64,000 bases of DNA from Candidatus Pelagibacter communis (GTDB lineage Bacteria > Pseudomonadota > Alphaproteobacteria > Pelagibacterales > Pelagibacteraceae): assembly GCF_012932795.1 (NCBI RefSeq), contig NZ_LANA01000002.1:62001-126000 (forward strand). The letters are read 5' to 3'. Below the pieces are notes generated by a model that was not told where the DNA came from, ran no database searches, and saw nothing but the letters and a program-made list of their open reading frames with translations. The position numbers and the translations under genes are program-made. Shown here piece after piece: positions 1 through 64,000 of the stretch (its first letter is position 1; every line of letters starts with the position of its first letter).

Positions 1-561
1 TCCTAAATTAATATTAATTGATCTTAAAGAACGATCATTCATATCCATAACTCTTTTCCATGTAATTCTTCTAACATCAATATCTAATTTATTTCCCCAA
101 TAGATGTGGTTATCAATTAATGCAGATAATAAATTATGAGCAGAAGTTATTGCATGAAAGTCTCCTGTGAAATGTAAATTAATTTGCTCCATTGGAACTA
201 CTTGAGCATAACCACCACCAGCAGCACCACCCTTCATTCCAAAAGAAGGACCAAGGCTTGGTTCTCTTAAACAAACAATAGATTTTTTTCCTATTTTATT
301 TAAGCCATCATTTAAACCAACTGAAGTTGTGGTTTTACCTTCACCTGCTGGAGTTGGTGTGATTGCAGTTACTAAAATAAGTTTTCCGTCAGGTTTATCT
401 TTTAAAGTATCTAGATACTCTAAGTTAATTTTTGCAATATGTCTGCCCATTGGACTGAACGCAGTACTTTCATCTGGTACATTTATTTTTGCCAAGATAT
501 CATTTATAGGTTGCATTTTAGCTTCTCTAGCTATCTGAATGTCTGATTTAACTTCGCTCAT
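1..561 (-). CDS. fhs: Formate--tetrahydrofolate ligase (N-terminal part, cut by window edge)
   Basis: This gene encodes the cytosolic enzyme that joins formate to tetrahydrofolate using ATP, or runs in reverse to release formate during C1 oxidation. The visible 187 codons begin [20 protein letters not shown] and carry the family P-loop region [16 protein letters not shown] near residues 68-83, followed by the conserved [20 protein letters not shown] segment. The full family protein is about 550 residues, so the C-terminal two thirds lie outside the window. The ATG is preceded by a CAGGAG ribosome binding site. It diverges from the sarcosine oxidase operon with 127 bp between start codons, which fits a role in handling C1 units from sarcosine demethylation (inference). 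Confidence 0.95.
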
Positions 562-688
562 CTAAAACTCCTGTAAATTAATATTTCTTTGAGGAATTAG
601 TATCTTCTTTTATGAATTTTTGAAACTTATAAAAATTATATATAAAAATAATAATAACTATTTATATTCTTTTAGATAAAATTAATTA

Positions 689-1945
689 ATGCAAAAATAT
701 TCAATATTTAACCTAATAAAAAATGCTTTCTCCGGTCATCAAAAGTGGGATTTAGCCTGGAAAGATGCTACTCCAAAAAAGGAATATGATGTTGTTATAA
801 TTGGTGGTGGAGGCCATGGGCTAGCTACCGCATATTACCTTGCAAAAGAACACAATATTACAAATGTAGCTATTATTGAAAAAGGATGGCTTGGTGGTGG
901 AAATATGGGGAGAAATACCACGATTATTAGATCAAATTATATGCATGACGACAATGCTTTGTTCAGTGAGTTTGGAATGGATCTATGGAGAAAGATGAGC
1001 CAGGATTTAAATTATAATGTAATGTTTTCTCCAAGAGGAATAATTAATCTTGCACACTCAGATGCCCAAATGAACGTTTTCGCAAGAAGAGGAAACTCAA
1101 TGCGTTTAAATGGTATTGATGCAGTTCTTTTAAATAGAGAAGAAGTAAAAGAAATTATTCCAATGGCAGATTTTTCAGACAATGTAAGGTTTCCTATATT
1201 TGGTGGATTAATGCAACCAAGTGCTGGAACAGCAAGACATGATGCTGTTGCATGGGGTTATGCTCGTCAAGCAGATTCAATGGGGGTAGATATAATTCAA
1301 AATTGTGAGGTAACAGGTTTTGATGTTGTGGGTGGAAAAATTCAAGGAGTGAGAACTTCACGAGGAGATATTAAAGTTAAGAAAATTGGTTTGTGTGTTG
1401 CGGGAAGTACAAATATTTTAGCTGAAAAACTAAATATGACTATACCAGTAGAAACTCATCTTCTTCAAGCATGTGTTACGGAACCTGTTAAACCTGTATT
1501 AGATAGTGTGGTTACTTTTGGAGCAGGACATTTTTATATTAGTCAATCTGATAAAGGTGAAATGGTAATGGGGGGAGATTTGGATGGATATAATAGTTAT
1601 GCCCAAAGAGGAAATTTACCAACACTACAGCATGTACTAACAGAAGGAATTGCAATGATGCCTTTTTTAAGTAAATTAAAAATGCTTAGAACTTGGGGAG
1701 GGATTATGGATATGTCAATGGATGGTTCACCCATAATAGATAAAACTCATATTGAAGGATTATATTTAAATTGTGGTTGGTGTTATGGTGGGTTTAAAGC
1801 CACACCAGCATCAGGATGGACATTTGCTCATACAATTGCACAAGATAGAGTTCACAAATTAAATGAAGGTTATAGCTTAAGTAGATTTAATACAGGTCAC
1901 TTACTAGATGAAAAAGGACTTGGAACAAAGACTTGGATTTCATAA
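689..1945 (+). CDS. soxB: Sarcosine oxidase, beta subunit
   Basis: This is the beta subunit of heterotetrameric sarcosine oxidase, which oxidatively demethylates sarcosine to glycine, giving 5,10-methylene-THF and H2O2. The 418-residue protein has an N-terminal FAD-binding Rossmann motif VVIIGGGGHG at about residues 35-44. A TARHDAVAW segment contains His184, the likely covalent FMN attachment site by family analogy. A C-terminal LNCGWCYGGFKATPASG segment is typical of DadA/SoxB oxidoreductases. It is the first gene of a tight four-gene operon whose order, B-D-A-G, is the family standard; the next start codon directly follows its stop. Confidence 0.96.
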   Translation: MQKYSIFNLIKNAFSGHQKWDLAWKDATPKKEYDVVIIGGGGHGLATAYYLAKEHNITNVAIIEKGWLGGGNMGRNTTIIRSNYMHDDNALFSEFGMDLWRKMSQDLNYNVMFSPRGIINLAHSDAQMNVFARRGNSMRLNGIDAVLLNREEVKEIIPMADFSDNVRFPIFGGLMQPSAGTARHDAVAWGYARQADSMGVDIIQNCEVTGFDVVGGKIQGVRTSRGDIKVKKIGLCVAGSTNILAEKLNMTIPVETHLLQACVTEPVKPVLDSVVTFGAGHFYISQSDKGEMVMGGDLDGYNSYAQRGNLPTLQHVLTEGIAMMPFLSKLKMLRTWGGIMDMSMDGSPIIDKTHIEGLYLNCGWCYGGFKATPASGWTFAHTIAQDRVHKLNEGYSLSRFNTGHLLDEKGLGTKTWIS

Positions 1946-2212
1946 ATGCTTCACATTAAATGCCCTCACTGTGGGATGAGATCTCAAAATGAATTTTCAT
2001 ATGGTGGTGATGCAACTGTTAAAAGGCCAGAGCTTAATAAAGAAGTTTCAGATAAAGATTGGGATAATTTTGTCTACAACAGAAAAAGCTTAAGAGGAAA
2101 ACATAAAGAGTTATGGCAACATATATCAGGATGTAGACAGTGGATTAAAGTAGAAAGAGACACAGCCACTCACGAAATATTTAAAACAGTTAAAGCTCAC
2201 GAAGATATTTAA
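1946..2212 (+). CDS. soxD: Sarcosine oxidase, delta subunit
   Basis: This is the small zinc-binding subunit of heterotetrameric sarcosine oxidase. The 88-residue protein has CPHCGMR near the N-terminus (Cys6, Cys9) and HISGCRQW near the C-terminus (His59, Cys63). These match the positions of the zinc ligands known in this family. The ATG abuts the soxB stop with no gap, so translational coupling is likely. It has a normal length and no anomalies. Confidence 0.95.
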   Translation: MLHIKCPHCGMRSQNEFSYGGDATVKRPELNKEVSDKDWDNFVYNRKSLRGKHKELWQHISGCRQWIKVERDTATHEIFKTVKAHEDI

Positions 2213-2213
2213 A

Positions 2214-5210
2214 ATGACTCAAAATTATAGACTAGATAATATTGGACTTATAAATAGAGATAAAAAAATCTCATTTAAATTTAATGGAGTAACTTATTTT
2301 GGTTATGAGGGGGACACATTAGCATCTGCACTGATTGCTAATGGAATTCATTTAATAGGAAGAAGCTTTAAATATCATAGACCTAGAGGCTTTTTTGGTG
2401 CAGGGGTTGATGAACCATACGCAATTGTTCAATTATACAGAAATAATGAAACTGAGCCGAATATAAAAACTACAGAACAAGAGCTCTTTGAAGGTTTGGA
2501 AGCAACAAGTGTTAATTGTTGGCCTAGTGTAAATTTTGATATTGGAGCAATTAATAATTTTTTAAAGATATTTCTTCCAGCAGGATTTTATTATAAAACT
2601 TTCATGTGGCCAAAAAGTTTTTGGTATAAAATTTATGAACCATTTATAAGAAAAGCTGCTGGACTTGGGGTTGCATCAATAGAACATGATAAAGAAAGGT
2701 ATGAACACAAATATGAGTATTGTGATTTACTAATTGCAGGTTCAGGACCTTCTGGTTTAGCAAGTGCATACGCTGCGGCCAAAAATGGAGCAAGAGTAAT
2801 TTTAGCAGAAGACAAACCTAGATTTGGTGGAACTTTATTAACGAGTGAAGTTAATATTGGAAATCAAACAGGAAAAGAATGGGCAGAAAATATTATTTCT
2901 GAACTTAAAGAAATGCCTAATGTTATTGTTAAAAATAGATCTCAAGTATTTGGTTACTACGATCATAATATGTTAGTGATGTCAGAAAAATTAAGTGATC
3001 ACCTACCTAAAACTAAAAAATATAATCCAAAACAAAGACTTTGGTATATTAGAGCTAAAGAAGTTTTAATCTCTTCTGGTTCTATTGAGAGACCTTTAGT
3101 ATTTGGAAATAATGATACACCAGGTGTGATGCTGTCTTCTGCAGCAAAAGAATATTTAAAAGTCTATGGAGTTTTAGTTGGTAAAAAACCTTTAATATTT
3201 ACAAATAATGATAGTGGATATGAAACGGCTATAGAATTTAAAAAAAATGGTGTTGATCCGATTATTTTAGATACAAGAAAAGAACCTAAGTCAGAAATTA
3301 TAGATGAAGCAAAAAAATTAGATATTCAAATTAAATTTTCTCATGTAGTTGTTGCAGCCAAAGGATATAAAAAAGTTAAATCTGCAGAAGTTGCAAAAAT
3401 TTCAGATGACAAAAATGAATTAGGAACTTTAGAAAATATAAATTGTGATTGTATTTGTGTTTCAGGTTTTTGGACTCCAACAATTCACTTAGCCTCTCAA
3501 TCTGGAAATAAAACTATTTTTAATAAAGACATAGACGCATTTGTACCCGGGCTATCTAAACAAAATGAAACAACTTTAGGTGCTGCAAATGGAACTTTTA
3601 CGTTAGAAGAAACATTAAAAAATTCATTTGATAGTGGATATGAATTGTCAAAAAAAATAACTAATAATGACAATAAAACATCATCACCAATAGTTATGGA
3701 AAAAAAATCAACCACACACGATAAATTTTGGTGTGTACCTTTGCCTAAGGGAAAAACATATAAAAGGTTTTTAGATTTTCAAAATGATGTAGCAGTTTCT
3801 GATATAGAAATTGCACTAAAGGAAGGTTATCGATCTATTGAACATGTAAAAAGATATACGACACTAGGAATGGCCACAGACCAAGGAAAAACAAGCAATC
3901 TCAACGGTTTGCAACTAGTTTCAAACATAGAAAATAAGATAGTACCAGAAGTAGGTCATACAACTTTTAGGCCACCATACACACCAGTTACTATTGGTAC
4001 GATTGTTGGAAGAGAAATTGGCAAACATTCTAAACCAACAAGAAAATCACCGATGCACTCTTGGCATGAAAAAAATAACGCAGTGTTTGTAGATGCAGGT
4101 GTTTGGTTGAGACCCAGATATTACAAAATTGGAGAAGAAACATTATTTGAAGGTTCTAAAAGAGAAGCTAAAAATGTTAGAGCAAATGTAGGTGTATGTG
4201 ATGTAACTACTTTAGGTAAAATTGATATTAAAGGACCTGATGCTGCAGAACTACTAAATCGAGTTTATACTAATGCTTGGTTAAAGTTGCCTGTTGGTAA
4301 AGCAAGGTACGGTGTAATGTTAAGAGAAGACGGAATTGTTATGGACGATGGTACAACAACTAGAATCTCTGAAAACCATTACCATATGACGACAACAACA
4401 GCACAAGCTGCAAATGTTTTATCACATCTTGAGTATTACTTACAAGTAGTATGGCCTGAACTAAATGTAAATGTAGTGTCAACCACTGAACAATGGGCAG
4501 GAGCTGCAATAGCTGGACCAAAATCAAGAGATTTATTACAAAAACTATTTCCAAATATTGATACTTCAAACGATGGGTTACCTTTTATGGGATACTTAGA
4601 AGCTGAATTATTTGGAGTACATGCAAGAATTTTTAGAATTTCATTCTCAGGTGAACTTGCTTATGAGGTTAATGTTGAGTCAGATAATGGAAACTTTATG
4701 TGGGAAAAAATAATGGAAATAGGTAAAGAATTTGAAATTCAACCCTATGGAACTGAGGCATTATCTACATTAAGAATTGAAATGGGCCACATTGCAGGAT
4801 CAGAGTTGGATGGCAGGACCATTCCTTATGATAATTCTTTAGAAGGATTAGTTAGTAAAAAGAAAGATTTTATAGGCAAACGCTCTTTAGGTAGAAAAGC
4901 TTTTGTAGCTGAAGATAGACAAAAAGTAGTAGGCGTCGTGCCCATTGATAAAAAAACAAGCATACCTGAAGGATCTCATTTAGTTAAAGATGCAAAAGCA
5001 CAAATACCAAATCCTAAATTAGGTTATATTTCTGCATCATGTTGGAGTGTTGAGTATGACAATCCATTCTCTCTAGCAATTATTAAAGATGGAAAAAATA
5101 TGATTGGGCAAAAGTTATTTGCAATGTCACCATTAAAAAATAAAACGATACCTGTTGAAATAGTTTCTTCACATTACGTAGATCCAAAAGGTGAAAGGGT
5201 TAGATCATGA
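2214..5210 (+). CDS. soxA: Sarcosine oxidase, alpha subunit
   Basis: This is the large subunit of heterotetrameric sarcosine oxidase (998 residues, normal length). The N-terminal about 100 residues have the ferredoxin-like fold segment found in the family (GDTLASALIANG, then SFKYHRPRG). An NAD-binding domain follows with LLIAGSGPSGLASAYAAA near residue 172. The last about 380 residues form a GcvT-like folate-binding domain (NVGVCDVTTLGKIDIKGPDA; RIEMGHIAGSELDGRTIPYD), where the methylene group is transferred to THF. It starts 1 bp after soxD ends and overlaps soxG by 4 bp (ATGA). Confidence 0.96.
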   Translation: MTQNYRLDNIGLINRDKKISFKFNGVTYFGYEGDTLASALIANGIHLIGRSFKYHRPRGFFGAGVDEPYAIVQLYRNNETEPNIKTTEQELFEGLEATSVNCWPSVNFDIGAINNFLKIFLPAGFYYKTFMWPKSFWYKIYEPFIRKAAGLGVASIEHDKERYEHKYEYCDLLIAGSGPSGLASAYAAAKNGARVILAEDKPRFGGTLLTSEVNIGNQTGKEWAENIISELKEMPNVIVKNRSQVFGYYDHNMLVMSEKLSDHLPKTKKYNPKQRLWYIRAKEVLISSGSIERPLVFGNNDTPGVMLSSAAKEYLKVYGVLVGKKPLIFTNNDSGYETAIEFKKNGVDPIILDTRKEPKSEIIDEAKKLDIQIKFSHVVVAAKGYKKVKSAEVAKISDDKNELGTLENINCDCICVSGFWTPTIHLASQSGNKTIFNKDIDAFVPGLSKQNETTLGAANGTFTLEETLKNSFDSGYELSKKITNNDNKTSSPIVMEKKSTTHDKFWCVPLPKGKTYKRFLDFQNDVAVSDIEIALKEGYRSIEHVKRYTTLGMATDQGKTSNLNGLQLVSNIENKIVPEVGHTTFRPPYTPVTIGTIVGREIGKHSKPTRKSPMHSWHEKNNAVFVDAGVWLRPRYYKIGEETLFEGSKREAKNVRANVGVCDVTTLGKIDIKGPDAAELLNRVYTNAWLKLPVGKARYGVMLREDGIVMDDGTTTRISENHYHMTTTTAQAANVLSHLEYYLQVVWPELNVNVVSTTEQWAGAAIAGPKSRDLLQKLFPNIDTSNDGLPFMGYLEAELFGVHARIFRISFSGELAYEVNVESDNGNFMWEKIMEIGKEFEIQPYGTEALSTLRIEMGHIAGSELDGRTIPYDNSLEGLVSKKKDFIGKRSLGRKAFVAEDRQKVVGVVPIDKKTSIPEGSHLVKDAKAQIPNPKLGYISASCWSVEYDNPFSLAIIKDGKNMIGQKLFAMSPLKNKTIPVEIVSSHYVDPKGERVRS

Positions 5211-5794
5211 GTTCTATTTCAGCTTTAAGAGATGCACACATAAAGGGTTTATTTGGCGACCATGAAGGAAAAAATGAAAGTGAGCTGTTAAGAATAAGTG
5301 AATTAAAAGATTTTTTAATTGTTCAAATAGTTAAATATAAAAAATCATCAATCACAAACAAAGATATAAAAATTGACAACCTCAACTTAAATGATGAGAC
5401 GTTGACTGTACACTGCAACAGCAAAACAAGAATTTTATGGAATGGCCCAAATAACTGGCTTTTAATTTCAATCAATAAAGAAGTTTTAAAAGAAATAAAT
5501 GAAAAATTAAAAGAAACAGATTTTGCTATAACTAATTTATCTCATAGCAGAACAATAATTCAGATAGAAGGAAAAAATACAAAAGAAATATTAAAAAAAG
5601 GATGTCCATATAACTTTAATGAATTAAAAAATAATAACTGTTTAAATTCAGTTTATAATGGAATGTCAGTGACTATAGATATGTTAGAGGATAAACCTGA
5701 TAAAATTAGAATATTTACTCTTAGAAGTTTTGGTGAGTCATTATATCACTCTATTACAGACGCTTGCTTGGAATATGGTTATAAGAACGTTTAG
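5207..5794 (+). CDS. soxG: Sarcosine oxidase, gamma subunit
   Basis: This is the gamma subunit of heterotetrameric sarcosine oxidase (195 residues). It is GcvT-like and poorly conserved in sequence, so identification rests on the start pattern (SALRDAHIKGLFG), the C-terminal FTLRSFGESLYHSITDACLE segment and its position after soxA. It overlaps soxA by 4 bp and is the last gene of the operon. It ends 6 bp before the stop codon of a convergent DMT permease, with no hairpin terminator in between. Confidence 0.9.
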   Translation: MSSISALRDAHIKGLFGDHEGKNESELLRISELKDFLIVQIVKYKKSSITNKDIKIDNLNLNDETLTVHCNSKTRILWNGPNNWLLISINKEVLKEINEKLKETDFAITNLSHSRTIIQIEGKNTKEILKKGCPYNFNELKNNNCLNSVYNGMSVTIDMLEDKPDKIRIFTLRSFGESLYHSITDACLEYGYKNV

Positions 5795-5800
5795 ATACTA

Positions 5801-6649
5801 TTATTTTCTTGTTGCAATATAGACACCAAGTGTTGCTATTCCGAATCCAATTAAATCTATATTATTTAAAGTTTCATTTAAAAATAACCAAGCCATTACT
5901 GCGGTAGTGGGTGGAATTAAGAAAAATATAGAAACAGTTTTACTTGCTGAATTATTTTTAATTAAAAACATTAAAATTGTGAATGCTCCAAATGAAACAA
6001 GAAATATTTGATGACTCATAGCAATTAAGAAAGTCGAGTTAAAATCTATATAAGTTTTAGTAAAAAAGATGATAATCAAAACATGAAATAGGCATCCACC
6101 TATTGCTTGATACATATTGCTTACAGATAAAGATAAATTATTTCCAATTCTTTTTTGCCAAATAGTGGAAGTTGTTATTGCAAGCAGGGCAATAAAAGAT
6201 GCGATTACTCCCATTAAAGGAAGACTTGACCCAATATCAAAACCTAATACTACGGAAGCACCAATAAATCCAAGTAAAATTCCAATCCATTGTTTGAATG
6301 AAACTTTTTCCTTTAAAAATTTTTCAGCTAAAACATTTGTGAGAACTGGTTGCAGAGTTACAATTAGAGCTGTTATTCCAGTAGGCATTCCAATTGAAAC
6401 TGAATAAAAAACACCTCCTAAATAAACACCATGGAATAGAACTCCACTAAAAAGAGACTGAAGTAAATTTTTGATGTTAGTAAAAATTATTTTCTTCTTA
6501 TAAATTGCGTATATAAGAAAACCTAATGCAACAAAAAAAAATCTAAATGCTAAAGCAGCAAAAGGATCGCTATTATCAATTATTGGCTTTGTTGTAACAA
6601 AAGCAGATGACCAAAGTACGATAAACAAGTAGGGAAAAATTGTGTTCAT
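5801..6649 (-). CDS. EamA/DMT-family permease
   Basis: This is an inner-membrane transporter of the drug/metabolite superfamily (282 residues, about ten hydrophobic segments). It has two EamA repeats: the N-terminal half contains YLFIVLWSSAFVTTKPII and GVFYSVSIGMPTGITALIV, and the C-terminal half ends FLNETLNNIDLIGFGIATLG. These are typical EamA signatures. The substrate cannot be read from sequence; amino acids, other metabolites or compatible solutes are all possible. It is a single-gene unit convergent with soxG. A second EamA gene lies at 36779-37669. Confidence 0.88.
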   Translation of the reverse strand: MNTIFPYLFIVLWSSAFVTTKPIIDNSDPFAALAFRFFFVALGFLIYAIYKKKIIFTNIKNLLQSLFSGVLFHGVYLGGVFYSVSIGMPTGITALIVTLQPVLTNVLAEKFLKEKVSFKQWIGILLGFIGASVVLGFDIGSSLPLMGVIASFIALLAITTSTIWQKRIGNNLSLSVSNMYQAIGGCLFHVLIIIFFTKTYIDFNSTFLIAMSHQIFLVSFGAFTILMFLIKNNSASKTVSIFFLIPPTTAVMAWLFLNETLNNIDLIGFGIATLGVYIATRK

Positions 6650-6735
6650 TTCAGGCTTTATAGAACATTAACTCTTTCATATTCTTACTTAATTTAGTTA
6701 AATAAAGCATGAAAACAAAGAGTTTTAATTCTATC

Positions 6736-6763
6736 TTGAGTTGTAAATTTAAATGTATAAGAT
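6736..6763 (+). promoter_or_regulatory. Candidate promoter of lipoprotein gene 1
   Basis: A CTTGAGTTG element (TTGAGT at 6736-6741) is followed by TATAAGAT (6756-6763). The same CTTGAGTTG lies at almost the same distance before the next, paralogous gene (38 versus 36 nt before the ATG). The spacing to TATAAG is short for a housekeeping promoter, so an alternative sigma factor or a different -10 choice is possible. This is inferred from sequence only. Confidence 0.35.
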
Positions 6764-6772
6764 TCTTAATTA

Positions 6773-7054
6773 ATGATTAATAAAAATCTTTTTTTTTCAT
6801 TTTTTTTAATATTATTTCTGAATAATTGCGCCCAAAATCCAGTTTCTTTACTTGGACCGGCTTACACTTTGGGAACAACTGGAAATGCATACCAGGCAGG
6901 GCTTTCTTATACCACTAATAAAGCCATAAATGAAATTACTGGTAAAACTACACAGAAAAATATCAGAGAAATTTTAGAACCAAATATAAATGACGATGAA
7001 TTGCAAAAATTCTTAAAAGCGAGAATCATAAAAACCAGAAAATTATTAGATTAA
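6773..7054 (+). CDS. Small lipoprotein, paralogue 1
   Basis: This is a 93-residue protein of unknown function. It has a lipoprotein signal: a hydrophobic FFSFFLILF stretch, then LNNC with the presumed lipidated Cys near residue 19. The mature part begins AQNPVSLLGPAYTLGTTGNA and contains QAGLSYTTNKAINEITGKT. The following gene (7176-7541) has the same layout and matching segments, so the two are tandem paralogues. The mature N-terminal part is Gly/Ala/Ser-rich, and the tail is charged and probably helical. No known domain is recognised. Confidence 0.75.
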   Translation: MINKNLFFSFFLILFLNNCAQNPVSLLGPAYTLGTTGNAYQAGLSYTTNKAINEITGKTTQKNIREILEPNINDDELQKFLKARIIKTRKLLD

Positions 7055-7140
7055 ACAAAATAAAATTTTTAATTTAAAATAAATAACAATATTTTCTCAA
7101 TTATAAGTTGAATGTAAATCTAATAAATTCAAATTCCAAC

Positions 7141-7168
7141 TTGAGTTGCAATAAATATTAAATAAAAG
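7141..7168 (+). promoter_or_regulatory. Candidate promoter element of lipoprotein gene 2
   Basis: CTTGAGTTG (TTGAGT at 7141-7146) repeats the element seen 38 nt before the preceding paralogue. AT-rich sequence containing TAAATA/TAAAAG follows. The duplicated upstream element suggests that the promoter was duplicated together with the gene. Confidence 0.3.
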
Positions 7169-7175
7169 AAAGTGT

Positions 7176-7541
7176 ATGAAAGAATCGCTTTTTATAAAAA
7201 GTTTTTTAATTGGTGTACTAGCTTTGTTTACACTTAGTGGATGTGTTCAAAGTTCTGCATTTTTAGGACCAGCTGCAGTAACTGGTGCAAGCACTGGAAG
7301 TGCTTTACAAGCAGGAATATCTTACAGCACTAATTACACAGTAACAAAAATTACAGGCAAAACACCAATTGAAAATTTTCAAAAACTATTAATTCAAAAA
7401 GTAGATGATAATAAGATTATAGATTCAATAAATAAATCTATAACTAAAAAAACTATAGATAAAAAAACTATAGCTAAAAAATCTTCAGAATTTTATAGAG
7501 TTGTTGCTAATTTGTATTCAAAAGAAAACTCTAATCCATAA
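7176..7541 (+). CDS. Small lipoprotein, paralogue 2
   Basis: This is a 121-residue lipoprotein of unknown function. Its lipobox FTLSGC puts the presumed lipidated Cys near residue 23. The mature protein runs VQSSAFLGPAAVTGASTGSA and then QAGISYSTNYTVTKITGKT, clearly parallel to the preceding gene. The C-terminal region is lysine-rich with a short repeat (KKTIDKKTIAKKS), which the paralogue lacks. Its 3' end overlaps the 3' end of convergent purN by 11 bp. Confidence 0.78.
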   Translation: MKESLFIKSFLIGVLALFTLSGCVQSSAFLGPAAVTGASTGSALQAGISYSTNYTVTKITGKTPIENFQKLLIQKVDDNKIIDSINKSITKKTIDKKTIAKKSSEFYRVVANLYSKENSNP

Positions 7542-8109
7542 TTTTTGATATAGAAGCAGGATATAGCTTATGTTCTTTTTTGAGAATTTTTTTAGCTAAA
7601 GATGTGGCATTATCTTTTGATGATATTCTAACTTTGCTTTGTAATATTATTTTCCCAGAGTCTAATTTTTTAGAAACATAATGAACCGTGCATCCTGAAA
7701 ATTTATCTTCATTTTTAATAGCTCTTTCATGGGTATTTAGTCCTTTGTACTTAGGTAATAAAGATGGATGAATATTAATAATTGTGCCTTTAAATTTTTT
7801 AATAAAATCACTTGGTAAAATTTCCATAAAACCTGCTAGGCAAATAAGTTTAATTTTTTTTTTTTGTAAATAAGAAAATATTTTTTTATTATTTAGATTT
7901 TTTTTTTTAAAACTAAATATTTTTTTTTCTATATTAAATTTTACTGAATATTTTAAGCCTTTAGCTTTAACATAGTTTGAAATAATTAAATCTATTGAAA
8001 TTGGACATCTTTTTTTTTTTGAGAATTTTATCAAACTGAGCAGATTACTTCCTGTTCCAGAAATAAAAACTGCAGTTTTAGTTTTTTTAGGACCAGTCAA
8101 TTTTACCAT
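7531..8109 (-). CDS. purN: Phosphoribosylglycinamide formyltransferase
   Basis: This enzyme transfers formyl from 10-formyl-THF to GAR in purine synthesis. From ATG 8109 it is 192 residues, close to the family length. It shows FISGTGSNLLSL near the N-terminus, AGFMEILPSDF, and the catalytic-region motif INIHPSLLPKYKG. A longer in-frame start at 8154 exists but would add a non-homologous leader lying inside purM. With the 8109 start the gene overlaps the end of purM by 23 bp. The coding region holds many A/T homopolymers, giving a very Lys/Phe/Ile-rich protein. Confidence 0.93.
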   Translation of the reverse strand: MVKLTGPKKTKTAVFISGTGSNLLSLIKFSKKKRCPISIDLIISNYVKAKGLKYSVKFNIEKKIFSFKKKNLNNKKIFSYLQKKKIKLICLAGFMEILPSDFIKKFKGTIINIHPSLLPKYKGLNTHERAIKNEDKFSGCTVHYVSKKLDSGKIILQSKVRISSKDNATSLAKKILKKEHKLYPASISKIMD

Positions 8110-9115
8110 TAAGTTTAACTTTGTTATTTCCAGAAGTAATTTTACCAATAACATATGGTTTAAATTCTTTCGTAAAATATCTTGTAATTTTTTTTAGATT
8201 ATTTTCTTTCACTATTAGACAAAAACCCACACCACAATTAAAAGTTTTAAGCATTTCAGCATCATTAATGTTATTTTGTTTAAGCCACTTAAAAATTTTT
8301 TTTGTTTTAATCTTATCTAAATTAATATTTGCAACTAATTTGTCTGGGATTATTCTTTTAATATTATCAGCTATTCCACCACCTGTTATATTTGCACATC
8401 CCTTTATGAGATTGTTATTAATTAGATTCAAAACTTCTTTAACATAAATTTTTGTAGGTTTAATTAATTCTTTTTTTAAAAATAAATTTTTTTCTAATTT
8501 GATTTTTTTTTTTTTTAAAACATATCTAACTAGGGAATACCCATTAGAATGAAGTCCACTGGATGGTATAGCTAGTATTAAATCATTTTTTTTTATATCT
8601 TTTTTTTTAAAAATTTTTTTTTCTTCTACCAAACCTACAGCAAAACCAGCAATATCAAATTTACCTTTTTCATACGTACCTGGCATTTCAGCAGTTTCAC
8701 CACCAACAAGTTCACAATTGGAAATTTTACAACCTTTTATTATTCCCCTAAGAATAGATTTTAATTTATTTAAATTAATTTTATTAATTGAAATATAATC
8801 GAGAAATAGCAAAGGCTTTGCTCCTTGAACAATTAAATCGTTAACACTCATTGCAACTAAATCGATACCAATTGTGTCGTATTTATTAAGTATATTTGCT
8901 ATTTCAACTTTTGTTCCAACCCCATCGGTACAAGCTACAATTTTGGGTTTTTTTAAATTTTTTGGTATATTGGAAATTGACCCAAAACTGCCAATATTAT
9001 TAAACTTTTTTTTGCCTTTATTATTTGATGAGGTAGAAGAAATGAATTTAATAAAATTATCAGCAGTATCTATGTTTACACCGCTTTTTTCATAGGTAAA
9101 ATTTTTTTTTTTCAT
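8087..9115 (-). CDS. purM: Phosphoribosylformylglycinamidine cyclo-ligase
   Basis: This enzyme closes FGAM to AIR in purine synthesis (342 residues, normal length). It shows YEKSGVNIDTADNFI at the N-terminus, then ACTDGVGTKVEIA, ELVGGETAEMPGTY and GGGIADNIKRI, all conserved in the AIR synthase family. It forms an operon with purN. Its start codon is only 11 bp from the start of the divergent DUF2066 gene, so any upstream promoter must lie inside that neighbour. Confidence 0.95.
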   Translation of the reverse strand: MKKKNFTYEKSGVNIDTADNFIKFISSTSSNNKGKKKFNNIGSFGSISNIPKNLKKPKIVACTDGVGTKVEIANILNKYDTIGIDLVAMSVNDLIVQGAKPLLFLDYISINKINLNKLKSILRGIIKGCKISNCELVGGETAEMPGTYEKGKFDIAGFAVGLVEEKKIFKKKDIKKNDLILAIPSSGLHSNGYSLVRYVLKKKKIKLEKNLFLKKELIKPTKIYVKEVLNLINNNLIKGCANITGGGIADNIKRIIPDKLVANINLDKIKTKKIFKWLKQNNINDAEMLKTFNCGVGFCLIVKENNLKKITRYFTKEFKPYVIGKITSGNNKVKLNGKIDWS

Positions 9116-9126
9116 TATTATTAAAT

Positions 9127-10203
9127 ATGCAAATTATTAATAAAATATTTAGATTACAAAAAGTATATATATTTTTTTTTTCAATAGTCTTATTTATAAT
9201 AATTTTTTCCACAACTTATTTGAAAGCTGATGCTTTTAGAGTATCTGATATTGAAATCTCATCCTCATTTGACCTAAATTTTAAGAAAAATACAGTAATA
9301 GATGCTGGCTTTCATATTTCTTTCTCAAATTTACTTTCAATGATTACAACCTCAGGTGATAAAAACAAAATTAAAAATGTTTCAACAAAGGAACTAAAAA
9401 GTATGATTGATTCTTTTACCATTAGTAATGAGAAATTTACAAATAATGTATATTTTGCAAAACTTGAAACATCATTTAATAAAAAAAAAATTTTAACCTT
9501 TTTAGAAAAAAAAAATATATTTCCCTCAATACCAATAAAAAATAAAGTTTTATTAATACCAATATTAGTAGATATAGAAAGTAATAGTGTTTATCTATTT
9601 GATAATATTTTCTACAAGAGATGGAACAAAAAGAAAGAAAAATATCAATTGTTAGATTATATATTACCAACAGAAGATCTTGAAGATTTGAGTAAAATTC
9701 AAAATATGCTGGACACCATAGATACATATGATTTTGCGAATTTGATTAAAAAATATGATTTAAAAGATCATATAATTCTAATAATATATAAAAATAAAGA
9801 TGAATTTAAGACTCTTTCAAAGATAAATTTAAATGACTCACTTAAAATAAATAATAAGACATATTCTCAAATTAATTTAAATAATGAAGAAGATGTTGAA
9901 AAAATTTTAAAAAAATTAAAAAATACTTATGAGGATCAATGGAAAAAAAATAATGAAATTAATACATCCATAAAACTTCCTTTAACTTTATCAATAAAGT
10001 CAGGGGAATATAAGAAGATTATTGCTTTAGAGAATACACTCAACAATATCGATTTAGTAGCAGATTTTTATATATCAAATTTTGATAATAATAACACTCA
10101 ATACAAAATAATTTATAATGGACCACCTAATTTTTTTTTTAATGATATGAATAATAAAAATTTTAATCTAGTTATAGAAAATAATATTTGGATAATTAAA
10201 TGA
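9127..10203 (+). CDS. DUF2066-family secreted/membrane protein
   Basis: This 358-residue protein has an N-terminal signal or anchor (VYIFFFSIVLFIIIFSTTYL, then KADA). It fits DUF2066, a family of unknown function commonly found next to hda in alphaproteobacteria. The family-like part is the N-terminal half (FRVSDIEISSSFDLNF; AKLETSFNKKKILTFLEKK). The C-terminal half is Asn/Lys-rich and not informative. It overlaps hda by 4 bp (ATGA). The assignment relies on both sequence pattern and neighbourhood. Confidence 0.7.
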   Translation: MQIINKIFRLQKVYIFFFSIVLFIIIFSTTYLKADAFRVSDIEISSSFDLNFKKNTVIDAGFHISFSNLLSMITTSGDKNKIKNVSTKELKSMIDSFTISNEKFTNNVYFAKLETSFNKKKILTFLEKKNIFPSIPIKNKVLLIPILVDIESNSVYLFDNIFYKRWNKKKEKYQLLDYILPTEDLEDLSKIQNMLDTIDTYDFANLIKKYDLKDHIILIIYKNKDEFKTLSKINLNDSLKINNKTYSQINLNNEEDVEKILKKLKNTYEDQWKKNNEINTSIKLPLTLSIKSGEYKKIIALENTLNNIDLVADFYISNFDNNNTQYKIIYNGPPNFFFNDMNNKNFNLVIENNIWIIK

Positions 10204-10862
10204 AAAATTTAAATCAACTATTATTAAAATTTGACTACGAACAAAATTTTAAAGATGATGATTTTTATGTTGGAAAAAGTAATTTTTACCCATTTGAGCT
10301 AATAAATAATTGGCCCAAATGGGAAAAAAACTTTTTAAATATAAGTGGAGAAAAATTTTCTGGCAAAACTCATTTAACCAATATCTTTATAAAAAAATTT
10401 AAAGGAATAAGAATCCATTCTAATAAATTGTGTAATAAAAATTTAGAAACTGTTAAACTTAATCAAAATGTAGTTTTAGAAGATTTAAATGCAGATATTG
10501 ACGAGAAGCTTGCTTACACTTTATTCAATATAATTGATCAAGATAATAAATTTTTAATAATTACTTCTTTAAAACCAATAGCTGAAATTAGTTTTAAGTT
10601 AAAAGATTTCAGGTCAAGAACTAGAAATTGTCTTCTAGCAAAAATTGAAAACCCTGATGATGAACTAATGTTTGCATTAATTCTTAAAAATTTATCTGAT
10701 AGACAGATTACATTAGATAAAAAATTGATTGATTTTATTATTAAAAGAGTTGATAGATCGTATAGTAAAATATTTGAATTCATATATAAAATTGACAAGA
10801 TTAGTTTAAAAAAAAAAAAATCAATTGACTTTAAGATTATTAATGAAGCATTAGAAAAATAG
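10200..10862 (+). CDS. hda: DnaA-homologous replication regulator, Hda/DnaA-like
   Basis: This is a DnaA-like AAA+ protein without the DNA-binding domain (220 residues). The N-terminus resembles Hda/DnaA proteins (LLLKFDYEQNFKDDDFYVG), with a Walker A-like ISGEKFSGKTHLT near residues 47-59 and a Walker B-like VVLEDLNADID. In E. coli, Hda with the sliding clamp stimulates ATP hydrolysis by DnaA after initiation. Whether this copy does so is inference. The gene sits in the frequent order purN-purM / DUF2066-hda and ends immediately before aspS. Confidence 0.8.
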   Translation: MKNLNQLLLKFDYEQNFKDDDFYVGKSNFYPFELINNWPKWEKNFLNISGEKFSGKTHLTNIFIKKFKGIRIHSNKLCNKNLETVKLNQNVVLEDLNADIDEKLAYTLFNIIDQDNKFLIITSLKPIAEISFKLKDFRSRTRNCLLAKIENPDDELMFALILKNLSDRQITLDKKLIDFIIKRVDRSYSKIFEFIYKIDKISLKKKKSIDFKIINEALEK

Positions 10863-12647
10863 TTGAATAAATATAGAACACATAATTGTAACGAATTAAC
10901 TAAAGATAATAGTGGACAAGAAATTGTATTATCTGGATGGATTAATAAAAAAAGAGATCATGGAAATCTTTTGTTTATTGACTTAAGAGATAATTATGGA
11001 ATGACACAATGTATTATTGATAAAAGTAATGATTTTTTTAAATTATTAGAAAAAACCCAGTTAGAAAGTGTAATTAAGATTATTGGAAAAGTTGTTGAGA
11101 GAAGTGAAGATACCATCAATTCTGAACTTAAAACTGGTGACATAGAGGTCAATATTGATAAATTTGAAGTACTGGGAAAATGTAAGGAACTTCCAATGCC
11201 TGTTTTTAGTGATCAAGAATATGCTGAAGAAATTAGACTTAAATATAGATATTTAGACTTAAGAAGAAAAAAAATTCATGACAATATTATTTTAAGATCA
11301 AAAGTTATTTCTTTTATTAGAAATGAAATGTTTAAACTTGGATTTTTAGAGTTTCAAACACCAATACTTACTTCTTCGAGTCCTGAAGGTGCTAGGGATT
11401 TTTTGGTACCAAGTAGATTAAACCCAGGTAAATTTTATGCCTTACCACAAGCACCACAACAATTTAAACAATTAATAATGGTATCGGGATTTGATAAATA
11501 TTTTCAAATTGCCCCATGTTTTAGAGATGAAGATGCTAGAGCAGATAGAAGTCCTGGTGAATTCTATCAGCTAGATTTAGAAATGTCATTTGTTGAACAG
11601 GAAGACATTTTTCAGGTTGTAGAAAAATTGATAGTGAATGTTTTTACAAATTTTTCTTCAAAAAAATTAATATATGAAAAATTTCCAAGAATTTCTTATG
11701 ATGAGTCAATGCTTAAGTATGGAACAGATAAACCTGATTTAAGAAACCCATTAATTATTTATGATTTATCAGACATATTTATACGTGATGATGTTACTTT
11801 TGAAATATTTAAAAAACTTGTAAAATCTGGATCTAAAGTAAGATGTATAGTAACCAAGAATACAAAAGAAAAACCTAGAAGTTTTTTTGACAACATTGAT
11901 AAATGGGCTAAGGAACAAGGTGCGTCTGGTCTTGCTTATTTTACAATTGAAAAAAATGAAAATATTTCAGCTAAGGGACCAGTAGGTAAATTTTTTTCAA
12001 AAGAAGCGTTAGAAGAAATCACAAAAATTACAGGAGCTGAAGTTGGGGATAGTATATTTTTAGCTTGTGGTAAAATAAATGATGTAGAAAAAATTTCCTC
12101 TCAAGCTAGAGATAAAATTGCTAAAGATTTAGACTTAATTAATGAAAATATTTTTGCATTTTGCTGGATTGTTGATTATCCAATGTTTGAAAAAAATAAA
12201 ATGACTAATAAAATTGAATTTAGCCACAACCCATTTTCAATGCCTCAGGGAGATGTAAAAGATATTGATTTTGATAATCCACTTAGCATTAAAGCATATC
12301 AATATGATATTGTCTGTAATGGAATAGAATTATCTTCTGGTGCAATTAGAAATCACATACCAGAACTGATGTATAAATTATTCTCAATTGCTGGGTATAA
12401 AAAAGAACAAGTTAATGATAAATTTAGTGGCATGATTAACGCACTTAGTTATGGTTCACCTCCTCATGGAGGTATAGCACCAGGAATAGATAGAATTATA
12501 ATGCTTTTAGCTAACGAGAAGAATATTAGAGAAGTTACAATGTTTCCAATGAATCAAAATGCCCAAGACTTAATGATGAATGCTCCCTCAGAAGTTAATG
12601 AAGAGCAACTTAAAGAACTTGGATTGGCTTTAAAACTTAAAAAATAA
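10863..12647 (+). CDS. aspS: Aspartyl-tRNA synthetase
   Basis: This class II aminoacyl-tRNA synthetase charges tRNA with aspartate (594 residues, bacterial-type length with a GAD insertion). Features are an N-terminal OB fold (VLSGWINKKRDHGNLLFIDL), motif 2 with QIAPCFRDEDARADRSPGEF, and motif 3 with GIAPGIDRIIMLL. The start codon is TTG and directly follows the hda stop TAG; the first residues, NKYRTHNCNEL, match the usual family start. Discriminating and non-discriminating forms cannot be separated from this sequence alone. Confidence 0.96.
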   Translation: MNKYRTHNCNELTKDNSGQEIVLSGWINKKRDHGNLLFIDLRDNYGMTQCIIDKSNDFFKLLEKTQLESVIKIIGKVVERSEDTINSELKTGDIEVNIDKFEVLGKCKELPMPVFSDQEYAEEIRLKYRYLDLRRKKIHDNIILRSKVISFIRNEMFKLGFLEFQTPILTSSSPEGARDFLVPSRLNPGKFYALPQAPQQFKQLIMVSGFDKYFQIAPCFRDEDARADRSPGEFYQLDLEMSFVEQEDIFQVVEKLIVNVFTNFSSKKLIYEKFPRISYDESMLKYGTDKPDLRNPLIIYDLSDIFIRDDVTFEIFKKLVKSGSKVRCIVTKNTKEKPRSFFDNIDKWAKEQGASGLAYFTIEKNENISAKGPVGKFFSKEALEEITKITGAEVGDSIFLACGKINDVEKISSQARDKIAKDLDLINENIFAFCWIVDYPMFEKNKMTNKIEFSHNPFSMPQGDVKDIDFDNPLSIKAYQYDIVCNGIELSSGAIRNHIPELMYKLFSIAGYKKEQVNDKFSGMINALSYGSPPHGGIAPGIDRIIMLLANEKNIREVTMFPMNQNAQDLMMNAPSEVNEEQLKELGLALKLKK

Positions 12648-12649
12648 TA

Positions 12650-13474
12650 TTACTTTTTACCTTTTAAACTTATTTTAACATCTGATAGATCCACAAGGTT
12701 TTTTTTGTAATTATTTCTAACAAACCCTTTGCTAGTAATATCTTTTACAATTTTAAGTAGTTGATTTTGATCTTCTGTATTTTCCTCCTCAGGTGAAGAT
12801 CTATCCGATCCACCAATAGCTGGTGTATGCGCCAGGTCTTCTCTGCTTTGGTATGAAATAGCCAATTCTCTAAAAATATAATCTAAAATTGAAGATGCAC
12901 TTATTATTCTGTCATTGCCGTAAACTTTTCCAGATGGTTCAAATTTCGTATCGACATAAGCACTTATAAACTCATCTAAAGGAACGCCATACTGGAGTCC
13001 AAGTGATATAGCTATAGCAAAATTATTCATTAAAGCTTTTACTAGTTCTCCCTCTTTACTTGTATCAATAAATATTTCACCTATTTTACCATCTTCATAT
13101 TCACCAGTATGTAAATAAACTTTATGATCACCAATAGTTGCCTTTTGAATATAGCCTTTTCTTCTATCAGGCATACTAAATCTCTTACCCACACCTTCAG
13201 TAATCTTCTTTACAAATGTAGTATTATTTTCTTTTGAAATAATTTTTGATTGGTTTTGCTCAGTTAAAATGTCTAATTTTTTTGTTTCTGTTACTTTATT
13301 GTTATTTGGATCTAAACTTTTTGTTTTTCTAGTATCAAGTTTAACATCTAAAACTTCAAATTTTCCATCGTCACGTTTTTCAAGATTTGCTAATTCTGCT
13401 TCATTAACATCATCTAAGTAGTGATTAACTTTAAAGCTGCATGTGTAATAAGTTTCTACTAAATATTTTGCCAT
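12650..13474 (-). CDS. Stand-alone TSCPD-domain protein (NrdJ C-terminal homologue)
   Basis: This 274-residue protein matches the C-terminal domain of B12-dependent (class II) ribonucleotide reductase NrdJ, not its catalytic barrel. The match covers roughly residues 100-215: [60 protein letters not shown] and [14 protein letters not shown]. The N-terminal about 100 residues ([15 protein letters not shown]...) and the acidic, Ser/Glu-rich linker after residue 215 are not recognised. No catalytic subunit lies nearby. Split NrdJ proteins are known in some bacteria, so a partner elsewhere is possible. An independent role is equally possible. Confidence 0.8.
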
Positions 13475-13588
13475 TTTTCCTTTATTTAATTTTAATTTTG
13501 AATCTTAAGATAAATAATTTATATACAATTACTTACTTTAGTCTAATCTAAATTATACAATTTAAGATTGAAGAATAAGCAAAATTAT

Positions 13589-13948
13589 ATGTTGACACTT
13601 TTAAAAAAAATTTTCATTTGGTGGAATCAAGAGACTCTTGGAACTAAATTAAAAACCTTATTTTATGGAAGACTTGTAGGAAGTGACTCTTTTGGCAACA
13701 AGTACTATGAGAGCAAAGATGGAAAAAGATGGGTTATTTACGGTGGTGAAATTGATGCTTCAAAAATTCCAAATGAATGGTATTCATGGATTCACTTTAC
13801 TAAAAATAAAATTGAAATGATGCATCAATTTAAAAAATATGATTGGCAGAAGCCTCATCAATCAAATCAAACAGGTACAGAAAACGCTTATCACCCAAAT
13901 AAAAACAATGAACAAATCAAAAAAAAATATAGTAGTTGGAAAAGTTAA
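13589..13948 (+). CDS. NDUFA12-family complex I accessory subunit
   Basis: This 119-residue protein belongs to the NDUFA12/B17.2 family, a supernumerary subunit of mitochondrial and alphaproteobacterial NADH dehydrogenase. The characteristic stretches are FYGRLVGSDSFGNKYYES, RWVIYGGEIDASKIPNEWYS and WIHFTKNKI. I chose ATG 13589; an in-frame TTG at 13568 would add seven residues. The DUF2155 gene overlaps its 3' end by 41 bp in another frame. The NDUFA12-DUF2155-acc neighbourhood is common in alphaproteobacteria. It probably acts at the membrane arm/stalk of complex I on the cytoplasmic side. Confidence 0.88.
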   Translation: MLTLLKKIFIWWNQETLGTKLKTLFYGRLVGSDSFGNKYYESKDGKRWVIYGGEIDASKIPNEWYSWIHFTKNKIEMMHQFKKYDWQKPHQSNQTGTENAYHPNKNNEQIKKKYSSWKS

Positions 13949-14312
13949 TTTCATAATAATTTTAATATTTTTTTTTACGATTATTGCATCTAAAATTTAT
14001 TCCTCAGAAAATATAGAAGGTCTATTTATCGAAATAAAAGTTTTAGATAAAGTTAGCTCAAAAACAAATCTCTTAAAACTAAAAATTGGAAAAGAAAAAA
14101 TATTTAAAAATTTATTGATAAAAAGTCTTAAATGCAAAAATTCAGAATTTGATGATAACCCAGAAATAACCGCGTATATTCAAGTCAAAGATTTAACAAA
14201 TAAAGACAACGACGAAGTATTTATATTTAATGGATGGACTTTTTCGTCTAGTCCAGCAATCAATCCATTTGATCACCCCGTTTATGATATTTGGTTGACT
14301 AAATGTTATTAA
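13908..14312 (+). CDS. DUF2155-domain exported protein
   Basis: This 134-residue protein has an N-terminal signal segment (VNFIIILIFFFTIIAS, then KIYSS). The DUF2155 core follows: EIKVLDKVSSKTNLLKLKIG, SLKCKNSEFDD, IFNGWTFSSSPAINPFDHPV and YDIWLTKC. The ATG at 13908 is preferred because upstream codons in this frame lie within NDUFA12 and are not signal-like. The function is unknown; the protein is probably periplasmic. It shares a TTAA stop with convergent accC. The 41-bp overlap with NDUFA12 is long even for this genome. Confidence 0.85.
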   Translation: MNKSKKNIVVGKVNFIIILIFFFTIIASKIYSSENIEGLFIEIKVLDKVSSKTNLLKLKIGKEKIFKNLLIKSLKCKNSEFDDNPEITAYIQVKDLTNKDNDEVFIFNGWTFSSSPAINPFDHPVYDIWLTKCY

Positions 14313-15646
14313 ATAACTTTTTCATTATCTAACCAACTCACATTAAAATCAGAATCAACAAATTTTTTATGGTTAAGTAAGATTTTATGAAGTGGTATTG
14401 TTGTAGTGATGCCTTCAATTACAAACTCATCTAAAGAGCGATTCATTCTTTGAATTGCTTCTGTTCTATTTCTTCCATGAGTAATCACTTTACAAACCAT
14501 ACTGTCATAGTAAGGAGTAACTTTATAGCCTTGATAAATTGCTCCATCTACCCTTGTTCTAAAACCAGATGGCTGATGACACATACCTATAGTTCCAGGA
14601 GAGGGTTGAAAATTTCTACTTGCATCCTCAGCATTAATTCTACATTCAATTGCATGTCCTCTTGGGTTAATATCACTTTGTTTAAGTGCTGTTTCACCAG
14701 TGTAGGCTATCCAAATTTGCTCTTTAATTATATCAATACCAGTAACCATTTCTGTAACTGGATGCTCTACTTGAACCCGTGTGTTCATTTCTAAAAAATA
14801 AAATTTTCCATCTTCATAAATAAATTCTACTGTTCCGGCACCCTCATAGCCAATTTTGCTAACCATATTTACTGTTCTTTCAAAAAGATCTTTTCTAATT
14901 GGATCTGTTAAAATTGGGCTAGGGGTTTCTTCTATCAATTTTTGATGTCTCCTTTGAACAGAACAATCTCTTTCATGTAAATGAACAGTTCTGTTTTTTC
15001 CAGATAACACTTGAACTTCAATATGTCTTGGGTTTTGAAAAAATTTTTCAATGTATATCTCATCATTACCAAAATATTTTTTTGCCTCGGATTTTGCTGT
15101 TGAAAATAATGTTTCAAATTCCTCTTCTTTGTGGACAATTTTCATTCCCTTGCCACCACCACCAGCGGATGCCTTTATTAAAACTGGAAAACCTATCTTT
15201 TTACAAATTTCTTTAGCTGACTCTATGTCTGTTATACCACCTTCTGAACCCTCAATAACTGGTAAACCGTGTTCTTTGGCAATTTTTTTTGCTTGAATTT
15301 TATCTCCCATCATTTCTATGAGCTTTGAAGATGCACCAATAAATTTAATATTATTTTTCTCTAATACTTCAGCAAAATTTGCATTTTCAGACAAAAAACC
15401 ATATCCAGGATGAACTGCCTCTGCTTTTGTAAGCTCAATCGCAGACATTAATGCTGGCACATTTAAATAACTATTTGCTGGTTGATGTGAGCCAATGCAA
15501 ATACTTTCATCTGCAAGTCTTACATGCATACTATCTCTATCGACATCAGAATGAACAGCAACTGTTGCTATTCCCCATTCTTTACACGCACGTATAACTC
15601 TGACTGCAATCTCCCCACGGTTTGCAATTAGAATTTTTTTAAACAT
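14309..15646 (-). CDS. accC: Acetyl-CoA carboxylase, biotin carboxylase subunit
   Basis: This is the cytosolic ATP-grasp enzyme that carboxylates biotin on AccB, the first half-reaction of acetyl-CoA carboxylase in fatty acid synthesis (445 residues, normal length). It shows KILIANRGEIAVRVIRACKE at the N-terminus, the Gly-rich KASAGGGGKGMK loop and EMNTRVQVEHPVTE near the active site. It is immediately downstream of accB on the same strand (1-bp overlap) in the usual order aroQ-accB-accC. Its stop codon shares TTAA with the convergent DUF2155 gene. Confidence 0.97.
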   Translation of the reverse strand: MFKKILIANRGEIAVRVIRACKEWGIATVAVHSDVDRDSMHVRLADESICIGSHQPANSYLNVPALMSAIELTKAEAVHPGYGFLSENANFAEVLEKNNIKFIGASSKLIEMMGDKIQAKKIAKEHGLPVIEGSEGGITDIESAKEICKKIGFPVLIKASAGGGGKGMKIVHKEEEFETLFSTAKSEAKKYFGNDEIYIEKFFQNPRHIEVQVLSGKNRTVHLHERDCSVQRRHQKLIEETPSPILTDPIRKDLFERTVNMVSKIGYEGAGTVEFIYEDGKFYFLEMNTRVQVEHPVTEMVTGIDIIKEQIWIAYTGETALKQSDINPRGHAIECRINAEDASRNFQPSPGTIGMCHQPSGFRTRVDGAIYQGYKVTPYYDSMVCKVITHGRNRTEAIQRMNRSLDEFVIEGITTTIPLHKILLNHKKFVDSDFNVSWLDNEKVI

Positions 15647-16071
15647 TATTCAACGATAATAATAGTTTGACCATACTCAACTGGTTGGCCATCTTCTACA
15701 CAAATTTCTTTAATTATTCCATCCACTGTAGAAGGAACATGATTCATAGTTTTCATAGCCTCAACTATCATAATTGTTTCACCCTTTTTAATTTTTTTTC
15801 CAACTTCAGAAAATTTTTTAGCTCCGGGCTCTGGTGAGTGATAAGCAGTACCTATGATAGGAGACTTAACTTCAGTTCCAGTTTCATTCTTAGGTATTTC
15901 TTTTATAGAAGTTGAAGGAGATGTCGCGACACTTAAAACTTTATTTGAGTTAGAAATATTTGATTTTGATACTTTTATTTTTGTATCTTTATTAGTGTAT
16001 TCAATCTCAGTTAAATTAAACTCATTTAAGTAGTCATTTAATTCTTTAATTAATTTTTTATCTATTTTCAT
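15646..16071 (-). CDS. accB: Acetyl-CoA carboxylase, biotin carboxyl carrier protein
   Basis: This is the biotin carrier subunit of acetyl-CoA carboxylase (141 residues). The N-terminal about 65 residues form a variable region and linker. The C-terminal biotinyl domain carries VEAMKTMNHV with the biotin-accepting Lys at about position 107, flanked by GKKIKKGETI and EDGQPVEYGQTI. It overlaps aroQ by 14 bp and accC by 1 bp, indicating one transcript. Confidence 0.96.
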   Translation of the reverse strand: MKIDKKLIKELNDYLNEFNLTEIEYTNKDTKIKVSKSNISNSNKVLSVATSPSTSIKEIPKNETGTEVKSPIIGTAYHSPEPGAKKFSEVGKKIKKGETIMIVEAMKTMNHVPSTVDGIIKEICVEDGQPVEYGQTIIIVE

Positions 16072-16507
16072 TTTCTAGCATCTTTTGCATTGCAATTATG
16101 GCCAAAATATAACCATTATCACCTAAACCAAAAATCCCACCAGTTGCAACATCGCTGATTAAAGATTTGTGTCTAAATTCCTCTCTTTTATATATATTTG
16201 ATATGTGAAGTTCAATAATTGGTTTCTTGTAAATATCTAGAGCATCCCTAATAGCAACAGATGTGTGAGTAAAGCCAGCTGCATTAATGATTATGCCATC
16301 AAACTTTTCTTTAGCTTTTTGTATAGCTGTAATTAATTCACCCTCTACATTTGATTGATAAAAATTTAAATTAATTTTCAATTCTTTGGCTTTGTTTAAA
16401 CAATTTTCTTTCAATTTTTCAAAAGTTATTGATCCATATTGTGATTGTTCTCTTTTACCTAATAGATTAAGGTTAGGACCATTAATAATTATTATATTTT
16501 TGCTCAT
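16058..16507 (-). CDS. aroQ: 3-dehydroquinate dehydratase, type II
   Basis: This enzyme dehydrates 3-dehydroquinate in the shikimate pathway (149 residues from ATG 16507, normal for type II). It shows IIIINGPNLNLLGKREQSQY with the conserved Asn and Arg residues and catalytic Tyr, INAAGFTHTSVAIRDAL, and ELHISNIYKREEFRHKS with the catalytic His. A longer frame to 16552 would add a hydrophobic, non-homologous leader, so it was not used. The divergent thiS start is only 16 bp away. Confidence 0.95.
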   Translation of the reverse strand: MSKNIIIINGPNLNLLGKREQSQYGSITFEKLKENCLNKAKELKINLNFYQSNVEGELITAIQKAKEKFDGIIINAAGFTHTSVAIRDALDIYKKPIIELHISNIYKREEFRHKSLISDVATGGIFGLGDNGYILAIIAMQKMLENENR

Positions 16508-16523
16508 TAGACTCTTATACATT

Positions 16524-16742
16524 ATGAAAAAAATAAAAAAAATAAAAATCAAGATAAATGGTAAAATTTTGATAATAAATGAAAATTTAAGCCTCTCATT
16601 TTTTCTAAAAGAACTAAAAATTCCTGTAAAAAAAGTAGCAATTGAATTAAATCAGGAAATAATAGATAAAAATAAAACAAATAAAATAAAACTGAAAAAA
16701 AATGATAAAATAGAAATTGTTCATTTTATTGGAGGTGGTTAA
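16524..16742 (+). CDS. thiS: Sulfur carrier protein ThiS
   Basis: This 72-residue ubiquitin-like sulfur carrier delivers sulfur for thiazole formation in thiamine synthesis. It shows the pattern [20 protein letters not shown], then VAIELNQEI, and ends IVHFIGGG. The C-terminal Gly-Gly is the site of adenylation and thiocarboxylation. The upstream in-frame extension to 16386 lies antisense to aroQ and was rejected. The codons for the terminal glycines (GGAGGTGGT) also form the ribosome binding site of thiG. No thiF-like activating enzyme is present in the window. Confidence 0.9.
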
Positions 16743-16746
16743 AAAA

Positions 16747-17520
16747 ATGAATAAAGATAAATTAATAGTAGCTAAAAAAAAATTTGATTCTAGACTAATA
16801 GTAGGTACTGGAAAATATCAAAGCATGTCAGAATGTGCAAAAGCCATAAAGTTATCTGGTGCTGAAATAGTAACTGTAGCTGTAAGGAGAGTTAATATCT
16901 CAGATAAAAAAAAACCCTTACTTATGGACTATATAGATCCAAAAAAAATTACCTACCTTCCAAATACAGCTGGGTGTTTTAATTCCAAAGAAGCACTTAG
17001 AACATTAAGGTTGGCAAGAGAGATTGGTGGATGGAAATTAGTAAAACTTGAAGTTTTAGGAGATAAAAAAAACTTATTTCCTGATATGATTGAAACTTTA
17101 AAGTCTACCGAGGTTTTATCTAAAGAAGGATTTAAAGTAATGGTATATTGCAGTGATGACCCGTTGATGGCTAAGAGATTAGAAAATGTTGGAGCCTGTG
17201 CGATTATGCCTTTAGCTGCACCTATAGGGTCAGGACTTGGAATTCAAAATACAACAAATATTAAAATTATAAGAAGTCAAACAAAACTTCCTTTAATAAT
17301 TGATGCTGGTTTAGGTCAAGCCTCAGATGCAGCTATTGCAATGGAGCTGGGTTGTGATGGAGTTTTGGCTAATACAGCAATTGCTAAAGCTAAAAAACCA
17401 TTTGAAATGGCGTTAGCTTTTAAAAATGCAGTTACTGCTGGAAGACAATCCTTTTTAGCGGGACGTATAGAAAAATCTATATATGGGAGCGCATCCTCAC
17501 CAACAACTGGAATTATTTAA
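16747..17520 (+). CDS. thiG: Thiazole synthase
   Basis: This enzyme builds the thiamine thiazole phosphate from DXP, ThiS-thiocarboxylate and an imine donor (257 residues). It shows [12 protein letters not shown] at the start, [14 protein letters not shown], and [18 protein letters not shown], with the Schiff-base Lys at about residue 100. [17 protein letters not shown] and [20 protein letters not shown] form the phosphate-binding loops. The start at 16747 sits 8-11 nt after a GGAGGTGG sequence. The gene ends in a TTAA shared with convergent RNase E/G. Confidence 0.96.
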
Positions 17521-19361
17521 GCAGCAGGTTTCTTAAAAAATTTTTTTTTATAAGTTTTCTTTTTATAAAGCTTTTTTTTATTTGGTTTTTCTGCATATTT
17601 ATCTTCTTTTTTTTTTTCTTCTAAATTTTTTAGCTTTTCTAGATGCTCTAAGGTTTCAATTGTTTTTTTAGTCTTATTTTGTAAATCAATTATGTACTCT
17701 GGAATAACAAGAGAATTATCTGAAATAATATCTATTTTAATCGAGTTTTTTTCTTCAAAATATTTCAAATCTTCAATGAAATTTTCTTTCATGAAGTCTG
17801 ATATTTTTTCACAAATTTTCAATTCAACGAATTTAGCTTTCGTTAAAACTGCTTTGACTTCAACTAATTTAAGAACTTTCATGGCAAAAGACTCATCTGT
17901 GAGAGTAACTTTCCACTTTACAGCACTTTCCCGAAGCCTTTGCCTTGACATTTCTAATAGGCCAAAAGTACTAATTCTTCCTATTTGAATTCTTGCTCTA
18001 TCAGTTCTACATTTTTCTTTGAGCTTTCTCTCAACTAACCTTCTATTTCCAAAGCTCAACATATCAATGAAGTCAATTATTATTAAGCCAGATAAATCTC
18101 TAATTTTAATTTGTCTTGATATTTCCTCTGCTGCTTCAAGATTAGTATCTAAGGCTGTATTCTCAACATTTTTTTGTTTTATTGAGCTTCCAGAGTTTAT
18201 ATCGATTGAAACTAATGCTTCTGTTGGATTGATTACTAGATATCCGCCAGATTTTAATTTAATTTCTGTTTCATAGATTTGGTTTAATTTGTCTTCTATA
18301 TTTTCTTTAAAAAATAAAGGAACTTTTTCTCTATATTTTTTTATTTTCTTTACATGAGAGGGCATCATTAATTTCATGAAACTTTGTGCTTTTTTATATC
18401 CTTCATTACCTTCGATAATTATGTTATTAGTATCTTCATCATACAAGTCTCTCAAAGTTCTTTTTATGATATCACTTTCCTGATGTATTAAGGATGGTGC
18501 AATAGAATTTAAAGCAGTTTCTTTAATTCCATTCCAAGTTTTTATTAATGTTTGGAGGTCATGGTCTATTTCATTTTTAGTCTTATTAGATCCAGCAGTT
18601 CTAACAATAAGGCCCATTTCTTTTGGTATAGTTATATCATTTAAAATAGTCCTAATTTTTTTTCTTTCTCCTGGATTAAAAATTTTACGAGATATTCCTC
18701 CACCTTTCGGCGTATTGGGCATCAGCACAATATATTTTCCTGCAATAGAAATAAAAGTACTTAAAGCAGCTCCTTTTTGACCTCTTTCATCTTTCAATAC
18801 TTGGATCAAAATTACTTGATTGGGCTTTATAACTTCTTGTATTTTGTATCTTCTAGATCTTAACCTGGGTGTTGATTTTTTAATTTCAGCAACCTGAGTC
18901 ACTTTATTTGTATTATCTTTGGACAAAAGCTCATCAGTTATTATTGATTCTCCAGGTGTAATAGAGTCTATTTCAGGTTGGACTTTAATTTCAACTGGAT
19001 CATTACCATCCAGATTACCCTCGTTAATATCTTTCTGCTCTTCTTTTTCACTTTCTTTTAAAAGCTCTTCTCTTTCTCTCTCCTCTTCTTCTTTTATCTT
19101 AATTAAATCACTTTGAGGAATTTGGTAATAGTCAGACTGGATATCATTGAAAGATAAAAAACCATGTCTTTCTCTTCCAAAATCTATAAAAGCAGCTTGT
19201 AAGGATGGCTCTACACGACTAACTTTTCCAAGATATATGTTGTTCTTGATTAAGTTATTTTTTACACCTTCGTATTCATAGTCTTCAATATTATCGCCTG
19301 ATTTAAGAACGACTCTAGTTTCATTAGGATGCGATGCATCGATATATAAATTTTTTTCCAT
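17517..19361 (-). CDS. rne: Ribonuclease E/G family endoribonuclease
   Basis: This endoribonuclease functions in RNA processing and decay (614 residues). The S1 domain at the N-terminus ([20 protein letters not shown]) is interrupted by an acidic, Glu/Lys-rich insertion at about residues 85-165, as in many alphaproteobacterial RNase E proteins. The catalytic region has [10 protein letters not shown] and LIIIDFIDM with the Mg-binding Asp residues. The usual CPxCxG zinc-link after [10 protein letters not shown] is absent; the sequence reads [15 protein letters not shown] instead. There is no long C-terminal scaffold, only a short Lys-rich tail. RNase G would lack the insertion, so RNase E is favoured. 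Confidence 0.9.
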
Positions 19362-19461
19362 ATATTTTTGATTAGTTGTTTCATTGTATTTAAATAATTT
19401 TAAATTTTGTTTTAATTCTGGTGCCTTAACTTTAACAAATTCAGGTGTATATTAAACTAAA

Positions 19462-21795
19462 ATGTATCAAATTATTAAAAAAATATTTATACTAGTTTTA
19501 AGCTTTAGTTTACTAAGCGCATTTTTTATATTAGCCATTTTATGGGCTTTTTCTAATAATTTACCAGATTATAAATTTCTCAAAAATTATAAACCAGCAG
19601 TTTCAAGTAAAGTTTATTCAGGTAATGGAGAATTAGTGAATGATTTTTCAACTGAGAAAAGAATTTTTGTTCCCTACAATGCGATATCAGAAAAAGTAAT
19701 AAAATCCTTCTTATCTGCTGAAGACAAAAATTTTTACTCTCACCCTGGAGTTGATGCGAAGGGAGTATTAAGAGCTGTAATAAATAATATATCAAATATT
19801 GTATCTTCAAAAAGGTTAGAAGGAGCTTCAACTATAACTCAGCAAGTAGCAAAAAATTTTTTATTAACAAATGAGGTAAGTTTAAATAGAAAAATAAAAG
19901 AAGCAATCTTAGCATTCAGAATAGAAAGAGCTCTTTCAAAAGAAAGAATATTAGAATTATATCTAAATCAAATTTATCTTGGAGGAGGAGCTTATGGAGT
20001 GGCATCTGCAAGTTTAGAGTATTTTGATAAATCCATCAGTGAATTGAATTATGATGAGGCTGCATTATTAGCCGCATTACCAAAAGCACCAAGCAGATAC
20101 AATCCCTATAAAGATATAGGACTTGCTAAGTTTAGAAGAGACCTAGTTTTAAAAAATTTATATGAAAATAACTATATAAAAAAAATTGAATATGAAAAAT
20201 TTATTAATAAAAAAATAATATTAAAAAAACGAAAAAAAAATCTTGCTGAAGACACCAGTTATTATGTTGAAGACATTAGAAAAGATGTGGTTAATCAATT
20301 AGGCTTTGATAAAGTTTATAAAGAGGGATTGAATATAAGTACACCAATTAATTTAAGTTTACAAAAAATTGCCATTAAATCTCTAAGAAAAGGTTTAATA
20401 AGTTATGATAAAAGAAAAGGATGGCGTGGACCGCTGTTAAAAAAAAAAAATTTAAAAAATTGGAAAGATCAGATAGGAAAATTAAAATTAGAAAAATCAA
20501 TTAACTGGAATTTAGCAATAGTAAAAAAGATTGATAAATTTTCTATAGAAATTGAAACTGAGAATGAGTCTAATGGTATTATTCAATATGAAAATATTTC
20601 TTGGATCAAAAAAGAATTTAAAGACATACTAGAAGTTGGGGATGTAATCTATGTAGAAAAAATAAACAACAATGTATTTGCTTTGAGACAACTGCCTATC
20701 GTGAACGGAGGTATAGTTGTGATGGACCCATTTACAGGAAGAGTTTTGGCATTAAGTGGAGGGTTTAGTTTTCGAAAAAGTGAATTTAATAGAGCGACGC
20801 AAGCATTGAGACAACCTGGCTCTGCATTTAAACCATTTATTTATGCTCTAGCACTTGAAAACGGTTACACCCCATCAACTTTAATTTTAGATGCTCCGCT
20901 AGTTTTAGAACAAGGTACAGACTTAAAAATGTGGAAGCCAGAAAACTATGGAAAAAAGTTTTATGGTCCTTCCACTTTAAGAATGGGATTAGAAAAATCT
21001 AGAAACTTGATGACAGTTAGGATAGCTCAAAATCTTGGTTTAAAAAAAATAGTTAATTTTTCAAAACAATTGGGTATTTATGAAAATCCTAGCGAGCTTT
21101 TATCAATATCGCTAGGGTCAGCAGAAACAACATTGTTAAAACTTACGTCTGCTTATTCATCTTTTGTCAATGGTGGTAAGTTAGTAAAACCAATAATGAT
21201 TGATAGAATTCAAGATAGTGAAGGGAATACCATTTTTAACAATGAAAAAAGAAAATGTATAAATTGTGATCAAATATCTTTTTTAAATAAAAATTATCCT
21301 GAGATAGAAGATAAATTTCCCCAGATTTTTTCTGCTCAAACAGCTTATCAGATGACTTCAATATTGGAAGGGACTGTGCAAAATGGAACAGGAAAAAATT
21401 TAAAAAATCTCAATTTAGACTTGGCTGGAAAAACAGGGACTACTAATAGTAATACAGATACATGGTTCATAGGGTTTACTTCCAAGCTTGCAATAGGCGT
21501 ATATGTTGGATCAGATAATCCAATGTCATTAGGAAAGTATGAAACAGGAGCAAAAACAGCGTTGCCAATTTTCAAAAATTTTATAAAAGATGCGGTTAAA
21601 AAAGAAGACGCAAGACCCTTTAAAGTTGCTGATGGTATTTTGCTTAGAGTTATTGACCCGATAACAGGTGAAAAAGCACTTACAGATAGTAATTCTACTA
21701 TAATAGAGGCTTATAAAAATGTTAAAAATAATAACATATTAAATCAAGATATTAGTAATAGATTAAAAAATAATAATATATTAAAGTTTTATTAA
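19462..21795 (+). CDS. mrcA: Penicillin-binding protein 1A (bifunctional)
   Basis: This class A penicillin-binding protein combines glycosyltransferase and transpeptidase activities for peptidoglycan synthesis (777 residues). It has an N-terminal membrane anchor (ILVLSFSLLSAFFILAILWA). The glycosyltransferase motif SAEDKNFYSHPGVD carries Glu87, followed by GASTITQQVAKN. The transpeptidase motifs are SAFK (S454), SRN (513-515) and KTGT (657-660). An OB-like insert lies between the domains. The stop TAA overlaps the prfB ATG (TAATG), so the two genes are translationally coupled. Confidence 0.95.
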   Translation: MYQIIKKIFILVLSFSLLSAFFILAILWAFSNNLPDYKFLKNYKPAVSSKVYSGNGELVNDFSTEKRIFVPYNAISEKVIKSFLSAEDKNFYSHPGVDAKGVLRAVINNISNIVSSKRLEGASTITQQVAKNFLLTNEVSLNRKIKEAILAFRIERALSKERILELYLNQIYLGGGAYGVASASLEYFDKSISELNYDEAALLAALPKAPSRYNPYKDIGLAKFRRDLVLKNLYENNYIKKIEYEKFINKKIILKKRKKNLAEDTSYYVEDIRKDVVNQLGFDKVYKEGLNISTPINLSLQKIAIKSLRKGLISYDKRKGWRGPLLKKKNLKNWKDQIGKLKLEKSINWNLAIVKKIDKFSIEIETENESNGIIQYENISWIKKEFKDILEVGDVIYVEKINNNVFALRQLPIVNGGIVVMDPFTGRVLALSGGFSFRKSEFNRATQALRQPGSAFKPFIYALALENGYTPSTLILDAPLVLEQGTDLKMWKPENYGKKFYGPSTLRMGLEKSRNLMTVRIAQNLGLKKIVNFSKQLGIYENPSELLSISLGSAETTLLKLTSAYSSFVNGGKLVKPIMIDRIQDSEGNTIFNNEKRKCINCDQISFLNKNYPEIEDKFPQIFSAQTAYQMTSILEGTVQNGTGKNLKNLNLDLAGKTGTTNSNTDTWFIGFTSKLAIGVYVGSDNPMSLGKYETGAKTALPIFKNFIKDAVKKEDARPFKVADGILLRVIDPITGEKALTDSNSTIIEAYKNVKNNNILNQDISNRLKNNNILKFY

Positions 21796-22890
21796 TGGAA
21801 AATGAATATTTAAATCAAAGGTCTGAAATTAAAAAAATAAATCAAAGAGTCAAGGAGTATCTTTGAAGAGAATGATATTTATTTAAAATTAAAAAATAAT
21901 AATCAAAAAATGCTAGAGAATAATTTCTGGCAAGATAAGACAAATTCCCAAAAAATAATTAAAGAAAAAAAGTTATATGAAGAATTGATAAATGCATATG
22001 ATAATTCTGTTAAATCTTTATTAGATTTACACGAGCTAAATGAACTGGCTTTAGAAGAAAATAACCAAGCAATCATCACAGAAGTTTTAAAAAATATAAA
22101 AAGTCTTAAAAAGGAAGCTAAAAAAAATGAAACAAAGTGCTTCTTATCAAATGAATCTGATAGTTTGGACAGCTATATAGAAATTCATGCTGGTGCAGGA
22201 GGAACAGAAAGTCAGGATTGGGCCGAAATGTTAAGAAGGATGTATATGAAATGGTCTGTTATAAAAGGTTTTAAATCACAGTTGATAAGTGAGCACAAGG
22301 GAGATGAGGCTGGAATAAAATCAACAACAATAAAAATTGTGGGGGATTACGTTTTTGGATGGCTTAAATCTGAGTCTGGTATACATAGGCTAGTAAGGAT
22401 TTCTCCATTTGACTCAGGAGCAAGGCGACACACAAGTTTTGCAAGTGTATGGATTTATCCTGTTGTAGATGAAAATATAGATATTGAGATTATAGAAAAA
22501 GATTTAAGGATCGACACATATAGATCGAGTGGAGCAGGGGGTCAACACGTTAATACAACAGACAGTGCTGTTAGAATTACACATATTCCATCAAAAATTG
22601 TTGTTCAATGTCAAAACGAAAGGTCACAACATAAAAATAAAGAAACTTGTATGAATATGCTTAGAGCTAGACTTTATGATTTTGAAATAAAAAAAAGAGA
22701 GCAAAAAAATCTAACTGTAGAGTCTTCTAAATCAGATATAGGATGGGGACATCAAATAAGATCTTACGTTCTTCATCCTTATAGAATGGTTAAAGATAAT
22801 CGTACTAATTTTGAAAGTTCAAACCCTGATAAAGTATTGGATGGTGACATAGACGATTTTCTAGAAAGTTCGTTATATAAAATAAAATGA
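21795..22890 (+). CDS. prfB: Peptide chain release factor 2 (programmed +1 frameshift)
   Basis: This is RF2, which terminates translation at UGA and UAA. Translation starts at ATG 21795 and reads 23 codons to CTT TGA (21861-21866). A +1 slip on CTTT continues at GAA 21865 to the stop at 22890, giving 364 residues versus 365 in E. coli. An internal Shine-Dalgarno-like AAGGAG (21852-21857) precedes the slip site. This arrangement is the classical RF2 autoregulatory frameshift. The recognition motif SPF is at about 203-205 and the peptidyl-hydrolysis motif GGQ at about 248-250. A gene call starting at 21910 would miss the N-terminal helix. It overlaps the next gene by 4 bp. Confidence 0.95.
21852..21866 (+). 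promoter_or_regulatory. RF2 programmed frameshift site
   Basis: AAGGAG, TAT, CTT, TGA occur in that order: an internal Shine-Dalgarno-like stretch, a slippery Leu codon and an in-frame UGA. In E. coli RF2, low RF2 leads to a slow stop at UGA and a +1 slip. The zero frame before and the +1 frame after both encode sequence that aligns with RF2. Confidence 0.93.
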
Positions 22891-25085
22891 TAAAAAAAAT
22901 AATTAAAATTTTATCAGTAATAATTTTAATTTTACTTCTTGTAATTTTATATTTAAGTATTTTTGGTATAAAAACAGATAAATTTAACAATCAAATTGTT
23001 AAGCAAATTTTAAAAAAAAATGAAAAAATCAACCTAAACATAAAAGACGTTAAATATTCATTAAACCCATATAGTTTTAAAGTGATAATTGAAACTAAAA
23101 ATCCCCAGCTATCATTGGATGGAAGAAATTTTGAAATAAAAAATATTCAAACAAACATAGCTTTAAAATCTTTAATTAAAGGTCAATTTTTAGTTGATCA
23201 TTTACATTTAAAAACAAAAGAAATTAAAATTAATGATGCAATTGCATTAGGTAGAGTATTAAAGAACACAACAGAACTTTTTGTTTTAAATAAAATCATC
23301 AAGGATGGATCTATAGCAGCAAATGTCATTTTAAACTTTGATGAAGAAGGAAAAATTAAAGAAAATTATGAAATTGAGGGATATATAAAAAAAGCAAAAT
23401 TAAGTGTTTTGAATCAATTTAAATTACAAAATTTAAATTTTAACTTCTATATCAATAAAAACATTTACTCCTTAAAAAAAGTAGAAATGAAACTCAATGA
23501 TATAAAAATAATTTCTCCAATAATTGAAATACAAGAAAAAAAAAATGGATTTTTTGTAAATGGCAAATTTTTAAATGAGGAAAAAAACTTTGATATTAAA
23601 AAACTAAAACCATTTTTTTCTATCCTGTCTGCAGATATAGATATAAAAAAAATTATATTTAGTTCAAACAATAATTTTTCTTTTAATATAAGTAAAAAAT
23701 TAAAATTTGATAACCTTAAGGTTCAGTCTACTGTTACTTTAAAACAGCTTGTTTTTAATGAAAAAAAATTAAAATTAAATCGTTTTTTTCCAAGTTATGT
23801 TAATGAAGTAGAACTAACAGACCATAAGATTGATATTAATTATCAAAAAGAAAAATTTAACATAAAAGGGAATGGAAATATTTTATTAGAAAAAAAATTA
23901 GATAACTTATCTTACGAAATGAAAAAAGATAAAAGTAATTTTTTTTTTAATTCCAAAATATTTCTTAAGAATAATTCGTTACAAATAGATTTTTTAGATT
24001 ATGAAAAAAAAGAAGGTTCAAATTCTTTACTTTTGATAAAAGGAAATTTCAAAAAAAATAATCAGCTAAATTTTGATCAAATTAGTCTAAAAGAAAATAA
24101 TAATGAAATTTTAATAAAAAATTTAATGTTAAATGAAAATTTTAAAATTATAGATATCGAAAATTTTAGCATTAACTATAAAAATGAAAAAAAAATTATA
24201 AATAACCTTGTGTTAAAGAAAAATGAATCAAATTTTATTATTGAAGGAGAAAGTTTTGACGCTTCTAGAATGATTAATGATATTTTAGATAGTGATAATG
24301 ATACTCTATTTATTTTTGAGAATTTAAATTCTAAAATTACGGTAAAAATTGATAAAACTTATATAGATGAAGTTAATTATTTAAATGGTCTTAATGGAAA
24401 TATGGTTTATGATAATAACAAAGTTAATAATCTTATATTAGAGTCAACTTTTCCAAATAAAAAAAAAATAAGTCTATCTATCAAAACTAATAACAAAGCA
24501 GAAATAGTAACAAGTTTATTTTCATCTTACCCGAAACCTTTAGTTGAAAGGTATGATTTTATTAAAGGATTTGAAGAAGGAAAGTTAAATTTTTATTCCA
24601 CAAAAAAAGGAAATAAATCCAACTCAGTATTAACTATTGAAAATTTTAAAGTCCAAGAAGTTCCAGTGTTAGCAAAACTATTAAGTTTGGCATCACTACA
24701 GGGTATAGCTGACCTTTTAACAGGTGAAGGTATAAGATTTAATAATTTTGAAATGAATTTTTCAAATCAAAATAATCTTACAACTATTGAGGAAGTATAT
24801 GCAATTGGACCCGCTGTTTCTATTTTAATTGATGGATATATTCAAAAAAAAAACCTAATTAGTTTGAGAGGAACCTTAGTACCAGCTACAACGATAAATA
24901 GAACGATAGCTGCTATTCCTTTATTGGGAAAAATTTTAGTTGGTGATAAGAGTGGAGAAGGTGTTTTTGGTGTTAGTTTTAAAATTAAAGGATCACCGAA
25001 AGACCTTAAAACTTCTGTTAATCCTATCAAGACTTTAACCCCACGATTTATAACTAGAACTTTAGAAAAGATCAAAAAGAATTAA
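22887..25085 (+). CDS. AsmA/YhdP-like envelope protein
   Basis: This 732-residue protein has one N-terminal membrane anchor (IIKILSVIILILLLVILYLS) and a long beta-rich, Asn/Lys-rich periplasmic part. The C-terminal about 150 residues resemble the AsmA-like C-terminal domain of the YhdP/TamB-type families: VPVLAKLLSLASLQGIADLL, GPAVSILIDGYIQ, and AAIPLLGKILVGDKSGEGVF. By analogy it may assist lipid transport or outer-membrane homeostasis; this is inference from the family. It overlaps prfB by 4 bp and shares a TTAA stop with convergent tyrS. Confidence 0.78.
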   Translation: MIKKIIKILSVIILILLLVILYLSIFGIKTDKFNNQIVKQILKKNEKINLNIKDVKYSLNPYSFKVIIETKNPQLSLDGRNFEIKNIQTNIALKSLIKGQFLVDHLHLKTKEIKINDAIALGRVLKNTTELFVLNKIIKDGSIAANVILNFDEEGKIKENYEIEGYIKKAKLSVLNQFKLQNLNFNFYINKNIYSLKKVEMKLNDIKIISPIIEIQEKKNGFFVNGKFLNEEKNFDIKKLKPFFSILSADIDIKKIIFSSNNNFSFNISKKLKFDNLKVQSTVTLKQLVFNEKKLKLNRFFPSYVNEVELTDHKIDINYQKEKFNIKGNGNILLEKKLDNLSYEMKKDKSNFFFNSKIFLKNNSLQIDFLDYEKKEGSNSLLLIKGNFKKNNQLNFDQISLKENNNEILIKNLMLNENFKIIDIENFSINYKNEKKIINNLVLKKNESNFIIEGESFDASRMINDILDSDNDTLFIFENLNSKITVKIDKTYIDEVNYLNGLNGNMVYDNNKVNNLILESTFPNKKKISLSIKTNNKAEIVTSLFSSYPKPLVERYDFIKGFEEGKLNFYSTKKGNKSNSVLTIENFKVQEVPVLAKLLSLASLQGIADLLTGEGIRFNNFEMNFSNQNNLTTIEEVYAIGPAVSILIDGYIQKKNLISLRGTLVPATTINRTIAAIPLLGKILVGDKSGEGVFGVSFKIKGSPKDLKTSVNPIKTLTPRFITRTLEKIKKN

Positions 25086-26311
25086 ATTAGTTTTACTTTA
25101 ATATGTCTTTTTTTACCTAAAGAAAGTTTGATTAAATTATCTTGAAAGTGATCCTTAGTAATTATCAGTTTTTCGTCAGCAATAACTTGATTATTTATTT
25201 TAATCCCACTTCCTTTAATTAGTCTTTTAATCTCACTTTTAGAATTTTCTAATTTAGATAAGATTATTAAATCTATAATAGTTACTTTAGTTTTAAGTTC
25301 TTTTTCGTCAATTGAGATAAAGGGTAAATTTCCCCCCATTGAATTATTAGAAAAAGTTTGTTTTGCTGTTTCTTCACTTTTTTTAGCTTCTTTTTCACCG
25401 TGCAGCATTTCTGTTGCCTTATTAGCTAATAGAATTTTTAATTCATTAATATTATTATTTTTTATTTTTTCAATTTCACTTATATTTATGTCGGTAAAAA
25501 TCTTAATAAACTTTAGTACATCTCTGTCATCTATGTTTCTCCAAAATTGCCAATAATCATAAGAAGAAAGAAATCTTTTATCTAGCCATACAGCGCCAGA
25601 TACTGTTTTCCCCATTTTAGCCCCAGATGCCAGTGTTATTAATGGTGTTGTTAAACCAAAAGCCTGCTTATTTGAATGTCTTTTTATTAAGTCAACACCA
25701 TTCACAATGTTACCCCATTGATCAGATCCACCCATTTGCAAAACACAATTTTCTTTTTTATTTAATTCTAAAAAATCATAAGCTTGAAGGATCATATAAT
25801 TAAACTCCATATAACTTAATGACTGTTCTCTATCTAATCTTATTTTAACACTGTCAAAACTTAACATTTTATTTATCGTAAAATGTTTTCCAATATCTCT
25901 CAAAAAAGAAATATAATTTAAATTTTTGAGCCAAGTGTAATTATTTACAAAAATTGGTTTTGTTTTTGGATCTTTAATATCTAAAAAATTTTTTAATATT
26001 TTTTCTATATTTCTAATATTTTTTTCAATTTCTTCTTCATTTAATATGGTTCTCGTTTTATCTTTGCCAGAAGGATCGCCAATTCTAGTAGTGCCACCTC
26101 CTAATAGTACGATGGGTCTATGCCCATGTTTTTGAAGAAGTCTTAAACACATTATTTGTAGCAAGCTTCCAACATGAAGACTTTCAGCCGTACAATCAAA
26201 ACCTATATAACCATTAATTTTTTGTTTATCTAATAATTTAGATAATTCATCTTCACTGGTACATTGATAGAAGAAGCCTCTATCTTTAAATTCTTTTAAA
26301 AATTTATTCAT
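25082..26311 (-). CDS. tyrS: Tyrosyl-tRNA synthetase
   Basis: This class I synthetase charges tRNA-Tyr (409 residues from ATG 26311). It shows YIGFDCTAESLHVGSLLQIM with the HVGS form of the HIGH motif, YDFLELNKKENCVLQMGGSD for tyrosine binding, GAKMGKTVSGAVWLD as the KMSKS-equivalent loop, and a C-terminal S4 domain. The longer frame to 26425 adds a hydrophobic non-family leader overlapping anmK and was rejected. The divergent anmK start is 47 bp away. Confidence 0.96.
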   Translation of the reverse strand: MNKFLKEFKDRGFFYQCTSEDELSKLLDKQKINGYIGFDCTAESLHVGSLLQIMCLRLLQKHGHRPIVLLGGGTTRIGDPSGKDKTRTILNEEEIEKNIRNIEKILKNFLDIKDPKTKPIFVNNYTWLKNLNYISFLRDIGKHFTINKMLSFDSVKIRLDREQSLSYMEFNYMILQAYDFLELNKKENCVLQMGGSDQWGNIVNGVDLIKRHSNKQAFGLTTPLITLASGAKMGKTVSGAVWLDKRFLSSYDYWQFWRNIDDRDVLKFIKIFTDINISEIEKIKNNNINELKILLANKATEMLHGEKEAKKSEETAKQTFSNNSMGGNLPFISIDEKELKTKVTIIDLIILSKLENSKSEIKRLIKGSGIKINNQVIADEKLIITKDHFQDNLIKLSLGKKRHIKVKLI

Positions 26312-26358
26312 AAGTATAAGGTCGTACAATATACAAATTTTTATAAAAAAAAATAAGA

Positions 26359-27555
26359 ATGGAAAAAAATTATATAGCTTTAGGACTAATGAGCGGTACA
26401 TCAATGGATGGAGTAGATGCATCAACGATTATATCTGATGGTGACAAAGGTCCTACCAATAGCCTAGAGAACCAATACTTCGAATATGACAAAGATCTTT
26501 ATCAAAAATTAACAAATTTAAGGGATAAAATAACTAATTCAAAAGATCTAAAGAATTATTCTAATGAGCTTAATTTAATTGAAAAAGAAATTACTTTATT
26601 TCACGCAAAGATAGTGAACCAAATGATTAAATTACAGCCTAAATTTGAGCTGGATATCATAGGATTTCATGGTCAGACAATATTTCATAATGCAGATGAA
26701 AAAATTTCAGTTCAATTAGGCAATGGAAAGCTTTTATCTCAACTAACAAAAAAAAAAGTAGTTTATAATTTTAGACAAAATGATTTAGAAAATGGTGGTC
26801 AGGGAGCACCTTTAACTCCAATTTTTCACCAAAATTTAATTAGAAATATCGATCTAAATAGCTGGCCAATAATAGTTTTAAATATTGGTGGGATTTCCAA
26901 TGCAACAAGTGTTTCAATGTTTTATCCAAATGGAGATATTATCGATAATGATATAACAAAATCTAGAAAAGATCATAATTTATTTGCTGAAGATATCGGT
27001 CCAGGCAACTGTTTGATTGATGAATGGATAAGAAAAAATTCAAAATATAGATTTGATAAAGATGGTCTGATAGCTAAATCAGGAAAAGTAAATGAATTAA
27101 TTTTCAATCAAGCTGTAGATAATTTTTTAGATTTAGATAATTTTACAAATAAATCTCTTGATGTAAAAGATTTTGATATTTCATTTGTAAGAGGCCTTTC
27201 CTTAGAAGATGGTGCAGCTACTTTAACACACTTGACAGCAAAACTAATTGGAGAGGGTTTAATTAAATTTATGTCAAAAAATAATAATCCTAGTCTTAAT
27301 GTTTTAAATAAGACCACATGTTTAGTTTGTGGAGGAGGTAGAAAAAATAAATATTTAATGGATAAGTTAAAAGACAATTTGAATATTAGAGAACTAATGT
27401 TGATTGATAGACAGGGCTTAAATGGAGATTTTATAGAGTCTCAAGCTTTTGCTTATTTAGCAATTAGATCTTATTTGGATTTACCCATTTCATATCCAAA
27501 TACTACCGGATGTAAAAAACAAACTACAGGTGGAGTGATAGTTAAAAATTATTAA
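26359..27555 (+). CDS. anmK: Anhydro-N-acetylmuramic acid kinase
   Basis: This enzyme phosphorylates and opens 1,6-anhydroMurNAc during cell-wall recycling (398 residues). It has the signature ALGLMSGTSMDGVDAS at the N-terminus, IIGFHGQTIFHNADE, FRQNDLENGGQGAPLTPIFH and VLNIGGISNAT, with CGGGRKN near the C-terminus. It is a single gene, divergent from tyrS. Its TAA shares TTAA with the following convergent hydrolase gene. Confidence 0.95.
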   Translation: MEKNYIALGLMSGTSMDGVDASTIISDGDKGPTNSLENQYFEYDKDLYQKLTNLRDKITNSKDLKNYSNELNLIEKEITLFHAKIVNQMIKLQPKFELDIIGFHGQTIFHNADEKISVQLGNGKLLSQLTKKKVVYNFRQNDLENGGQGAPLTPIFHQNLIRNIDLNSWPIIVLNIGGISNATSVSMFYPNGDIIDNDITKSRKDHNLFAEDIGPGNCLIDEWIRKNSKYRFDKDGLIAKSGKVNELIFNQAVDNFLDLDNFTNKSLDVKDFDISFVRGLSLEDGAATLTHLTAKLIGEGLIKFMSKNNNPSLNVLNKTTCLVCGGGRKNKYLMDKLKDNLNIRELMLIDRQGLNGDFIESQAFAYLAIRSYLDLPISYPNTTGCKKQTTGGVIVKNY

Positions 27556-28208
27556 AATAATGCTGATTCTTTTTTAATATACTTATCTAAATTTTTCATT
27601 AAATTATCTTCAGTATTTTTAAAAAAATGATTAGCATCATTAACTGCTTGAAAATCAACTTTAATTCCTTTTTGAGCACTTAATTTCTTATCAAGATCAA
27701 CAATATACTCCAATGGAACTAATTCATCTTTTTTTCCATAGATCATCAAACCTGATGTTGGACAAGGTGATAAGAATGAAAAATCATATACATTTGGTTG
27801 AGGAGATATAGCTATAAATCTATTTATCTCAGGTCTTCTCATAAGTAATTGCATAGCTATTAGTGAACCAAAAGAAAATCCTGAGACCCAACATTGAGAA
27901 TTATCAAAATTTTCTCTTTCTAACCAATCCAATGCAGCAGCTGCATCTGCTAATTCACCTTGACCATTATCAAACTCACCATCACTTTTACCTACACCTC
28001 TAAAATTTACTCTGCAAACTGAAAATTGATTTTCCATAAATGTATGAAAAGTGTCCACCACAACTTTATTGTTCATTGTTCCGCCATACTGAGGATGAGG
28101 CTGTAATACTAAGGCTATCGGTGATGTTATCTTATCACTTTTATAATATTTAGCCTCCATCCTGCCAGCTGGACCAGGTATAAAAACTTCTACAATCTTG
28201 TTATCCAT
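27552..28208 (-). CDS. Alpha/beta hydrolase family protein
   Basis: This cytosolic alpha/beta hydrolase (218 residues) resembles the YheT/CocE-like small hydrolases that often sit near tyrS or suf genes. It shows VLQPHPQYGGTMNNKVV, VNFRGVGKSDGEFDNGQGE, a nucleophile elbow SGFSFGS (presumed catalytic Ser in GFSFG), and a C-terminal NDANHFF with the likely catalytic His. The acid is probably the Asp in YGKKDELVPLEY. The substrate is unknown. Confidence 0.85.
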   Translation of the reverse strand: MDNKIVEVFIPGPAGRMEAKYYKSDKITSPIALVLQPHPQYGGTMNNKVVVDTFHTFMENQFSVCRVNFRGVGKSDGEFDNGQGELADAAAALDWLERENFDNSQCWVSGFSFGSLIAMQLLMRRPEINRFIAISPQPNVYDFSFLSPCPTSGLMIYGKKDELVPLEYIVDLDKKLSAQKGIKVDFQAVNDANHFFKNTEDNLMKNLDKYIKKESALF

Positions 28209-28290
28209 AAGTGTTATTGATTATTATTCTCAAAAAAAAACTACATCTACCATAACTGAGCGACAATATGTTAATTTTTTTATTAATTGT

Positions 28291-28322
28291 AAACTTGACT
28301 AAATTAGTCAAGTTTGTATAAA
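28291..28322 (+). promoter_or_regulatory. Promoter with perfect palindromic operator of the suf operon
   Basis: Two perfect 12-bp arms, AAACTTGACTAA (28291-28302) and TTAGTCAAGTTT (28304-28315), surround a single central A. The left arm contains a -35 box TTGACT (28295-28300). A -10 box TATAAA (28317-28322) follows after a 16-nt spacer. The downstream gene is an Rrf2-family regulator. A dimer bound here would cover the -35 box and repress transcription, so autorepression is the simplest reading (inference). Confidence 0.8.
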
Positions 28323-28346
28323 AAGGCCTCTTATATAAGGGTAAAT

Positions 28347-28772
28347 ATGAAATTAACATCTAAAGGTAGATATGCCGTAATGGCTTTAGCAGACTTAGCT
28401 AAGTTTAATAGCGTTAATCCAGTATCTTTAAGAGATATATCATTAAGACAAGGTATATCTTTAGATTTTCTTGAACAAATATTTTCAAAATTAAAAAAGC
28501 ACAGCATAGTCAAAAGTATTAGAGGAACTCATGGTGGATATATTTTAAATAAACAACCTGTTGAAATTAAATTAGCAAACATTCTTAATGCCGTAGATGA
28601 GGAAGTGAAAACTGTTCAATGTAAGAAAGATTCAAAAAAAGGATGCAATAGCAAAACATCGAAATGTATTACTCACAATTTATGGGATGAGTTAGAAGTT
28701 CATATAAATCTTTTTTTTGAACAAAAAAATTTAAATGATCTAATAGACAATTCTTCAGAAAGTAGAAATTAA
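28347..28772 (+). CDS. iscR: Rrf2-family Fe-S regulator (IscR-like)
   Basis: This Rrf2-family repressor is predicted to carry an Fe-S cluster and control the suf genes (141 residues). It has a winged helix start [20 protein letters not shown], the recognition region [20 protein letters not shown] and the wing [11 protein letters not shown]. Three conserved cysteines follow in [18 protein letters not shown]; the spacing (7 and 6 residues) is slightly wider than in E. coli IscR (5 and 5). ATG 28347 is used, since the upstream extension to 28314 overlaps the promoter. The gene ends 1 bp before sufB. Confidence 0.9.
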
Positions 28773-28773
28773 A

Positions 28774-30216
28774 ATGGATACAAGAGAAAAAGAAATAGAA
28801 AAATTAAAAGATTATAAGTATGGGTTTTCAACTGATATTGAAAACACAAGAGCACCTAAAGGTTTAAATGAAGATGTGATTAAATTTATTTCAAATATTA
28901 AAAAGGAACCTAAGTGGATGCTTGATTTTAGATTAAAAGCATTCGAAAGATTCAAACAATTAAAAGAACCTGATTGGCAAAAACCAAAATATCCAAAGAT
29001 AGATTATCAGAATTTATACTATTATTCAGCACCCAAAAGTATGGATGATAAACCCAAAAGTTTAGACGAATTGGACCCAAAACTTTTAGAAACATATAAA
29101 AAACTTGGTATTCCTCTTCAAGAACAAGCAAGGTTAAATGGTATTGCTGTAGATGCTGTATTTGACTCAGTCTCAGTTGCCACAACTTTTAGAGAGGAAT
29201 TATCTAAGTTAGGAATTATTTTCTGTCCTATATCAGAAGCTATTCAAAATCATCCTGAACTAGTTAAGAAATATTTAGGATCTGTAATTCCTATAACAGA
29301 TCATTTTTTTGCAACTCTTAATTCTGCTGTTTTTACTGATGGTTCATTTGCCTACATACCAGAAGGAGTAAGATGTCCAATGGAATTATCAACTTACTTC
29401 AGAATAAATGCTTCAAATACAGGTCAGTTTGAAAGAACCTTGATTGTTGCAGATAAAGGAAGTTATGTAAGTTACCTAGAAGGTTGTACAGCCCCAATGA
29501 GAGATGAAAATCAATTACATGCTGCTAATGTAGAGTTGATAGCACTAGATGATGCTGAAATAAAATATTCGACAGTACAAAATTGGTACCCAGGAGACAA
29601 AGATGGAAAAGGTGGAATATATAATTTTGTTACTAAACGTGGTTTATGTAAAGGCAAGAATTCTAAAATTTCATGGACACAAGTAGAAACGGGTTCTGCT
29701 ATTACCTGGAAATATCCAAGTTGCATTTTAAAAGGAGATAATTCTGTTGGAGAATTTTACTCTATAGCAATTACAAATAATCATCAAAAAGCTGACACAG
29801 GTACAAAAATGATCCATTTAGGCAAAAACACTAAGAGTAAAATTATTTCAAAAGGAATAAGCGCAGGATTTTCAGATATGACTTATAGAGGGCTTGTTGA
29901 TATTTCTTCAAAAGCTTCAAATTCTAACAATTATACCCAATGTGACTCGTTATTAATGGGTAACAAATGTGGAGCACATACGGTTCCGTACATCAAGAAT
30001 AAAAACTCTGAGTCTAATATTGCTCATGAAGCTACAACTTCAAAAATAAGTGAAGAACAATTACATTATTGCCAGCAAAGAGGCTTAAGCCAAGAAGAAG
30101 CAGTTGGGTTAATAGTAAATGGATTCTGCAAAGAAGTACTACAACAATTACCTATGGAATTTGCAGTTGAAGCTCAAAAGCTTGTTGGTATCAGTTTAGA
30201 AGGAAGCGTTGGATAA
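28774..30216 (+). CDS. sufB: Fe-S assembly scaffold SufB
   Basis: This is a scaffold component of the SufBCD complex, which assembles Fe-S clusters in the cytosol (480 residues, normal length). It shows [57 protein letters not shown], and near the C-terminus [20 protein letters not shown] with the SufD-interacting residues. It overlaps sufC by 1 bp (TAATG). Confidence 0.97.
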
Positions 30217-30950
30217 TGTTAAAAATAAATAAATTAAACGCAAAAATTGATAATAAAGAGATCTTAAAAGAATTTTCACTTAATATAAATCCTGGAGAGG
30301 TTCATGCTATTATGGGCCCAAATGGATCTGGTAAAAGCACATTATCAAATATTTTATCTGGGAAAAAAGGCTATAAAGTCTCAGGAGAAGTTCTTTTTGA
30401 AGAAAAAGATTTATTTGAACTTGAAACAGAAGAAAGAGCACACAAAGGTATCTTCTTAGCTTTTCAATATCCGTTGGAGATACCAGGAGTTAATACAAAT
30501 ATATTTTTAAAGACATCGTTAAATGCAGTAAGGAAAGCAAGAGGTGAAAAAGAGCTTGATGCTATAGAATTTTTAAAACTTGTGAAGAAAAAAGCGAAAG
30601 AACTTAAATTTGATGAGGAGAAATTAAATCGACAATTAAATGTTGGTTTTTCAGGTGGAGAAAAAAAGAAAAATGAAATTTTACAAATGTCGTTATTAGC
30701 TCCAAAATTATCTATTTTAGATGAAACAGATTCAGGATTAGATATCGATGCTTTAAAAATTGTTGCTGACGGGGTGAATACTTTAAGAGACGACAAAAAT
30801 TCATTTTTAATAATTACACATTATCAAAGGTTACTAGATTACATCAAGCCTGATTATGTCCATGTTTTAATGAATGGAAAAATTGTTAAATCTGGAGGTG
30901 CAGACTTAGCCTTAGAATTAGAAAAAAAGGGGTATGAAAATTTTCACTAA
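30216..30950 (+). CDS. sufC: Fe-S assembly ATPase SufC
   Basis: This is the soluble ABC ATPase of the SufBCD complex (244 residues). It shows Walker A GPNGSGKSTLSN at about residue 34, the Q-loop in IFLAFQYPLEIPGV, a signature motif FSGGEKKKNEI, and Walker B with LSILDETDSGLDIDALK, where the SufC-specific DSGLD is present. It directly abuts sufD. Confidence 0.97.
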   Translation: MLKINKLNAKIDNKEILKEFSLNINPGEVHAIMGPNGSGKSTLSNILSGKKGYKVSGEVLFEEKDLFELETEERAHKGIFLAFQYPLEIPGVNTNIFLKTSLNAVRKARGEKELDAIEFLKLVKKKAKELKFDEEKLNRQLNVGFSGGEKKKNEILQMSLLAPKLSILDETDSGLDIDALKIVADGVNTLRDDKNSFLIITHYQRLLDYIKPDYVHVLMNGKIVKSGGADLALELEKKGYENFH

Positions 30951-32198
30951 ATGAAAGAGCAATTACAAAAAGATTTTGACAATACTATTGAAAATTTAAG
31001 TTTATCTCAAAAAGATATTGAAATAAAAAAATTTTATTTAGATAATTTTATTAGTAGAGGATTTCCAAACAGAAGAGAAGAAGATTGGAAATTCTCTGAT
31101 CTTAATCAAATAATAAAAAAAAATATTGGAACCCTAAGTTTTTATAGTGATTACATGTCTACTAACAAAGTTGATACTTCTGTATTCGTAGATGGATTAG
31201 AGCATAACAAAATAGTCTTTATAAATGGCAGAATTGAAAAAATTGATTTTGACTATGAAAAAAAGGACCAAATAGAAATAATTGATCAATCAGAAACTAT
31301 TAATAAATTTAATAATAATAATTCTTTATCTGATTTAAATAATGCCTTTACCAACAAATCTTTTAAAATACTGGTTAAAAGAGGTTATCAATTAGCAAAA
31401 CCACTTATTATTTATCATACAACTAACTCAAAAATTTGGTCTAAAAATATAAATTTAAGATTAAATTTTGAACTAGATAAAGGTAGTTCTCTGAGACTAA
31501 TTGATTTATTTAACGAAACTTCTGAAAAAAATTTTTTAAATATTTTTTATAGCTTTGATTTAAAAGAAAATGCAGTTTTAAAAAATTATAAAATAGATAA
31601 ATTTGAAAATAAAAATATTAAGTATTCTTTTAATAATATTGAGCAAGAAAAAAATAGTATTTCAGAAACATTCATTTTATCTTCAGGATCAAATTTTTGT
31701 AAAAATGAAATTAATTGTAATCTAAAAGGAAAATATTCGTCAGCATTTATAAATGGTATCTTTTCACTTTCTAAGGATAGGCATCATGAAATTAGAACAA
31801 CTATAAATCACTTAACAGAAAATACTAAAAGTTATCAATTAGTAAAAAGTGTTTTGGATGATAGTTCTAAAGCTGTATATCAAGGTAAAATATTTGTTAA
31901 TTCTGAAGCACAGAAAACAGATGGTTATCAGTTGAGCAAAGCAATTCTGTTAAATGAAGCATCCGAATTTAATGCAAAACCAGAATTAGAAATTTATGCA
32001 GATGATGTAAAATGTTCACATGGATCTTCATCAGGTAGTTTAAATGAGGACTCAATATTTTATTTAATGTCTAGGGGATTAAACTATCAGCAATCAAGAG
32101 AACTTTTAATCAACGGATTTTTGCTAGATGTAATAGAAAAAATAACAGATTCTGAAATTAAAAATTTGATAAAAAATATGATTGGAGTTAAAGAATGA
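30951..32198 (+). CDS. sufD: Fe-S assembly protein SufD
   Basis: This is the SufB-like partner in the SufBCD complex (415 residues). The N-terminus is variable and rich in Asn/Lys. The conserved C-terminal beta-helix region reads NHLTENTKSYQLVKSVLDDS, GYQLSKAILLNEASEFNAKP and DDVKCSHGSSSGSLNEDSIF, with the conserved His near the SufB interface. ATG directly follows the sufC stop. The gene overlaps sufS by 4 bp. Confidence 0.94.
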   Translation: MKEQLQKDFDNTIENLSLSQKDIEIKKFYLDNFISRGFPNRREEDWKFSDLNQIIKKNIGTLSFYSDYMSTNKVDTSVFVDGLEHNKIVFINGRIEKIDFDYEKKDQIEIIDQSETINKFNNNNSLSDLNNAFTNKSFKILVKRGYQLAKPLIIYHTTNSKIWSKNINLRLNFELDKGSSLRLIDLFNETSEKNFLNIFYSFDLKENAVLKNYKIDKFENKNIKYSFNNIEQEKNSISETFILSSGSNFCKNEINCNLKGKYSSAFINGIFSLSKDRHHEIRTTINHLTENTKSYQLVKSVLDDSSKAVYQGKIFVNSEAQKTDGYQLSKAILLNEASEFNAKPELEIYADDVKCSHGSSSGSLNEDSIFYLMSRGLNYQQSRELLINGFLLDVIEKITDSEIKNLIKNMIGVKE

Positions 32199-33415
32199 AT
32201 ATAGATACGATAAAAAAAGAGTTTCCTATTTTTGACGAAAAAATTCAAAATAATGATTTAGTTTATCTTGATAGTGCAAATTCTTCTCAAAAACCAAAAG
32301 TTGTAATAGATAGAATTAATGAATTTTATACTAAAGAATTTTCCAATGTAGGGAGAAGTGTTCATTATCTAGCTGTTGCAGCTACCAATTTATATGAAAA
32401 CACAAGAGCTTCAGTTCAAAAGTTTATTAATGCTAAAGATAAAAATGAAATTGTTTTTACTAAAGGTGCAACAGAAGCACTTAATTTAGTTGCCAATACA
32501 TTGGGACAAAATTACTTACAAGAAGGTGATGAAGTGCTTATTACAGAACTGGAACATCATTCTAATTACGTACCATGGCATTTTCTAAGAAAATCAAAAA
32601 AAATAAAGATTAATTTTGCTGAAATCAATGATGATATTGAGATTACATTGGAGGAGATTGAAAAAAAAATTACTTCTAGGACCAAGATAATTTCAATTAC
32701 ACATTTATCAAATGTTACTGGCGCTATTTTGCCAATTAAAGAAATAACAGAGCTCGCTCATTCAAAAGGAATAGTTGTTGTGGTTGATGGTTGTCAGGGT
32801 GCTCCACATTTAAAATTAGATATGCAAGATTTGGACTGTGATTTTTATGCTATTTCCTGTCATAAAATGTATGGTCCAACTGGATTAGGTGTATTATATG
32901 GTAAGAAGAAATGGTTAGAGGAATTACCACCGTATCAAGGTGGTGGTGGAATGATCAATGAAGTTAAAAAAGATAGAATTTCTTATGGTAATTTACCAAA
33001 TAAATTTGAAGCAGGAACTATGGCTACAGCGCAAGTCATTGCATTTGATCAATCTATTAAGTTTTTAGAAAGAATTGGAATAGACAATGTAGTGAAACAT
33101 GAAGCTGATTTAATTGAATATGGACAGGAACTATTACAAAAAAATAATTCAGTTAAGCTTATTGGAAACCCTAAAAATAAAGGTGGAGTTTTATCTTTTA
33201 CTATTGAAGGTATTCATCCACATGATGTTGCAACTATCTTAGATGAAGATGGAGTTGCAATAAGAGCAGGTCATCATTGTTGTCAAATTCTGCACGATAA
33301 ATTAAATATACCAGCAAGCTCAAGAGCATCTGTTGGAGTTTATAATACGAGAAATGATCTAGATAAACTTAATGAAGCAATAAATAATTGTAAAAAAATA
33401 TTTAACCAAAAATGA
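32195..33415 (+). CDS. sufS: Cysteine desulfurase SufS
   Basis: This PLP enzyme takes sulfur from cysteine for cluster assembly (406 residues, same length as E. coli SufS). It shows YLDSANSSQKP at the N-terminus and ELEHHSNYVPWHFL. The PLP Lys is in ISCHKMYGPTG (K224). The persulfide Cys is in RAGHHCCQILH (C362, with a second Cys directly after). It overlaps the following sufU-type gene by 4 bp. Confidence 0.97.
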   Translation: MNIDTIKKEFPIFDEKIQNNDLVYLDSANSSQKPKVVIDRINEFYTKEFSNVGRSVHYLAVAATNLYENTRASVQKFINAKDKNEIVFTKGATEALNLVANTLGQNYLQEGDEVLITELEHHSNYVPWHFLRKSKKIKINFAEINDDIEITLEEIEKKITSRTKIISITHLSNVTGAILPIKEITELAHSKGIVVVVDGCQGAPHLKLDMQDLDCDFYAISCHKMYGPTGLGVLYGKKKWLEELPPYQGGGGMINEVKKDRISYGNLPNKFEAGTMATAQVIAFDQSIKFLERIGIDNVVKHEADLIEYGQELLQKNNSVKLIGNPKNKGGVLSFTIEGIHPHDVATILDEDGVAIRAGHHCCQILHDKLNIPASSRASVGVYNTRNDLDKLNEAINNCKKIFNQK

Positions 33416-33882
33416 ATTTAAAAGAATTGTACCAAGAAATAATATTAGAACATGGTAAAAATCCAAGAAATCTTGGTAAGACTGATAATTTTAATAAAGA
33501 TGCTAAAGGACACAATCCTTTATGTGGTGATAATGTACATGTGTATTTAAAACTTAATGGACAAAAAATAGTAGAAGATATTTCTTTTGAAGGAAGTGGT
33601 TGTGCTATCTCAATGGCATCAGCATCAATTATGACAGACTTAATTAAAGGAAAGAATGAACATGAAGCTAAAGAAATTGTGGAAGATTTTCTAGGAATGA
33701 TAAAAGAAAACCCTAAATTAAATTCAGAAAATTTAAAAGAGGATGAAAAAACTAAATTAATGTGTTTATCTGGAGTAAAGCAATATCCAATGAGAGTAAA
33801 ATGTGCCACTTTATCATGGCATACTTTAATTTCTGCAATTGACAATACTCAAGAAGAAATTAATAGTGAGAAACTAGATTAA
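33412..33882 (+). CDS. sufU: SufU/NifU-like Fe-S assembly protein
   Basis: This 156-residue IscU-fold protein is of the SUF type. Conserved ligands are Cys38 with Asp40 in NPLCGDNV, Cys64 in GSGCAISMAS and Cys131 in VKCATLSWHTL. The insertion between Cys64 and Cys131 is the feature that separates SufU from IscU. In Gram-positive bacteria SufU binds zinc and transfers sulfur from SufS; whether it does so here or acts as a scaffold is not decided by sequence. Confidence 0.92.
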   Translation: MNLKELYQEIILEHGKNPRNLGKTDNFNKDAKGHNPLCGDNVHVYLKLNGQKIVEDISFEGSGCAISMASASIMTDLIKGKNEHEAKEIVEDFLGMIKENPKLNSENLKEDEKTKLMCLSGVKQYPMRVKCATLSWHTLISAIDNTQEEINSEKLD

Positions 33883-33885
33883 ATT

Positions 33886-34182
33886 ATGGATTTAAAAGAA
33901 AAAGTAATAGCTGAAATAAGAAAAATTTACGATCCTGAGATACCAGTAAATATTTATGAACTAGGTTTGATTTATGATGTTAAGGTAAAAGATGCTAAAG
34001 CTAAAATTATTATGACCCTAACTACACCTAATTGTCCTGTTGCTGAAAGTTTACCTAAAGAAGTTAAAGATAGTGCTATGCAAGTTGAAGGTATAAAGGA
34101 GGTTGATCTTGATTTAGTCTTTGAACCACCTTGGGAAAAATCTATGATGTCAGAAGCTGCTAAGTTGGAGTTAAATTTATAA
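33886..34182 (+). CDS. DUF59/MIP18-family SUF-associated protein (SufT-like)
   Basis: This 98-residue protein has the MIP18/DUF59 fold: VIAEIRKIYDPEIPVNIYEL, GLIYDVKV, and TLTTPNCPVAESLPKEV with the conserved Cys in TPNCP. It ends with VDLDLVFEPPWEKSMMS. Such genes are regular members of alphaproteobacterial suf operons and are linked to Fe-S protein maturation. It lies 3 bp after sufU and overlaps sufA by 1 bp. Confidence 0.93.
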   Translation: MDLKEKVIAEIRKIYDPEIPVNIYELGLIYDVKVKDAKAKIIMTLTTPNCPVAESLPKEVKDSAMQVEGIKEVDLDLVFEPPWEKSMMSEAAKLELNL

Positions 34183-34514
34183 TGAGTCCTATAATTAAAT
34201 TAAGTGATAATGCCGCAAGCCGTATTAAAGAAATTATGTCTGGAGTTGAGTCAAACTCAATAGGTGTTAGAGTTGCAGTTAAGTCTGGTGGTTGTGCGGG
34301 TATGTCTTATGTTATGGAGTATGCTAAAGAAGTTAATCCAACAGATGAGATAATTGAAGATAAAGGTGTTAAGGTTTTCGTAGATGCGGCGGCTGTAATG
34401 TATCTTTTAGGAACAGAGATGGACTATAAAAAAGAGGATTTTTCTTCCTCATTTGTTTTTAACAATCCCAATGAATCTGAACGTTGTGGTTGTGGTGAGT
34501 CCTTTAAAGTATAG
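34182..34514 (+). CDS. sufA: A-type Fe-S carrier protein SufA/IscA
   Basis: This 110-residue A-type carrier passes Fe-S clusters to target proteins. The three conserved cysteines are present: Cys38 in KSGGCAGMSY, and Cys102 and Cys104 in ERCGCGESF. The rest follows the family (LSDNAASRIKEIM; FVDAAAVMYLLGTEMDY). It is the last gene of the suf operon. Confidence 0.95.
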   Translation: MSPIIKLSDNAASRIKEIMSGVESNSIGVRVAVKSGGCAGMSYVMEYAKEVNPTDEIIEDKGVKVFVDAAAVMYLLGTEMDYKKEDFSSSFVFNNPNESERCGCGESFKV

Positions 34515-34572
34515 TATAACAAATACGCATATCAGCATTGCAAATTTCACATATCTAGTGTAATATTTAAGT

Positions 34573-34743
34573 ATGAATAAATTTGAATTTAAAAATCTTG
34601 TTAAATCATTGGAAAAATCTTTGAAAGAAAGAACATTCTTCAAGACCCTTAGAACAGAGGTGAACACTGGTGCAAATGGCACACAGGACTACGTTGTTAA
34701 AAAAGGGATTAACAAAGATAAAATTGCAACAACCAGACAATAG
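34573..34743 (+). CDS. Small hypothetical protein, 56 residues
   Basis: An ATG-initiated frame of 56 codons fills the gap between sufA and convergent glnA. The protein is basic (MNKFEFKNLVKSLEKSLKER..., ending KDKIATTRQ) with a likely helical first half. It ends 5 bp before the glnA stop, a spacing typical of real neighbours here. No family is recognised. Whether it is translated is uncertain, but codon use looks coding-like and the gap would otherwise be unusually large for this genome. Confidence 0.5.
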   Translation: MNKFEFKNLVKSLEKSLKERTFFKTLRTEVNTGANGTQDYVVKKGINKDKIATTRQ

Positions 34744-34748
34744 TTATT

Positions 34749-36155
34749 TTAACTACTGTAATACATTTCAAACTCAACTGGATGAGGGGCATGTTCAAAT
34801 TTATGGATTTCTTCAAACTTTAATGCAATATAAGCATCAATTTGATCATCAGTAAATACACTACCTTCAGTTAAAAATTCTCTATCTTTATCTAAACTTT
34901 CCATAGCTTCTCTCAAAGAACCACAAACAGTTGGAATATCCTTAACCTCTTCTGGAGGTAGATCATAAAGATCTTTATCAAAAGATTCTCCTGGGTGTAT
35001 TTTATTTTTAATTCCATCTAAACCGGCCATAAGCATAGCAGCAAAAGTAAGATAAGGATTTCCAGAAGCATCAGGAAATCTAATTTCGCATCTTGCACCA
35101 TTTTTACTTAACGAAATTGGTATACGGCAAGAAGCAGATCTATTTCTTGCAGAGTAAGCAAGCAATACTGGTGCCTCAAAACCAGGAATTAATCTTTTAT
35201 AACTATTTGTTGTTGCGTTTGAAAAAGCATTAATTGCTTTTGCATGTTTTAAAATACCACCGATATAATGTAATGCCGTCTCAGAAAGACCTGCGTATTT
35301 ATCACCAGAAAAAACTGGTGTTTTACCCTTCCAAATAGATTGATGAATATGCATTCCAGAGCCATTGTCTCCTGCGATTGGTTTAGGCATAAATGTTGCA
35401 GTTTTACCAAAAGAATGAGTAACCATTTGTACTACATATTTATATAACTGAACATTATCAGCTTGATCTACGAGTGTTCCAAAATACATACCAAGTTCAT
35501 GCTGACTTGGTGCTACTTCGTGATGATGTTTTTCAACTTTAATCCCAACTTCTTTTAAACTTTTTAAATATTCACCTCTCATATCTTGTTCACTGTCAAC
35601 TGGAGGGACTGGGAAATATCCACCTTTTACTGGAGGTCTATGGCCCATATTTCCGTTAGCATATTCGGTTCCTGAATTGTAAGGACCTTCTTTGCTATCT
35701 ATTTTAAAACCAGTATTATTGGGGTCATTATTAATTCTAACATCATCAAAAACAAAAAATTCTGGTTCAGGACCAAAAAACGCTTTATCACCAACTCCTG
35801 ATTTTTTTAAATATTCTTCTGCTTTTTTTGCAGTTCCTCTAGGATCTCTATCGTATGGTGATTTCTTTACAGCATCTAAAATATCACAAAAAAGAATTAA
35901 TGTATTATGAGAAGTAAAAGGATCCATAATAAGTCTTGAAGTGTCTGGCTTTAAAATCATATCAGATTCGTTAATAGCCTTCCAACCAGCAATAGATGAA
36001 CCATCAAAAAACACACCTTCATTTAGCATTTCTTCATCAACAATAGTATGATCCATGGTTAAGTGTTGAAGTTTACCTCTAGGATCTGTGAATCTTAAAT
36101 CAACAAATTCAACCTCTTTTTCCTTCATGAATTTTAAAACATTAGCAGCAGTCAT
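34749..36155 (-). CDS. glnA: Glutamine synthetase, type I
   Basis: This is the ammonium-assimilating enzyme glutamate + NH3 + ATP to glutamine (468 residues). It shows the N-terminal [35 protein letters not shown] and [12 protein letters not shown]. The adenylylation loop [10 protein letters not shown] puts Tyr at position 397, the same number as in E. coli, so control by adenylylation is likely. A GGGGAG ribosome binding site precedes the ATG. The 147-bp divergent spacer to the next gene holds a small palindrome. Confidence 0.97.
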
Positions 36156-36269
36156 AGTTTCTCCCCTTTATAAATTTTGTACCAAAATATTAGCAAATTT
36201 TTTTCTAATAATATTGCTTGATTAATAAATATCACCTATGCATTTTTTACATATGAATTACAACATTAT

Positions 36270-36284
36270 TTGCTAGATTAGCAA
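36270..36284. promoter_or_regulatory. 15-bp palindrome between glnA and the YbaK gene
   Basis: TTGCTA and TAGCAA surround the trinucleotide GAT in the divergent glnA/YbaK spacer. Its size and position would suit a regulator binding site. No known nitrogen regulator consensus is recognised, and short palindromes are common in AT-rich DNA, so confidence is low. Confidence 0.25.
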
Positions 36285-36302
36285 TCAATTGTTAGTTGAA
36301 AT

Positions 36303-36782
36303 ATGAGCTTATTAGATAAAGAACCAGTTAAAAGAGCAGAAAAATTTCTTAAGGATTTTGACCAATCCTTAGAAGTTATTGTTTTAGAAAATTCAGCAAG
36401 GACTGCACAAGATGCAGCAATGGCGTTAAGTTGTGATGTTGGTGCTATTGTGAAAAGTCTACTTTTTAAGACAGAGGATAGTTTTATATTGTGTTTAATA
36501 GCAGGAGATAAGAGGTGTTCATTAAATAAACTAAAAAAAATAAAAAATACAAAAGATATCTCAATGGCATCTCCAGAAGAGGTTAAAACCCAAACTGGAT
36601 ATACAATAGGGGGTGTTTCACCGATTGGTCATTTAAAAAAAATTGAAATTGTTATAGATGACTCTATAGAAAGATTTAATGAGTTGTTTGCAGCAGCTGG
36701 ACATCCAAACTGTGTTTTTAAGATTAATTTTGAAGATATTCAAAAAATTACAAATGGGAAAGTTGAAGATATAATTGAATGA
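36303..36782 (+). CDS. YbaK/EbsC-family aminoacyl-tRNA deacylase
   Basis: This 159-residue protein has the YbaK/prolyl-tRNA editing fold: ALSCDVGAIVKSLLFKTED with the key Lys, CLIAGDKRCSLNKL, GYTIGGVSPIGHLKKIEIVI and FAAAGHPNCVFKI. Members hydrolyse mischarged aminoacyl-tRNAs such as Cys-tRNA-Pro; the exact substrate here is not readable. It overlaps the next permease gene by 4 bp. Confidence 0.9.
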   Translation: MSLLDKEPVKRAEKFLKDFDQSLEVIVLENSARTAQDAAMALSCDVGAIVKSLLFKTEDSFILCLIAGDKRCSLNKLKKIKNTKDISMASPEEVKTQTGYTIGGVSPIGHLKKIEIVIDDSIERFNELFAAAGHPNCVFKINFEDIQKITNGKVEDIIE

Positions 36783-37669
36783 GACAGCCTAAATTAATTG
36801 ATTATACTTTATTAGTAATTTTAGCTTTAATATGGTCATCAGCTTTTTTTAATATAAAAATTGCAACAGAATCCTTTGGTCCTATCACAATTGCTTTTTT
36901 AAGAGTTTTTTTTGGATCAATTCCAGTACTACTACTATGTTTTTATAAAAAGATTAAAATTGAAGCTTTTTCAAAAGATTGGTATTGGTTTGCTATAATC
37001 GGATTTGTAAATTTGGTATTGCCATTTTTCTTGATTGCCTATGGCGTAAAGTCAGTACAAAGTAATTTAGCAGCGATATTAATGTCAACTACACCATTGA
37101 GCTCAACTGTATTAGGACATTTTTTTACTAGAAATGAAAAATTTGATTTTATTAAAACATTTGGAATATTAATTGGTTTTTCAGGTATTGTTTATTTATT
37201 TTCAGATAACTTTTTGATTAATGATAATAATTTTTTCTCCGCGTTAATGATTTTACTTGGATCAACCTGCTATGTAGTGGGGGGAGTTCTAACTCTTAAA
37301 ATCAGTAATAAAAAAAATGAAAATGTAACTGGATCAATATTAATCTGGGCTTTAATAATTTTGATACCATTTGTTTCTTTTATAGAAAAACCTTGGGAAA
37401 CCACACCTTCAATGGAGTCAAGTATTTCTGTGGTTTACCTTGGTTTAGTATCAACAGGTTTAGCATGGCTTCTAAGATTTAAAATTTTAAAGAACAATGG
37501 ACTAATATTTCAGTCTCAAGTTTCTTACTTAATACCTCTTTTTGGAATTATTTTAAGTTATATATTTTTAGACGAATTAATTACTGATAAGGTTCTAACT
37601 TCATTGTTAGCAGTTCTAGTTGGACTTTATTTTGTAAAAAAAGCAGGTAATAAAAAAACTACTTTTTAA
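36779..37669 (+). CDS. EamA/DMT-family permease
   Basis: This inner-membrane permease has ten predicted membrane segments in two EamA repeats (296 residues). The N-terminal repeat has LALIWSSAFFNIKIATESFG and the C-terminal repeat VYLGLVSTGLAWLLRFKILK and LIPLFGIILSYIFLDELI. The substrate is unknown. It is translationally coupled to the upstream deacylase gene, and its 3' end overlaps the convergent oxygenase gene by 11 bp. Confidence 0.88.
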   Translation: MRQPKLIDYTLLVILALIWSSAFFNIKIATESFGPITIAFLRVFFGSIPVLLLCFYKKIKIEAFSKDWYWFAIIGFVNLVLPFFLIAYGVKSVQSNLAAILMSTTPLSSTVLGHFFTRNEKFDFIKTFGILIGFSGIVYLFSDNFLINDNNFFSALMILLGSTCYVVGGVLTLKISNKKNENVTGSILIWALIILIPFVSFIEKPWETTPSMESSISVVYLGLVSTGLAWLLRFKILKNNGLIFQSQVSYLIPLFGIILSYIFLDELITDKVLTSLLAVLVGLYFVKKAGNKKTTF

Positions 37670-38249
37670 AAATAATTTTAACATTAAATGAAAAAGATCT
37701 TCTTTCTCCATTAATATTAAAAGGATAGGCAGTATGCATCAAATAGTTTGGGAACAGTAAAAGGTCCCCAACTTTCGGGTTTAAGTTATAAATACTTTTA
37801 CTTAAAAAACCTCTTTGACCATTTATAAAATCAATTGTTCCATTTGTTTTAATCTTCTTATTTTTAACTATTTGATTTTGATTCATATTTTTTGGTATTT
37901 TAAGATAACCAACACCTGATAACTGGCCATCATGATAGTGAATTGGATTATATTCATTTTTAAGTTGTCTAACTACCCAGAGGTTTATTATCTTAATTTC
38001 TTCAATATTATGAATTTCTGAGTCTTTTAAATAAGTTTTTATATTTATTATTAGTTCTTTAGATAGTTTTTTTTTAACAAAAGAATTAGATATTTTTATT
38101 TCATTTTTAATTTGACTAGCAAGTTTTGAGCTATAGTCATTATTTTTAGTCAAGATGGACCTTTCTATCTGCGAATTTATGGTAGTAATAAATTTTCTTG
38201 ATAATTTACCCTTTCCTAAAGTGGGACCAAATGCTCTTAAAGTTTTCAT
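37659..38249 (-). CDS. Putative 2OG-Fe(II) oxygenase (TIGR02466-like)
   Basis: This 196-residue protein resembles the putative 2OG-Fe(II) oxygenase family described by TIGR02466. The segment NPIHYHDGQLSGVGYLKIPK supplies the first metal-binding His residues. LLLFPNYLMHTAYPF supplies the distal His, and NGERRSFSFNV supplies the Arg expected to bind 2-oxoglutarate. The N-terminal half is basic and not informative. The substrate is unknown. It is not visibly linked to its neighbours by operon structure. Confidence 0.78.
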   Translation of the reverse strand: MKTLRAFGPTLGKGKLSRKFITTINSQIERSILTKNNDYSSKLASQIKNEIKISNSFVKKKLSKELIINIKTYLKDSEIHNIEEIKIINLWVVRQLKNEYNPIHYHDGQLSGVGYLKIPKNMNQNQIVKNKKIKTNGTIDFINGQRGFLSKSIYNLNPKVGDLLLFPNYLMHTAYPFNINGERRSFSFNVKIIFKK

Positions 38250-38318
38250 AATTTCCTATTTTAAGAGTGAGTATTAGACACATTTATATTAAGCACAAGA
38301 TGTAGGTTTTTTTCAATC

Positions 38319-38343
38319 TTGAGTAGAAAATTAATAATATAAT
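38319..38343 (+). promoter_or_regulatory. Candidate promoter upstream of the Lys-rich/aldB frame
   Basis: TTGAGT (38319-38324) and TATAAT (38338-38343) are present, separated by only 13 nt. The CTTGAGT start resembles the elements before the two lipoprotein genes. If active, transcription would begin near 38350, 30 nt before ATG 38381 and about 235 nt before ATG 38585. Confidence 0.35.
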
Positions 38344-38380
38344 TTATGGATCTTAAAGTTAATCTTTGTTTAATTATTAC

Positions 38381-38584
38381 ATGGCTATTAAAAAGAAAAA
38401 AACAGCCAAGAAATCTAAACGTAAAGTCAAAAAAAAAATAAAGAAAAACTTGGCTAAACGATTACCTAAAAAAAATAAAAATCTTAAAAAAGTCAAAAAG
38501 AAAAAAGGTGTGACTAAAAAGAAGTTACTTAAACCAATTAAAAAAAATAAGCTAAGAAACAATAATAAGATAGAGAGGATAAAA
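38381..38584 (+). other. In-frame lysine-rich extension upstream of aldB
   Basis: Without any stop codon, 68 codons from ATG 38381 read straight into aldB. The encoded peptide is very basic: [18 protein letters not shown], then [16 protein letters not shown] and [13 protein letters not shown]. It resembles histone H1-like tails rather than a targeting signal. Lys is coded by both AAA and AAG. Either it is a real N-terminal domain of AldB, a separate small basic protein, or a stop-free A-rich leader. The aldB ATG at 38585 has a better ribosome binding site than 38381. Confidence 0.5.
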
Positions 38585-40135
38585 ATGAGCACAGAAACAG
38601 TAAAAAGTGGACGATCTCCATTACTAGATACATCTCACTTAAAAGTCAAATTCCCATTTAAAGAACAATATGGAAATTTTATAGGGGGTAAATTCGTTAA
38701 GCCAAAATCAGGAAAGTATTTTGATAACGTAAGCCCAATTAACAATGAAGTTATATGTTCTGTTCCAAGATCAGATGCAAAAGATGTTGATGCTGCATTA
38801 GATGCTGCACATGCTGCTTTTCCTACTTGGGGAGTTACATCAATAACTGAAAGATCTAACATGCTACTTAAAATAGCTGATGTTATTGAAAAAAATTTAG
38901 AACTATTAGCTACTGCTGAATGTTTAGATAACGGAAAACCTATCAGAGAATGTATGGCAGCCGACTTACCGTTAGTTGTTGATCATTGGAGATATTTTGC
39001 TGGAGTAATCAGAGCAGAAGAAGGTTCTGTTTCAGAGATAAGTAATAGCGAATATTCTTATCATATACCTGAACCACTTGGTGTAGTTGGACAGATTATA
39101 CCATGGAACTTTCCATTATTAATGGCAACATGGAAACTTGCACCAGCACTTGCTGCAGGTAACTGTGTAGTTTTAAAACCAGCTGAGCAAACACCAGCAT
39201 CAATCTTACTATTAATGGAGCTTATTGGAGACTTATTACCCCCAGGAGTTGTTAATGTTGTAAGTGGTTTTGGTCTTGAAGCAGGTAAACCATTAGCTTC
39301 ATCTAAAAGAATCAGAAAGATTGCTTTTACTGGTGAAACAACTACTGGACGTTTGATCATGCAATATGCATCACAAAACTTAATTCCAATAACTTTAGAA
39401 TTAGGTGGAAAATCTCCAAATGTTTTCTTTGAGGATGTCATGGATCAAGATGATGATTTCTTTGATAAATGTCTTGAAGGTTTTGCGATGTTTACTCTTA
39501 ATCAGGGTGAAGTTTGTACTTGTCCTAGTAGAGTATTAATCCAAGAATCTATTTATGATAAATTCATGGAAAGAGCTATTGCTAGAACGAAAGCAGTTAA
39601 ACAAGATAATCCTTTAAAAATGGAAACTATGATTGGTGCTCAAGTATCATTAGAACAAATGGAAAAAATAAAATCTTACTTAGATTTAGGTAAGAAAGAA
39701 GGTGCCAAAGTTCTATGTGGTGGTGAAGTTGCTAACTTAAATAGTGGTTTGGAAAAAGGAAACTACATTCAACCTACTATTTTTGAAGGTAATAACTCTA
39801 TGAGAGTTTTCCAAGAAGAAATTTTTGGACCAGTAGTATCTGTTACTAAATTTAAAGATGAAGCTCATGCATTAGAAATTGCTAATGACACTCTTTATGG
39901 TTTAGGAGCAGGTGTTTGGACTAGAAACGGTAATGTTGCTTATAGAATGGGAAGAGGAATCCAAGCAGGTAGAGTTTGGACTAACTGTTACCATGCTTAC
40001 CCAGCTCATGCTGCTTTTGGAGGTTACAAACAATCTGGAATTGGTAGAGAAACACATAAAATGATGCTTAATCATTATAGACAGGTGAAAAACTTACACG
40101 TGTCATACAGTGAGAAAAAATTAGGCTTCTTTTAA
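38585..40135 (+). CDS. aldB: Aldehyde dehydrogenase, AldB type
   Basis: This NAD(P)-dependent aldehyde dehydrogenase closely follows E. coli AldB along its whole length (516 residues here, 512 there). It shows [40 protein letters not shown], the catalytic Glu in [12 protein letters not shown], the catalytic Cys region [17 protein letters not shown], and the AldB-type end [21 protein letters not shown] start it at ATG 38585, preceded by GAGAGGA. An upstream in-frame Lys-rich extension could lengthen it to about 584 residues. The likely role is oxidation of short aldehydes from alcohol or C1/C2 metabolism. DUF779 follows, a frequent partner of such genes. Confidence 0.93.
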
Positions 40136-40149
40136 CAGATATATTATAG

Positions 40150-40173
40150 TGGCCTGTATTAAATTACAGGCCA
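40150..40173 (+). terminator. Perfect 9-bp hairpin between aldB and DUF779
   Basis: TGGCCTGTA and TACAGGCCA form a perfect stem with a TTAAAT loop. No T-run follows, so it is not a classical intrinsic terminator. It ends 7 nt before the DUF779 ATG. It may be an mRNA processing or stability element that separates the two cistrons, or it may hinder ribosome loading on DUF779. Confidence 0.55.
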
Positions 40174-40180
40174 TATAACT

Positions 40181-40528
40181 ATGAAAGTTTCAGCAACACC
40201 CTCAGCTTTAGAGCTAATTGAAGATCTAAAAAAGGATCATGGTAAAGAATTACTCTTTCACCAATCAGGTGGATGTTGTGATGGTAGTGCTCCAATGTGC
40301 TACCCAGTTAAAGAATTTCTTGTAAGTGAAGATGATGTGTTAGTTGGAAAAATTGGTGGTATTCCTTTTTATATAAGCGAAACCCAACATGAAGCATGGA
40401 AAAATACAGATTTAATTATTGATTGTATTCAAGGTATGGGTGGAATGTTTTCACTCGATAATGGAACTGGAAGAAGATTTTTAACAAGATCAGAGATTTG
40501 TGTGCCAGAAAAAAATTCAATTAATTAA
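40181..40528 (+). CDS. DUF779 protein
   Basis: This 115-residue protein is of the DUF779 family: LLFHQSGGCCDGSAPMCYPV with clustered cysteines, GGIPFYISETQHEAWKNTDL and a C-terminal GRRFLTRSEICVPE. DUF779 genes very often follow aldehyde dehydrogenase genes, as here. The function is unknown; the conserved Cys residues suggest metal binding or redox chemistry. The gene shares a TTAA stop with convergent msrQ. Confidence 0.9.
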   Translation: MKVSATPSALELIEDLKKDHGKELLFHQSGGCCDGSAPMCYPVKEFLVSEDDVLVGKIGGIPFYISETQHEAWKNTDLIIDCIQGMGGMFSLDNGTGRRFLTRSEICVPEKNSIN

Positions 40529-41094
40529 TTGAATTTCATTTTTACTCTTAGCATAAGTAAAATTACTATAATTATAAGATAAATTAAGGGTTCAACTGTA
40601 ACTACTTTAACTAACCACAAATAGTGAATAATTCCTAATAAAGAAATTATATAAATAAGTTTGTGTAGTTTTTTCCACTTATCTCTTAGCAATCTTATCA
40701 TTCGTTTAGACGAAGTAAGAGCGAGTGGCACTAATAAAAGCCAAGCTAAAAATCCAGCAAATATAAATTTTTTTTTTACAATATCATCACTAATACTGGA
40801 CCAATCAAAGCGATAATCTATTCCTACATAAGTCATCATATGTGATGATGCATAAAAAAATACAAACAAGCCAAACATTCTTCTATAGCTAATCCAGAAA
40901 TTTAATTTAGTAAACTTTTGTAAAGGAGTCATTGCAAGTGTAATTATAATAAAACGAAGTGTCCAATTACCAGTTACATGTGTAATTTCTTTTACAGGCT
41001 CAGGACCTAACTGATTAAAGATAATTTGATAAAAAATAATTAATATTGGTAGTAAAGATAAAAAGAAAATTGGTATTTTTATATATTTCTGCAT
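40525..41094 (-). CDS. msrQ: Heme-binding membrane subunit of methionine sulfoxide reductase
   Basis: MsrQ passes electrons from the inner membrane to periplasmic MsrP, which repairs oxidised methionines in envelope proteins (189 residues, multiple membrane helices). It shows HVTGNWTLRFIIITLAMTPL, SYRRMFGLFVFFYASSHMMT, and DKWKKLHKLIYIISLLGIIH with candidate heme His residues. It lies 24 bp downstream of msrP in the usual order. Confidence 0.93.
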   Translation of the reverse strand: MQKYIKIPIFFLSLLPILIIFYQIIFNQLGPEPVKEITHVTGNWTLRFIIITLAMTPLQKFTKLNFWISYRRMFGLFVFFYASSHMMTYVGIDYRFDWSSISDDIVKKKFIFAGFLAWLLLVPLALTSSKRMIRLLRDKWKKLHKLIYIISLLGIIHYLWLVKVVTVEPLIYLIIIVILLMLRVKMKFN

Positions 41095-41118
41095 ATTTTA
41101 TAAAAAAATTTTATGTAT

Positions 41119-42024
41119 TTAAAAGTTTTTCTTTAAATCCATATCTGAGTATAAATTTGCAACTTCATCACCATACCCATTAAACATTTCTGTTTCAATT
41201 CTGGGAGAAAAAATACCTTCACCTATGACACGTTCTGTTGCTTGTGACCATCTAGGATGTGAAACGTTAGGATTAACATTTGAATAAAACCCATATTCTC
41301 TTGGGGATGACCTCATCCAAGATGATGTGGGCATATTTTCAACTAATTTTATTTTAACAATTGCTTTTGCGCTTTTAAAACCATATTTCCAAGGAACAAA
41401 AATTCTTAATGGAGCTCCATTTTGATTAGGTAATGCTTTTCCATAAAGCCCGGTAACAACTGTTGTTATAGGATGCATAGCTTCATCAATTCTTAATCCT
41501 TCTCTGTAGGGCCAGTTTAATACTGGATACTTTTGACCTTTCATTTGCAAAGGGTCGTAAATACTTTCAAATTCAACAAATTTTGCACTATTTTTAACAG
41601 ATACTTTATTAAGTAATTTACTTAAAGAAAATCCCATCCAAGGAATTACCATAGACCATCCTTCAACGCATCTAAGTTTGTAAACTCTTTCTTCAGAAGG
41701 AAATAAAGAAATTATTTCTTCAGCTGAAAGTGTTATTGGATTATCTACTTCACCTTCAATAGTGACACTCCACGGTTTAGTAACAAATTCTTGTGAATTT
41801 TTGAAGGGGTCACCTTTCCCAGTTCCAAACTCATAATAGTTGTTATAAGTTGTTATATCCTCATATGACGTTAGTTCATTTTTATTTTGTGAATAGCCTT
41901 TGTTTAAAAACGGTATGGTGCTTAAGGACAATGAGCTCATACCTAGGCCAATAGATTTAATAAATTTTCTTCTTTTTTTATATATTTTTTCAGGTGTTAT
42001 CTCTGATTGTTTATATTTTTTCAT
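41119..42024 (-). CDS. msrP: Molybdopterin methionine sulfoxide reductase, catalytic subunit
   Basis: This periplasmic Mo enzyme reduces methionine sulfoxides in envelope proteins (301 residues). It has an N-terminal twin-arginine signal (KKRRKFIKSIGLGMSSLSLS; Arg18-Arg19). The Mo-ligating Cys lies in YKLRCVEGWSMVIPWMGFSL, about residue 119. GAPLRIFVPWKYGFKSAKAI and the C-terminal YGDEVANLYSDMD are typical of the family. It pairs with msrQ and lies near the moa genes that make its cofactor. Confidence 0.95.
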   Translation of the reverse strand: MKKYKQSEITPEKIYKKRRKFIKSIGLGMSSLSLSTIPFLNKGYSQNKNELTSYEDITTYNNYYEFGTGKGDPFKNSQEFVTKPWSVTIEGEVDNPITLSAEEIISLFPSEERVYKLRCVEGWSMVIPWMGFSLSKLLNKVSVKNSAKFVEFESIYDPLQMKGQKYPVLNWPYREGLRIDEAMHPITTVVTGLYGKALPNQNGAPLRIFVPWKYGFKSAKAIVKIKLVENMPTSSWMRSSPREYGFYSNVNPNVSHPRWSQATERVIGEGIFSPRIETEMFNGYGDEVANLYSDMDLKKNF

Positions 42025-42028
42025 AAAG

Positions 42029-42772
42029 TTAAATTAACTTAAAACCCATTCTAATAGCTACAAATAATACAAGGCCAGAGGTTATTAATGCTAATAATCT
42101 AGTTGGAAATATCTTTAAATTTAAATAGTTGCCTATTTGTCCACCAATTAAAACTGCCATTAATAAATAGAAATAACCATACATGTCACTGAAGTTTAAA
42201 TTTTTAGTTAATTGACCAATAATTCCAAATACAGAGTTTATTAATATAAATAAAGATGCTGAAGTAACTATATGTTTTGGTTTAGCAACTTTAAGTAAAA
42301 ATAGAATGGGACTTAAAAAAATACCCCCACCAATACCAACAATTCCTGAGATAAATCCTAAGATACCTCCAATAATGATAGACATAAAATATGAGATATT
42401 TTTATAACTCTCTTTTTGGTCATCATAGGATTTAAAATTAAATAATAATAAGCATCCAGCTACTGACAAAACGAAAAATAATAAAATTTCAAAAATTTTT
42501 TTATCAACTGGAAGAGAACCACCTATAAATGCTAATGGAATAGATCCAATTAGATAAGGCATTAGTAGTTTAAAATTAAGATTACCAGCTCGAATGTAAT
42601 TAAAGCAGTTTCCTGAGACAACTATTATATTGCATGTCAAAGCTATTATTGGAAAAATAGTATATGGAACCCCCCAAATTAATAGGAGTGCCAGATAAGT
42701 AGAGCCACCACCAAAACCAACACTAGAGTATAAAATTGCAGTGATAAAAAATAAGATTGATAATATGCTCAT
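42029..42772 (-). CDS. TauE/SafE-family anion permease
   Basis: This inner-membrane protein (247 residues, about eight segments) is of the TauE/SafE (DUF81) family, whose members are implicated in export of sulfite, sulfoacetate and related anions. It shows LYSSVGFGGGSTYLALLLIW at the N-terminus and GGILGFISGIVGIGGGIFLS in the second repeat. It ends 4 bp before the msrP start on the same strand, so the two are likely cotranscribed. The molybdenum and sulfite-oxidation genes nearby make sulfite a plausible substrate (inference). Confidence 0.87.
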   Translation of the reverse strand: MSILSILFFITAILYSSVGFGGGSTYLALLLIWGVPYTIFPIIALTCNIIVVSGNCFNYIRAGNLNFKLLMPYLIGSIPLAFIGGSLPVDKKIFEILLFFVLSVAGCLLLFNFKSYDDQKESYKNISYFMSIIIGGILGFISGIVGIGGGIFLSPILFLLKVAKPKHIVTSASLFILINSVFGIIGQLTKNLNFSDMYGYFYLLMAVLIGGQIGNYLNLKIFPTRLLALITSGLVLFVAIRMGFKLI

Positions 42773-42796
42773 GGTTAACTATTCTTATAAAAATAT

Positions 42797-43297
42797 ATGA
42801 AAGTCAATATAGCTATTTTAACAGTAACTGACACTAGAACTTTTGAAAATGATAAGTCAGGTGCAATTTTAGTAAAAAAAATTGAAGAAGCATCTCACAA
42901 TCTAGTAGATAGAAAAATTTGCAAAGATGAAAAAGAAGATATAAGAAAAATTTTACAAGTGTGGATAAATAAAAAAGATATCGATGTAATTATTACCACA
43001 GGTGGCACAGGTCTTACTGGAAGAGATATTACCCCTGAAGCAGTCAATGAAATAGCAGACAAACACATACCAGGATTTGGTGAAGTTTTTAGAACTATAA
43101 GCTTAAAAACTGTTGGCACTTCAGCAATTCAGTCTAGAGCCTGTGCGGTATTAGCAAATGGCAAATACGTTTTTGCATTACCAGGATCTTCAGGAGGAGT
43201 TACAGATGCATGGGAAGGAATATTAAAACATCAGTTAGATATTAATCACAAACCTTGTAATTTTGTTGAATTATTTCCAAGACTAAAAGAGAAATAA
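42797..43297 (+). CDS. moaB: Molybdenum cofactor biosynthesis protein MoaB
   Basis: This MogA/MoaB-type molybdopterin adenylyltransferase acts before molybdate insertion (166 residues). It shows AILTVTDTRTFENDKSGAIL, ITTGGTGLTGRDITPEAV and ALPGSSGGVTDAWEGILK. The gene diverges from the TauE gene (24 bp between starts) and abuts the DUF1244 stop codon. It is separated from the other moa genes but lies in the same 6-kb area. Confidence 0.93.
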   Translation: MKVNIAILTVTDTRTFENDKSGAILVKKIEEASHNLVDRKICKDEKEDIRKILQVWINKKDIDVIITTGGTGLTGRDITPEAVNEIADKHIPGFGEVFRTISLKTVGTSAIQSRACAVLANGKYVFALPGSSGGVTDAWEGILKHQLDINHKPCNFVELFPRLKEK

Positions 43298-43543
43298 TTA
43301 TTTCTGATATTTTTCTTTCCATTCAGGGTAAGGCATTCCATATACATGCTCTCTTGCATCAAGATCAGAAATTACAATACCTTTTTTGTCAGCTTCTTCC
43401 TTATACCATTTAGATAAACAGTTTCTGCAAAATCCAGAAAGATTCATCAAATCTATATTTTGAACATCTTTTCTTTCTCTTAAGTGACTTAATAATCTTT
43501 CAAATGTTAAAGATTGTAACTCTTGGTTTAATTTATTATCCAT
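43298..43543 (-). CDS. DUF1244 protein
   Basis: This 81-residue protein is of the DUF1244 family: FERLLSHLRERKDVQNIDLM, LSGFCRNCLSKWYKEEA with a conserved CxxC, and YGMPYPEWKEKYQ. The structure of this family is a small helical fold; its function is unknown, and the CxxC suggests metal or redox behaviour. It is a single gene convergent with moaB, with no spacer. Confidence 0.9.
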   Translation of the reverse strand: MDNKLNQELQSLTFERLLSHLRERKDVQNIDLMNLSGFCRNCLSKWYKEEADKKGIVISDLDAREHVYGMPYPEWKEKYQK

Positions 43544-43661
43544 ATTTTTATCTTTATTTATTCAACTCACAATTTAAAAAAATAATTTAGTTGCGAATTT
43601 TAAGTTGTTAATTTATCTATCTTATAAAATATCAATCAATATATGTGTAGAAAAGAAAAAA

Positions 43662-44102
43662 ATGAATATGAAAAATATATTAAAAAAAACACTTATTTTA
43701 ATTTTTTTAAGTAGTTTTAATTCTGCATTTGCAGCAGATGTAACTATAGAAATGTTAAATAAATCAGGAAAAGAGATAATGGTATTTTCTAACAAAATAG
43801 TTAGAGTTGATGTTGGAGACACTGTATTTTGGAAAGCTGCTAGTAAAGGTCATAATGTTGAGTTTATTAAAGGAGGAACACCAGAGGGTGTCACAAAATT
43901 CAAATCAAAAATGAATAAGGATACACAGTTTAAATTTGAAAAACCTGGCATATATGCTTATTGGTGTACACCACATAAAATGATGGGAATGATAGGGTTT
44001 GTAGTAGTAGGAAATGACAAGTCAAACCTTGAAATAATAAAATCCATTAAATTTGTTGGTAAATCAAAAAAATTAGCAGCAGAATTATTTGATCAGTTAT
44101 AA
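43662..44102 (+). CDS. Pseudoazurin (periplasmic blue copper protein)
   Basis: This type I copper electron carrier has 146 residues with a Sec signal (LILIFLSSFNSAFAA). The copper ligands are visible: His64 in SKGHNVEF, then Cys102, His105 and Met110 in YWCTPHKMMGMIGF. The Cys-to-His (3) and Cys-to-Met (8) spacings match pseudoazurin. ATG 43662 is preferred because upstream codons are not signal-like. In denitrifiers pseudoazurin feeds nitrite reductase. Here a partner among the nearby Mo enzymes or the respiratory chain is only inferred. Confidence 0.92.
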   Translation: MNMKNILKKTLILIFLSSFNSAFAADVTIEMLNKSGKEIMVFSNKIVRVDVGDTVFWKAASKGHNVEFIKGGTPEGVTKFKSKMNKDTQFKFEKPGIYAYWCTPHKMMGMIGFVVVGNDKSNLEIIKSIKFVGKSKKLAAELFDQL

Positions 44103-44116
44103 GTAAAAGAATTTTT

Positions 44117-44136
44117 TGCCAGTAGAAATACTGGCA
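44117..44136. terminator. Bidirectional hairpin terminator between pseudoazurin and moaE
   Basis: TGCCAGTA and TACTGGCA form a perfect 8-bp stem with a GAAA tetraloop. T-rich or A-rich flanks lie on both sides, and the position between two convergent genes fits termination in both directions. Confidence 0.75.
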
Positions 44137-44144
44137 GAAATTTA

Positions 44145-44591
44145 TTATTTAGTTTGAATTGGATTACCTTCTAACCATTCACTATCTTCATTTTCGTAAT
44201 GTTCTTTTTTCCAGATAGGGGTTTTCTTTTTAATCTCTTCAATAAAGAATCTAGATAATTCGTATGCCTGATTTCTATGCTTGCAAGCAACAGCAATAAG
44301 AATACTTATATCTCCCAGTTGAATTTTACCTTTTATGTGTTCTATGAAAACTGCAGTATTATCAAATTTAAATTTTTTTAAAGAATCTTTATATATTTCT
44401 TCAAAGCTTTTAATTACCAAAGCGTCGTGACTATCATAAGTCATGCCAATTACTTTTTTATCATTATTTAAATCTCGTACAGTTCCAACAAAATATATTG
44501 AAGCACCACACTTACTAGATGCAATAAATTTTTCAGCTTTTGAAAGTTCAATTTTTTCTTTTGTTATATCTATGACTTTTGCATGAAACAT
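44145..44591 (-). CDS. moaE: Molybdopterin synthase catalytic subunit MoaE
   Basis: This large subunit of molybdopterin synthase inserts two sulfurs into precursor Z to give molybdopterin (148 residues). It shows ASIYFVGTVRDLNNDKKVIG, EHIKGKIQLGDISILIAVAC, and HRNQAYELSRFFIEEIKKKT with PIWKKEHYENEDSEWLEG. It is coupled to moaD through a TAATG overlap. Confidence 0.94.
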   Translation of the reverse strand: MFHAKVIDITKEKIELSKAEKFIASSKCGASIYFVGTVRDLNNDKKVIGMTYDSHDALVIKSFEEIYKDSLKKFKFDNTAVFIEHIKGKIQLGDISILIAVACKHRNQAYELSRFFIEEIKKKTPIWKKEHYENEDSEWLEGNPIQTK

Positions 44592-44860
44592 TATCCACCA
44601 CCTATCGGGGGTATAATTCCAATTTTTTGATCTCTTGAAATTTTATAACTATCATTGATAATATTATTATCTTCTGAGCAAAAAGCTGAGCTTTTTACAA
44701 TTTTTTTAAAACTTTCATTTCCTTTAAAGTTTTTTTCTAAATAATTAATGATTTCTATTCTAAAATCTTTGATTTCTATTTGATCTTTAATATTAAATTC
44801 CAAATGATCTCTATCACTAAAATCTCTACAGGCACCAAAAAGTTCAAGTTTTATTTTCAT
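44591..44860 (-). CDS. moaD: Molybdopterin synthase sulfur carrier subunit MoaD
   Basis: This 89-residue ubiquitin-like protein carries sulfur as a C-terminal thiocarboxylate. It shows KLELFGACRDFSDRDHLEF and ends IGIIPPIGGG with the required Gly-Gly. Its terminal Gly codons (GGTGGTGGA) lie just before the moaE ATG and probably serve as that gene's ribosome binding site. It overlaps the upstream thioesterase gene by 4 bp. Confidence 0.9.
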   Translation of the reverse strand: MKIKLELFGACRDFSDRDHLEFNIKDQIEIKDFRIEIINYLEKNFKGNESFKKIVKSSAFCSEDNNIINDSYKISRDQKIGIIPPIGGG

Positions 44861-45324
44861 TTTTTAAGTTTTGAAGAAAATTTTAGATCCTCATAATTAA
44901 AATCATTCTTATTTTTTTCAATGAAATTATTCATTATCATTATTTTTTCATTCTCAAATTCGGTCACTTTCCTTGTTTCTAAATTAACATATAACGAAAG
45001 CCACTCAATAGAGGCTGAAACTTTTTTTGTTTTTTTTTCAATTATTTCAAGTTTTAAATGCAATCTTTTTTTATCATGATCAAAAAAAGTTAGCATTGTA
45101 TCTACTTCATTTCCTTCTTTTACTTCACTAATATATTTAGTATTAGTTTCAACAACCATTGTACTTCTTTTCTCTGTTTTAGCTGATTCAGCACCCATTT
45201 TGAATTTTTCAAGTAATACTTCGCACGCTTGATCGAAAATTAAAATATAATAGGCCATATTAAGGTGGTTATTATAATCAACCCATTCCTTAATTATTTT
45301 TTCTGATTTTAAATAAACAGACAC
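44857..45324 (-). CDS. Thioesterase-like (4HBT fold) protein in the moa operon
   Basis: This 155-residue hot-dog protein resembles acyl-CoA thioesterases, including those near carnitine metabolism genes: IIKEWVDYNNHLNMAYYILI with the conserved Asp and Asn/His, and TKYISEVKEGNEVDTMLTFF. The start codon is GTG. It is embedded between moaC and moaD with a 4-bp overlap to moaD. No role in molybdopterin synthesis is known for this family, so either cotranscription is incidental or an unknown link exists. Confidence 0.82.
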   Translation of the reverse strand: MSVYLKSEKIIKEWVDYNNHLNMAYYILIFDQACEVLLEKFKMGAESAKTEKRSTMVVETNTKYISEVKEGNEVDTMLTFFDHDKKRLHLKLEIIEKKTKKVSASIEWLSLYVNLETRKVTEFENEKIMIMNNFIEKNKNDFNYEDLKFSSKLKK

Positions 45325-45332
45325 GATTTTAT

Positions 45333-45878
45333 CTAAAAGATACCTTTTAAAAAATCTGGTAATCCATCAGGGTTTGTCCATAGACCACTTTTTCCACCTT
45401 CTTTAATTAGCAGTTTAATACCATCAATTCGCAGGTGTTGATTTACAATTTTACTAAGATCATAAATTGTAATTAAAGCTGCATTAACTCCCATAATAGC
45501 CTCCATCTCTACACCCGTTTTAGAAAAAGCTGAGACAATACAAAAAACTTCTAAAGAACTATCGTCTTCATGCATAATAATTTTTGTAGCAGTATGATCT
45601 ATTGGAAGTGGGTGACACAAAGGGATTAGTTCACTTGTTTTTTTTACACCTAATACAGCTGATATTTCAGCCAAAGTAATAGGATCACCTTTAGGCATTT
45701 CTTTATTCTTAATTAGATCAAAAACTTCTTTTCCAACATAAATTTTTCCAGATGCTAAAGCTCTTCTAAAAGTTTCTTTTTTGGAAGAAACATCAATCAT
45801 ATTAAAAGAATTTTTTTTAAAAATTTCTTTAGCCCAATCTTTTAATTGATCTTTATTTATAGCTTTTAAAGTTGTCAT
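45333..45878 (-). CDS. moaC: Cyclic pyranopterin monophosphate synthase MoaC
   Basis: This enzyme acts with MoaA to make cyclic pyranopterin monophosphate from GTP (181 residues). It shows FNMIDVSSKKETFRRALASG, ISAVLGVKKTSELIPLCHPL, and SAFSKTGVEMEAIMGVNAAL. The N-terminal about 25 residues (MTTLKAINKDQLKDWAKEIF...) extend beyond the core. Its start lies 3 nt after a GGAGG formed by the Gly codons at the end of moaA. Confidence 0.95.
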   Translation of the reverse strand: MTTLKAINKDQLKDWAKEIFKKNSFNMIDVSSKKETFRRALASGKIYVGKEVFDLIKNKEMPKGDPITLAEISAVLGVKKTSELIPLCHPLPIDHTATKIIMHEDDSSLEVFCIVSAFSKTGVEMEAIMGVNAALITIYDLSKIVNQHLRIDGIKLLIKEGGKSGLWTNPDGLPDFLKGIF

Positions 45879-46870
45879 TATCCTCCAGTGCTTGAAAGAT
45901 TTGGAGTAATTCCAGTATCTCCAAGTTCTAAGTGGTGTGACGCTTTTTTAAGGTGTAATTGTGAGATGATCAGGTCAACCAATTCATCTTTTTGATTGTC
46001 TCTTTGTAAGAGATGTCTAATTTTTGTTCCGGTATTTCCAAATAAACATAATCTTAAATCACCTCTAGCAGTAATTCTTAATCTATTACAGGATTTACAA
46101 AAATCTTTTGAGTAAGGTGCTATTAATCCAAACTTACCTTTAAACTCTGGATGTATATAATTTAAAGCTGGACCAGCATCTTTTCCATGAGTTTGATAAA
46201 TCCAATTATTTTTTTCTAAATAATCTTTAAATATTTTTGCAGGAACATGATTTTTTTTGAAATATTCTTTACTATCTCCAGTTTCCATTAATTCTATAAA
46301 TCTAAAGTCAATTTTATTTTCTTTTATAAAGTTTGCAAAAGTTTCAAAATCTTTTTCAGTATCATTTATATCTTTGAGTAAAACAGCATTGACTTTTATG
46401 CTTTTAAAATCCAAATCTTGTAAAATTTTTATACCAGCTAAAATTTCTGAAAGCCTATCGTGTCCAGTAAGATTTTTAAAAGTTTCTCTATTTAAACTAT
46501 CTATGCTTATATTGATACCATCTAACCCTGCATCATATAATTGTTTAGCAATCTTATCTAATCGATAGCCGTTTGTAGTCATTGTAATTTTTGGAATATT
46601 TGAATTCTGCTTCATATTTTTAAGAATATCAAAAAAATCTTTTCTAACAGTTGGCTCACCACCAGTTAATCTTATTTTACACACACCTAATTCTGACAAT
46701 GCTTTTGCTAATCTTGATATTTCTTTAGCACTCATGAAGCTACTCATATCTCCAGGTGTTTTTTTATATCCTTGAGGCAAACAATATGTACATCTAAAAT
46801 TACACACATCCGTAATTGAAAGCCTTATATAAGGAAATTTTCTTCCAAATGTATCTTGCAATTCCTTCAT
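45878..46870 (-). CDS. moaA: GTP 3',8-cyclase MoaA
   Basis: This radical SAM enzyme performs the first step of molybdenum cofactor synthesis (330 residues from ATG 46870). The N-terminal cluster motif is DVCNFRCTYC (Cys23, 27, 30). The C-terminal cluster motif is FCKSCNRLRITARGDLRLCL. The chain ends LSSTGG with the essential Gly-Gly. A GTG five codons upstream (46885) is an alternative start. It heads the operon moaA-moaC-thioesterase-moaD-moaE. Confidence 0.95.
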   Translation of the reverse strand: MKELQDTFGRKFPYIRLSITDVCNFRCTYCLPQGYKKTPGDMSSFMSAKEISRLAKALSELGVCKIRLTGGEPTVRKDFFDILKNMKQNSNIPKITMTTNGYRLDKIAKQLYDAGLDGINISIDSLNRETFKNLTGHDRLSEILAGIKILQDLDFKSIKVNAVLLKDINDTEKDFETFANFIKENKIDFRFIELMETGDSKEYFKKNHVPAKIFKDYLEKNNWIYQTHGKDAGPALNYIHPEFKGKFGLIAPYSKDFCKSCNRLRITARGDLRLCLFGNTGTKIRHLLQRDNQKDELVDLIISQLHLKKASHHLELGDTGITPNLSSTGG

Positions 46871-47037
46871 AATATTTTTTAACACAATAAAAATCTAATA
46901 AGAATGATTATTTTAGGCACAACCTATAAGTTAATAAACTATTACGAGAAATAGACTTATTTTTTTAATTGTTAGCATGTTTTTTTTTGATATTATTAAA
47001 ATGTTCTAACTTATTGAATTTAAAAAAAAGGAAAAAT

Positions 47038-48255
47038 ATGAAAAAATCTAAAGTAAGAGTTAATTCAAGTAGAAGAAATTTTTTAACAGGATCAGCTTCA
47101 GTAGCTGGTTTAGCCGCCACTGCAGCTATTGTACCAATTACATTTGCAACTGCAAATCACAAAGATGGATCAAAAGGTTTACCTAATTTTATTAATTGGA
47201 AAAATAGAGACGCATTAATTATTCACTCAGACAAAGGAATAGAAACTCATAGAAGTGCAATTGGAGAAAGTATTGTTACACCAAATGCAAATGTTTATAT
47301 AAGAAATAATATGCCAACTATGACTGATGCACAAATCGGTAATAGAAAAAATTGGAAGATTTCTGTTTCAGGAGTTAAAAATCCTAAAACATTTACACTA
47401 GCTCAATTACAAAAGCTTGGTCACACAACAATAGCTACAATTTTGCAATGCTCAGGAAATGGAAGAGGGTTTTTTGCACACAAAGTAAGAGGATCACAAT
47501 GGAAAACAGGAGCAGCTGCATGTGTTTTGTGGACGGGTGTTCCAGTAAAAGCAGTAGTAGATGCTTGTGGTGGTATTTCTAGCGGTGCAGTTTTTATGAC
47601 ATCATCAGGAGTTGACCATGCGCCAACTGGACTGGATCCAAAAAAAGCAATGGTAGAAAGATCAGTTCCTAAAAAAGCTTATAAGGATGCTATCTTAGCT
47701 TGGGAAATGAATGGTGATCCACTACCAAATTCACATGGTGGACCATTAAGAACTATTACACCGGGTTATTTTGGAATTAACAATGTAAAACATGTTGGAA
47801 AATTAGCATTTACAGAAACAGAGTCTGATGTGAAATATATGAAAAGTAGTTACAGAATCTCACCTATAGGAAAAAAAGGATCTCAATATCCTACATGTTG
47901 GGAGATGCCAGTTAAATCTTGGATTACAAGACCAACAGATGAAACGGGTACTGTAAAAGCTGGAAAAGTCCAAATCGTTGGTGTTGCAATGGGTGGAACT
48001 AAAAAAGCTAGAAGTGTTAAAGTGTCAGTAGACGGTGGTAACAGTTGGAAAAAAGCAAAATTTATTGGACCAGACCTTGGTAAATTTGCTTGGAGACAGT
48101 TCGCTTTAGAAACTACTTTATCCGCTGGAACTTACACTCTTTCTAGTAAAGCTAGCAATGGTTCGAACACGCAACCTGAGCTTAGAATGGAAAATAGAAG
48201 AGGTTATGCGCACAATGGCTGGAAAGACCATAGCGTAAAAATTTCTGTAGTTTAA
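47038..48255 (+). CDS. SorA/SoxC-type sulfite dehydrogenase, molybdopterin subunit
   Basis: This is a periplasmic molybdopterin oxidoreductase of the sulfite oxidase family (405 residues). It has a twin-arginine signal (NSSRRNFLTGSASVAGLAAT). The Mo-binding Cys lies at about 138 in ATILQCSGNGRGFF. The C-terminal dimerisation domain reads VQIVGVAMGGTKKARSVKVS and VDGGNSWKKA. ATG 47038 follows an AAGGAAA ribosome binding site; the longer frame lacks support. A c-type cytochrome follows in SorAB style. Sulfite oxidation with electrons passed to cytochrome c is likely; SoxC-like sulfane dehydrogenase is the alternative. Confidence 0.88.
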   Translation: MKKSKVRVNSSRRNFLTGSASVAGLAATAAIVPITFATANHKDGSKGLPNFINWKNRDALIIHSDKGIETHRSAIGESIVTPNANVYIRNNMPTMTDAQIGNRKNWKISVSGVKNPKTFTLAQLQKLGHTTIATILQCSGNGRGFFAHKVRGSQWKTGAAACVLWTGVPVKAVVDACGGISSGAVFMTSSGVDHAPTGLDPKKAMVERSVPKKAYKDAILAWEMNGDPLPNSHGGPLRTITPGYFGINNVKHVGKLAFTETESDVKYMKSSYRISPIGKKGSQYPTCWEMPVKSWITRPTDETGTVKAGKVQIVGVAMGGTKKARSVKVSVDGGNSWKKAKFIGPDLGKFAWRQFALETTLSAGTYTLSSKASNGSNTQPELRMENRRGYAHNGWKDHSVKISVV

Positions 48256-48274
48256 TTTACTAATCAAATAATTT

Positions 48275-48320
48275 AAAAGGGCCTATGAAAAAAAATAATT
48301 TTTTTATAGCCCTTTTTTTT
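48275..48320 (+). terminator. Terminator-like hairpin overlapping the cytochrome start codon
   Basis: The 5' arm (48275-48294: AAAAGGGC, bulged C, TAT, bulged G, seven A) pairs with the 3' arm (48299-48316: seven T, ATA, GCCC, TTTT). Eight T follow at 48313-48320. The ATG of the cytochrome gene lies in the 5' arm. It has the shape of an intrinsic terminator or attenuator, yet the same bases encode the cytochrome signal peptide. Confidence 0.65.
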
Positions 48321-48611
48321 ATCATTTTTTTTATTTTAAAAAGTGTAAAAGCAGATGAGACTAAAATGATACAGGGTCTTGAAATTTTTAATGAAATTGC
48401 AGGGTGTGCGGGCTGTCATGTTTTAAAAGCAGCAGGAGCAGAAGGGAATGTGGGTCCTAGTTTAGATTCTTTAAAACCAACAGAAGCCGAAGTTCAAGAC
48501 ATGGTATTTTATGGACTTGGTGTAATGCCTGCTTATGGGGAAGATGAAATGTTAACAAAAGAGCAAGTAGATATAGTCTCTTTTTATGTAGCAAATTCTG
48601 CTGGAAAATAA
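48285..48611 (+). CDS. Small c-type cytochrome, probable sulfite dehydrogenase partner
   Basis: This monoheme cytochrome has 108 residues including a Sec signal (NNFFIALFFIIFFILKSVKA). The heme site is CAGCH (Cys41, Cys44, His45) and the distal ligand is Met81 in GVMPAYG. Length and layout match SorB, the electron acceptor of SorA in bacterial sulfite dehydrogenases. It lies 29 bp after the Mo subunit gene. The start codon is inside a strong hairpin, which may reduce its expression. Confidence 0.88.
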   Translation: MKKNNFFIALFFIIFFILKSVKADETKMIQGLEIFNEIAGCAGCHVLKAAGAEGNVGPSLDSLKPTEAEVQDMVFYGLGVMPAYGEDEMLTKEQVDIVSFYVANSAGK

Positions 48612-48633
48612 TTATAAAAACATTACGACAAGT

Positions 48634-48663
48634 TAACTTCCAACTAGTAAAAGCTGGAAGTTA
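48634..48663. terminator. Bidirectional hairpin between the cytochrome and GYD genes
   Basis: TAACTTCCA and TGGAAGTTA form a perfect 9-bp stem with a 12-nt loop between two convergent genes. The flanks are AT-rich but lack a long T-run, so terminator strength is uncertain. Confidence 0.6.
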
Positions 48664-48673
48664 GAATAAACAG

Positions 48674-49000
48674 TTATCCAGCAGGTTTGTAACCAGCCAT
48701 AGCTTTAGTAGCTAATTCAGCAGCTTTGTTAATGTCCATTTTTTCAAGGATAGTAAAGTTTGTTATTGTTCCAGTTGACTCAACAGCTAATTTAACAGCT
48801 GCAGTTGCCTCAAAACCTACATCCCCAGTTATTACTCCAACAAAGTCATAAGTTCCTCTAACGATATCAAAAGATACCATTTTACCACCAACAGCTTCTG
48901 ATAATTGAGTTGCTGCCGCTGCTCTATCTTGAGAAGGATTCTTCATAAAGCCTTGAAATGCTTTTGCAGTATAATTTCCCATCACAATATATTTTTTCAT
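48674..49000 (-). CDS. GYD-domain protein
   Basis: This 108-residue protein of the GYD family has an unclear role. It shows YIVMGNYTAKAFQGFMKNPS, VSFDIVRGTYDFVGVITGDV and AVESTGTITNFTILEKMDI, matching the ferredoxin-like GYD fold. It has a strong ribosome binding site (AAAGGAG) and low-complexity Ala-rich helices. Good codon usage and the ribosome binding site suggest high expression. It convergently faces the sulfite dehydrogenase genes. Confidence 0.88.
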   Translation of the reverse strand: MKKYIVMGNYTAKAFQGFMKNPSQDRAAAATQLSEAVGGKMVSFDIVRGTYDFVGVITGDVGFEATAAVKLAVESTGTITNFTILEKMDINKAAELATKAMAGYKPAG

Positions 49001-49092
49001 AAGTTTCTCCTTTATTAATTTGTAAGATTAAAACATATTTGTTAAAAATTAGAATAATTATTTTTTAAAATCAACTTAAGGTTTAGCAAATT

Positions 49093-50535
49093 ATGTACGA
49101 AAAATTTGGACAATTTATCGATGGCAATTGGTCACCCTCTTCTAACAAGGAAACTTATGAAGTTATTAATCCTGCAACAGAAGAAGTTTTAGGTCATGCC
49201 TCAAAAGCTACACCTGCTGATGTTGAGCGTGCATTAAAGTCTGCTGAAAAAGGACTACAAGTTTGGAAAAAAACTCCACCATGGCAAAGAGCTTATACCT
49301 TAAGAAAAATTGCTGATAAAATGAGAGAGAAGCAAGATGTACTTGCCAAATGGATGACTCTAGAGGTAGGAAAACCTTTAGCTGAAGGAAAAGGAGAAGT
49401 TACTGGTGCTGCAGATATTTTTGAATGGAACTCAGAAGAAACAAAAAGAATTTATGGGCAAACAGTTGAAAGTAGATTTGAAGATACAAGGGTACATGTT
49501 TATTACCAACCAGTTGGAGTTGTAGCTGGACTATCACCTTGGAATTTTCCCTTAGTTCTATCAGCAAGAAAAATTTCTACAGCATTAGCAGCAGGATGCT
49601 CTGTTATTATTAAACCAGATGTAATCACACCAGGTGTTGTAATGGAGATGGTTGATATCTGTAGAGAATGTGGAGTACCAGCAGGGGTAGTAAACTTATT
49701 ATCTGGTGATCCGCCAAGTATAGCATCACAATTAATTGACTCAGATATAGTAAAAAAGATTTCAATAACAGGATCTTCAAGAGTTGGAAAATTAATATTA
49801 AAGCAAGCTGCTGATAAAGTTCAAAGAGTAACAATGGAACTGTCGGGTCATTCACCATTTATTGTTTTTGATGATGCGGATATTAAAAAAGCAGCTGACA
49901 TGGCAATAGCTGCTAAATTTAGAAATAATGGACAAGTCTGCATATCTCCTAATAGGTTTTATATTCAAGAGTCTAAAAAAGATGAGTTTGTAAACTTATT
50001 TATAGAAAAAACAAAAAAATTAAAAATTGGTAATGGAATGGACCCAGACACTCAATTAGGTCCTTTAACAACTAAAAAAAGATTAGATGAGATTGAAGAG
50101 TTAGTTGAACAAACTAAACAAGAAGGTGCTAAAGTTTTATTAGGTGGAAAAAGACCAGCTGGTTTTAACAAAGGGTTTTTTTATGAGCCAACAATATTTG
50201 ATAATGTAAAAGATGATTATACTATTATGAAACAAGAACCATTTGGACCACTAGTACCAATGTTATCTTTTAAATCTTTTGATGAAGTAATTGAAAGAGC
50301 AAACAATCATGAACTTGGATTATGTAGTTATGTTTGCACTAATTCAATGGAAACAGCCCACTTGGCATCGGAACAACTAGAAACAGGGTCAGTAGCAGTG
50401 AACACAGGCGTAGTTGCGATTGCCGAAGCACCATTTGGTGGAATTAAACAGAGTGGTTATGGAAGAGAAGGTGGATCAATGGCTATCAAAGACTACCTTA
50501 ATGTTAAATATACTCACATGGGTATTAAAGGCTAA
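49093..50535 (+). CDS. NAD(P)-dependent aldehyde dehydrogenase
   Basis: This aldehyde dehydrogenase superfamily enzyme (480 residues) resembles succinate-semialdehyde and glycolaldehyde/lactaldehyde dehydrogenases. It shows VVAGLSPWNFPLVLSARKIS, the catalytic Glu in TMELSGHSPFIVFDDADI (ELSGH in place of the usual ELGGK), the catalytic Cys in FRNNGQVCISPNRF, and a C-terminal APFGGIKQSGYGREGG. It heads a run of same-strand genes with a beta-hydroxyacid dehydrogenase 5 bp downstream. The substrate is not decided. Confidence 0.9.
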   Translation: MYEKFGQFIDGNWSPSSNKETYEVINPATEEVLGHASKATPADVERALKSAEKGLQVWKKTPPWQRAYTLRKIADKMREKQDVLAKWMTLEVGKPLAEGKGEVTGAADIFEWNSEETKRIYGQTVESRFEDTRVHVYYQPVGVVAGLSPWNFPLVLSARKISTALAAGCSVIIKPDVITPGVVMEMVDICRECGVPAGVVNLLSGDPPSIASQLIDSDIVKKISITGSSRVGKLILKQAADKVQRVTMELSGHSPFIVFDDADIKKAADMAIAAKFRNNGQVCISPNRFYIQESKKDEFVNLFIEKTKKLKIGNGMDPDTQLGPLTTKKRLDEIEELVEQTKQEGAKVLLGGKRPAGFNKGFFYEPTIFDNVKDDYTIMKQEPFGPLVPMLSFKSFDEVIERANNHELGLCSYVCTNSMETAHLASEQLETGSVAVNTGVVAIAEAPFGGIKQSGYGREGGSMAIKDYLNVKYTHMGIKG

Positions 50536-50540
50536 TATTT

Positions 50541-51407
50541 ATGCAAATTAGTTTTATAGGAATTGGCCTTATGGGTTTTCCTATGGCAAAAAACTTACTA
50601 AAATCTGGTTACAAGGTAAAAGTATTTAATAGATCGCAAGATAAAGCTAAAAGATTAAAAGAATTCGGTGCTGAAGTTTCAACATCAATTAAAAATGTTG
50701 TTATAAACTCAGACATAATTATTACAATGCTCACCGATGACGCTGCTGTTGAAAAAGTAATGGGTAGTGAAGAATTTATAAAAAATATCAAACCACAAGC
50801 AACAGTAATAGATATGAGTTCAATTAGTCCTGAAATATCAAAAAAATATTCAGAAATTTTAAAAGAAAGAAATATAAATTATTTAGATGCTCCCGTTTCA
50901 GGTGGCACGATAGGAGCTGAAGATGCTTCACTAGCTATAATGGTGGGTGGAGACGAAAAAATATTTAAAGAAAATTTTGATATACTTAAAATATTAGGAA
51001 ATCCAACATTGGTAGGACCGGTATCATCTGGACAAATATCTAAATTAGCCAATCAAATTATAGTTGGTGTGACCATAGGAGCTGTAGCGGAGGCAGTAAC
51101 ATTATGTGAAAAATCAGGAACAAAACCTGATAAAATGATTAAAGCTTTAGCAGGAGGTTGGGCAGACAGCAAAATATTACAAACTCATGGAAAAAGGATG
51201 ACTGATAAAGATTTTTCACCTAAAGGAAAAACTACAACACAATTAAAAGACATGACAAATATTATAAACGCTGGCAAAGCAGTTGATTTACATTTACCAA
51301 TCTCAAAATTAATAAAAGAAATGTATCAAAACTTAGTAAAAAATGGGCATGGTGATACTGATCATAGCTCATTATATAATGAGATTAATAAAATAGATAA
51401 AAAATAA
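50541..51407 (+). CDS. Beta-hydroxyacid dehydrogenase (HIBADH/GarR family)
   Basis: This NAD(P)-dependent beta-hydroxyacid dehydrogenase has 288 residues. It shows a Rossmann motif GIGLMGFPMAKNLLKSG, substrate-binding YLDAPVSGGTIGAEDASLAI, and the catalytic Lys region SSGQISKLANQIIVGVTIGA. Family members act on 3-hydroxyisobutyrate, tartronate semialdehyde or succinic semialdehyde. The neighbouring aldehyde dehydrogenase and FAH-family genes suggest a small acid-degradation pathway (inference). Confidence 0.88.
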   Translation: MQISFIGIGLMGFPMAKNLLKSGYKVKVFNRSQDKAKRLKEFGAEVSTSIKNVVINSDIIITMLTDDAAVEKVMGSEEFIKNIKPQATVIDMSSISPEISKKYSEILKERNINYLDAPVSGGTIGAEDASLAIMVGGDEKIFKENFDILKILGNPTLVGPVSSGQISKLANQIIVGVTIGAVAEAVTLCEKSGTKPDKMIKALAGGWADSKILQTHGKRMTDKDFSPKGKTTTQLKDMTNIINAGKAVDLHLPISKLIKEMYQNLVKNGHGDTDHSSLYNEINKIDKK

Positions 51408-51411
51408 AAAT

Positions 51412-52254
51412 ATGAAATTATTAAGAATTGGAAAAAAAGGTAAAGAAATTCCTGCTGCATTAGATAAAAATGGAAAATATAGAAACCTTACTTCAATTAT
51501 AAAAGATTTAGATCCTGAAAATATAAATTTTAAAAACTTAGAAATATTAAAGAAAAGTAATCTAGAAAGTTTAGAAGAAATTAATGAAAATATAAGAATT
51601 GGGTCTTGTATAACAAAACCAGGAAATTTTTTTGCAATAGGATTAAATTATGCAGAACATGCAAAAGAAACAGGAGCAAAAACTCCTGAAAATCCAGTTC
51701 TATTTAACAAATCAGTTCATTCAATAGTCGGACCTAATGATGATGTAATAATTCCAAAAGGTTCTAATAAATTAGATCATGAGGTTGAAATTGCTTTTGT
51801 TATTGGAAAAGTAGCTAAAAGAGTTTTAGAAAAAGATGCTCAAGATTATATTTTTGGTTATTGTATTTGTAACGATATAAGTGAGCGTGAGTGGCAAAAA
51901 GAAAAAGGTGGTCAGTGGGTTAAAGGAAAGTCTGGTGATACATTTGGTCCATTGGGTCCTTATTTGGTCACAAAAGATGAGATTAAGAATATTAATAATT
52001 TAAATTTAACATTAGATGTTAATGGTGAAAGACATCAAACAGGAAACACCAATCAAATGATTTTTAATTTTAATTTTTTGGTAGCCCATATTACTAGCTT
52101 TATAACATTGATGCCTGGTGATATAGTCACAACAGGTACTCCACCTGGAGTTGGCTTAGGAATGAGTCCCCCGGTTTTTTTAAAAAATGGTGATTTGATG
52201 AACTTGTCAATTGATAGTCTTGGTAAACAAAATATAAAAGTAAAAGCAGAATAA
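51412..52254 (+). CDS. Fumarylacetoacetate hydrolase family protein
   Basis: This FAH-family C-C hydrolase or decarboxylase has 280 residues. It shows FFAIGLNYAEHAKETGAKTP, KLDHEVEIAFVIGKVAKRV with the metal-binding Glu residues, QWVKGKSGDTFGPLGPYLVT, and MPGDIVTTGTPPGVGLGMSP. It resembles enzymes of 2,4-diketo-3-deoxy sugar acid breakdown. It lies 4 bp after the beta-hydroxyacid dehydrogenase gene, so the three genes form one unit. Confidence 0.9.
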   Translation: MKLLRIGKKGKEIPAALDKNGKYRNLTSIIKDLDPENINFKNLEILKKSNLESLEEINENIRIGSCITKPGNFFAIGLNYAEHAKETGAKTPENPVLFNKSVHSIVGPNDDVIIPKGSNKLDHEVEIAFVIGKVAKRVLEKDAQDYIFGYCICNDISEREWQKEKGGQWVKGKSGDTFGPLGPYLVTKDEIKNINNLNLTLDVNGERHQTGNTNQMIFNFNFLVAHITSFITLMPGDIVTTGTPPGVGLGMSPPVFLKNGDLMNLSIDSLGKQNIKVKAE

Positions 52255-52260
52255 TTTAAT

Positions 52261-52968
52261 ATGATTGAACTTTTCGTTGCTTTCGGTGCAGGATTAATTA
52301 GTTTTCTATCACCCTGTGTTTTACCCCTAATACCTGGTTATATTTCTTTTATTACTGGAGCTTCTTTAAATGAATTACTTGAGGATAAAAAAATAAACTT
52401 AATCCCATTAATATTATTCACCTTGGGTTTTTCTTTTGTGTTTATTATGTTTGGTGCTGCAGCCTCTTACTTAGGACAGGTCTTATTACAAAACTCTCAA
52501 TTTTTAAGAATAGTTGCAGGATTAGTAATAATTGTATTCTCTCTACAATTAATTGGAATTATTAATATAAGTTTTTTAAATTATGAGAAAAAAATTTATG
52601 CAAAAAATAATAATAATGTTTGGTTTTCTTTTGTAGTCGGAATGGCTTTTGGTTTTGGTTGGACACCATGTATAGGACCAATCCTAGGTTCTATTCTTGC
52701 ATTAGCCTCAACAGAAGAAACAATGTTTAACGCAATAATTTTATTAAGCTTTTATTCACTAGGTTTAGCAATACCTTTTATTTTATCTGGATATCTAATG
52801 CAAAAATTTTTGATGTTTTCTAAAAATTTTAGAAAAAATATCAACTTAGTTTCAAGAATTGGGGGTATAATTCTTTTAATAACAGGAATTTTAATTTTAA
52901 CTAATCAACTCCAGATTTTTGGCTATTATCTATTAAACACATTACCCTTTTTGCAAAATTTTGGTTAA
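52261..52968 (+). CDS. ccdA: Cytochrome c biogenesis protein CcdA
   Basis: This inner-membrane protein moves reducing power across the membrane for heme c attachment and other periplasmic thiol tasks (235 residues, six segments). The redox cysteines are visible in LISFLSPCVLPLIPGYISFI and FGFGWTPCIGPILGSI. It starts 6 bp after the FAH-family gene, though the functions are unrelated. It could support the c-type cytochrome at 48285 and others. Confidence 0.95.
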   Translation: MIELFVAFGAGLISFLSPCVLPLIPGYISFITGASLNELLEDKKINLIPLILFTLGFSFVFIMFGAAASYLGQVLLQNSQFLRIVAGLVIIVFSLQLIGIINISFLNYEKKIYAKNNNNVWFSFVVGMAFGFGWTPCIGPILGSILALASTEETMFNAIILLSFYSLGLAIPFILSGYLMQKFLMFSKNFRKNINLVSRIGGIILLITGILILTNQLQIFGYYLLNTLPFLQNFG

Positions 52969-52991
52969 TAGTTTAATAATTATTTATACTT

Positions 52992-53582
52992 ATGAAAATT
53001 TATCAAATTGATACAAGTGCTAGAAAAGAAGGTTCTACTTCAAGGGCATTAGCAAAAAAATTATTAGACAAAATTAAAAAACCTAAAGATGAGGTTATTT
53101 ATAGAGATCTTAATGATGAGATGATTTTTATTTCCAATCTAACTGAGTCAGGAATGAAAATTCCTGAAGATAAAAAAACTGCACAACATAAAAAAATGTT
53201 TGAGTTATCAGATAAGTTAGTTTTAGAACTTAAAGATTGTGATACAATAATAATTTCAGTTCCCATTTATAATTTTGGACCACCCGCAACACTAAAAGCG
53301 TGGGCAGATTTAGCTGCAAGAGTTAAAGAGACTTTTAAATATAATGAAGATGGAAGTAGAGTGGGATTGCTTCAGGACAAAAAGGTTTATCTTATAATTA
53401 CTTCTGGAGGTACAAAAGTTAATAGTAGCGAAGATTTTTTAACACCATGGTTAGTTCATGTTTTAAATTTTTTTGGTATAAAAAACATAGATATTATAGC
53501 TGCTGATCAAATGGCTATTGATTATGAAAAATCAATTAGCAAAGCTGAAAAAAAAATATTAGATATTAATATCGATGAATAA
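52992..53582 (+). CDS. FMN-dependent NADH-azoreductase-like protein
   Basis: This flavodoxin-fold quinone/azo reductase family protein has 196 residues. It shows IYQIDTSARKEGSTSRALAK, TIIISVPIYNFGPPATLKAW and KVYLIITSGGTKVNSSEDFL, with an AzoR-type PWLVHVLNFFGIKNIDIIAA region. The likely activity is two-electron reduction of quinones or nitro/azo compounds. It overlaps the following TPR gene by 8 bp. Confidence 0.87.
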   Translation: MKIYQIDTSARKEGSTSRALAKKLLDKIKKPKDEVIYRDLNDEMIFISNLTESGMKIPEDKKTAQHKKMFELSDKLVLELKDCDTIIISVPIYNFGPPATLKAWADLAARVKETFKYNEDGSRVGLLQDKKVYLIITSGGTKVNSSEDFLTPWLVHVLNFFGIKNIDIIAADQMAIDYEKSISKAEKKILDINIDE

Positions 53583-54135
53583 AGATAGTAATCAAATTTT
53601 CACTGATAATTTTTATAAGGCAGAAAAATTATATAAAGAAAAAAAATTCTTACAATCTTTAAAAAAATACAAAGAATTGCTTACTTTAAATCCAAAACAT
53701 ATATCTGTATTAAATAATATTGGATTAAATTATGAAAAGTTAAGACAATATGATGAAGCCATTAATTATTATGAAAAATGCAATGAAATACTTCCAAATC
53801 AAACCATTCTTATGCACAATCTTGCAACGATGTATTGTAGGTTAGAAAGGTTTAAGGATGCAATACCTTTATTAAAAATCATTATTAATTCAGATTATCA
53901 AAAAGAGGCAAACTATGAAAAATTTGCTACTTGCTTATTTAATGAAAAAAACAAAAAAGATACAAAAAACTTTATTGAAATGGCTATAATTAAATTTCCA
54001 AATAATAATATCTTAAATGGTCTTTTAGGTAAAACACTTTTGCATTTAAATTTACATAAAGAAGGAATAAAATATCTTCAAAAAAGTACAGGTATGATAG
54101 AATTTAATAACGAACGCATAGATTATCTTTCATGA
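53575..54135 (+). CDS. Tetratricopeptide-repeat protein
   Basis: This 186-residue cytosolic protein is built of about four TPR units (NPKHISVLNNIGLNYEKLRQ; YDEAINYYEKCNEILPNQTI; ILMHNLATMYCRLERFKDAI). It has no signal peptide. It overlaps the downstream 2OG-Fe(II) oxygenase by 4 bp. TPR regions are found fused to prolyl-hydroxylase-like enzymes in other organisms, so the two could form a complex (inference). Confidence 0.88.
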   Translation: MNKDSNQIFTDNFYKAEKLYKEKKFLQSLKKYKELLTLNPKHISVLNNIGLNYEKLRQYDEAINYYEKCNEILPNQTILMHNLATMYCRLERFKDAIPLLKIIINSDYQKEANYEKFATCLFNEKNKKDTKNFIEMAIIKFPNNNILNGLLGKTLLHLNLHKEGIKYLQKSTGMIEFNNERIDYLS

Positions 54136-54728
54136 AAAGGTTAAAAATATCAAGTAGCGAAGCTCCTAATTTTATAGGGTGTTGGTCTTTAAATGAAGAT
54201 ATTATTTCTGATAAAATAATTGAATTTTTTGAAAACAATAAAGATCTCCAACATCAAGGAGCTACAGGCACCGGTGTTAATACTAAGTATAAAAAAACAA
54301 CAGATATTACAATTAATCCAAATAAATTAGCTGAACCGAATTATGAAATCTTCAAAGTCTATTTTGAAAAACTTCATGAGTGTTACGAAGATTACAAAGA
54401 TCAATGGCCTTTTGTAGATAAATTTATCAGTAAAGTGAACATCGGATCATTTAACGTACAAAAATATTTACCTGGAGATCACTTTTCAAAATTACACTCA
54501 GAAAGAACACATATTTCAGCTTTACACAGAGTTTTTGCATTTATGACATACTTAAACGATGTTAGCGATGGAGGAACAACTGATTTCGAGTTTTATAAAT
54601 TAAAGATAAAGCCAGAAAAAGGTAAAACTTTAATTTGGCCAGCAGAATGGACGCATGCACATACTGGCTCAGTTTTAAAAAGTGGTTCTAAATACATAAT
54701 TACTGGCTGGCTGCATTTTCCAGCTTAA
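54132..54728 (+). CDS. Prolyl-hydroxylase-like 2OG-Fe(II) oxygenase
   Basis: This 198-residue protein has the P4H-type double-stranded beta-helix core: FNVQKYLPGDHFSKLHSERT, FAFMTYLNDVSDGGTTDFEF, KPEKGKTLIWPAEWTHAHTG and KYIITGWLHF. The first metal site reads His-Ser-Glu instead of the common His-x-Asp; the distal His is in THAHTG. The 2OG-binding basic residue is probably the Lys in GSKYIITGW. The substrate is unknown, and the coupled TPR protein may recruit it. Confidence 0.82.
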   Translation: MKRLKISSSEAPNFIGCWSLNEDIISDKIIEFFENNKDLQHQGATGTGVNTKYKKTTDITINPNKLAEPNYEIFKVYFEKLHECYEDYKDQWPFVDKFISKVNIGSFNVQKYLPGDHFSKLHSERTHISALHRVFAFMTYLNDVSDGGTTDFEFYKLKIKPEKGKTLIWPAEWTHAHTGSVLKSGSKYIITGWLHFPA

Positions 54729-54876
54729 ATTTTATTTTTATATATTCAAGTTTTTTTCTTGTTTCATGGTCTATATAAAGCTTTATAAAAAAATTTAGTA
54801 TTAATTGTAATATAAATTTGAGATTGTTTAAAATTAAGCTTTAATCAATTTAAATTAGATAGTAAGTATTTTTCTG

Positions 54877-55683
54877 ATGAACTTATTAAATACAAAAGAA
54901 TATAAGATATACTCTAGTTTTTTAAATACTTTAGCTAAGGATCTAAATAAATTTTATTATTCAAAACTTAACAAAGCTTTCAAGGTATCTAATAAACTAA
55001 AAAGCAAAGGATATGATCCTGTTACTACATCTGATATTGCATTTGAAAAATTCATTAGATTGAAGATAAAAAAAAAATTTCCAAATCATCAAGTGATAGG
55101 TGAAGAATTTGGATATAAAAAATCAACTAGTGACTATACATGGATCATAGATCCGATTGATGGTACAAGATCATTTGTAATAGGTAATCCAACGTGGAGT
55201 AATTTAATATCTTTAAATTTTAAAGGTAATCCTGTTGTAGGATTGGCAAACTTTCCAATTTTAAATAAATATTATTTAAATTTTAATAGTAAAAGCTCAT
55301 TTGTTTTTGAAAATAGTAAAAAAAGAAAAATTTCTGTTTCAAAAAATATATCATTTAATCAAATTAAAGTATCAGGGGCATTTCATGGTGCAATCTCTCT
55401 TAAACAACAAATGAAAATTCCTAAGGTTCTAAAATTAATGCAATTTCCTACAGCAGATGCATTAAGTTATTCCCATTTATGTGAAGGAAAAATTGATGTT
55501 GTATTTCAAGCAACAAATAAAATTTGGGATATACATCCATTAATACCAATTATAAGAGCTGCAGGAGGTGTGGTTACTACTTGGGAGAATAAAGATGCGG
55601 TTAATGCTGGAAGTATTTTAGTTTCAGCAAATCAGTCTCTTCACAACAAAATGCTTAAACTTTTAAAACCTATTTCAAAATAG
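54877..55683 (+). CDS. hisN: Inositol monophosphatase family phosphatase, histidinol-phosphatase-like
   Basis: This Mg-dependent phosphatase has 268 residues. It shows the family metal sites VIGEEFG, YTWIIDPIDGTRSFVIGNPT, and WDIHPLIPIIRAAGGVVTTW. Alphaproteobacteria use members of this family (HisN) as histidinol-phosphatase; inositol monophosphatase or 3'-phosphoadenosine phosphatase are alternatives, so the symbol is tentative. A 148-bp AT-rich gap with no visible motif precedes it, and its stop TAG directly abuts the next ATG. Confidence 0.82.
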   Translation: MNLLNTKEYKIYSSFLNTLAKDLNKFYYSKLNKAFKVSNKLKSKGYDPVTTSDIAFEKFIRLKIKKKFPNHQVIGEEFGYKKSTSDYTWIIDPIDGTRSFVIGNPTWSNLISLNFKGNPVVGLANFPILNKYYLNFNSKSSFVFENSKKRKISVSKNISFNQIKVSGAFHGAISLKQQMKIPKVLKLMQFPTADALSYSHLCEGKIDVVFQATNKIWDIHPLIPIIRAAGGVVTTWENKDAVNAGSILVSANQSLHNKMLKLLKPISK

Positions 55684-56253
55684 ATGCAAAAATTACCTGA
55701 TAAAGCTCAAAATGTTTTAGATTTTTGGTTTAAAGAGACACCACCTAAAAAAAGATTTCAAAAACATAAAGATTTTGATTTGTTAATTAAAGAAAAATTT
55801 TTAAAAGACTATGAATCAGCTAGCAAGAATGAATATGATGACTGGCAAGATAGTGCTCTAGGATGCTTAGCATTAGTTATTCTTTTTGATCAATTTTCAA
55901 GAAACATTTTTAGAGATAATAAAAAAGCTTATGAGCAAGATCATAAAACAAGACTGATTGTAAATGATGCAGTGTATGCAGGTTTTTTGGAAGAGATGGA
56001 TGAAAGTCAAAGATTATTTATGCTTTTACCCTTAATCCATAGTGAAGAGATAACCGATCATGAAATGGCTTATTACTTGATGGATAAATATTTGAAAGAT
56101 CATTCTGGAATTATTGAGATTAAGAAGTTTTGGCAAGATCATACCAAAGCTATAAAAAAATTTCATAGATACCCCCATCGAAATCAAGTGTTAAATAGAA
56201 AATCTACCCTAGAAGAAATTGAGTTTCTTAAAGAACCAAATTCATCTTGGTAA
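55684..56253 (+). CDS. DUF924 protein
   Basis: This 189-residue protein is of the DUF924 family, helical and TPR-like in known structures. It shows VLDFWFKETPPKKRFQKHKD, LGCLALVILFDQFSRNIFRD and FMLLPLIHSEEITDHEMAYY, then HRYPHRNQVLNRKSTLEEIE. The function is unknown. It directly follows the phosphatase gene with no spacer. Confidence 0.9.
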   Translation: MQKLPDKAQNVLDFWFKETPPKKRFQKHKDFDLLIKEKFLKDYESASKNEYDDWQDSALGCLALVILFDQFSRNIFRDNKKAYEQDHKTRLIVNDAVYAGFLEEMDESQRLFMLLPLIHSEEITDHEMAYYLMDKYLKDHSGIIEIKKFWQDHTKAIKKFHRYPHRNQVLNRKSTLEEIEFLKEPNSSW

Positions 56254-56259
56254 GATTTA

Positions 56260-56604
56260 ATGAATTTAAAATTTATTTATAAAATTTGCTTAAAATCAGA
56301 ATTAGATGATGCAAAAAATAAAAATCAATTTTTAGGTTCCAAAAAAGATTTGGAAGATGGCTTTATTCATTTCTCAGGAGAAGATCAGGTTAAAAGTACA
56401 CTTAAAAAATTTTATTTAAATCAAAAAGGTTTAATTCTATTAAAAGTAGATACTTTAAAGCTTGATCATTTACTTTGGGAACAAGCATCAGATGGAAATA
56501 TGTTTCCTCACTTATACTCTCCACTAGATATGACTAACGTAGTTAATGAAATTGAAATTACTTTAAGAGATGATGGTTCACACGTATTACCAAGTAACTT
56601 TTAA
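56260..56604 (+). CDS. DUF952 protein
   Basis: This 114-residue DUF952 protein shows FIYKICLKSELDDAKNKNQF, DGFIHFSGEDQVKSTLKKF and MFPHLYSPLDMTNVVNEIEI. Its structural family is related to ADP-ribosyltransferase-like folds, but function is not established. It lies 6 bp after DUF924 and ends the operon. A GC-rich hairpin starts at its stop codon. Confidence 0.88.
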   Translation: MNLKFIYKICLKSELDDAKNKNQFLGSKKDLEDGFIHFSGEDQVKSTLKKFYLNQKGLILLKVDTLKLDHLLWEQASDGNMFPHLYSPLDMTNVVNEIEITLRDDGSHVLPSNF

Positions 56605-56642
56605 GGGGGACACCCTTTCAGAAAACTCCAAAAGAGTTCCCC
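56605..56642. other. GC-rich hairpin after DUF952
   Basis: AACTC (56624-56628) and GAGTT (56634-56638) form a stem with a CAAAA loop, extended by GGGG (within 56605-56609) pairing with CCCC (56639-56642) across a bulge. It lies in a small GC-rich patch that stands out from its surroundings. Confidence 0.55.
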
Positions 56643-56664
56643 TATAATTTAGCGATATACGCAA

Positions 56665-56682
56665 AATCCATAATAATGGATT
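56665..56682. terminator. Hairpin with T-rich tract, candidate terminator of the DUF952 operon
   Basis: AATCCAT and ATGGATT form a perfect 7-bp stem around AATA. On the plus strand it is followed by GTTATGTTTTTGTTTTTC, giving an intrinsic-terminator shape for the operon ending with DUF952. Confidence 0.5.
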
Positions 56683-56786
56683 GTTATGTTTTTGTTTTTC
56701 TTAACTTTGATTACTAAATCACACCAGTTATGTGTCAGGCGGTGATAAATTCATAATCGCGCCTCCTTTGTTGATAAAATAAATAT

Positions 56787-56816
56787 AACATTTTTGAAAA
56801 CTTCATTCAAAATGTT
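56787..56816. terminator. Hairpin downstream of SMR gene, candidate terminator
   Basis: AACATTTTTGAA (56787-56798) pairs with TTCAAAATGTT (56806-56816) with one bulged T and a 7-nt loop. On the minus strand it is followed by ATATTTATTTT, fitting termination of the SMR operon. The same bases contain the -35/-10 pair of the candidate small transcript. Confidence 0.5.
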
Positions 56817-56894
56817 TATTTAAATAAGCTTGTTGAATACAACCTAGCTAAGTAGTAATATCTCGATAATTTATCAAACCTTTATCAAAAAGCT

Positions 56895-57230
56895 TTAATT
56901 CAATTTTCCTAAATAGTTAACCATAACAACTCCAGTTATTATTAAGATAATTCCAATTAATCCGTATAAATTTGGAATTTGATTATATTTAATCATAGCA
57001 AATGCCACAACACCCACAACTGTTAATCCGCTGTAAGTAGAATAGGCAAACCCCACTGGAAGTGCATGCATAGCTTTTGCAATGCAAAATAAGCAAACCA
57101 TCATCAGTAGATACATGTAAATTATTGGTAGAGTCTTTGTGAAACCTTCAGATATTTTTGCAAAACTATTAGCAGCTATTCCAGCAAAAATACCAACTGC
57201 TAAAAACAAATATCCAAATAAAGGTTTCAT
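56895..57230 (-). CDS. SMR-family-like membrane protein 1 (no Glu14)
   Basis: This small membrane protein of the EmrE/SMR fold has 111 residues and four segments. It aligns to EmrE around KISEGFTKTLPI (EmrE KFSEGFTRLWP), the LPVGFAYSTYSGL segment, and the last helix GLIGIILIITGVVMVNYL. The essential proton/drug-binding Glu14 of EmrE aligns with a Gly in IFAGIAANSFAK. It is therefore unlikely to be a proton-coupled drug exporter of the EmrE type. It is the last of three tightly linked genes with a related copy two genes upstream, and the two may form a heterodimer. Confidence 0.85.
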   Translation of the reverse strand: MKPLFGYLFLAVGIFAGIAANSFAKISEGFTKTLPIIYMYLLMMVCLFCIAKAMHALPVGFAYSTYSGLTVVGVVAFAMIKYNQIPNLYGLIGIILIITGVVMVNYLGKLN

Positions 57231-57232
57231 AA

Positions 57233-57478
57233 TTAATCCTTAGTTGCAATTCTATTAACAATTGCCTTAGCAACTGGCCCCATAATAAATGCTGCAACTA
57301 TTGCCACAGGAAAAGCAAAAGTAAATGCATTAAAATACCTATCAAAAAATCCATCATTAAAACCTGTATTAACCAAAGTAACAATACAACTCATAATTAT
57401 ACTCATACCAAAAGACATTATGATTAGAAACATAGGTTGAGAAAAATTTTTAGGTAACATAATTTTATTTATTTTCAA
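57233..57478 (-). CDS. DUF2798 membrane protein
   Basis: This 81-residue protein has two membrane segments and fits DUF2798: MFLIIMSFGMSIIMSCIVTL, VNTGFNDGFFDRYFNAFTFA and FPVAIVAAFIMGPVAKAIVN. The function is unknown. It overlaps the upstream SMR gene by 14 bp and lies 2 bp before the downstream SMR gene, a sandwich that suggests a shared membrane complex. Confidence 0.85.
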   Translation of the reverse strand: MKINKIMLPKNFSQPMFLIIMSFGMSIIMSCIVTLVNTGFNDGFFDRYFNAFTFAFPVAIVAAFIMGPVAKAIVNRIATKD

Positions 57479-57797
57479 GTAAGTTTACCATTAAAACACC
57501 AGTGATAATTAAAATTAAACCTATTATAGAATAAATATTTGGTATTTGGTTAAATCTAATAATACCCACAACTACAGTTGAAATAATTGTTAATCCAGCA
57601 AACGATGCATAAGTAATTCCCATTGGGATATTTTTCATTACCATAGACAATGCATACATGCATAAAACTATTGTAATTCCTGTAATAATACTTGGAAGGA
57701 GAAGGGTAAAACCTTCTGCACTTTTTGCGAAACTATTTGATGTTACTCCTAGAACAACTGCTAGAATTAGAAATCCATATGAAGTAGCGAGACTCAT
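57465..57797 (-). CDS. SMR-family-like membrane protein 2 (no Glu14)
   Basis: This 110-residue four-segment protein parallels the SMR protein at 56895-57230: SNSFAKSAEGFTLLLPS, KNIPMGITYASFAGLTIIST and SIIGLILIITGVLMVNLL. The position equivalent to EmrE Glu14 is again Gly (VVLGVTSNSFAK). It is the first gene of the three-gene unit. Paired SMR proteins usually keep Glu14 in at least one partner, so the double loss is notable. Confidence 0.85.
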   Translation of the reverse strand: MSLATSYGFLILAVVLGVTSNSFAKSAEGFTLLLPSIITGITIVLCMYALSMVMKNIPMGITYASFAGLTIISTVVVGIIRFNQIPNIYSIIGLILIITGVLMVNLLENK

Positions 57798-57842
57798 TCA
57801 TTAACATTAAATGAAATCTCGCTAAATATATATAATTATTTA

Positions 57843-58049
57843 TTAGCTTTTAAAAAGCTCCATAGCTTTACCTAATAATTCTTCTGATTTTGCGTGATCA
57901 CCAGCATTATGAGCTTCCATTCCTTGATCTCTTAGCATTTGTGCTTCTGCAATTTTATCATCTATGCTTTTTGACATCATTGGGCATGAACCAGCATAAA
58001 CTGAACTTGTAAAAAGTACTAAGAATAAAGTCATTACTATTTTTTTCAT
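57843..58049 (-). CDS. Small secreted protein
   Basis: This 68-residue protein has a clear Sec signal (MKKIVMTLFLVLFTSSVYA). The mature part has one Cys (GSCPMMSKSIDDKI) and a helical, TPR-like tail (GMEAHNAGDHAKSEELLGKA). ATG 58049 is preferred because it begins the signal peptide; the longer frame adds an unrelated hydrophobic stretch. The function is unknown. The repeat-like tail suggests a periplasmic interaction module. Confidence 0.7.
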   Translation of the reverse strand: MKKIVMTLFLVLFTSSVYAGSCPMMSKSIDDKIAEAQMLRDQGMEAHNAGDHAKSEELLGKAMELFKS

Positions 58050-58194
58050 ATTTTTCCTGTTGTTATTGATTAAACTTAATAAGATAATAAGAATATTAAA
58101 CACTAAAGACAAAACCATTATTGTCACTTGGCATGTGCAAAATGCCTCAACAAGGTAGTTAGCTATTTAAGGTTAATTTTGTTATTATTTATGT

Positions 58195-58611
58195 ATGATT
58201 GAAAAATTTAACGGAGTTTTTTATTTAATTTTATTTGTAATACATTTTTTAGGTGTTGGAGCTTATGCTTATCAAATGATTATTGGAAACCAAAGATTTA
58301 GAAATAAATTTAATATAGATGAAACTGCTACAGCAACAATGAGAATGATTGGCGCTATATTTTTAGGTACTTTCCTGATGGCAATTTATATTATGTTTGT
58401 AAGACCCAATGGTGTTGAGGATACATGGGCATTTTTCAATTTAGTTTTTGTTCAAAACCTTTGTGTATTAATTGTTAATACTTACTCAATTAAGATTAAT
58501 AAAATCGGCGTAAGATTACCATCAAACGAGGCTGTAGTCGCGCCACTAATTTTTACAATCATTAGTGCAGCTCTTTGTTACGGATTAGCTGATAAAATTT
58601 ATATTTATTAA
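58195..58611 (+). CDS. Unknown four-helix membrane protein
   Basis: This 138-residue integral membrane protein has four hydrophobic segments: FYLILFVIHFLGVGAYAYQM, MRMIGAIFLGTFLMAIYIMF, AFFNLVFVQNLCVLIVNTYS and APLIFTIISAALCYGLADKI. No family was recognised. It is a single gene whose TAA shares TTAA with convergent cysK. Confidence 0.72.
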   Translation: MIEKFNGVFYLILFVIHFLGVGAYAYQMIIGNQRFRNKFNIDETATATMRMIGAIFLGTFLMAIYIMFVRPNGVEDTWAFFNLVFVQNLCVLIVNTYSIKINKIGVRLPSNEAVVAPLIFTIISAALCYGLADKIYIY

Positions 58612-59609
58612 AGCCAGTCAGGAAAAGGCAATCCTTTTTCTTCTAGAAATTTTTTATTAAACATTTTAGTTGCGTACTTTTCACTTTTATCACAAAGAAT
58701 GGTAACAATGGTTTTTCCAGGACCTAATTCTTTACCCATTCTAATCGCACCAGCAATATTAATTCCACAACTAGTGCCAAGGCTTAATCCTTCATTTTGA
58801 ATTAAATCATAAAGAATAGGAAGAGCCTCATGATCATCAATAGAGTAAGCGTCATCTATTTTGGCATCCGCAAAGTTTTTAGTTACTCTACTTGATCCAA
58901 TCCCTTCAGTAATTGATCCTCCTTCAGATTTTAGTTCACCATTCTTTATATAGTTATAAAGAGCAGATCCTTTTGGATCAGATAAATAAATCTTGATATC
59001 TTTATTCTTTTCTTTAAGTGCATTACTTACTCCTGAAATTGTTCCACCAGTTCCAGATGAACACACAAAACCATCAACTTTACCTTCAGTTTGATCCCAA
59101 ATTTCTTTTCCAGTTCCATCGTAATGACCTTTAGCATTTGCAACGTTGTCAAACTGATTAGCCCAAACAACACCACTGTTATTTGATGGTCTTAGTTCAT
59201 TAGCAAGTTTTGCTGCAACTTTTACAAAGTTTGCATCATCTTTATAAGGTTTAGCTGGAACTAGACGTAAGTCAGCACCAATATTTCTAAGTAGGTCTTT
59301 TTTTTCTTGAGTTTGATTGTCGTTCATTACAATTATTGTTTTATAACCAAGTGAATTACCAAGAAGACATAAACCTATACCGGTATTACCAGCTGTACCT
59401 TCAACAATAGTTCCACCTTTTGAAATTAGTTTTTTGCTTTCAGCATCTTTAATTAAAGCAAGTGCTGCTCTATCTTTTACAGAACCACCTGGATTCATAA
59501 ACTCAGCTTTACCATAAATATTGCAACCAGTAATTTCTGAAGCAGCTCTTAGTTTAATGAGTGGCGTATTGCCAATGCCTGAAATAAAATTGTCATGAAA
59601 ATTTTTCAT
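58608..59609 (-). CDS. cysK: Cysteine synthase (O-acetylserine sulfhydrylase)
   Basis: This PLP enzyme makes cysteine from O-acetylserine and sulfide (333 residues). It shows GIGNTPLIKLRAASEITGCN, EFMNPGGSVKDRAALALI with the PLP Lys, VEGTAGNTGIGLCLLGNSLG, and VCSSGTGGTISGVSNALKE. A C-terminal YATKMFNKKFLEEKGLPFPD is seen in the CysK2/CBS-like group. It forms an operon with cysE (TAATG overlap). Confidence 0.93.
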   Translation of the reverse strand: MKNFHDNFISGIGNTPLIKLRAASEITGCNIYGKAEFMNPGGSVKDRAALALIKDAESKKLISKGGTIVEGTAGNTGIGLCLLGNSLGYKTIIVMNDNQTQEKKDLLRNIGADLRLVPAKPYKDDANFVKVAAKLANELRPSNNSGVVWANQFDNVANAKGHYDGTGKEIWDQTEGKVDGFVCSSGTGGTISGVSNALKEKNKDIKIYLSDPKGSALYNYIKNGELKSEGGSITEGIGSSRVTKNFADAKIDDAYSIDDHEALPILYDLIQNEGLSLGTSCGINIAGAIRMGKELGPGKTIVTILCDKSEKYATKMFNKKFLEEKGLPFPDWL

Positions 59610-60187
59610 TAATCAGAAGTATCTTTATCTGTTTCTTCAACAGCGTAAGGTTTAAATTCTTTTGTAGCTGTTCCAACATTTTTAGCAGGTATCCCAACCA
59701 TTACAGCATTTTCTGGAACGTCTTTAGTAACTACAGCATTAGCTCCAACTTTAGCATTAGCTCCAATTATTACTGGTCCTAATATTTGAGCACCCGAACC
59801 AACAACTACACAATCATTTAGTGTTGGATGTCTTTTAACCATTCTTTGTTGATTTGAATTAATACTTGGCGCAATCCCACCTAGTGTTGCCATATGATAA
59901 ATAGTTACGTTATTTCCTATTTCAGAAGTTTCACCGATTACAACACCCATACCATGATCAATAAATAAATTTTTTCCAATTTTTGCACCTGGATGAATTT
60001 CTATACCTGTTAAAAATCTTGATAGTTGAGAAATAAATCTCGCAATAAGATCAAACTTTGCTAAGTAAAAAAAGTTAGCAATTCTATGAAAAAAAACAGC
60101 TTTAACACCAGGATAAGTTAAAATTAAACTTAACTTAGATTTTGCCGCAGGATCTCTATCAATTATAGATTGTAAAAAATCATTCAT
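59609..60187 (-). CDS. cysE: Serine O-acetyltransferase
   Basis: This enzyme makes O-acetylserine from serine and acetyl-CoA, the first step of cysteine synthesis (192 residues). It has left-handed hexapeptide repeats: [60 protein letters not shown], and [20 protein letters not shown]. It lacks the long N-terminal helical domain of E. coli CysE, as in the short alphaproteobacterial form. It lies directly upstream of cysK. Confidence 0.93.
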
Positions 60188-60264
60188 GAATTTAGCATTT
60201 ATTGATTAAAATTTTATATTGAACTATATAGTCATTATACAACGAATTTAAAGAGGAGAAACTT

Positions 60265-60675
60265 ATGTACAAAAACACAAATTGCTTTCATCTAGCTGTA
60301 CCATGTGGAGATCTAGAAGTAGCAAAAAAATTTTACAATGAAGCATTAGGCTGCAGATTAGATAATTCTGCTCAGGAATGGGCTGATGTTGACTTTTGGG
60401 GAAATGAATTAACTCTTCACGCAAGTGAACATAAGATGGAAAATGAAAGACATGATGTCGATATGGGAAATGTATCAGTTCCACACTTTGGTGTTCATTT
60501 GTCGAGAAAAGATTTTGATACTCTTAAACAAAGATTAAAAGATAATGGTACTAAATATTATGATGAACCTTATTTAAGATTTAAAGGCACTAAGTACGAA
60601 CAAGAAACTTTCTTTGTAAAAGATCCAAATGAAAATGTTTTAGAGATTAAAACATTAACTGCGAATGCAGATTAA
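60265..60675 (+). CDS. VOC-family (glyoxalase/dioxygenase-like) protein
   Basis: This vicinal-oxygen-chelate protein has 136 residues: NCFHLAVPCGDLEVAKKFYN with a metal-binding His, LGCRLDNSAQEWADVDFWGN, VPHFGVHLSRKDFDTLKQRL with His, and FFVKDPNENVLEIKTLT with a terminal Glu ligand. The substrate is unknown. A strong AGAGGAG ribosome binding site precedes it. It overlaps the aldehyde dehydrogenase gene by 1 bp (TAATG), so the two probably share a pathway. Confidence 0.88.
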   Translation: MYKNTNCFHLAVPCGDLEVAKKFYNEALGCRLDNSAQEWADVDFWGNELTLHASEHKMENERHDVDMGNVSVPHFGVHLSRKDFDTLKQRLKDNGTKYYDEPYLRFKGTKYEQETFFVKDPNENVLEIKTLTANAD

Positions 60676-62156
60676 TGGCTTCTGATTATAAATCTATAGC
60701 AGGCAAAATAAAATTTGAAGGTAGAGCTTTTATTGATGGCAAGTATGTTGAAGCTATTGATGGTGAAAAGTTTGAAAATATAAATCCTGCAACAGGTGAA
60801 ACTCTTTGTTCAGTTTCAAAATGTAATCATAAAGATGTTGATTTAGCAGTAAAAGTTTCAAGAAAAGCTTTTAATAGCGGAGTTTGGTCTAGAAAATCTC
60901 CAGAGTTTAGAAAAGATGTTTTGCTTAAGTTTGCAGAATTACTGAGAAAAACTGGTGAGGAAAATTCAGTTCTTGAATGTGTGGATACAGGAAAATTAAT
61001 TGGAGACTGTATTAATGAAGTAGCAAATGATGCTCCAATGCATTTTCAGTGGTATGGTGAATTAATAGATAAAGTATTCGGTAAAGTTGGACCAACAGAA
61101 CCATCATTAACGAGTTTAATTGTTAAAGAGCCAATTGGTGTTGTTGCAGGAGTTGTTCCTTGGAACTTTCCATTAATGATGGCAGTTTGGAAAATGGCAC
61201 CATCATTAGCTGCTGGATGTTCAGTTATAATTAAACCAGCAGAAGATACTCCACTTACAGCAATAAGAGTTGCTCAAATTGCCAAAGAAGCTGGAATTCC
61301 AGATGGAGTATTAAATGTTATTCCAGGTTTTGGAGATGTGGGTGAAGCACTCGGTAGACACAATGATGTTGATGCAGTTTCATTTACAGGTTCAACAGAG
61401 GTTGGTGCATTGTTTATGAAATATTCTGGTGAAAGTAATTTAAAAACTATTGGTCTAGAGATGGGTGGAAAAAGCCCATTTATAGTTTTAGAGGATGCAA
61501 AAATTTCTGATAATTTAATTGATGATGCAATTAATTCTGCTTTTTGGAATGGTGGACAAAATTGTTCTGCAAACATGAGACAAATAATTCATAGTAAAGT
61601 TAAGGATGAATTTTTAGATAAAGTTTCAAAAAAAGTTAAAGCTCTTAAAGTAGGTGATCCATTAGACCCAAGTTCAAATATGGGATCAATGATTTCTAAA
61701 AAACATTTAGCAACAGTTGATGGATTTATTCAAAAAGGAATTGATGAAGGGGCTAAACTTTTATTTGGCGGTATATCTGAAAAATCAGAAAAAGGTTTTT
61801 TTGCTAAGCCAACGTTATTTGATAATTTAAAAGAAAATATGGTAATTGCTCAAGAAGAAATTTTTGGGCCTGTATTAGGTGTTATTACAGTAAATGATAC
61901 TGAAGAAGCTTTAAAGATTGCAAGTAATTCAAAGTATGGGTTACATGCGAGTGTATTTACTCAAGATATTGATAGAGCATTTCATATGGCTAAAAGCCTT
62001 CCTTGTGGCACAGTTTCAGTGAATACTTTTTCAGAAGGAGACATTAAAACTCCATTTGGAGGGTATAAGCAATCTGGCTCTTTAAGTAGAGATCAAGGTA
62101 CTGAAGCACTTAATTCCTTTCTTCAGACTAAAACTATTTGGATTAGCCACCAATAA
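60675..62156 (+). CDS. Aldehyde dehydrogenase, PuuC/BetB-like
   Basis: This NAD(P)-dependent aldehyde dehydrogenase has 493 residues. It shows GRAFIDGKYVEAIDGEKFEN, VVAGVVPWNFPLMMAVWKMA, the catalytic Glu in IGLEMGGKSPFIVLEDAKI, and the catalytic Cys in FWNGGQNCSANMRQIIHSK. It ends with [20 protein letters not shown]. The overall pattern is closest to PuuC (gamma-glutamyl-aminobutyraldehyde dehydrogenase). Coupling to a VOC protein and a TRAP system downstream suggests use of an imported organic acid or amine, but the substrate is undefined. Confidence 0.88.
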   Translation: MASDYKSIAGKIKFEGRAFIDGKYVEAIDGEKFENINPATGETLCSVSKCNHKDVDLAVKVSRKAFNSGVWSRKSPEFRKDVLLKFAELLRKTGEENSVLECVDTGKLIGDCINEVANDAPMHFQWYGELIDKVFGKVGPTEPSLTSLIVKEPIGVVAGVVPWNFPLMMAVWKMAPSLAAGCSVIIKPAEDTPLTAIRVAQIAKEAGIPDGVLNVIPGFGDVGEALGRHNDVDAVSFTGSTEVGALFMKYSGESNLKTIGLEMGGKSPFIVLEDAKISDNLIDDAINSAFWNGGQNCSANMRQIIHSKVKDEFLDKVSKKVKALKVGDPLDPSSNMGSMISKKHLATVDGFIQKGIDEGAKLLFGGISEKSEKGFFAKPTLFDNLKENMVIAQEEIFGPVLGVITVNDTEEALKIASNSKYGLHASVFTQDIDRAFHMAKSLPCGTVSVNTFSEGDIKTPFGGYKQSGSLSRDQGTEALNSFLQTKTIWISHQ

Positions 62157-62245
62157 GAATACATAAAAAAAAGGCCCATTTAGTCTTTGACTCACTCAAA
62201 AGTTTTAAGTTAAGCTTCATTTTTAAACAAATAGAAAGAGATAAA

Positions 62246-63286
62246 ATGAGTACAATTAAAACTATAAAGACACTACTAGCAGGATTTGCTATGGCTTTGT
62301 TTGCCTTAGCCGCTGTTGCAGAGACAACTCTTAAGCTAGGAACTACTGGAAGATTGGGTATGCCAATCGGTGACGCTATTGATCAAGCATTGATGCCGGC
62401 CTTAGCAAAAGCCTCAGGTGGCAAGATGAAAATTGAACCTTTCTACCAAAAAAGCTTATGTGCTGAACAGAAATGTGGTGAACAAGCCAATCAAGGACTT
62501 ATATCCCTTTGGACTAGCTCTACTGCAAACTATGGTAATTTCGGATCAGAGTTAGCAATTTTTGATTTACCTTTCATTTTCAAATCACTTGAAGATGCAA
62601 AAAGAATATCAAACGAATGGCTTGCAGAAAGACAGTGCAAACTAGCGCTTGAAAATTCAGGCCACATTTGCCTTTCTGTGTATTCAAGCGGTGGATTCAG
62701 ACAGCTTGGAAATGCAACTAAACCAGTTCACGTTCCTAATGATATGAAAGGTCTAAAGTGGCGTACTACTAAGAGTCCGATTGAGTTCATGCTAGTTAAA
62801 AATTGGGGTGCAACTCCAACACCTTATGATTGGAGCCAGTTATACTCAGGCCTACAGTCGGGTGTAGTCGAAGGTCAGTATGTTGCTAGTCCTTGGCAAC
62901 ATGTAGCAAAACTTCATGAAGTTGCAAAATACTTCACTGAGATTGGAGGCATGTGGTCTGGAAATATTCTAGCAATGGATGCAAAGCAGTATAATGCTCT
63001 ATCTTCTCAAGAGAAGAAATGGTTACACAAAGCTGCTGATGCGTATGGAGAAAAAGTAAACCAGTTAGATAACGCTTGGATTAAGAATGGAGAAGATGCA
63101 ATTAAAGCGTCTGTGAAAGAATGGTATGTTCCATCTGATGCGGAAATGACTAAATGGAGAGCAGGTGCAATTGGTGCTTGGGTAAAAGCCAAGGGTACTT
63201 TTGAACCAGAGGTAGCTAAAAGAGTACTTCTAGAACAAGGAATGGATGGATTTGTAGCTCAGTTAGAGAAAGCTGGGGCTCTTTAA
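62246..63286 (+). CDS. dctP: TRAP transporter substrate-binding protein
   Basis: This periplasmic binding protein of a TRAP transporter has 346 residues with a Sec signal (TLLAGFAMALFALAAVAET). It shows GSELAIFDLPFIFKSLEDAK, VPNDMKGLKWRTTKSPIEFM with the conserved substrate-binding Arg, and YSGLQSGVVEGQYVASPWQH. It has several Cys residues (SLCAEQKCGEQ, RQCKLAL, HICLSV) that could form disulfides. Base composition is richer in GC than the preceding genes. A hairpin follows, then dctM. Confidence 0.93.
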   Translation: MSTIKTIKTLLAGFAMALFALAAVAETTLKLGTTGRLGMPIGDAIDQALMPALAKASGGKMKIEPFYQKSLCAEQKCGEQANQGLISLWTSSTANYGNFGSELAIFDLPFIFKSLEDAKRISNEWLAERQCKLALENSGHICLSVYSSGGFRQLGNATKPVHVPNDMKGLKWRTTKSPIEFMLVKNWGATPTPYDWSQLYSGLQSGVVEGQYVASPWQHVAKLHEVAKYFTEIGGMWSGNILAMDAKQYNALSSQEKKWLHKAADAYGEKVNQLDNAWIKNGEDAIKASVKEWYVPSDAEMTKWRAGAIGAWVKAKGTFEPEVAKRVLLEQGMDGFVAQLEKAGAL

Positions 63287-63306
63287 ATCGTTCAACAAAA
63301 AACTGT

Positions 63307-63350
63307 GTAAAGATCATTTTGCTCAATTTTTAGAACTAGATGATCTTTAC
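63307..63350 (+). repeat. Perfect 11-bp inverted repeat after dctP
   Basis: GTAAAGATCAT (63307-63317) and ATGATCTTTAC (63340-63350) surround a 22-nt loop in the dctP-dctM gap. No T-run follows. Such hairpins at the 3' end of binding-protein genes commonly protect the mRNA and raise the binding protein above the membrane subunits; that role here is inferred. Confidence 0.7.
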
Positions 63351-63379
63351 CTAAAACAATTCATAACAAATAAGTAACT

Positions 63380-64000
63380 ATGGAAAGTATCATTCTACTC
63401 GGAATACTCCTTTTTCTAATCCTATTAGGAGCTCCCATTGGCTTCATATTAATACTGATACCATTTGTTTATATTCTATTTACCGACGTTGTACCCCTTA
63501 TTTTAATTCCTAGTCAAATGTTTAATGCTATTGATTCAGTTCCATTAACTGCAATTGCGTTCTTTATGTTGACAGGTGAGTTAATGACAAGTGCCACGAT
63601 TACTGACAGGTTAGTAGCCTTGAGCAAATCATTAATTGGACGTGTACGAGGGGGGTTGGCCCAAGTCAATGTTCTTGTGAGCATGTTTTTTGCAGGGATG
63701 AATGGTTCTGTGGTTGCAGATACAGCTACAGTTGGAGCATTAGTGTTACCAGCTATGAAAAAAGCTGGCTATCCTCCTGCGTTTTCGGCTGCAGTCACAG
63801 GCGTAAGCTCCACCATAGGAGGCATAATTCCACCTAGTATCATGATGATTGTACTTGCTAATTCGACAGAGCTTTCAATTGCATCACTATTTGCAGCCGG
63901 AATTATTCCAGGCGTGTTGATAGGCGTTGTGATCATGATAATCAATCATTACTTCGCAATCAAACATAACTTCGAGCGCAGTGATGAAAAATTTTCGATA
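63380..64000 (+). CDS. dctM: TRAP transporter large permease subunit (truncated by window end)
   Basis: This is the beginning of the large membrane subunit of a TRAP transporter (207 codons visible of an expected 420-ish). It shows LLFLILLGAPIGFILILIPF, PLTAIAFFMLTGELMTSATI, SMFFAGMNGSVVADTATVGA, and GGIIPPSIMMIVLANSTELS. The small subunit DctQ that usually lies between the binding protein and the large subunit is absent; only 93 bp separate them. GC content is high (for example 30 of 60 bases at 63781-63840). Confidence 0.93.
   Translation, partial: MESIILLGILLFLILLGAPIGFILILIPFVYILFTDVVPLILIPSQMFNAIDSVPLTAIAFFMLTGELMTSATITDRLVALSKSLIGRVRGGLAQVNVLVSMFFAGMNGSVVADTATVGALVLPAMKKAGYPPAFSAAVTGVSSTIGGIIPPSIMMIVLANSTELSIASLFAAGIIPGVLIGVVIMIINHYFAIKHNFERSDEKFSI

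Follow-up and report, generated by a model that had tools for sequence, protein, structure and literature searches.

The window analysed here is a stretch of 64,000 nt from Candidatus Pelagibacter communis (contig NZ_LANA01000002.1, positions 62,001 to 126,000). Within it the DUF952 gene stops at position 56604 and the last SMR gene, which is convergent with it, ends at 56895, so that the spacer between them measures 290 bp. Beyond the spacer three small membrane-protein genes stand in tandem (56895-57797), two of them SMR-type, and their order and number differ among relatives. The spacer holds a compact cassette, with the following features:

56605-56894, minus strand: whole cassette, the spacer separating the convergent DUF952 and SMR genes
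56833-56845, minus strand: upstream inverted-repeat arm AGGTTGTATTCAA, probable operator
56799-56810, minus strand: second inverted-repeat arm TTGAATGAAGTT, imperfect here, overlapping the -35 box
56805-56810, minus strand: -35 box TTGAAT, followed by 17 nt to the -10 box
56782-56787, minus strand: -10 box TATATT
56762-56769, minus strand: Shine-Dalgarno (SD) sequence AAAGGAGG, followed by 7 nt and then ATG
56728-56754, minus strand: ORF of 8 codons, MNLSPPDT-stop
56665-56682, minus strand: hairpin H1, AATCCAT...ATGGATT
56652-56662, minus strand: hairpin H2, GCG-TATAT-CGC (GCC-AAARA-GGC in most relatives)
56605-56642, minus strand: hairpin H3, a long stem with a conserved internal loop, probable 3′ end or terminator

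The original prediction had named the promoter, the SD, the ORF and two hairpins (H1 and H3), and all of these are present on the minus strand; a third hairpin, H2 (56662-56652), had been missed. The patch is GC-richer, as had been claimed (33% versus 29.3% across the window). Of the 60 ORFs in the window that reach 120 aa or more, only two are preceded by GGAGG and none by AGGAGG, which makes the SD of the cassette exceptional in the window. Further GGAGG-ATG starts, opening frames of 6-11 codons that may lie inside genes, occur on the plus strand at 19994, 35640 and 43206.

A BLAST search with the element retrieved seven relatives that are about 79-86% identical to it along most of the sequence, and in addition remoter ones in other gene contexts. 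A pattern combining the SD, ATG and a PPDT-stop end was found in 140 of 397 SAR11-order genomes, at a single site in each, and the reversed control gave no match among the genomes listed. A covariance model was built from 31 sequences using only the RNA after the stop codon. It matched 149 of the same 397 genomes, nearly always with a single strong hit in the same position, and 75 of the 151 genomes that are at least 90% complete, i.e. about half of the well-sequenced SAR11 genomes sampled. Since the search pattern itself favours PPDT whereas the model contains no ORF, the additional hits of the latter provide an unbiased test of the ORF. Those inspected mostly ended in PPDT*, LPDT* or PPET*, with examples such as MSQMPPDT*, MKTPPDT* and, in four genomes, LPDT*. 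In the sister genus g4 four genomes gave hits (E = 7e-4 to 7e-3), each with a GGAGGAGG site and the ORF MSPPET with a TGA stop. One weak hit, L110 (G112:C6:25788-25895), is a degenerate copy with neither operator nor intact ORF, apparently a decaying element, and a weak second hit, L116, lies inside a coding sequence and looks like chance. With stricter filters none of the 287 genomes outside the genus matched, in a set of 289 from the Alphaproteobacteria, and the strict pattern had no match in viral contigs. Every match listed from the GTDB collection (80 of at least 119) belongs to a record named Pelagibacteraceae, Pelagibacterales or Candidatus Pelagibacter.

Across 181 distinct loci the ORF comprises 6-10 codons and encodes M plus one to five variable residues followed by PPDT (176 loci), LPDT (four) or PPET (one). 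Changes in the PPDT codons fall at third positions and are synonymous. Moreover, the 45 distinct inserts between ATG and CCNCC, counted without imposing a reading frame, are all multiples of three, in four different lengths, and GGAGG is conserved 3-8 nt before the ATG in every case. In genus g4 the exchange of D for E in MSPPET* is accompanied by synonymous changes, by a different stop codon (TGA) and by the absence of the CTG that, in genus g1, follows the stop almost invariably. This coding conservation suggests that the ORF is translated. Pro-Pro-X is not found in every member, being replaced in the LPDT* lineage (L105-L108), but all the other loci have PP(D/E). In genus g1 the last codon and the stop occur as a pair, ACT-TAG or ACA-TAA, which are never mixed and are found in at least two lineages; recombination or RNA constraint could be responsible.

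The RNA downstream is structured. Among 71 distinct sequences 98.0% of cells pair, compensatory changes occur at 14 of 22 base pairs and the covariation score reaches 0.278, compared with 0.142 after shuffling (at most 64.7% pairing for slid structures), in an alignment that was fitted to the covariance model and so leans towards it; RNAalifold run on a plain MAFFT alignment already gave 22 pairs, eight of them compensatory. All three hairpins contribute: H1 has 99% of cells paired and compensatory changes in four of six pairs, in H2, 10 sequences have CG and GC exchanged at pair 85-91, and H3 is 97-99% paired with compensatory changes in nine of 13 pairs, although it may partly be an ordinary terminator. 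The SD was predicted to pair with the codons for Pro-Pro at a mean probability of 0.63 over 103 distinct 5′ ends, a value that is partly expected, as CCN CCN complements GGAGG. As a covarying helix this pairing was rejected: it is frequent in folding, yet the base changes do not covary consistently. As judged by eye, several lineages, though not all, have a hairpin over the stop codon (AGCU-GNNN-AGCU). In genus g5, at L112:2549-2760, an extra hairpin CTAGCGAT...ATCGATAG stands immediately 3′ of the MSKLTPPDT stop.

A promoter with a TTGAA(A/T)-like -35 box, 16-17 nt and TANNNT is found in 173 of 179 distinct elements. The promoter hairpin proposed at 56787-56816 does exist in the source lineage but is not a conserved feature; conservation there applies instead to an inverted repeat, GGTTGTATTCAA...TTGAATACAACC, which overlaps the -35 box. 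Its arm GGTTGTATTCAA, allowing minor variants, is present in 165 of the 179 elements, and the second arm reads TTGAATACAACC in many relatives and is degenerate in others. The exact operator core occurs only once in the whole genome, and near-misses are no commoner than in a reversed control, so that the idea of an operator regulon was dropped. The element sits in more than ten gene neighbourhoods. The gene upstream of it may be on either strand, but the one downstream converges on it in 174 of 175 cases. Where relatives lack the element, their DUF952 and SMR genes either overlap (L282, L284) or are separated by 1-3 nt (L279-L281). The element's own promoter, its convergent and varied neighbours and the closed-up element-free sites thus argue for a discrete, self-contained gene. 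Its 3′ end, as judged from H3, is likewise independent of the neighbours, and together with the conserved coding ORF these are the properties expected of a dual-function small RNA.

The reading that we favour, with moderate confidence and on comparative evidence, is that the cassette may be a mini-gene of some 160-170 nt that stands alone and is transcribed independently, whose product would be a small RNA of dual function, both translated and structured, with a ribosome-gated action in trans that does not involve Hfq. It is supported comparatively by the single copy, the convergent neighbours and the gain and loss of the element as a discrete unit where convergent genes meet. The original suggestion of a small RNA element, taken with an ORF that is real, is likewise supported by the conservation of promoter, ORF and stems in relatives, the very comparison it had proposed. 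In such a mechanism a dedicated regulator bound at the inverted repeat would switch transcription, and the strong SD would recruit ribosomes, which might then slow at Pro-Pro-Asp/Glu, a pausing motif when EF-P is limiting, and perhaps further at the UAG-C stop. The extent to which ribosomes occupy the 5′ half would govern the stability or the exposure of the three-hairpin domain, and this domain could act in trans on RNA or protein, independently of Hfq. Hfq was not detected in any of 12 SAR11 genomes, while positive controls elsewhere were, and therefore SAR11 small RNAs must act without it; EF-P is present in all 12. Because of the LPDT* lineage, Pro-Pro is not strictly required and the pause model is not secure. 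A more far-reaching version, which we consider quite doubtful, would see here an RNA class restricted to Pelagibacteraceae, with an ORF of 6-10 codons that ends in P(D/E)T-stop and holds a ribosome in place on a structured RNA standing alone, giving a ribosome-gated trans regulator without Hfq that could, for example, sense translation or EF-P capacity.

The main rival, unlikely but to be taken seriously, is that the peptide itself is the product, i.e. a micro-peptide of 6-10 aa that is recognised or modified at its C-terminal P-(D/E)-T, with the hairpins serving merely as a stable 3′ end and terminator. This would account for a conservation that is limited to the C-terminal residues, and persists despite synonymous changes and the replacement of D by E together with another stop, as well as for the retention of P-(D/E)-T where Pro-Pro is lost. 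However, three covarying hairpins with conserved internal-loop sequence are more than a terminator needs, and no modifying or export gene is constantly linked to the element, whose neighbours vary. At the other extreme, the RNA could be purely non-coding and the apparent ORF a conserved stretch of RNA, as the CTG after the stop and the paired ACT-TAG and ACA-TAA of genus g1 might indicate. This is improbable given that every insert keeps the frame, that the PPDT codons change at third positions and that MSPPET* of genus g4 has TGA and no CTG.

A leader peptide or attenuator acting in cis on a neighbouring gene, also raised in the original prediction, would fit the attenuator-like succession of a short Pro-Pro ORF and hairpins. 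It lacks a co-directional downstream gene, since the next gene is nearly always on the opposite strand and varies by lineage over the many neighbourhoods, and so the element is not a leader. Already contradicted in this way, the idea is hardly tenable, and all that would be left of it is antisense regulation of the convergent gene by read-through. Varied locations, discrete empty sites and the degenerate copy L110 could further point to an insertion-sequence-like or phage-borne element or to a decaying gene remnant. We regard this as very improbable, because the element is single-copy in each genome, gave no viral-contig hit with the strict pattern, has no transposase in sight and keeps its full set of signals under constraint, a conservation that largely contradicts such an origin; the PPDT end and stop codon are in fact its most conserved part, which speaks against a remnant gene start. 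Finally, a regulatory RNA on the plus strand had been envisaged. Promoter, SD and frame all lie on the minus strand, and the structure contains about 80 G-U cells that would become C-A mismatches on the other strand, which fixes the strand as minus.

In line with the earlier statement that no known RNA family was recognised, a search with the Rfam 15 covariance models gave no match in the window at the gathering threshold, and none for 11 loci even at E up to 5; ARAGORN found neither tRNA nor tmRNA in the window. Genome G211, which we take to be HTCC1062, carries the element at 762688-762857, and HTCC7211 and HIMB5 presumably carry it too. This position falls inside an HTCC1062 intergenic region, 762678-763012 (SAR11_0785/qacH), tabulated by Meyer et al. 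2009 with 76 BLAST hits (cut-off 200) and no RNA assigned (PMC2704228). The survey of HIMB5 by Stav et al. 2019 reports three or more sORFs together with the candidates HRC-1 and HRC-2, one of which could be the present element (PMC6429828). No description of the element was found in the literature searched, which comprised main texts and, for HIMB5, main-text passages (PMC6429828). The best reading is that of a dual-function small RNA family new to Rfam.

Among known systems, rnTrpL originates from the attenuator preceding the trp genes. Like rnTrpL/peTrpL of Sinorhizobium meliloti, another member of the Alphaproteobacteria (PMC7298713), the element is a short RNA with a tiny ORF that may act beyond its own transcript, but it has no downstream gene, and its ORF, hairpins and sequence are unrelated. 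The structured SAR11 motifs of Meyer et al. 2009, such as the SAR11_0636 element, are similarly restricted, as far as known, to SAR11 and metagenomes; their neighbours vary and they are thought to be separately transcribed, but they differ in fold and location (PMC2704228). In E. coli, ribosomes pause at PPD and PPE in an EF-P-dependent manner (PMC4140641). Arrest and leader peptides with PPX motifs resemble the element in having Pro-Pro-Asp/Glu close to where a very short ORF ends; unlike these, the element has no regulated downstream gene, and one of its lineages lacks Pro-Pro.

With 6 codons in one genus, the ORF would rank with the shortest conserved ORFs that stand alone. Few ocean bacteria are as abundant as SAR11, whose genomes are highly streamlined and have few regulators. 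A stand-alone element of 290 bp that such genomes keep, lose and relocate must be worth its cost, and it would give a regulatory RNA family open to testing in cultured strains and in existing metatranscriptomes.
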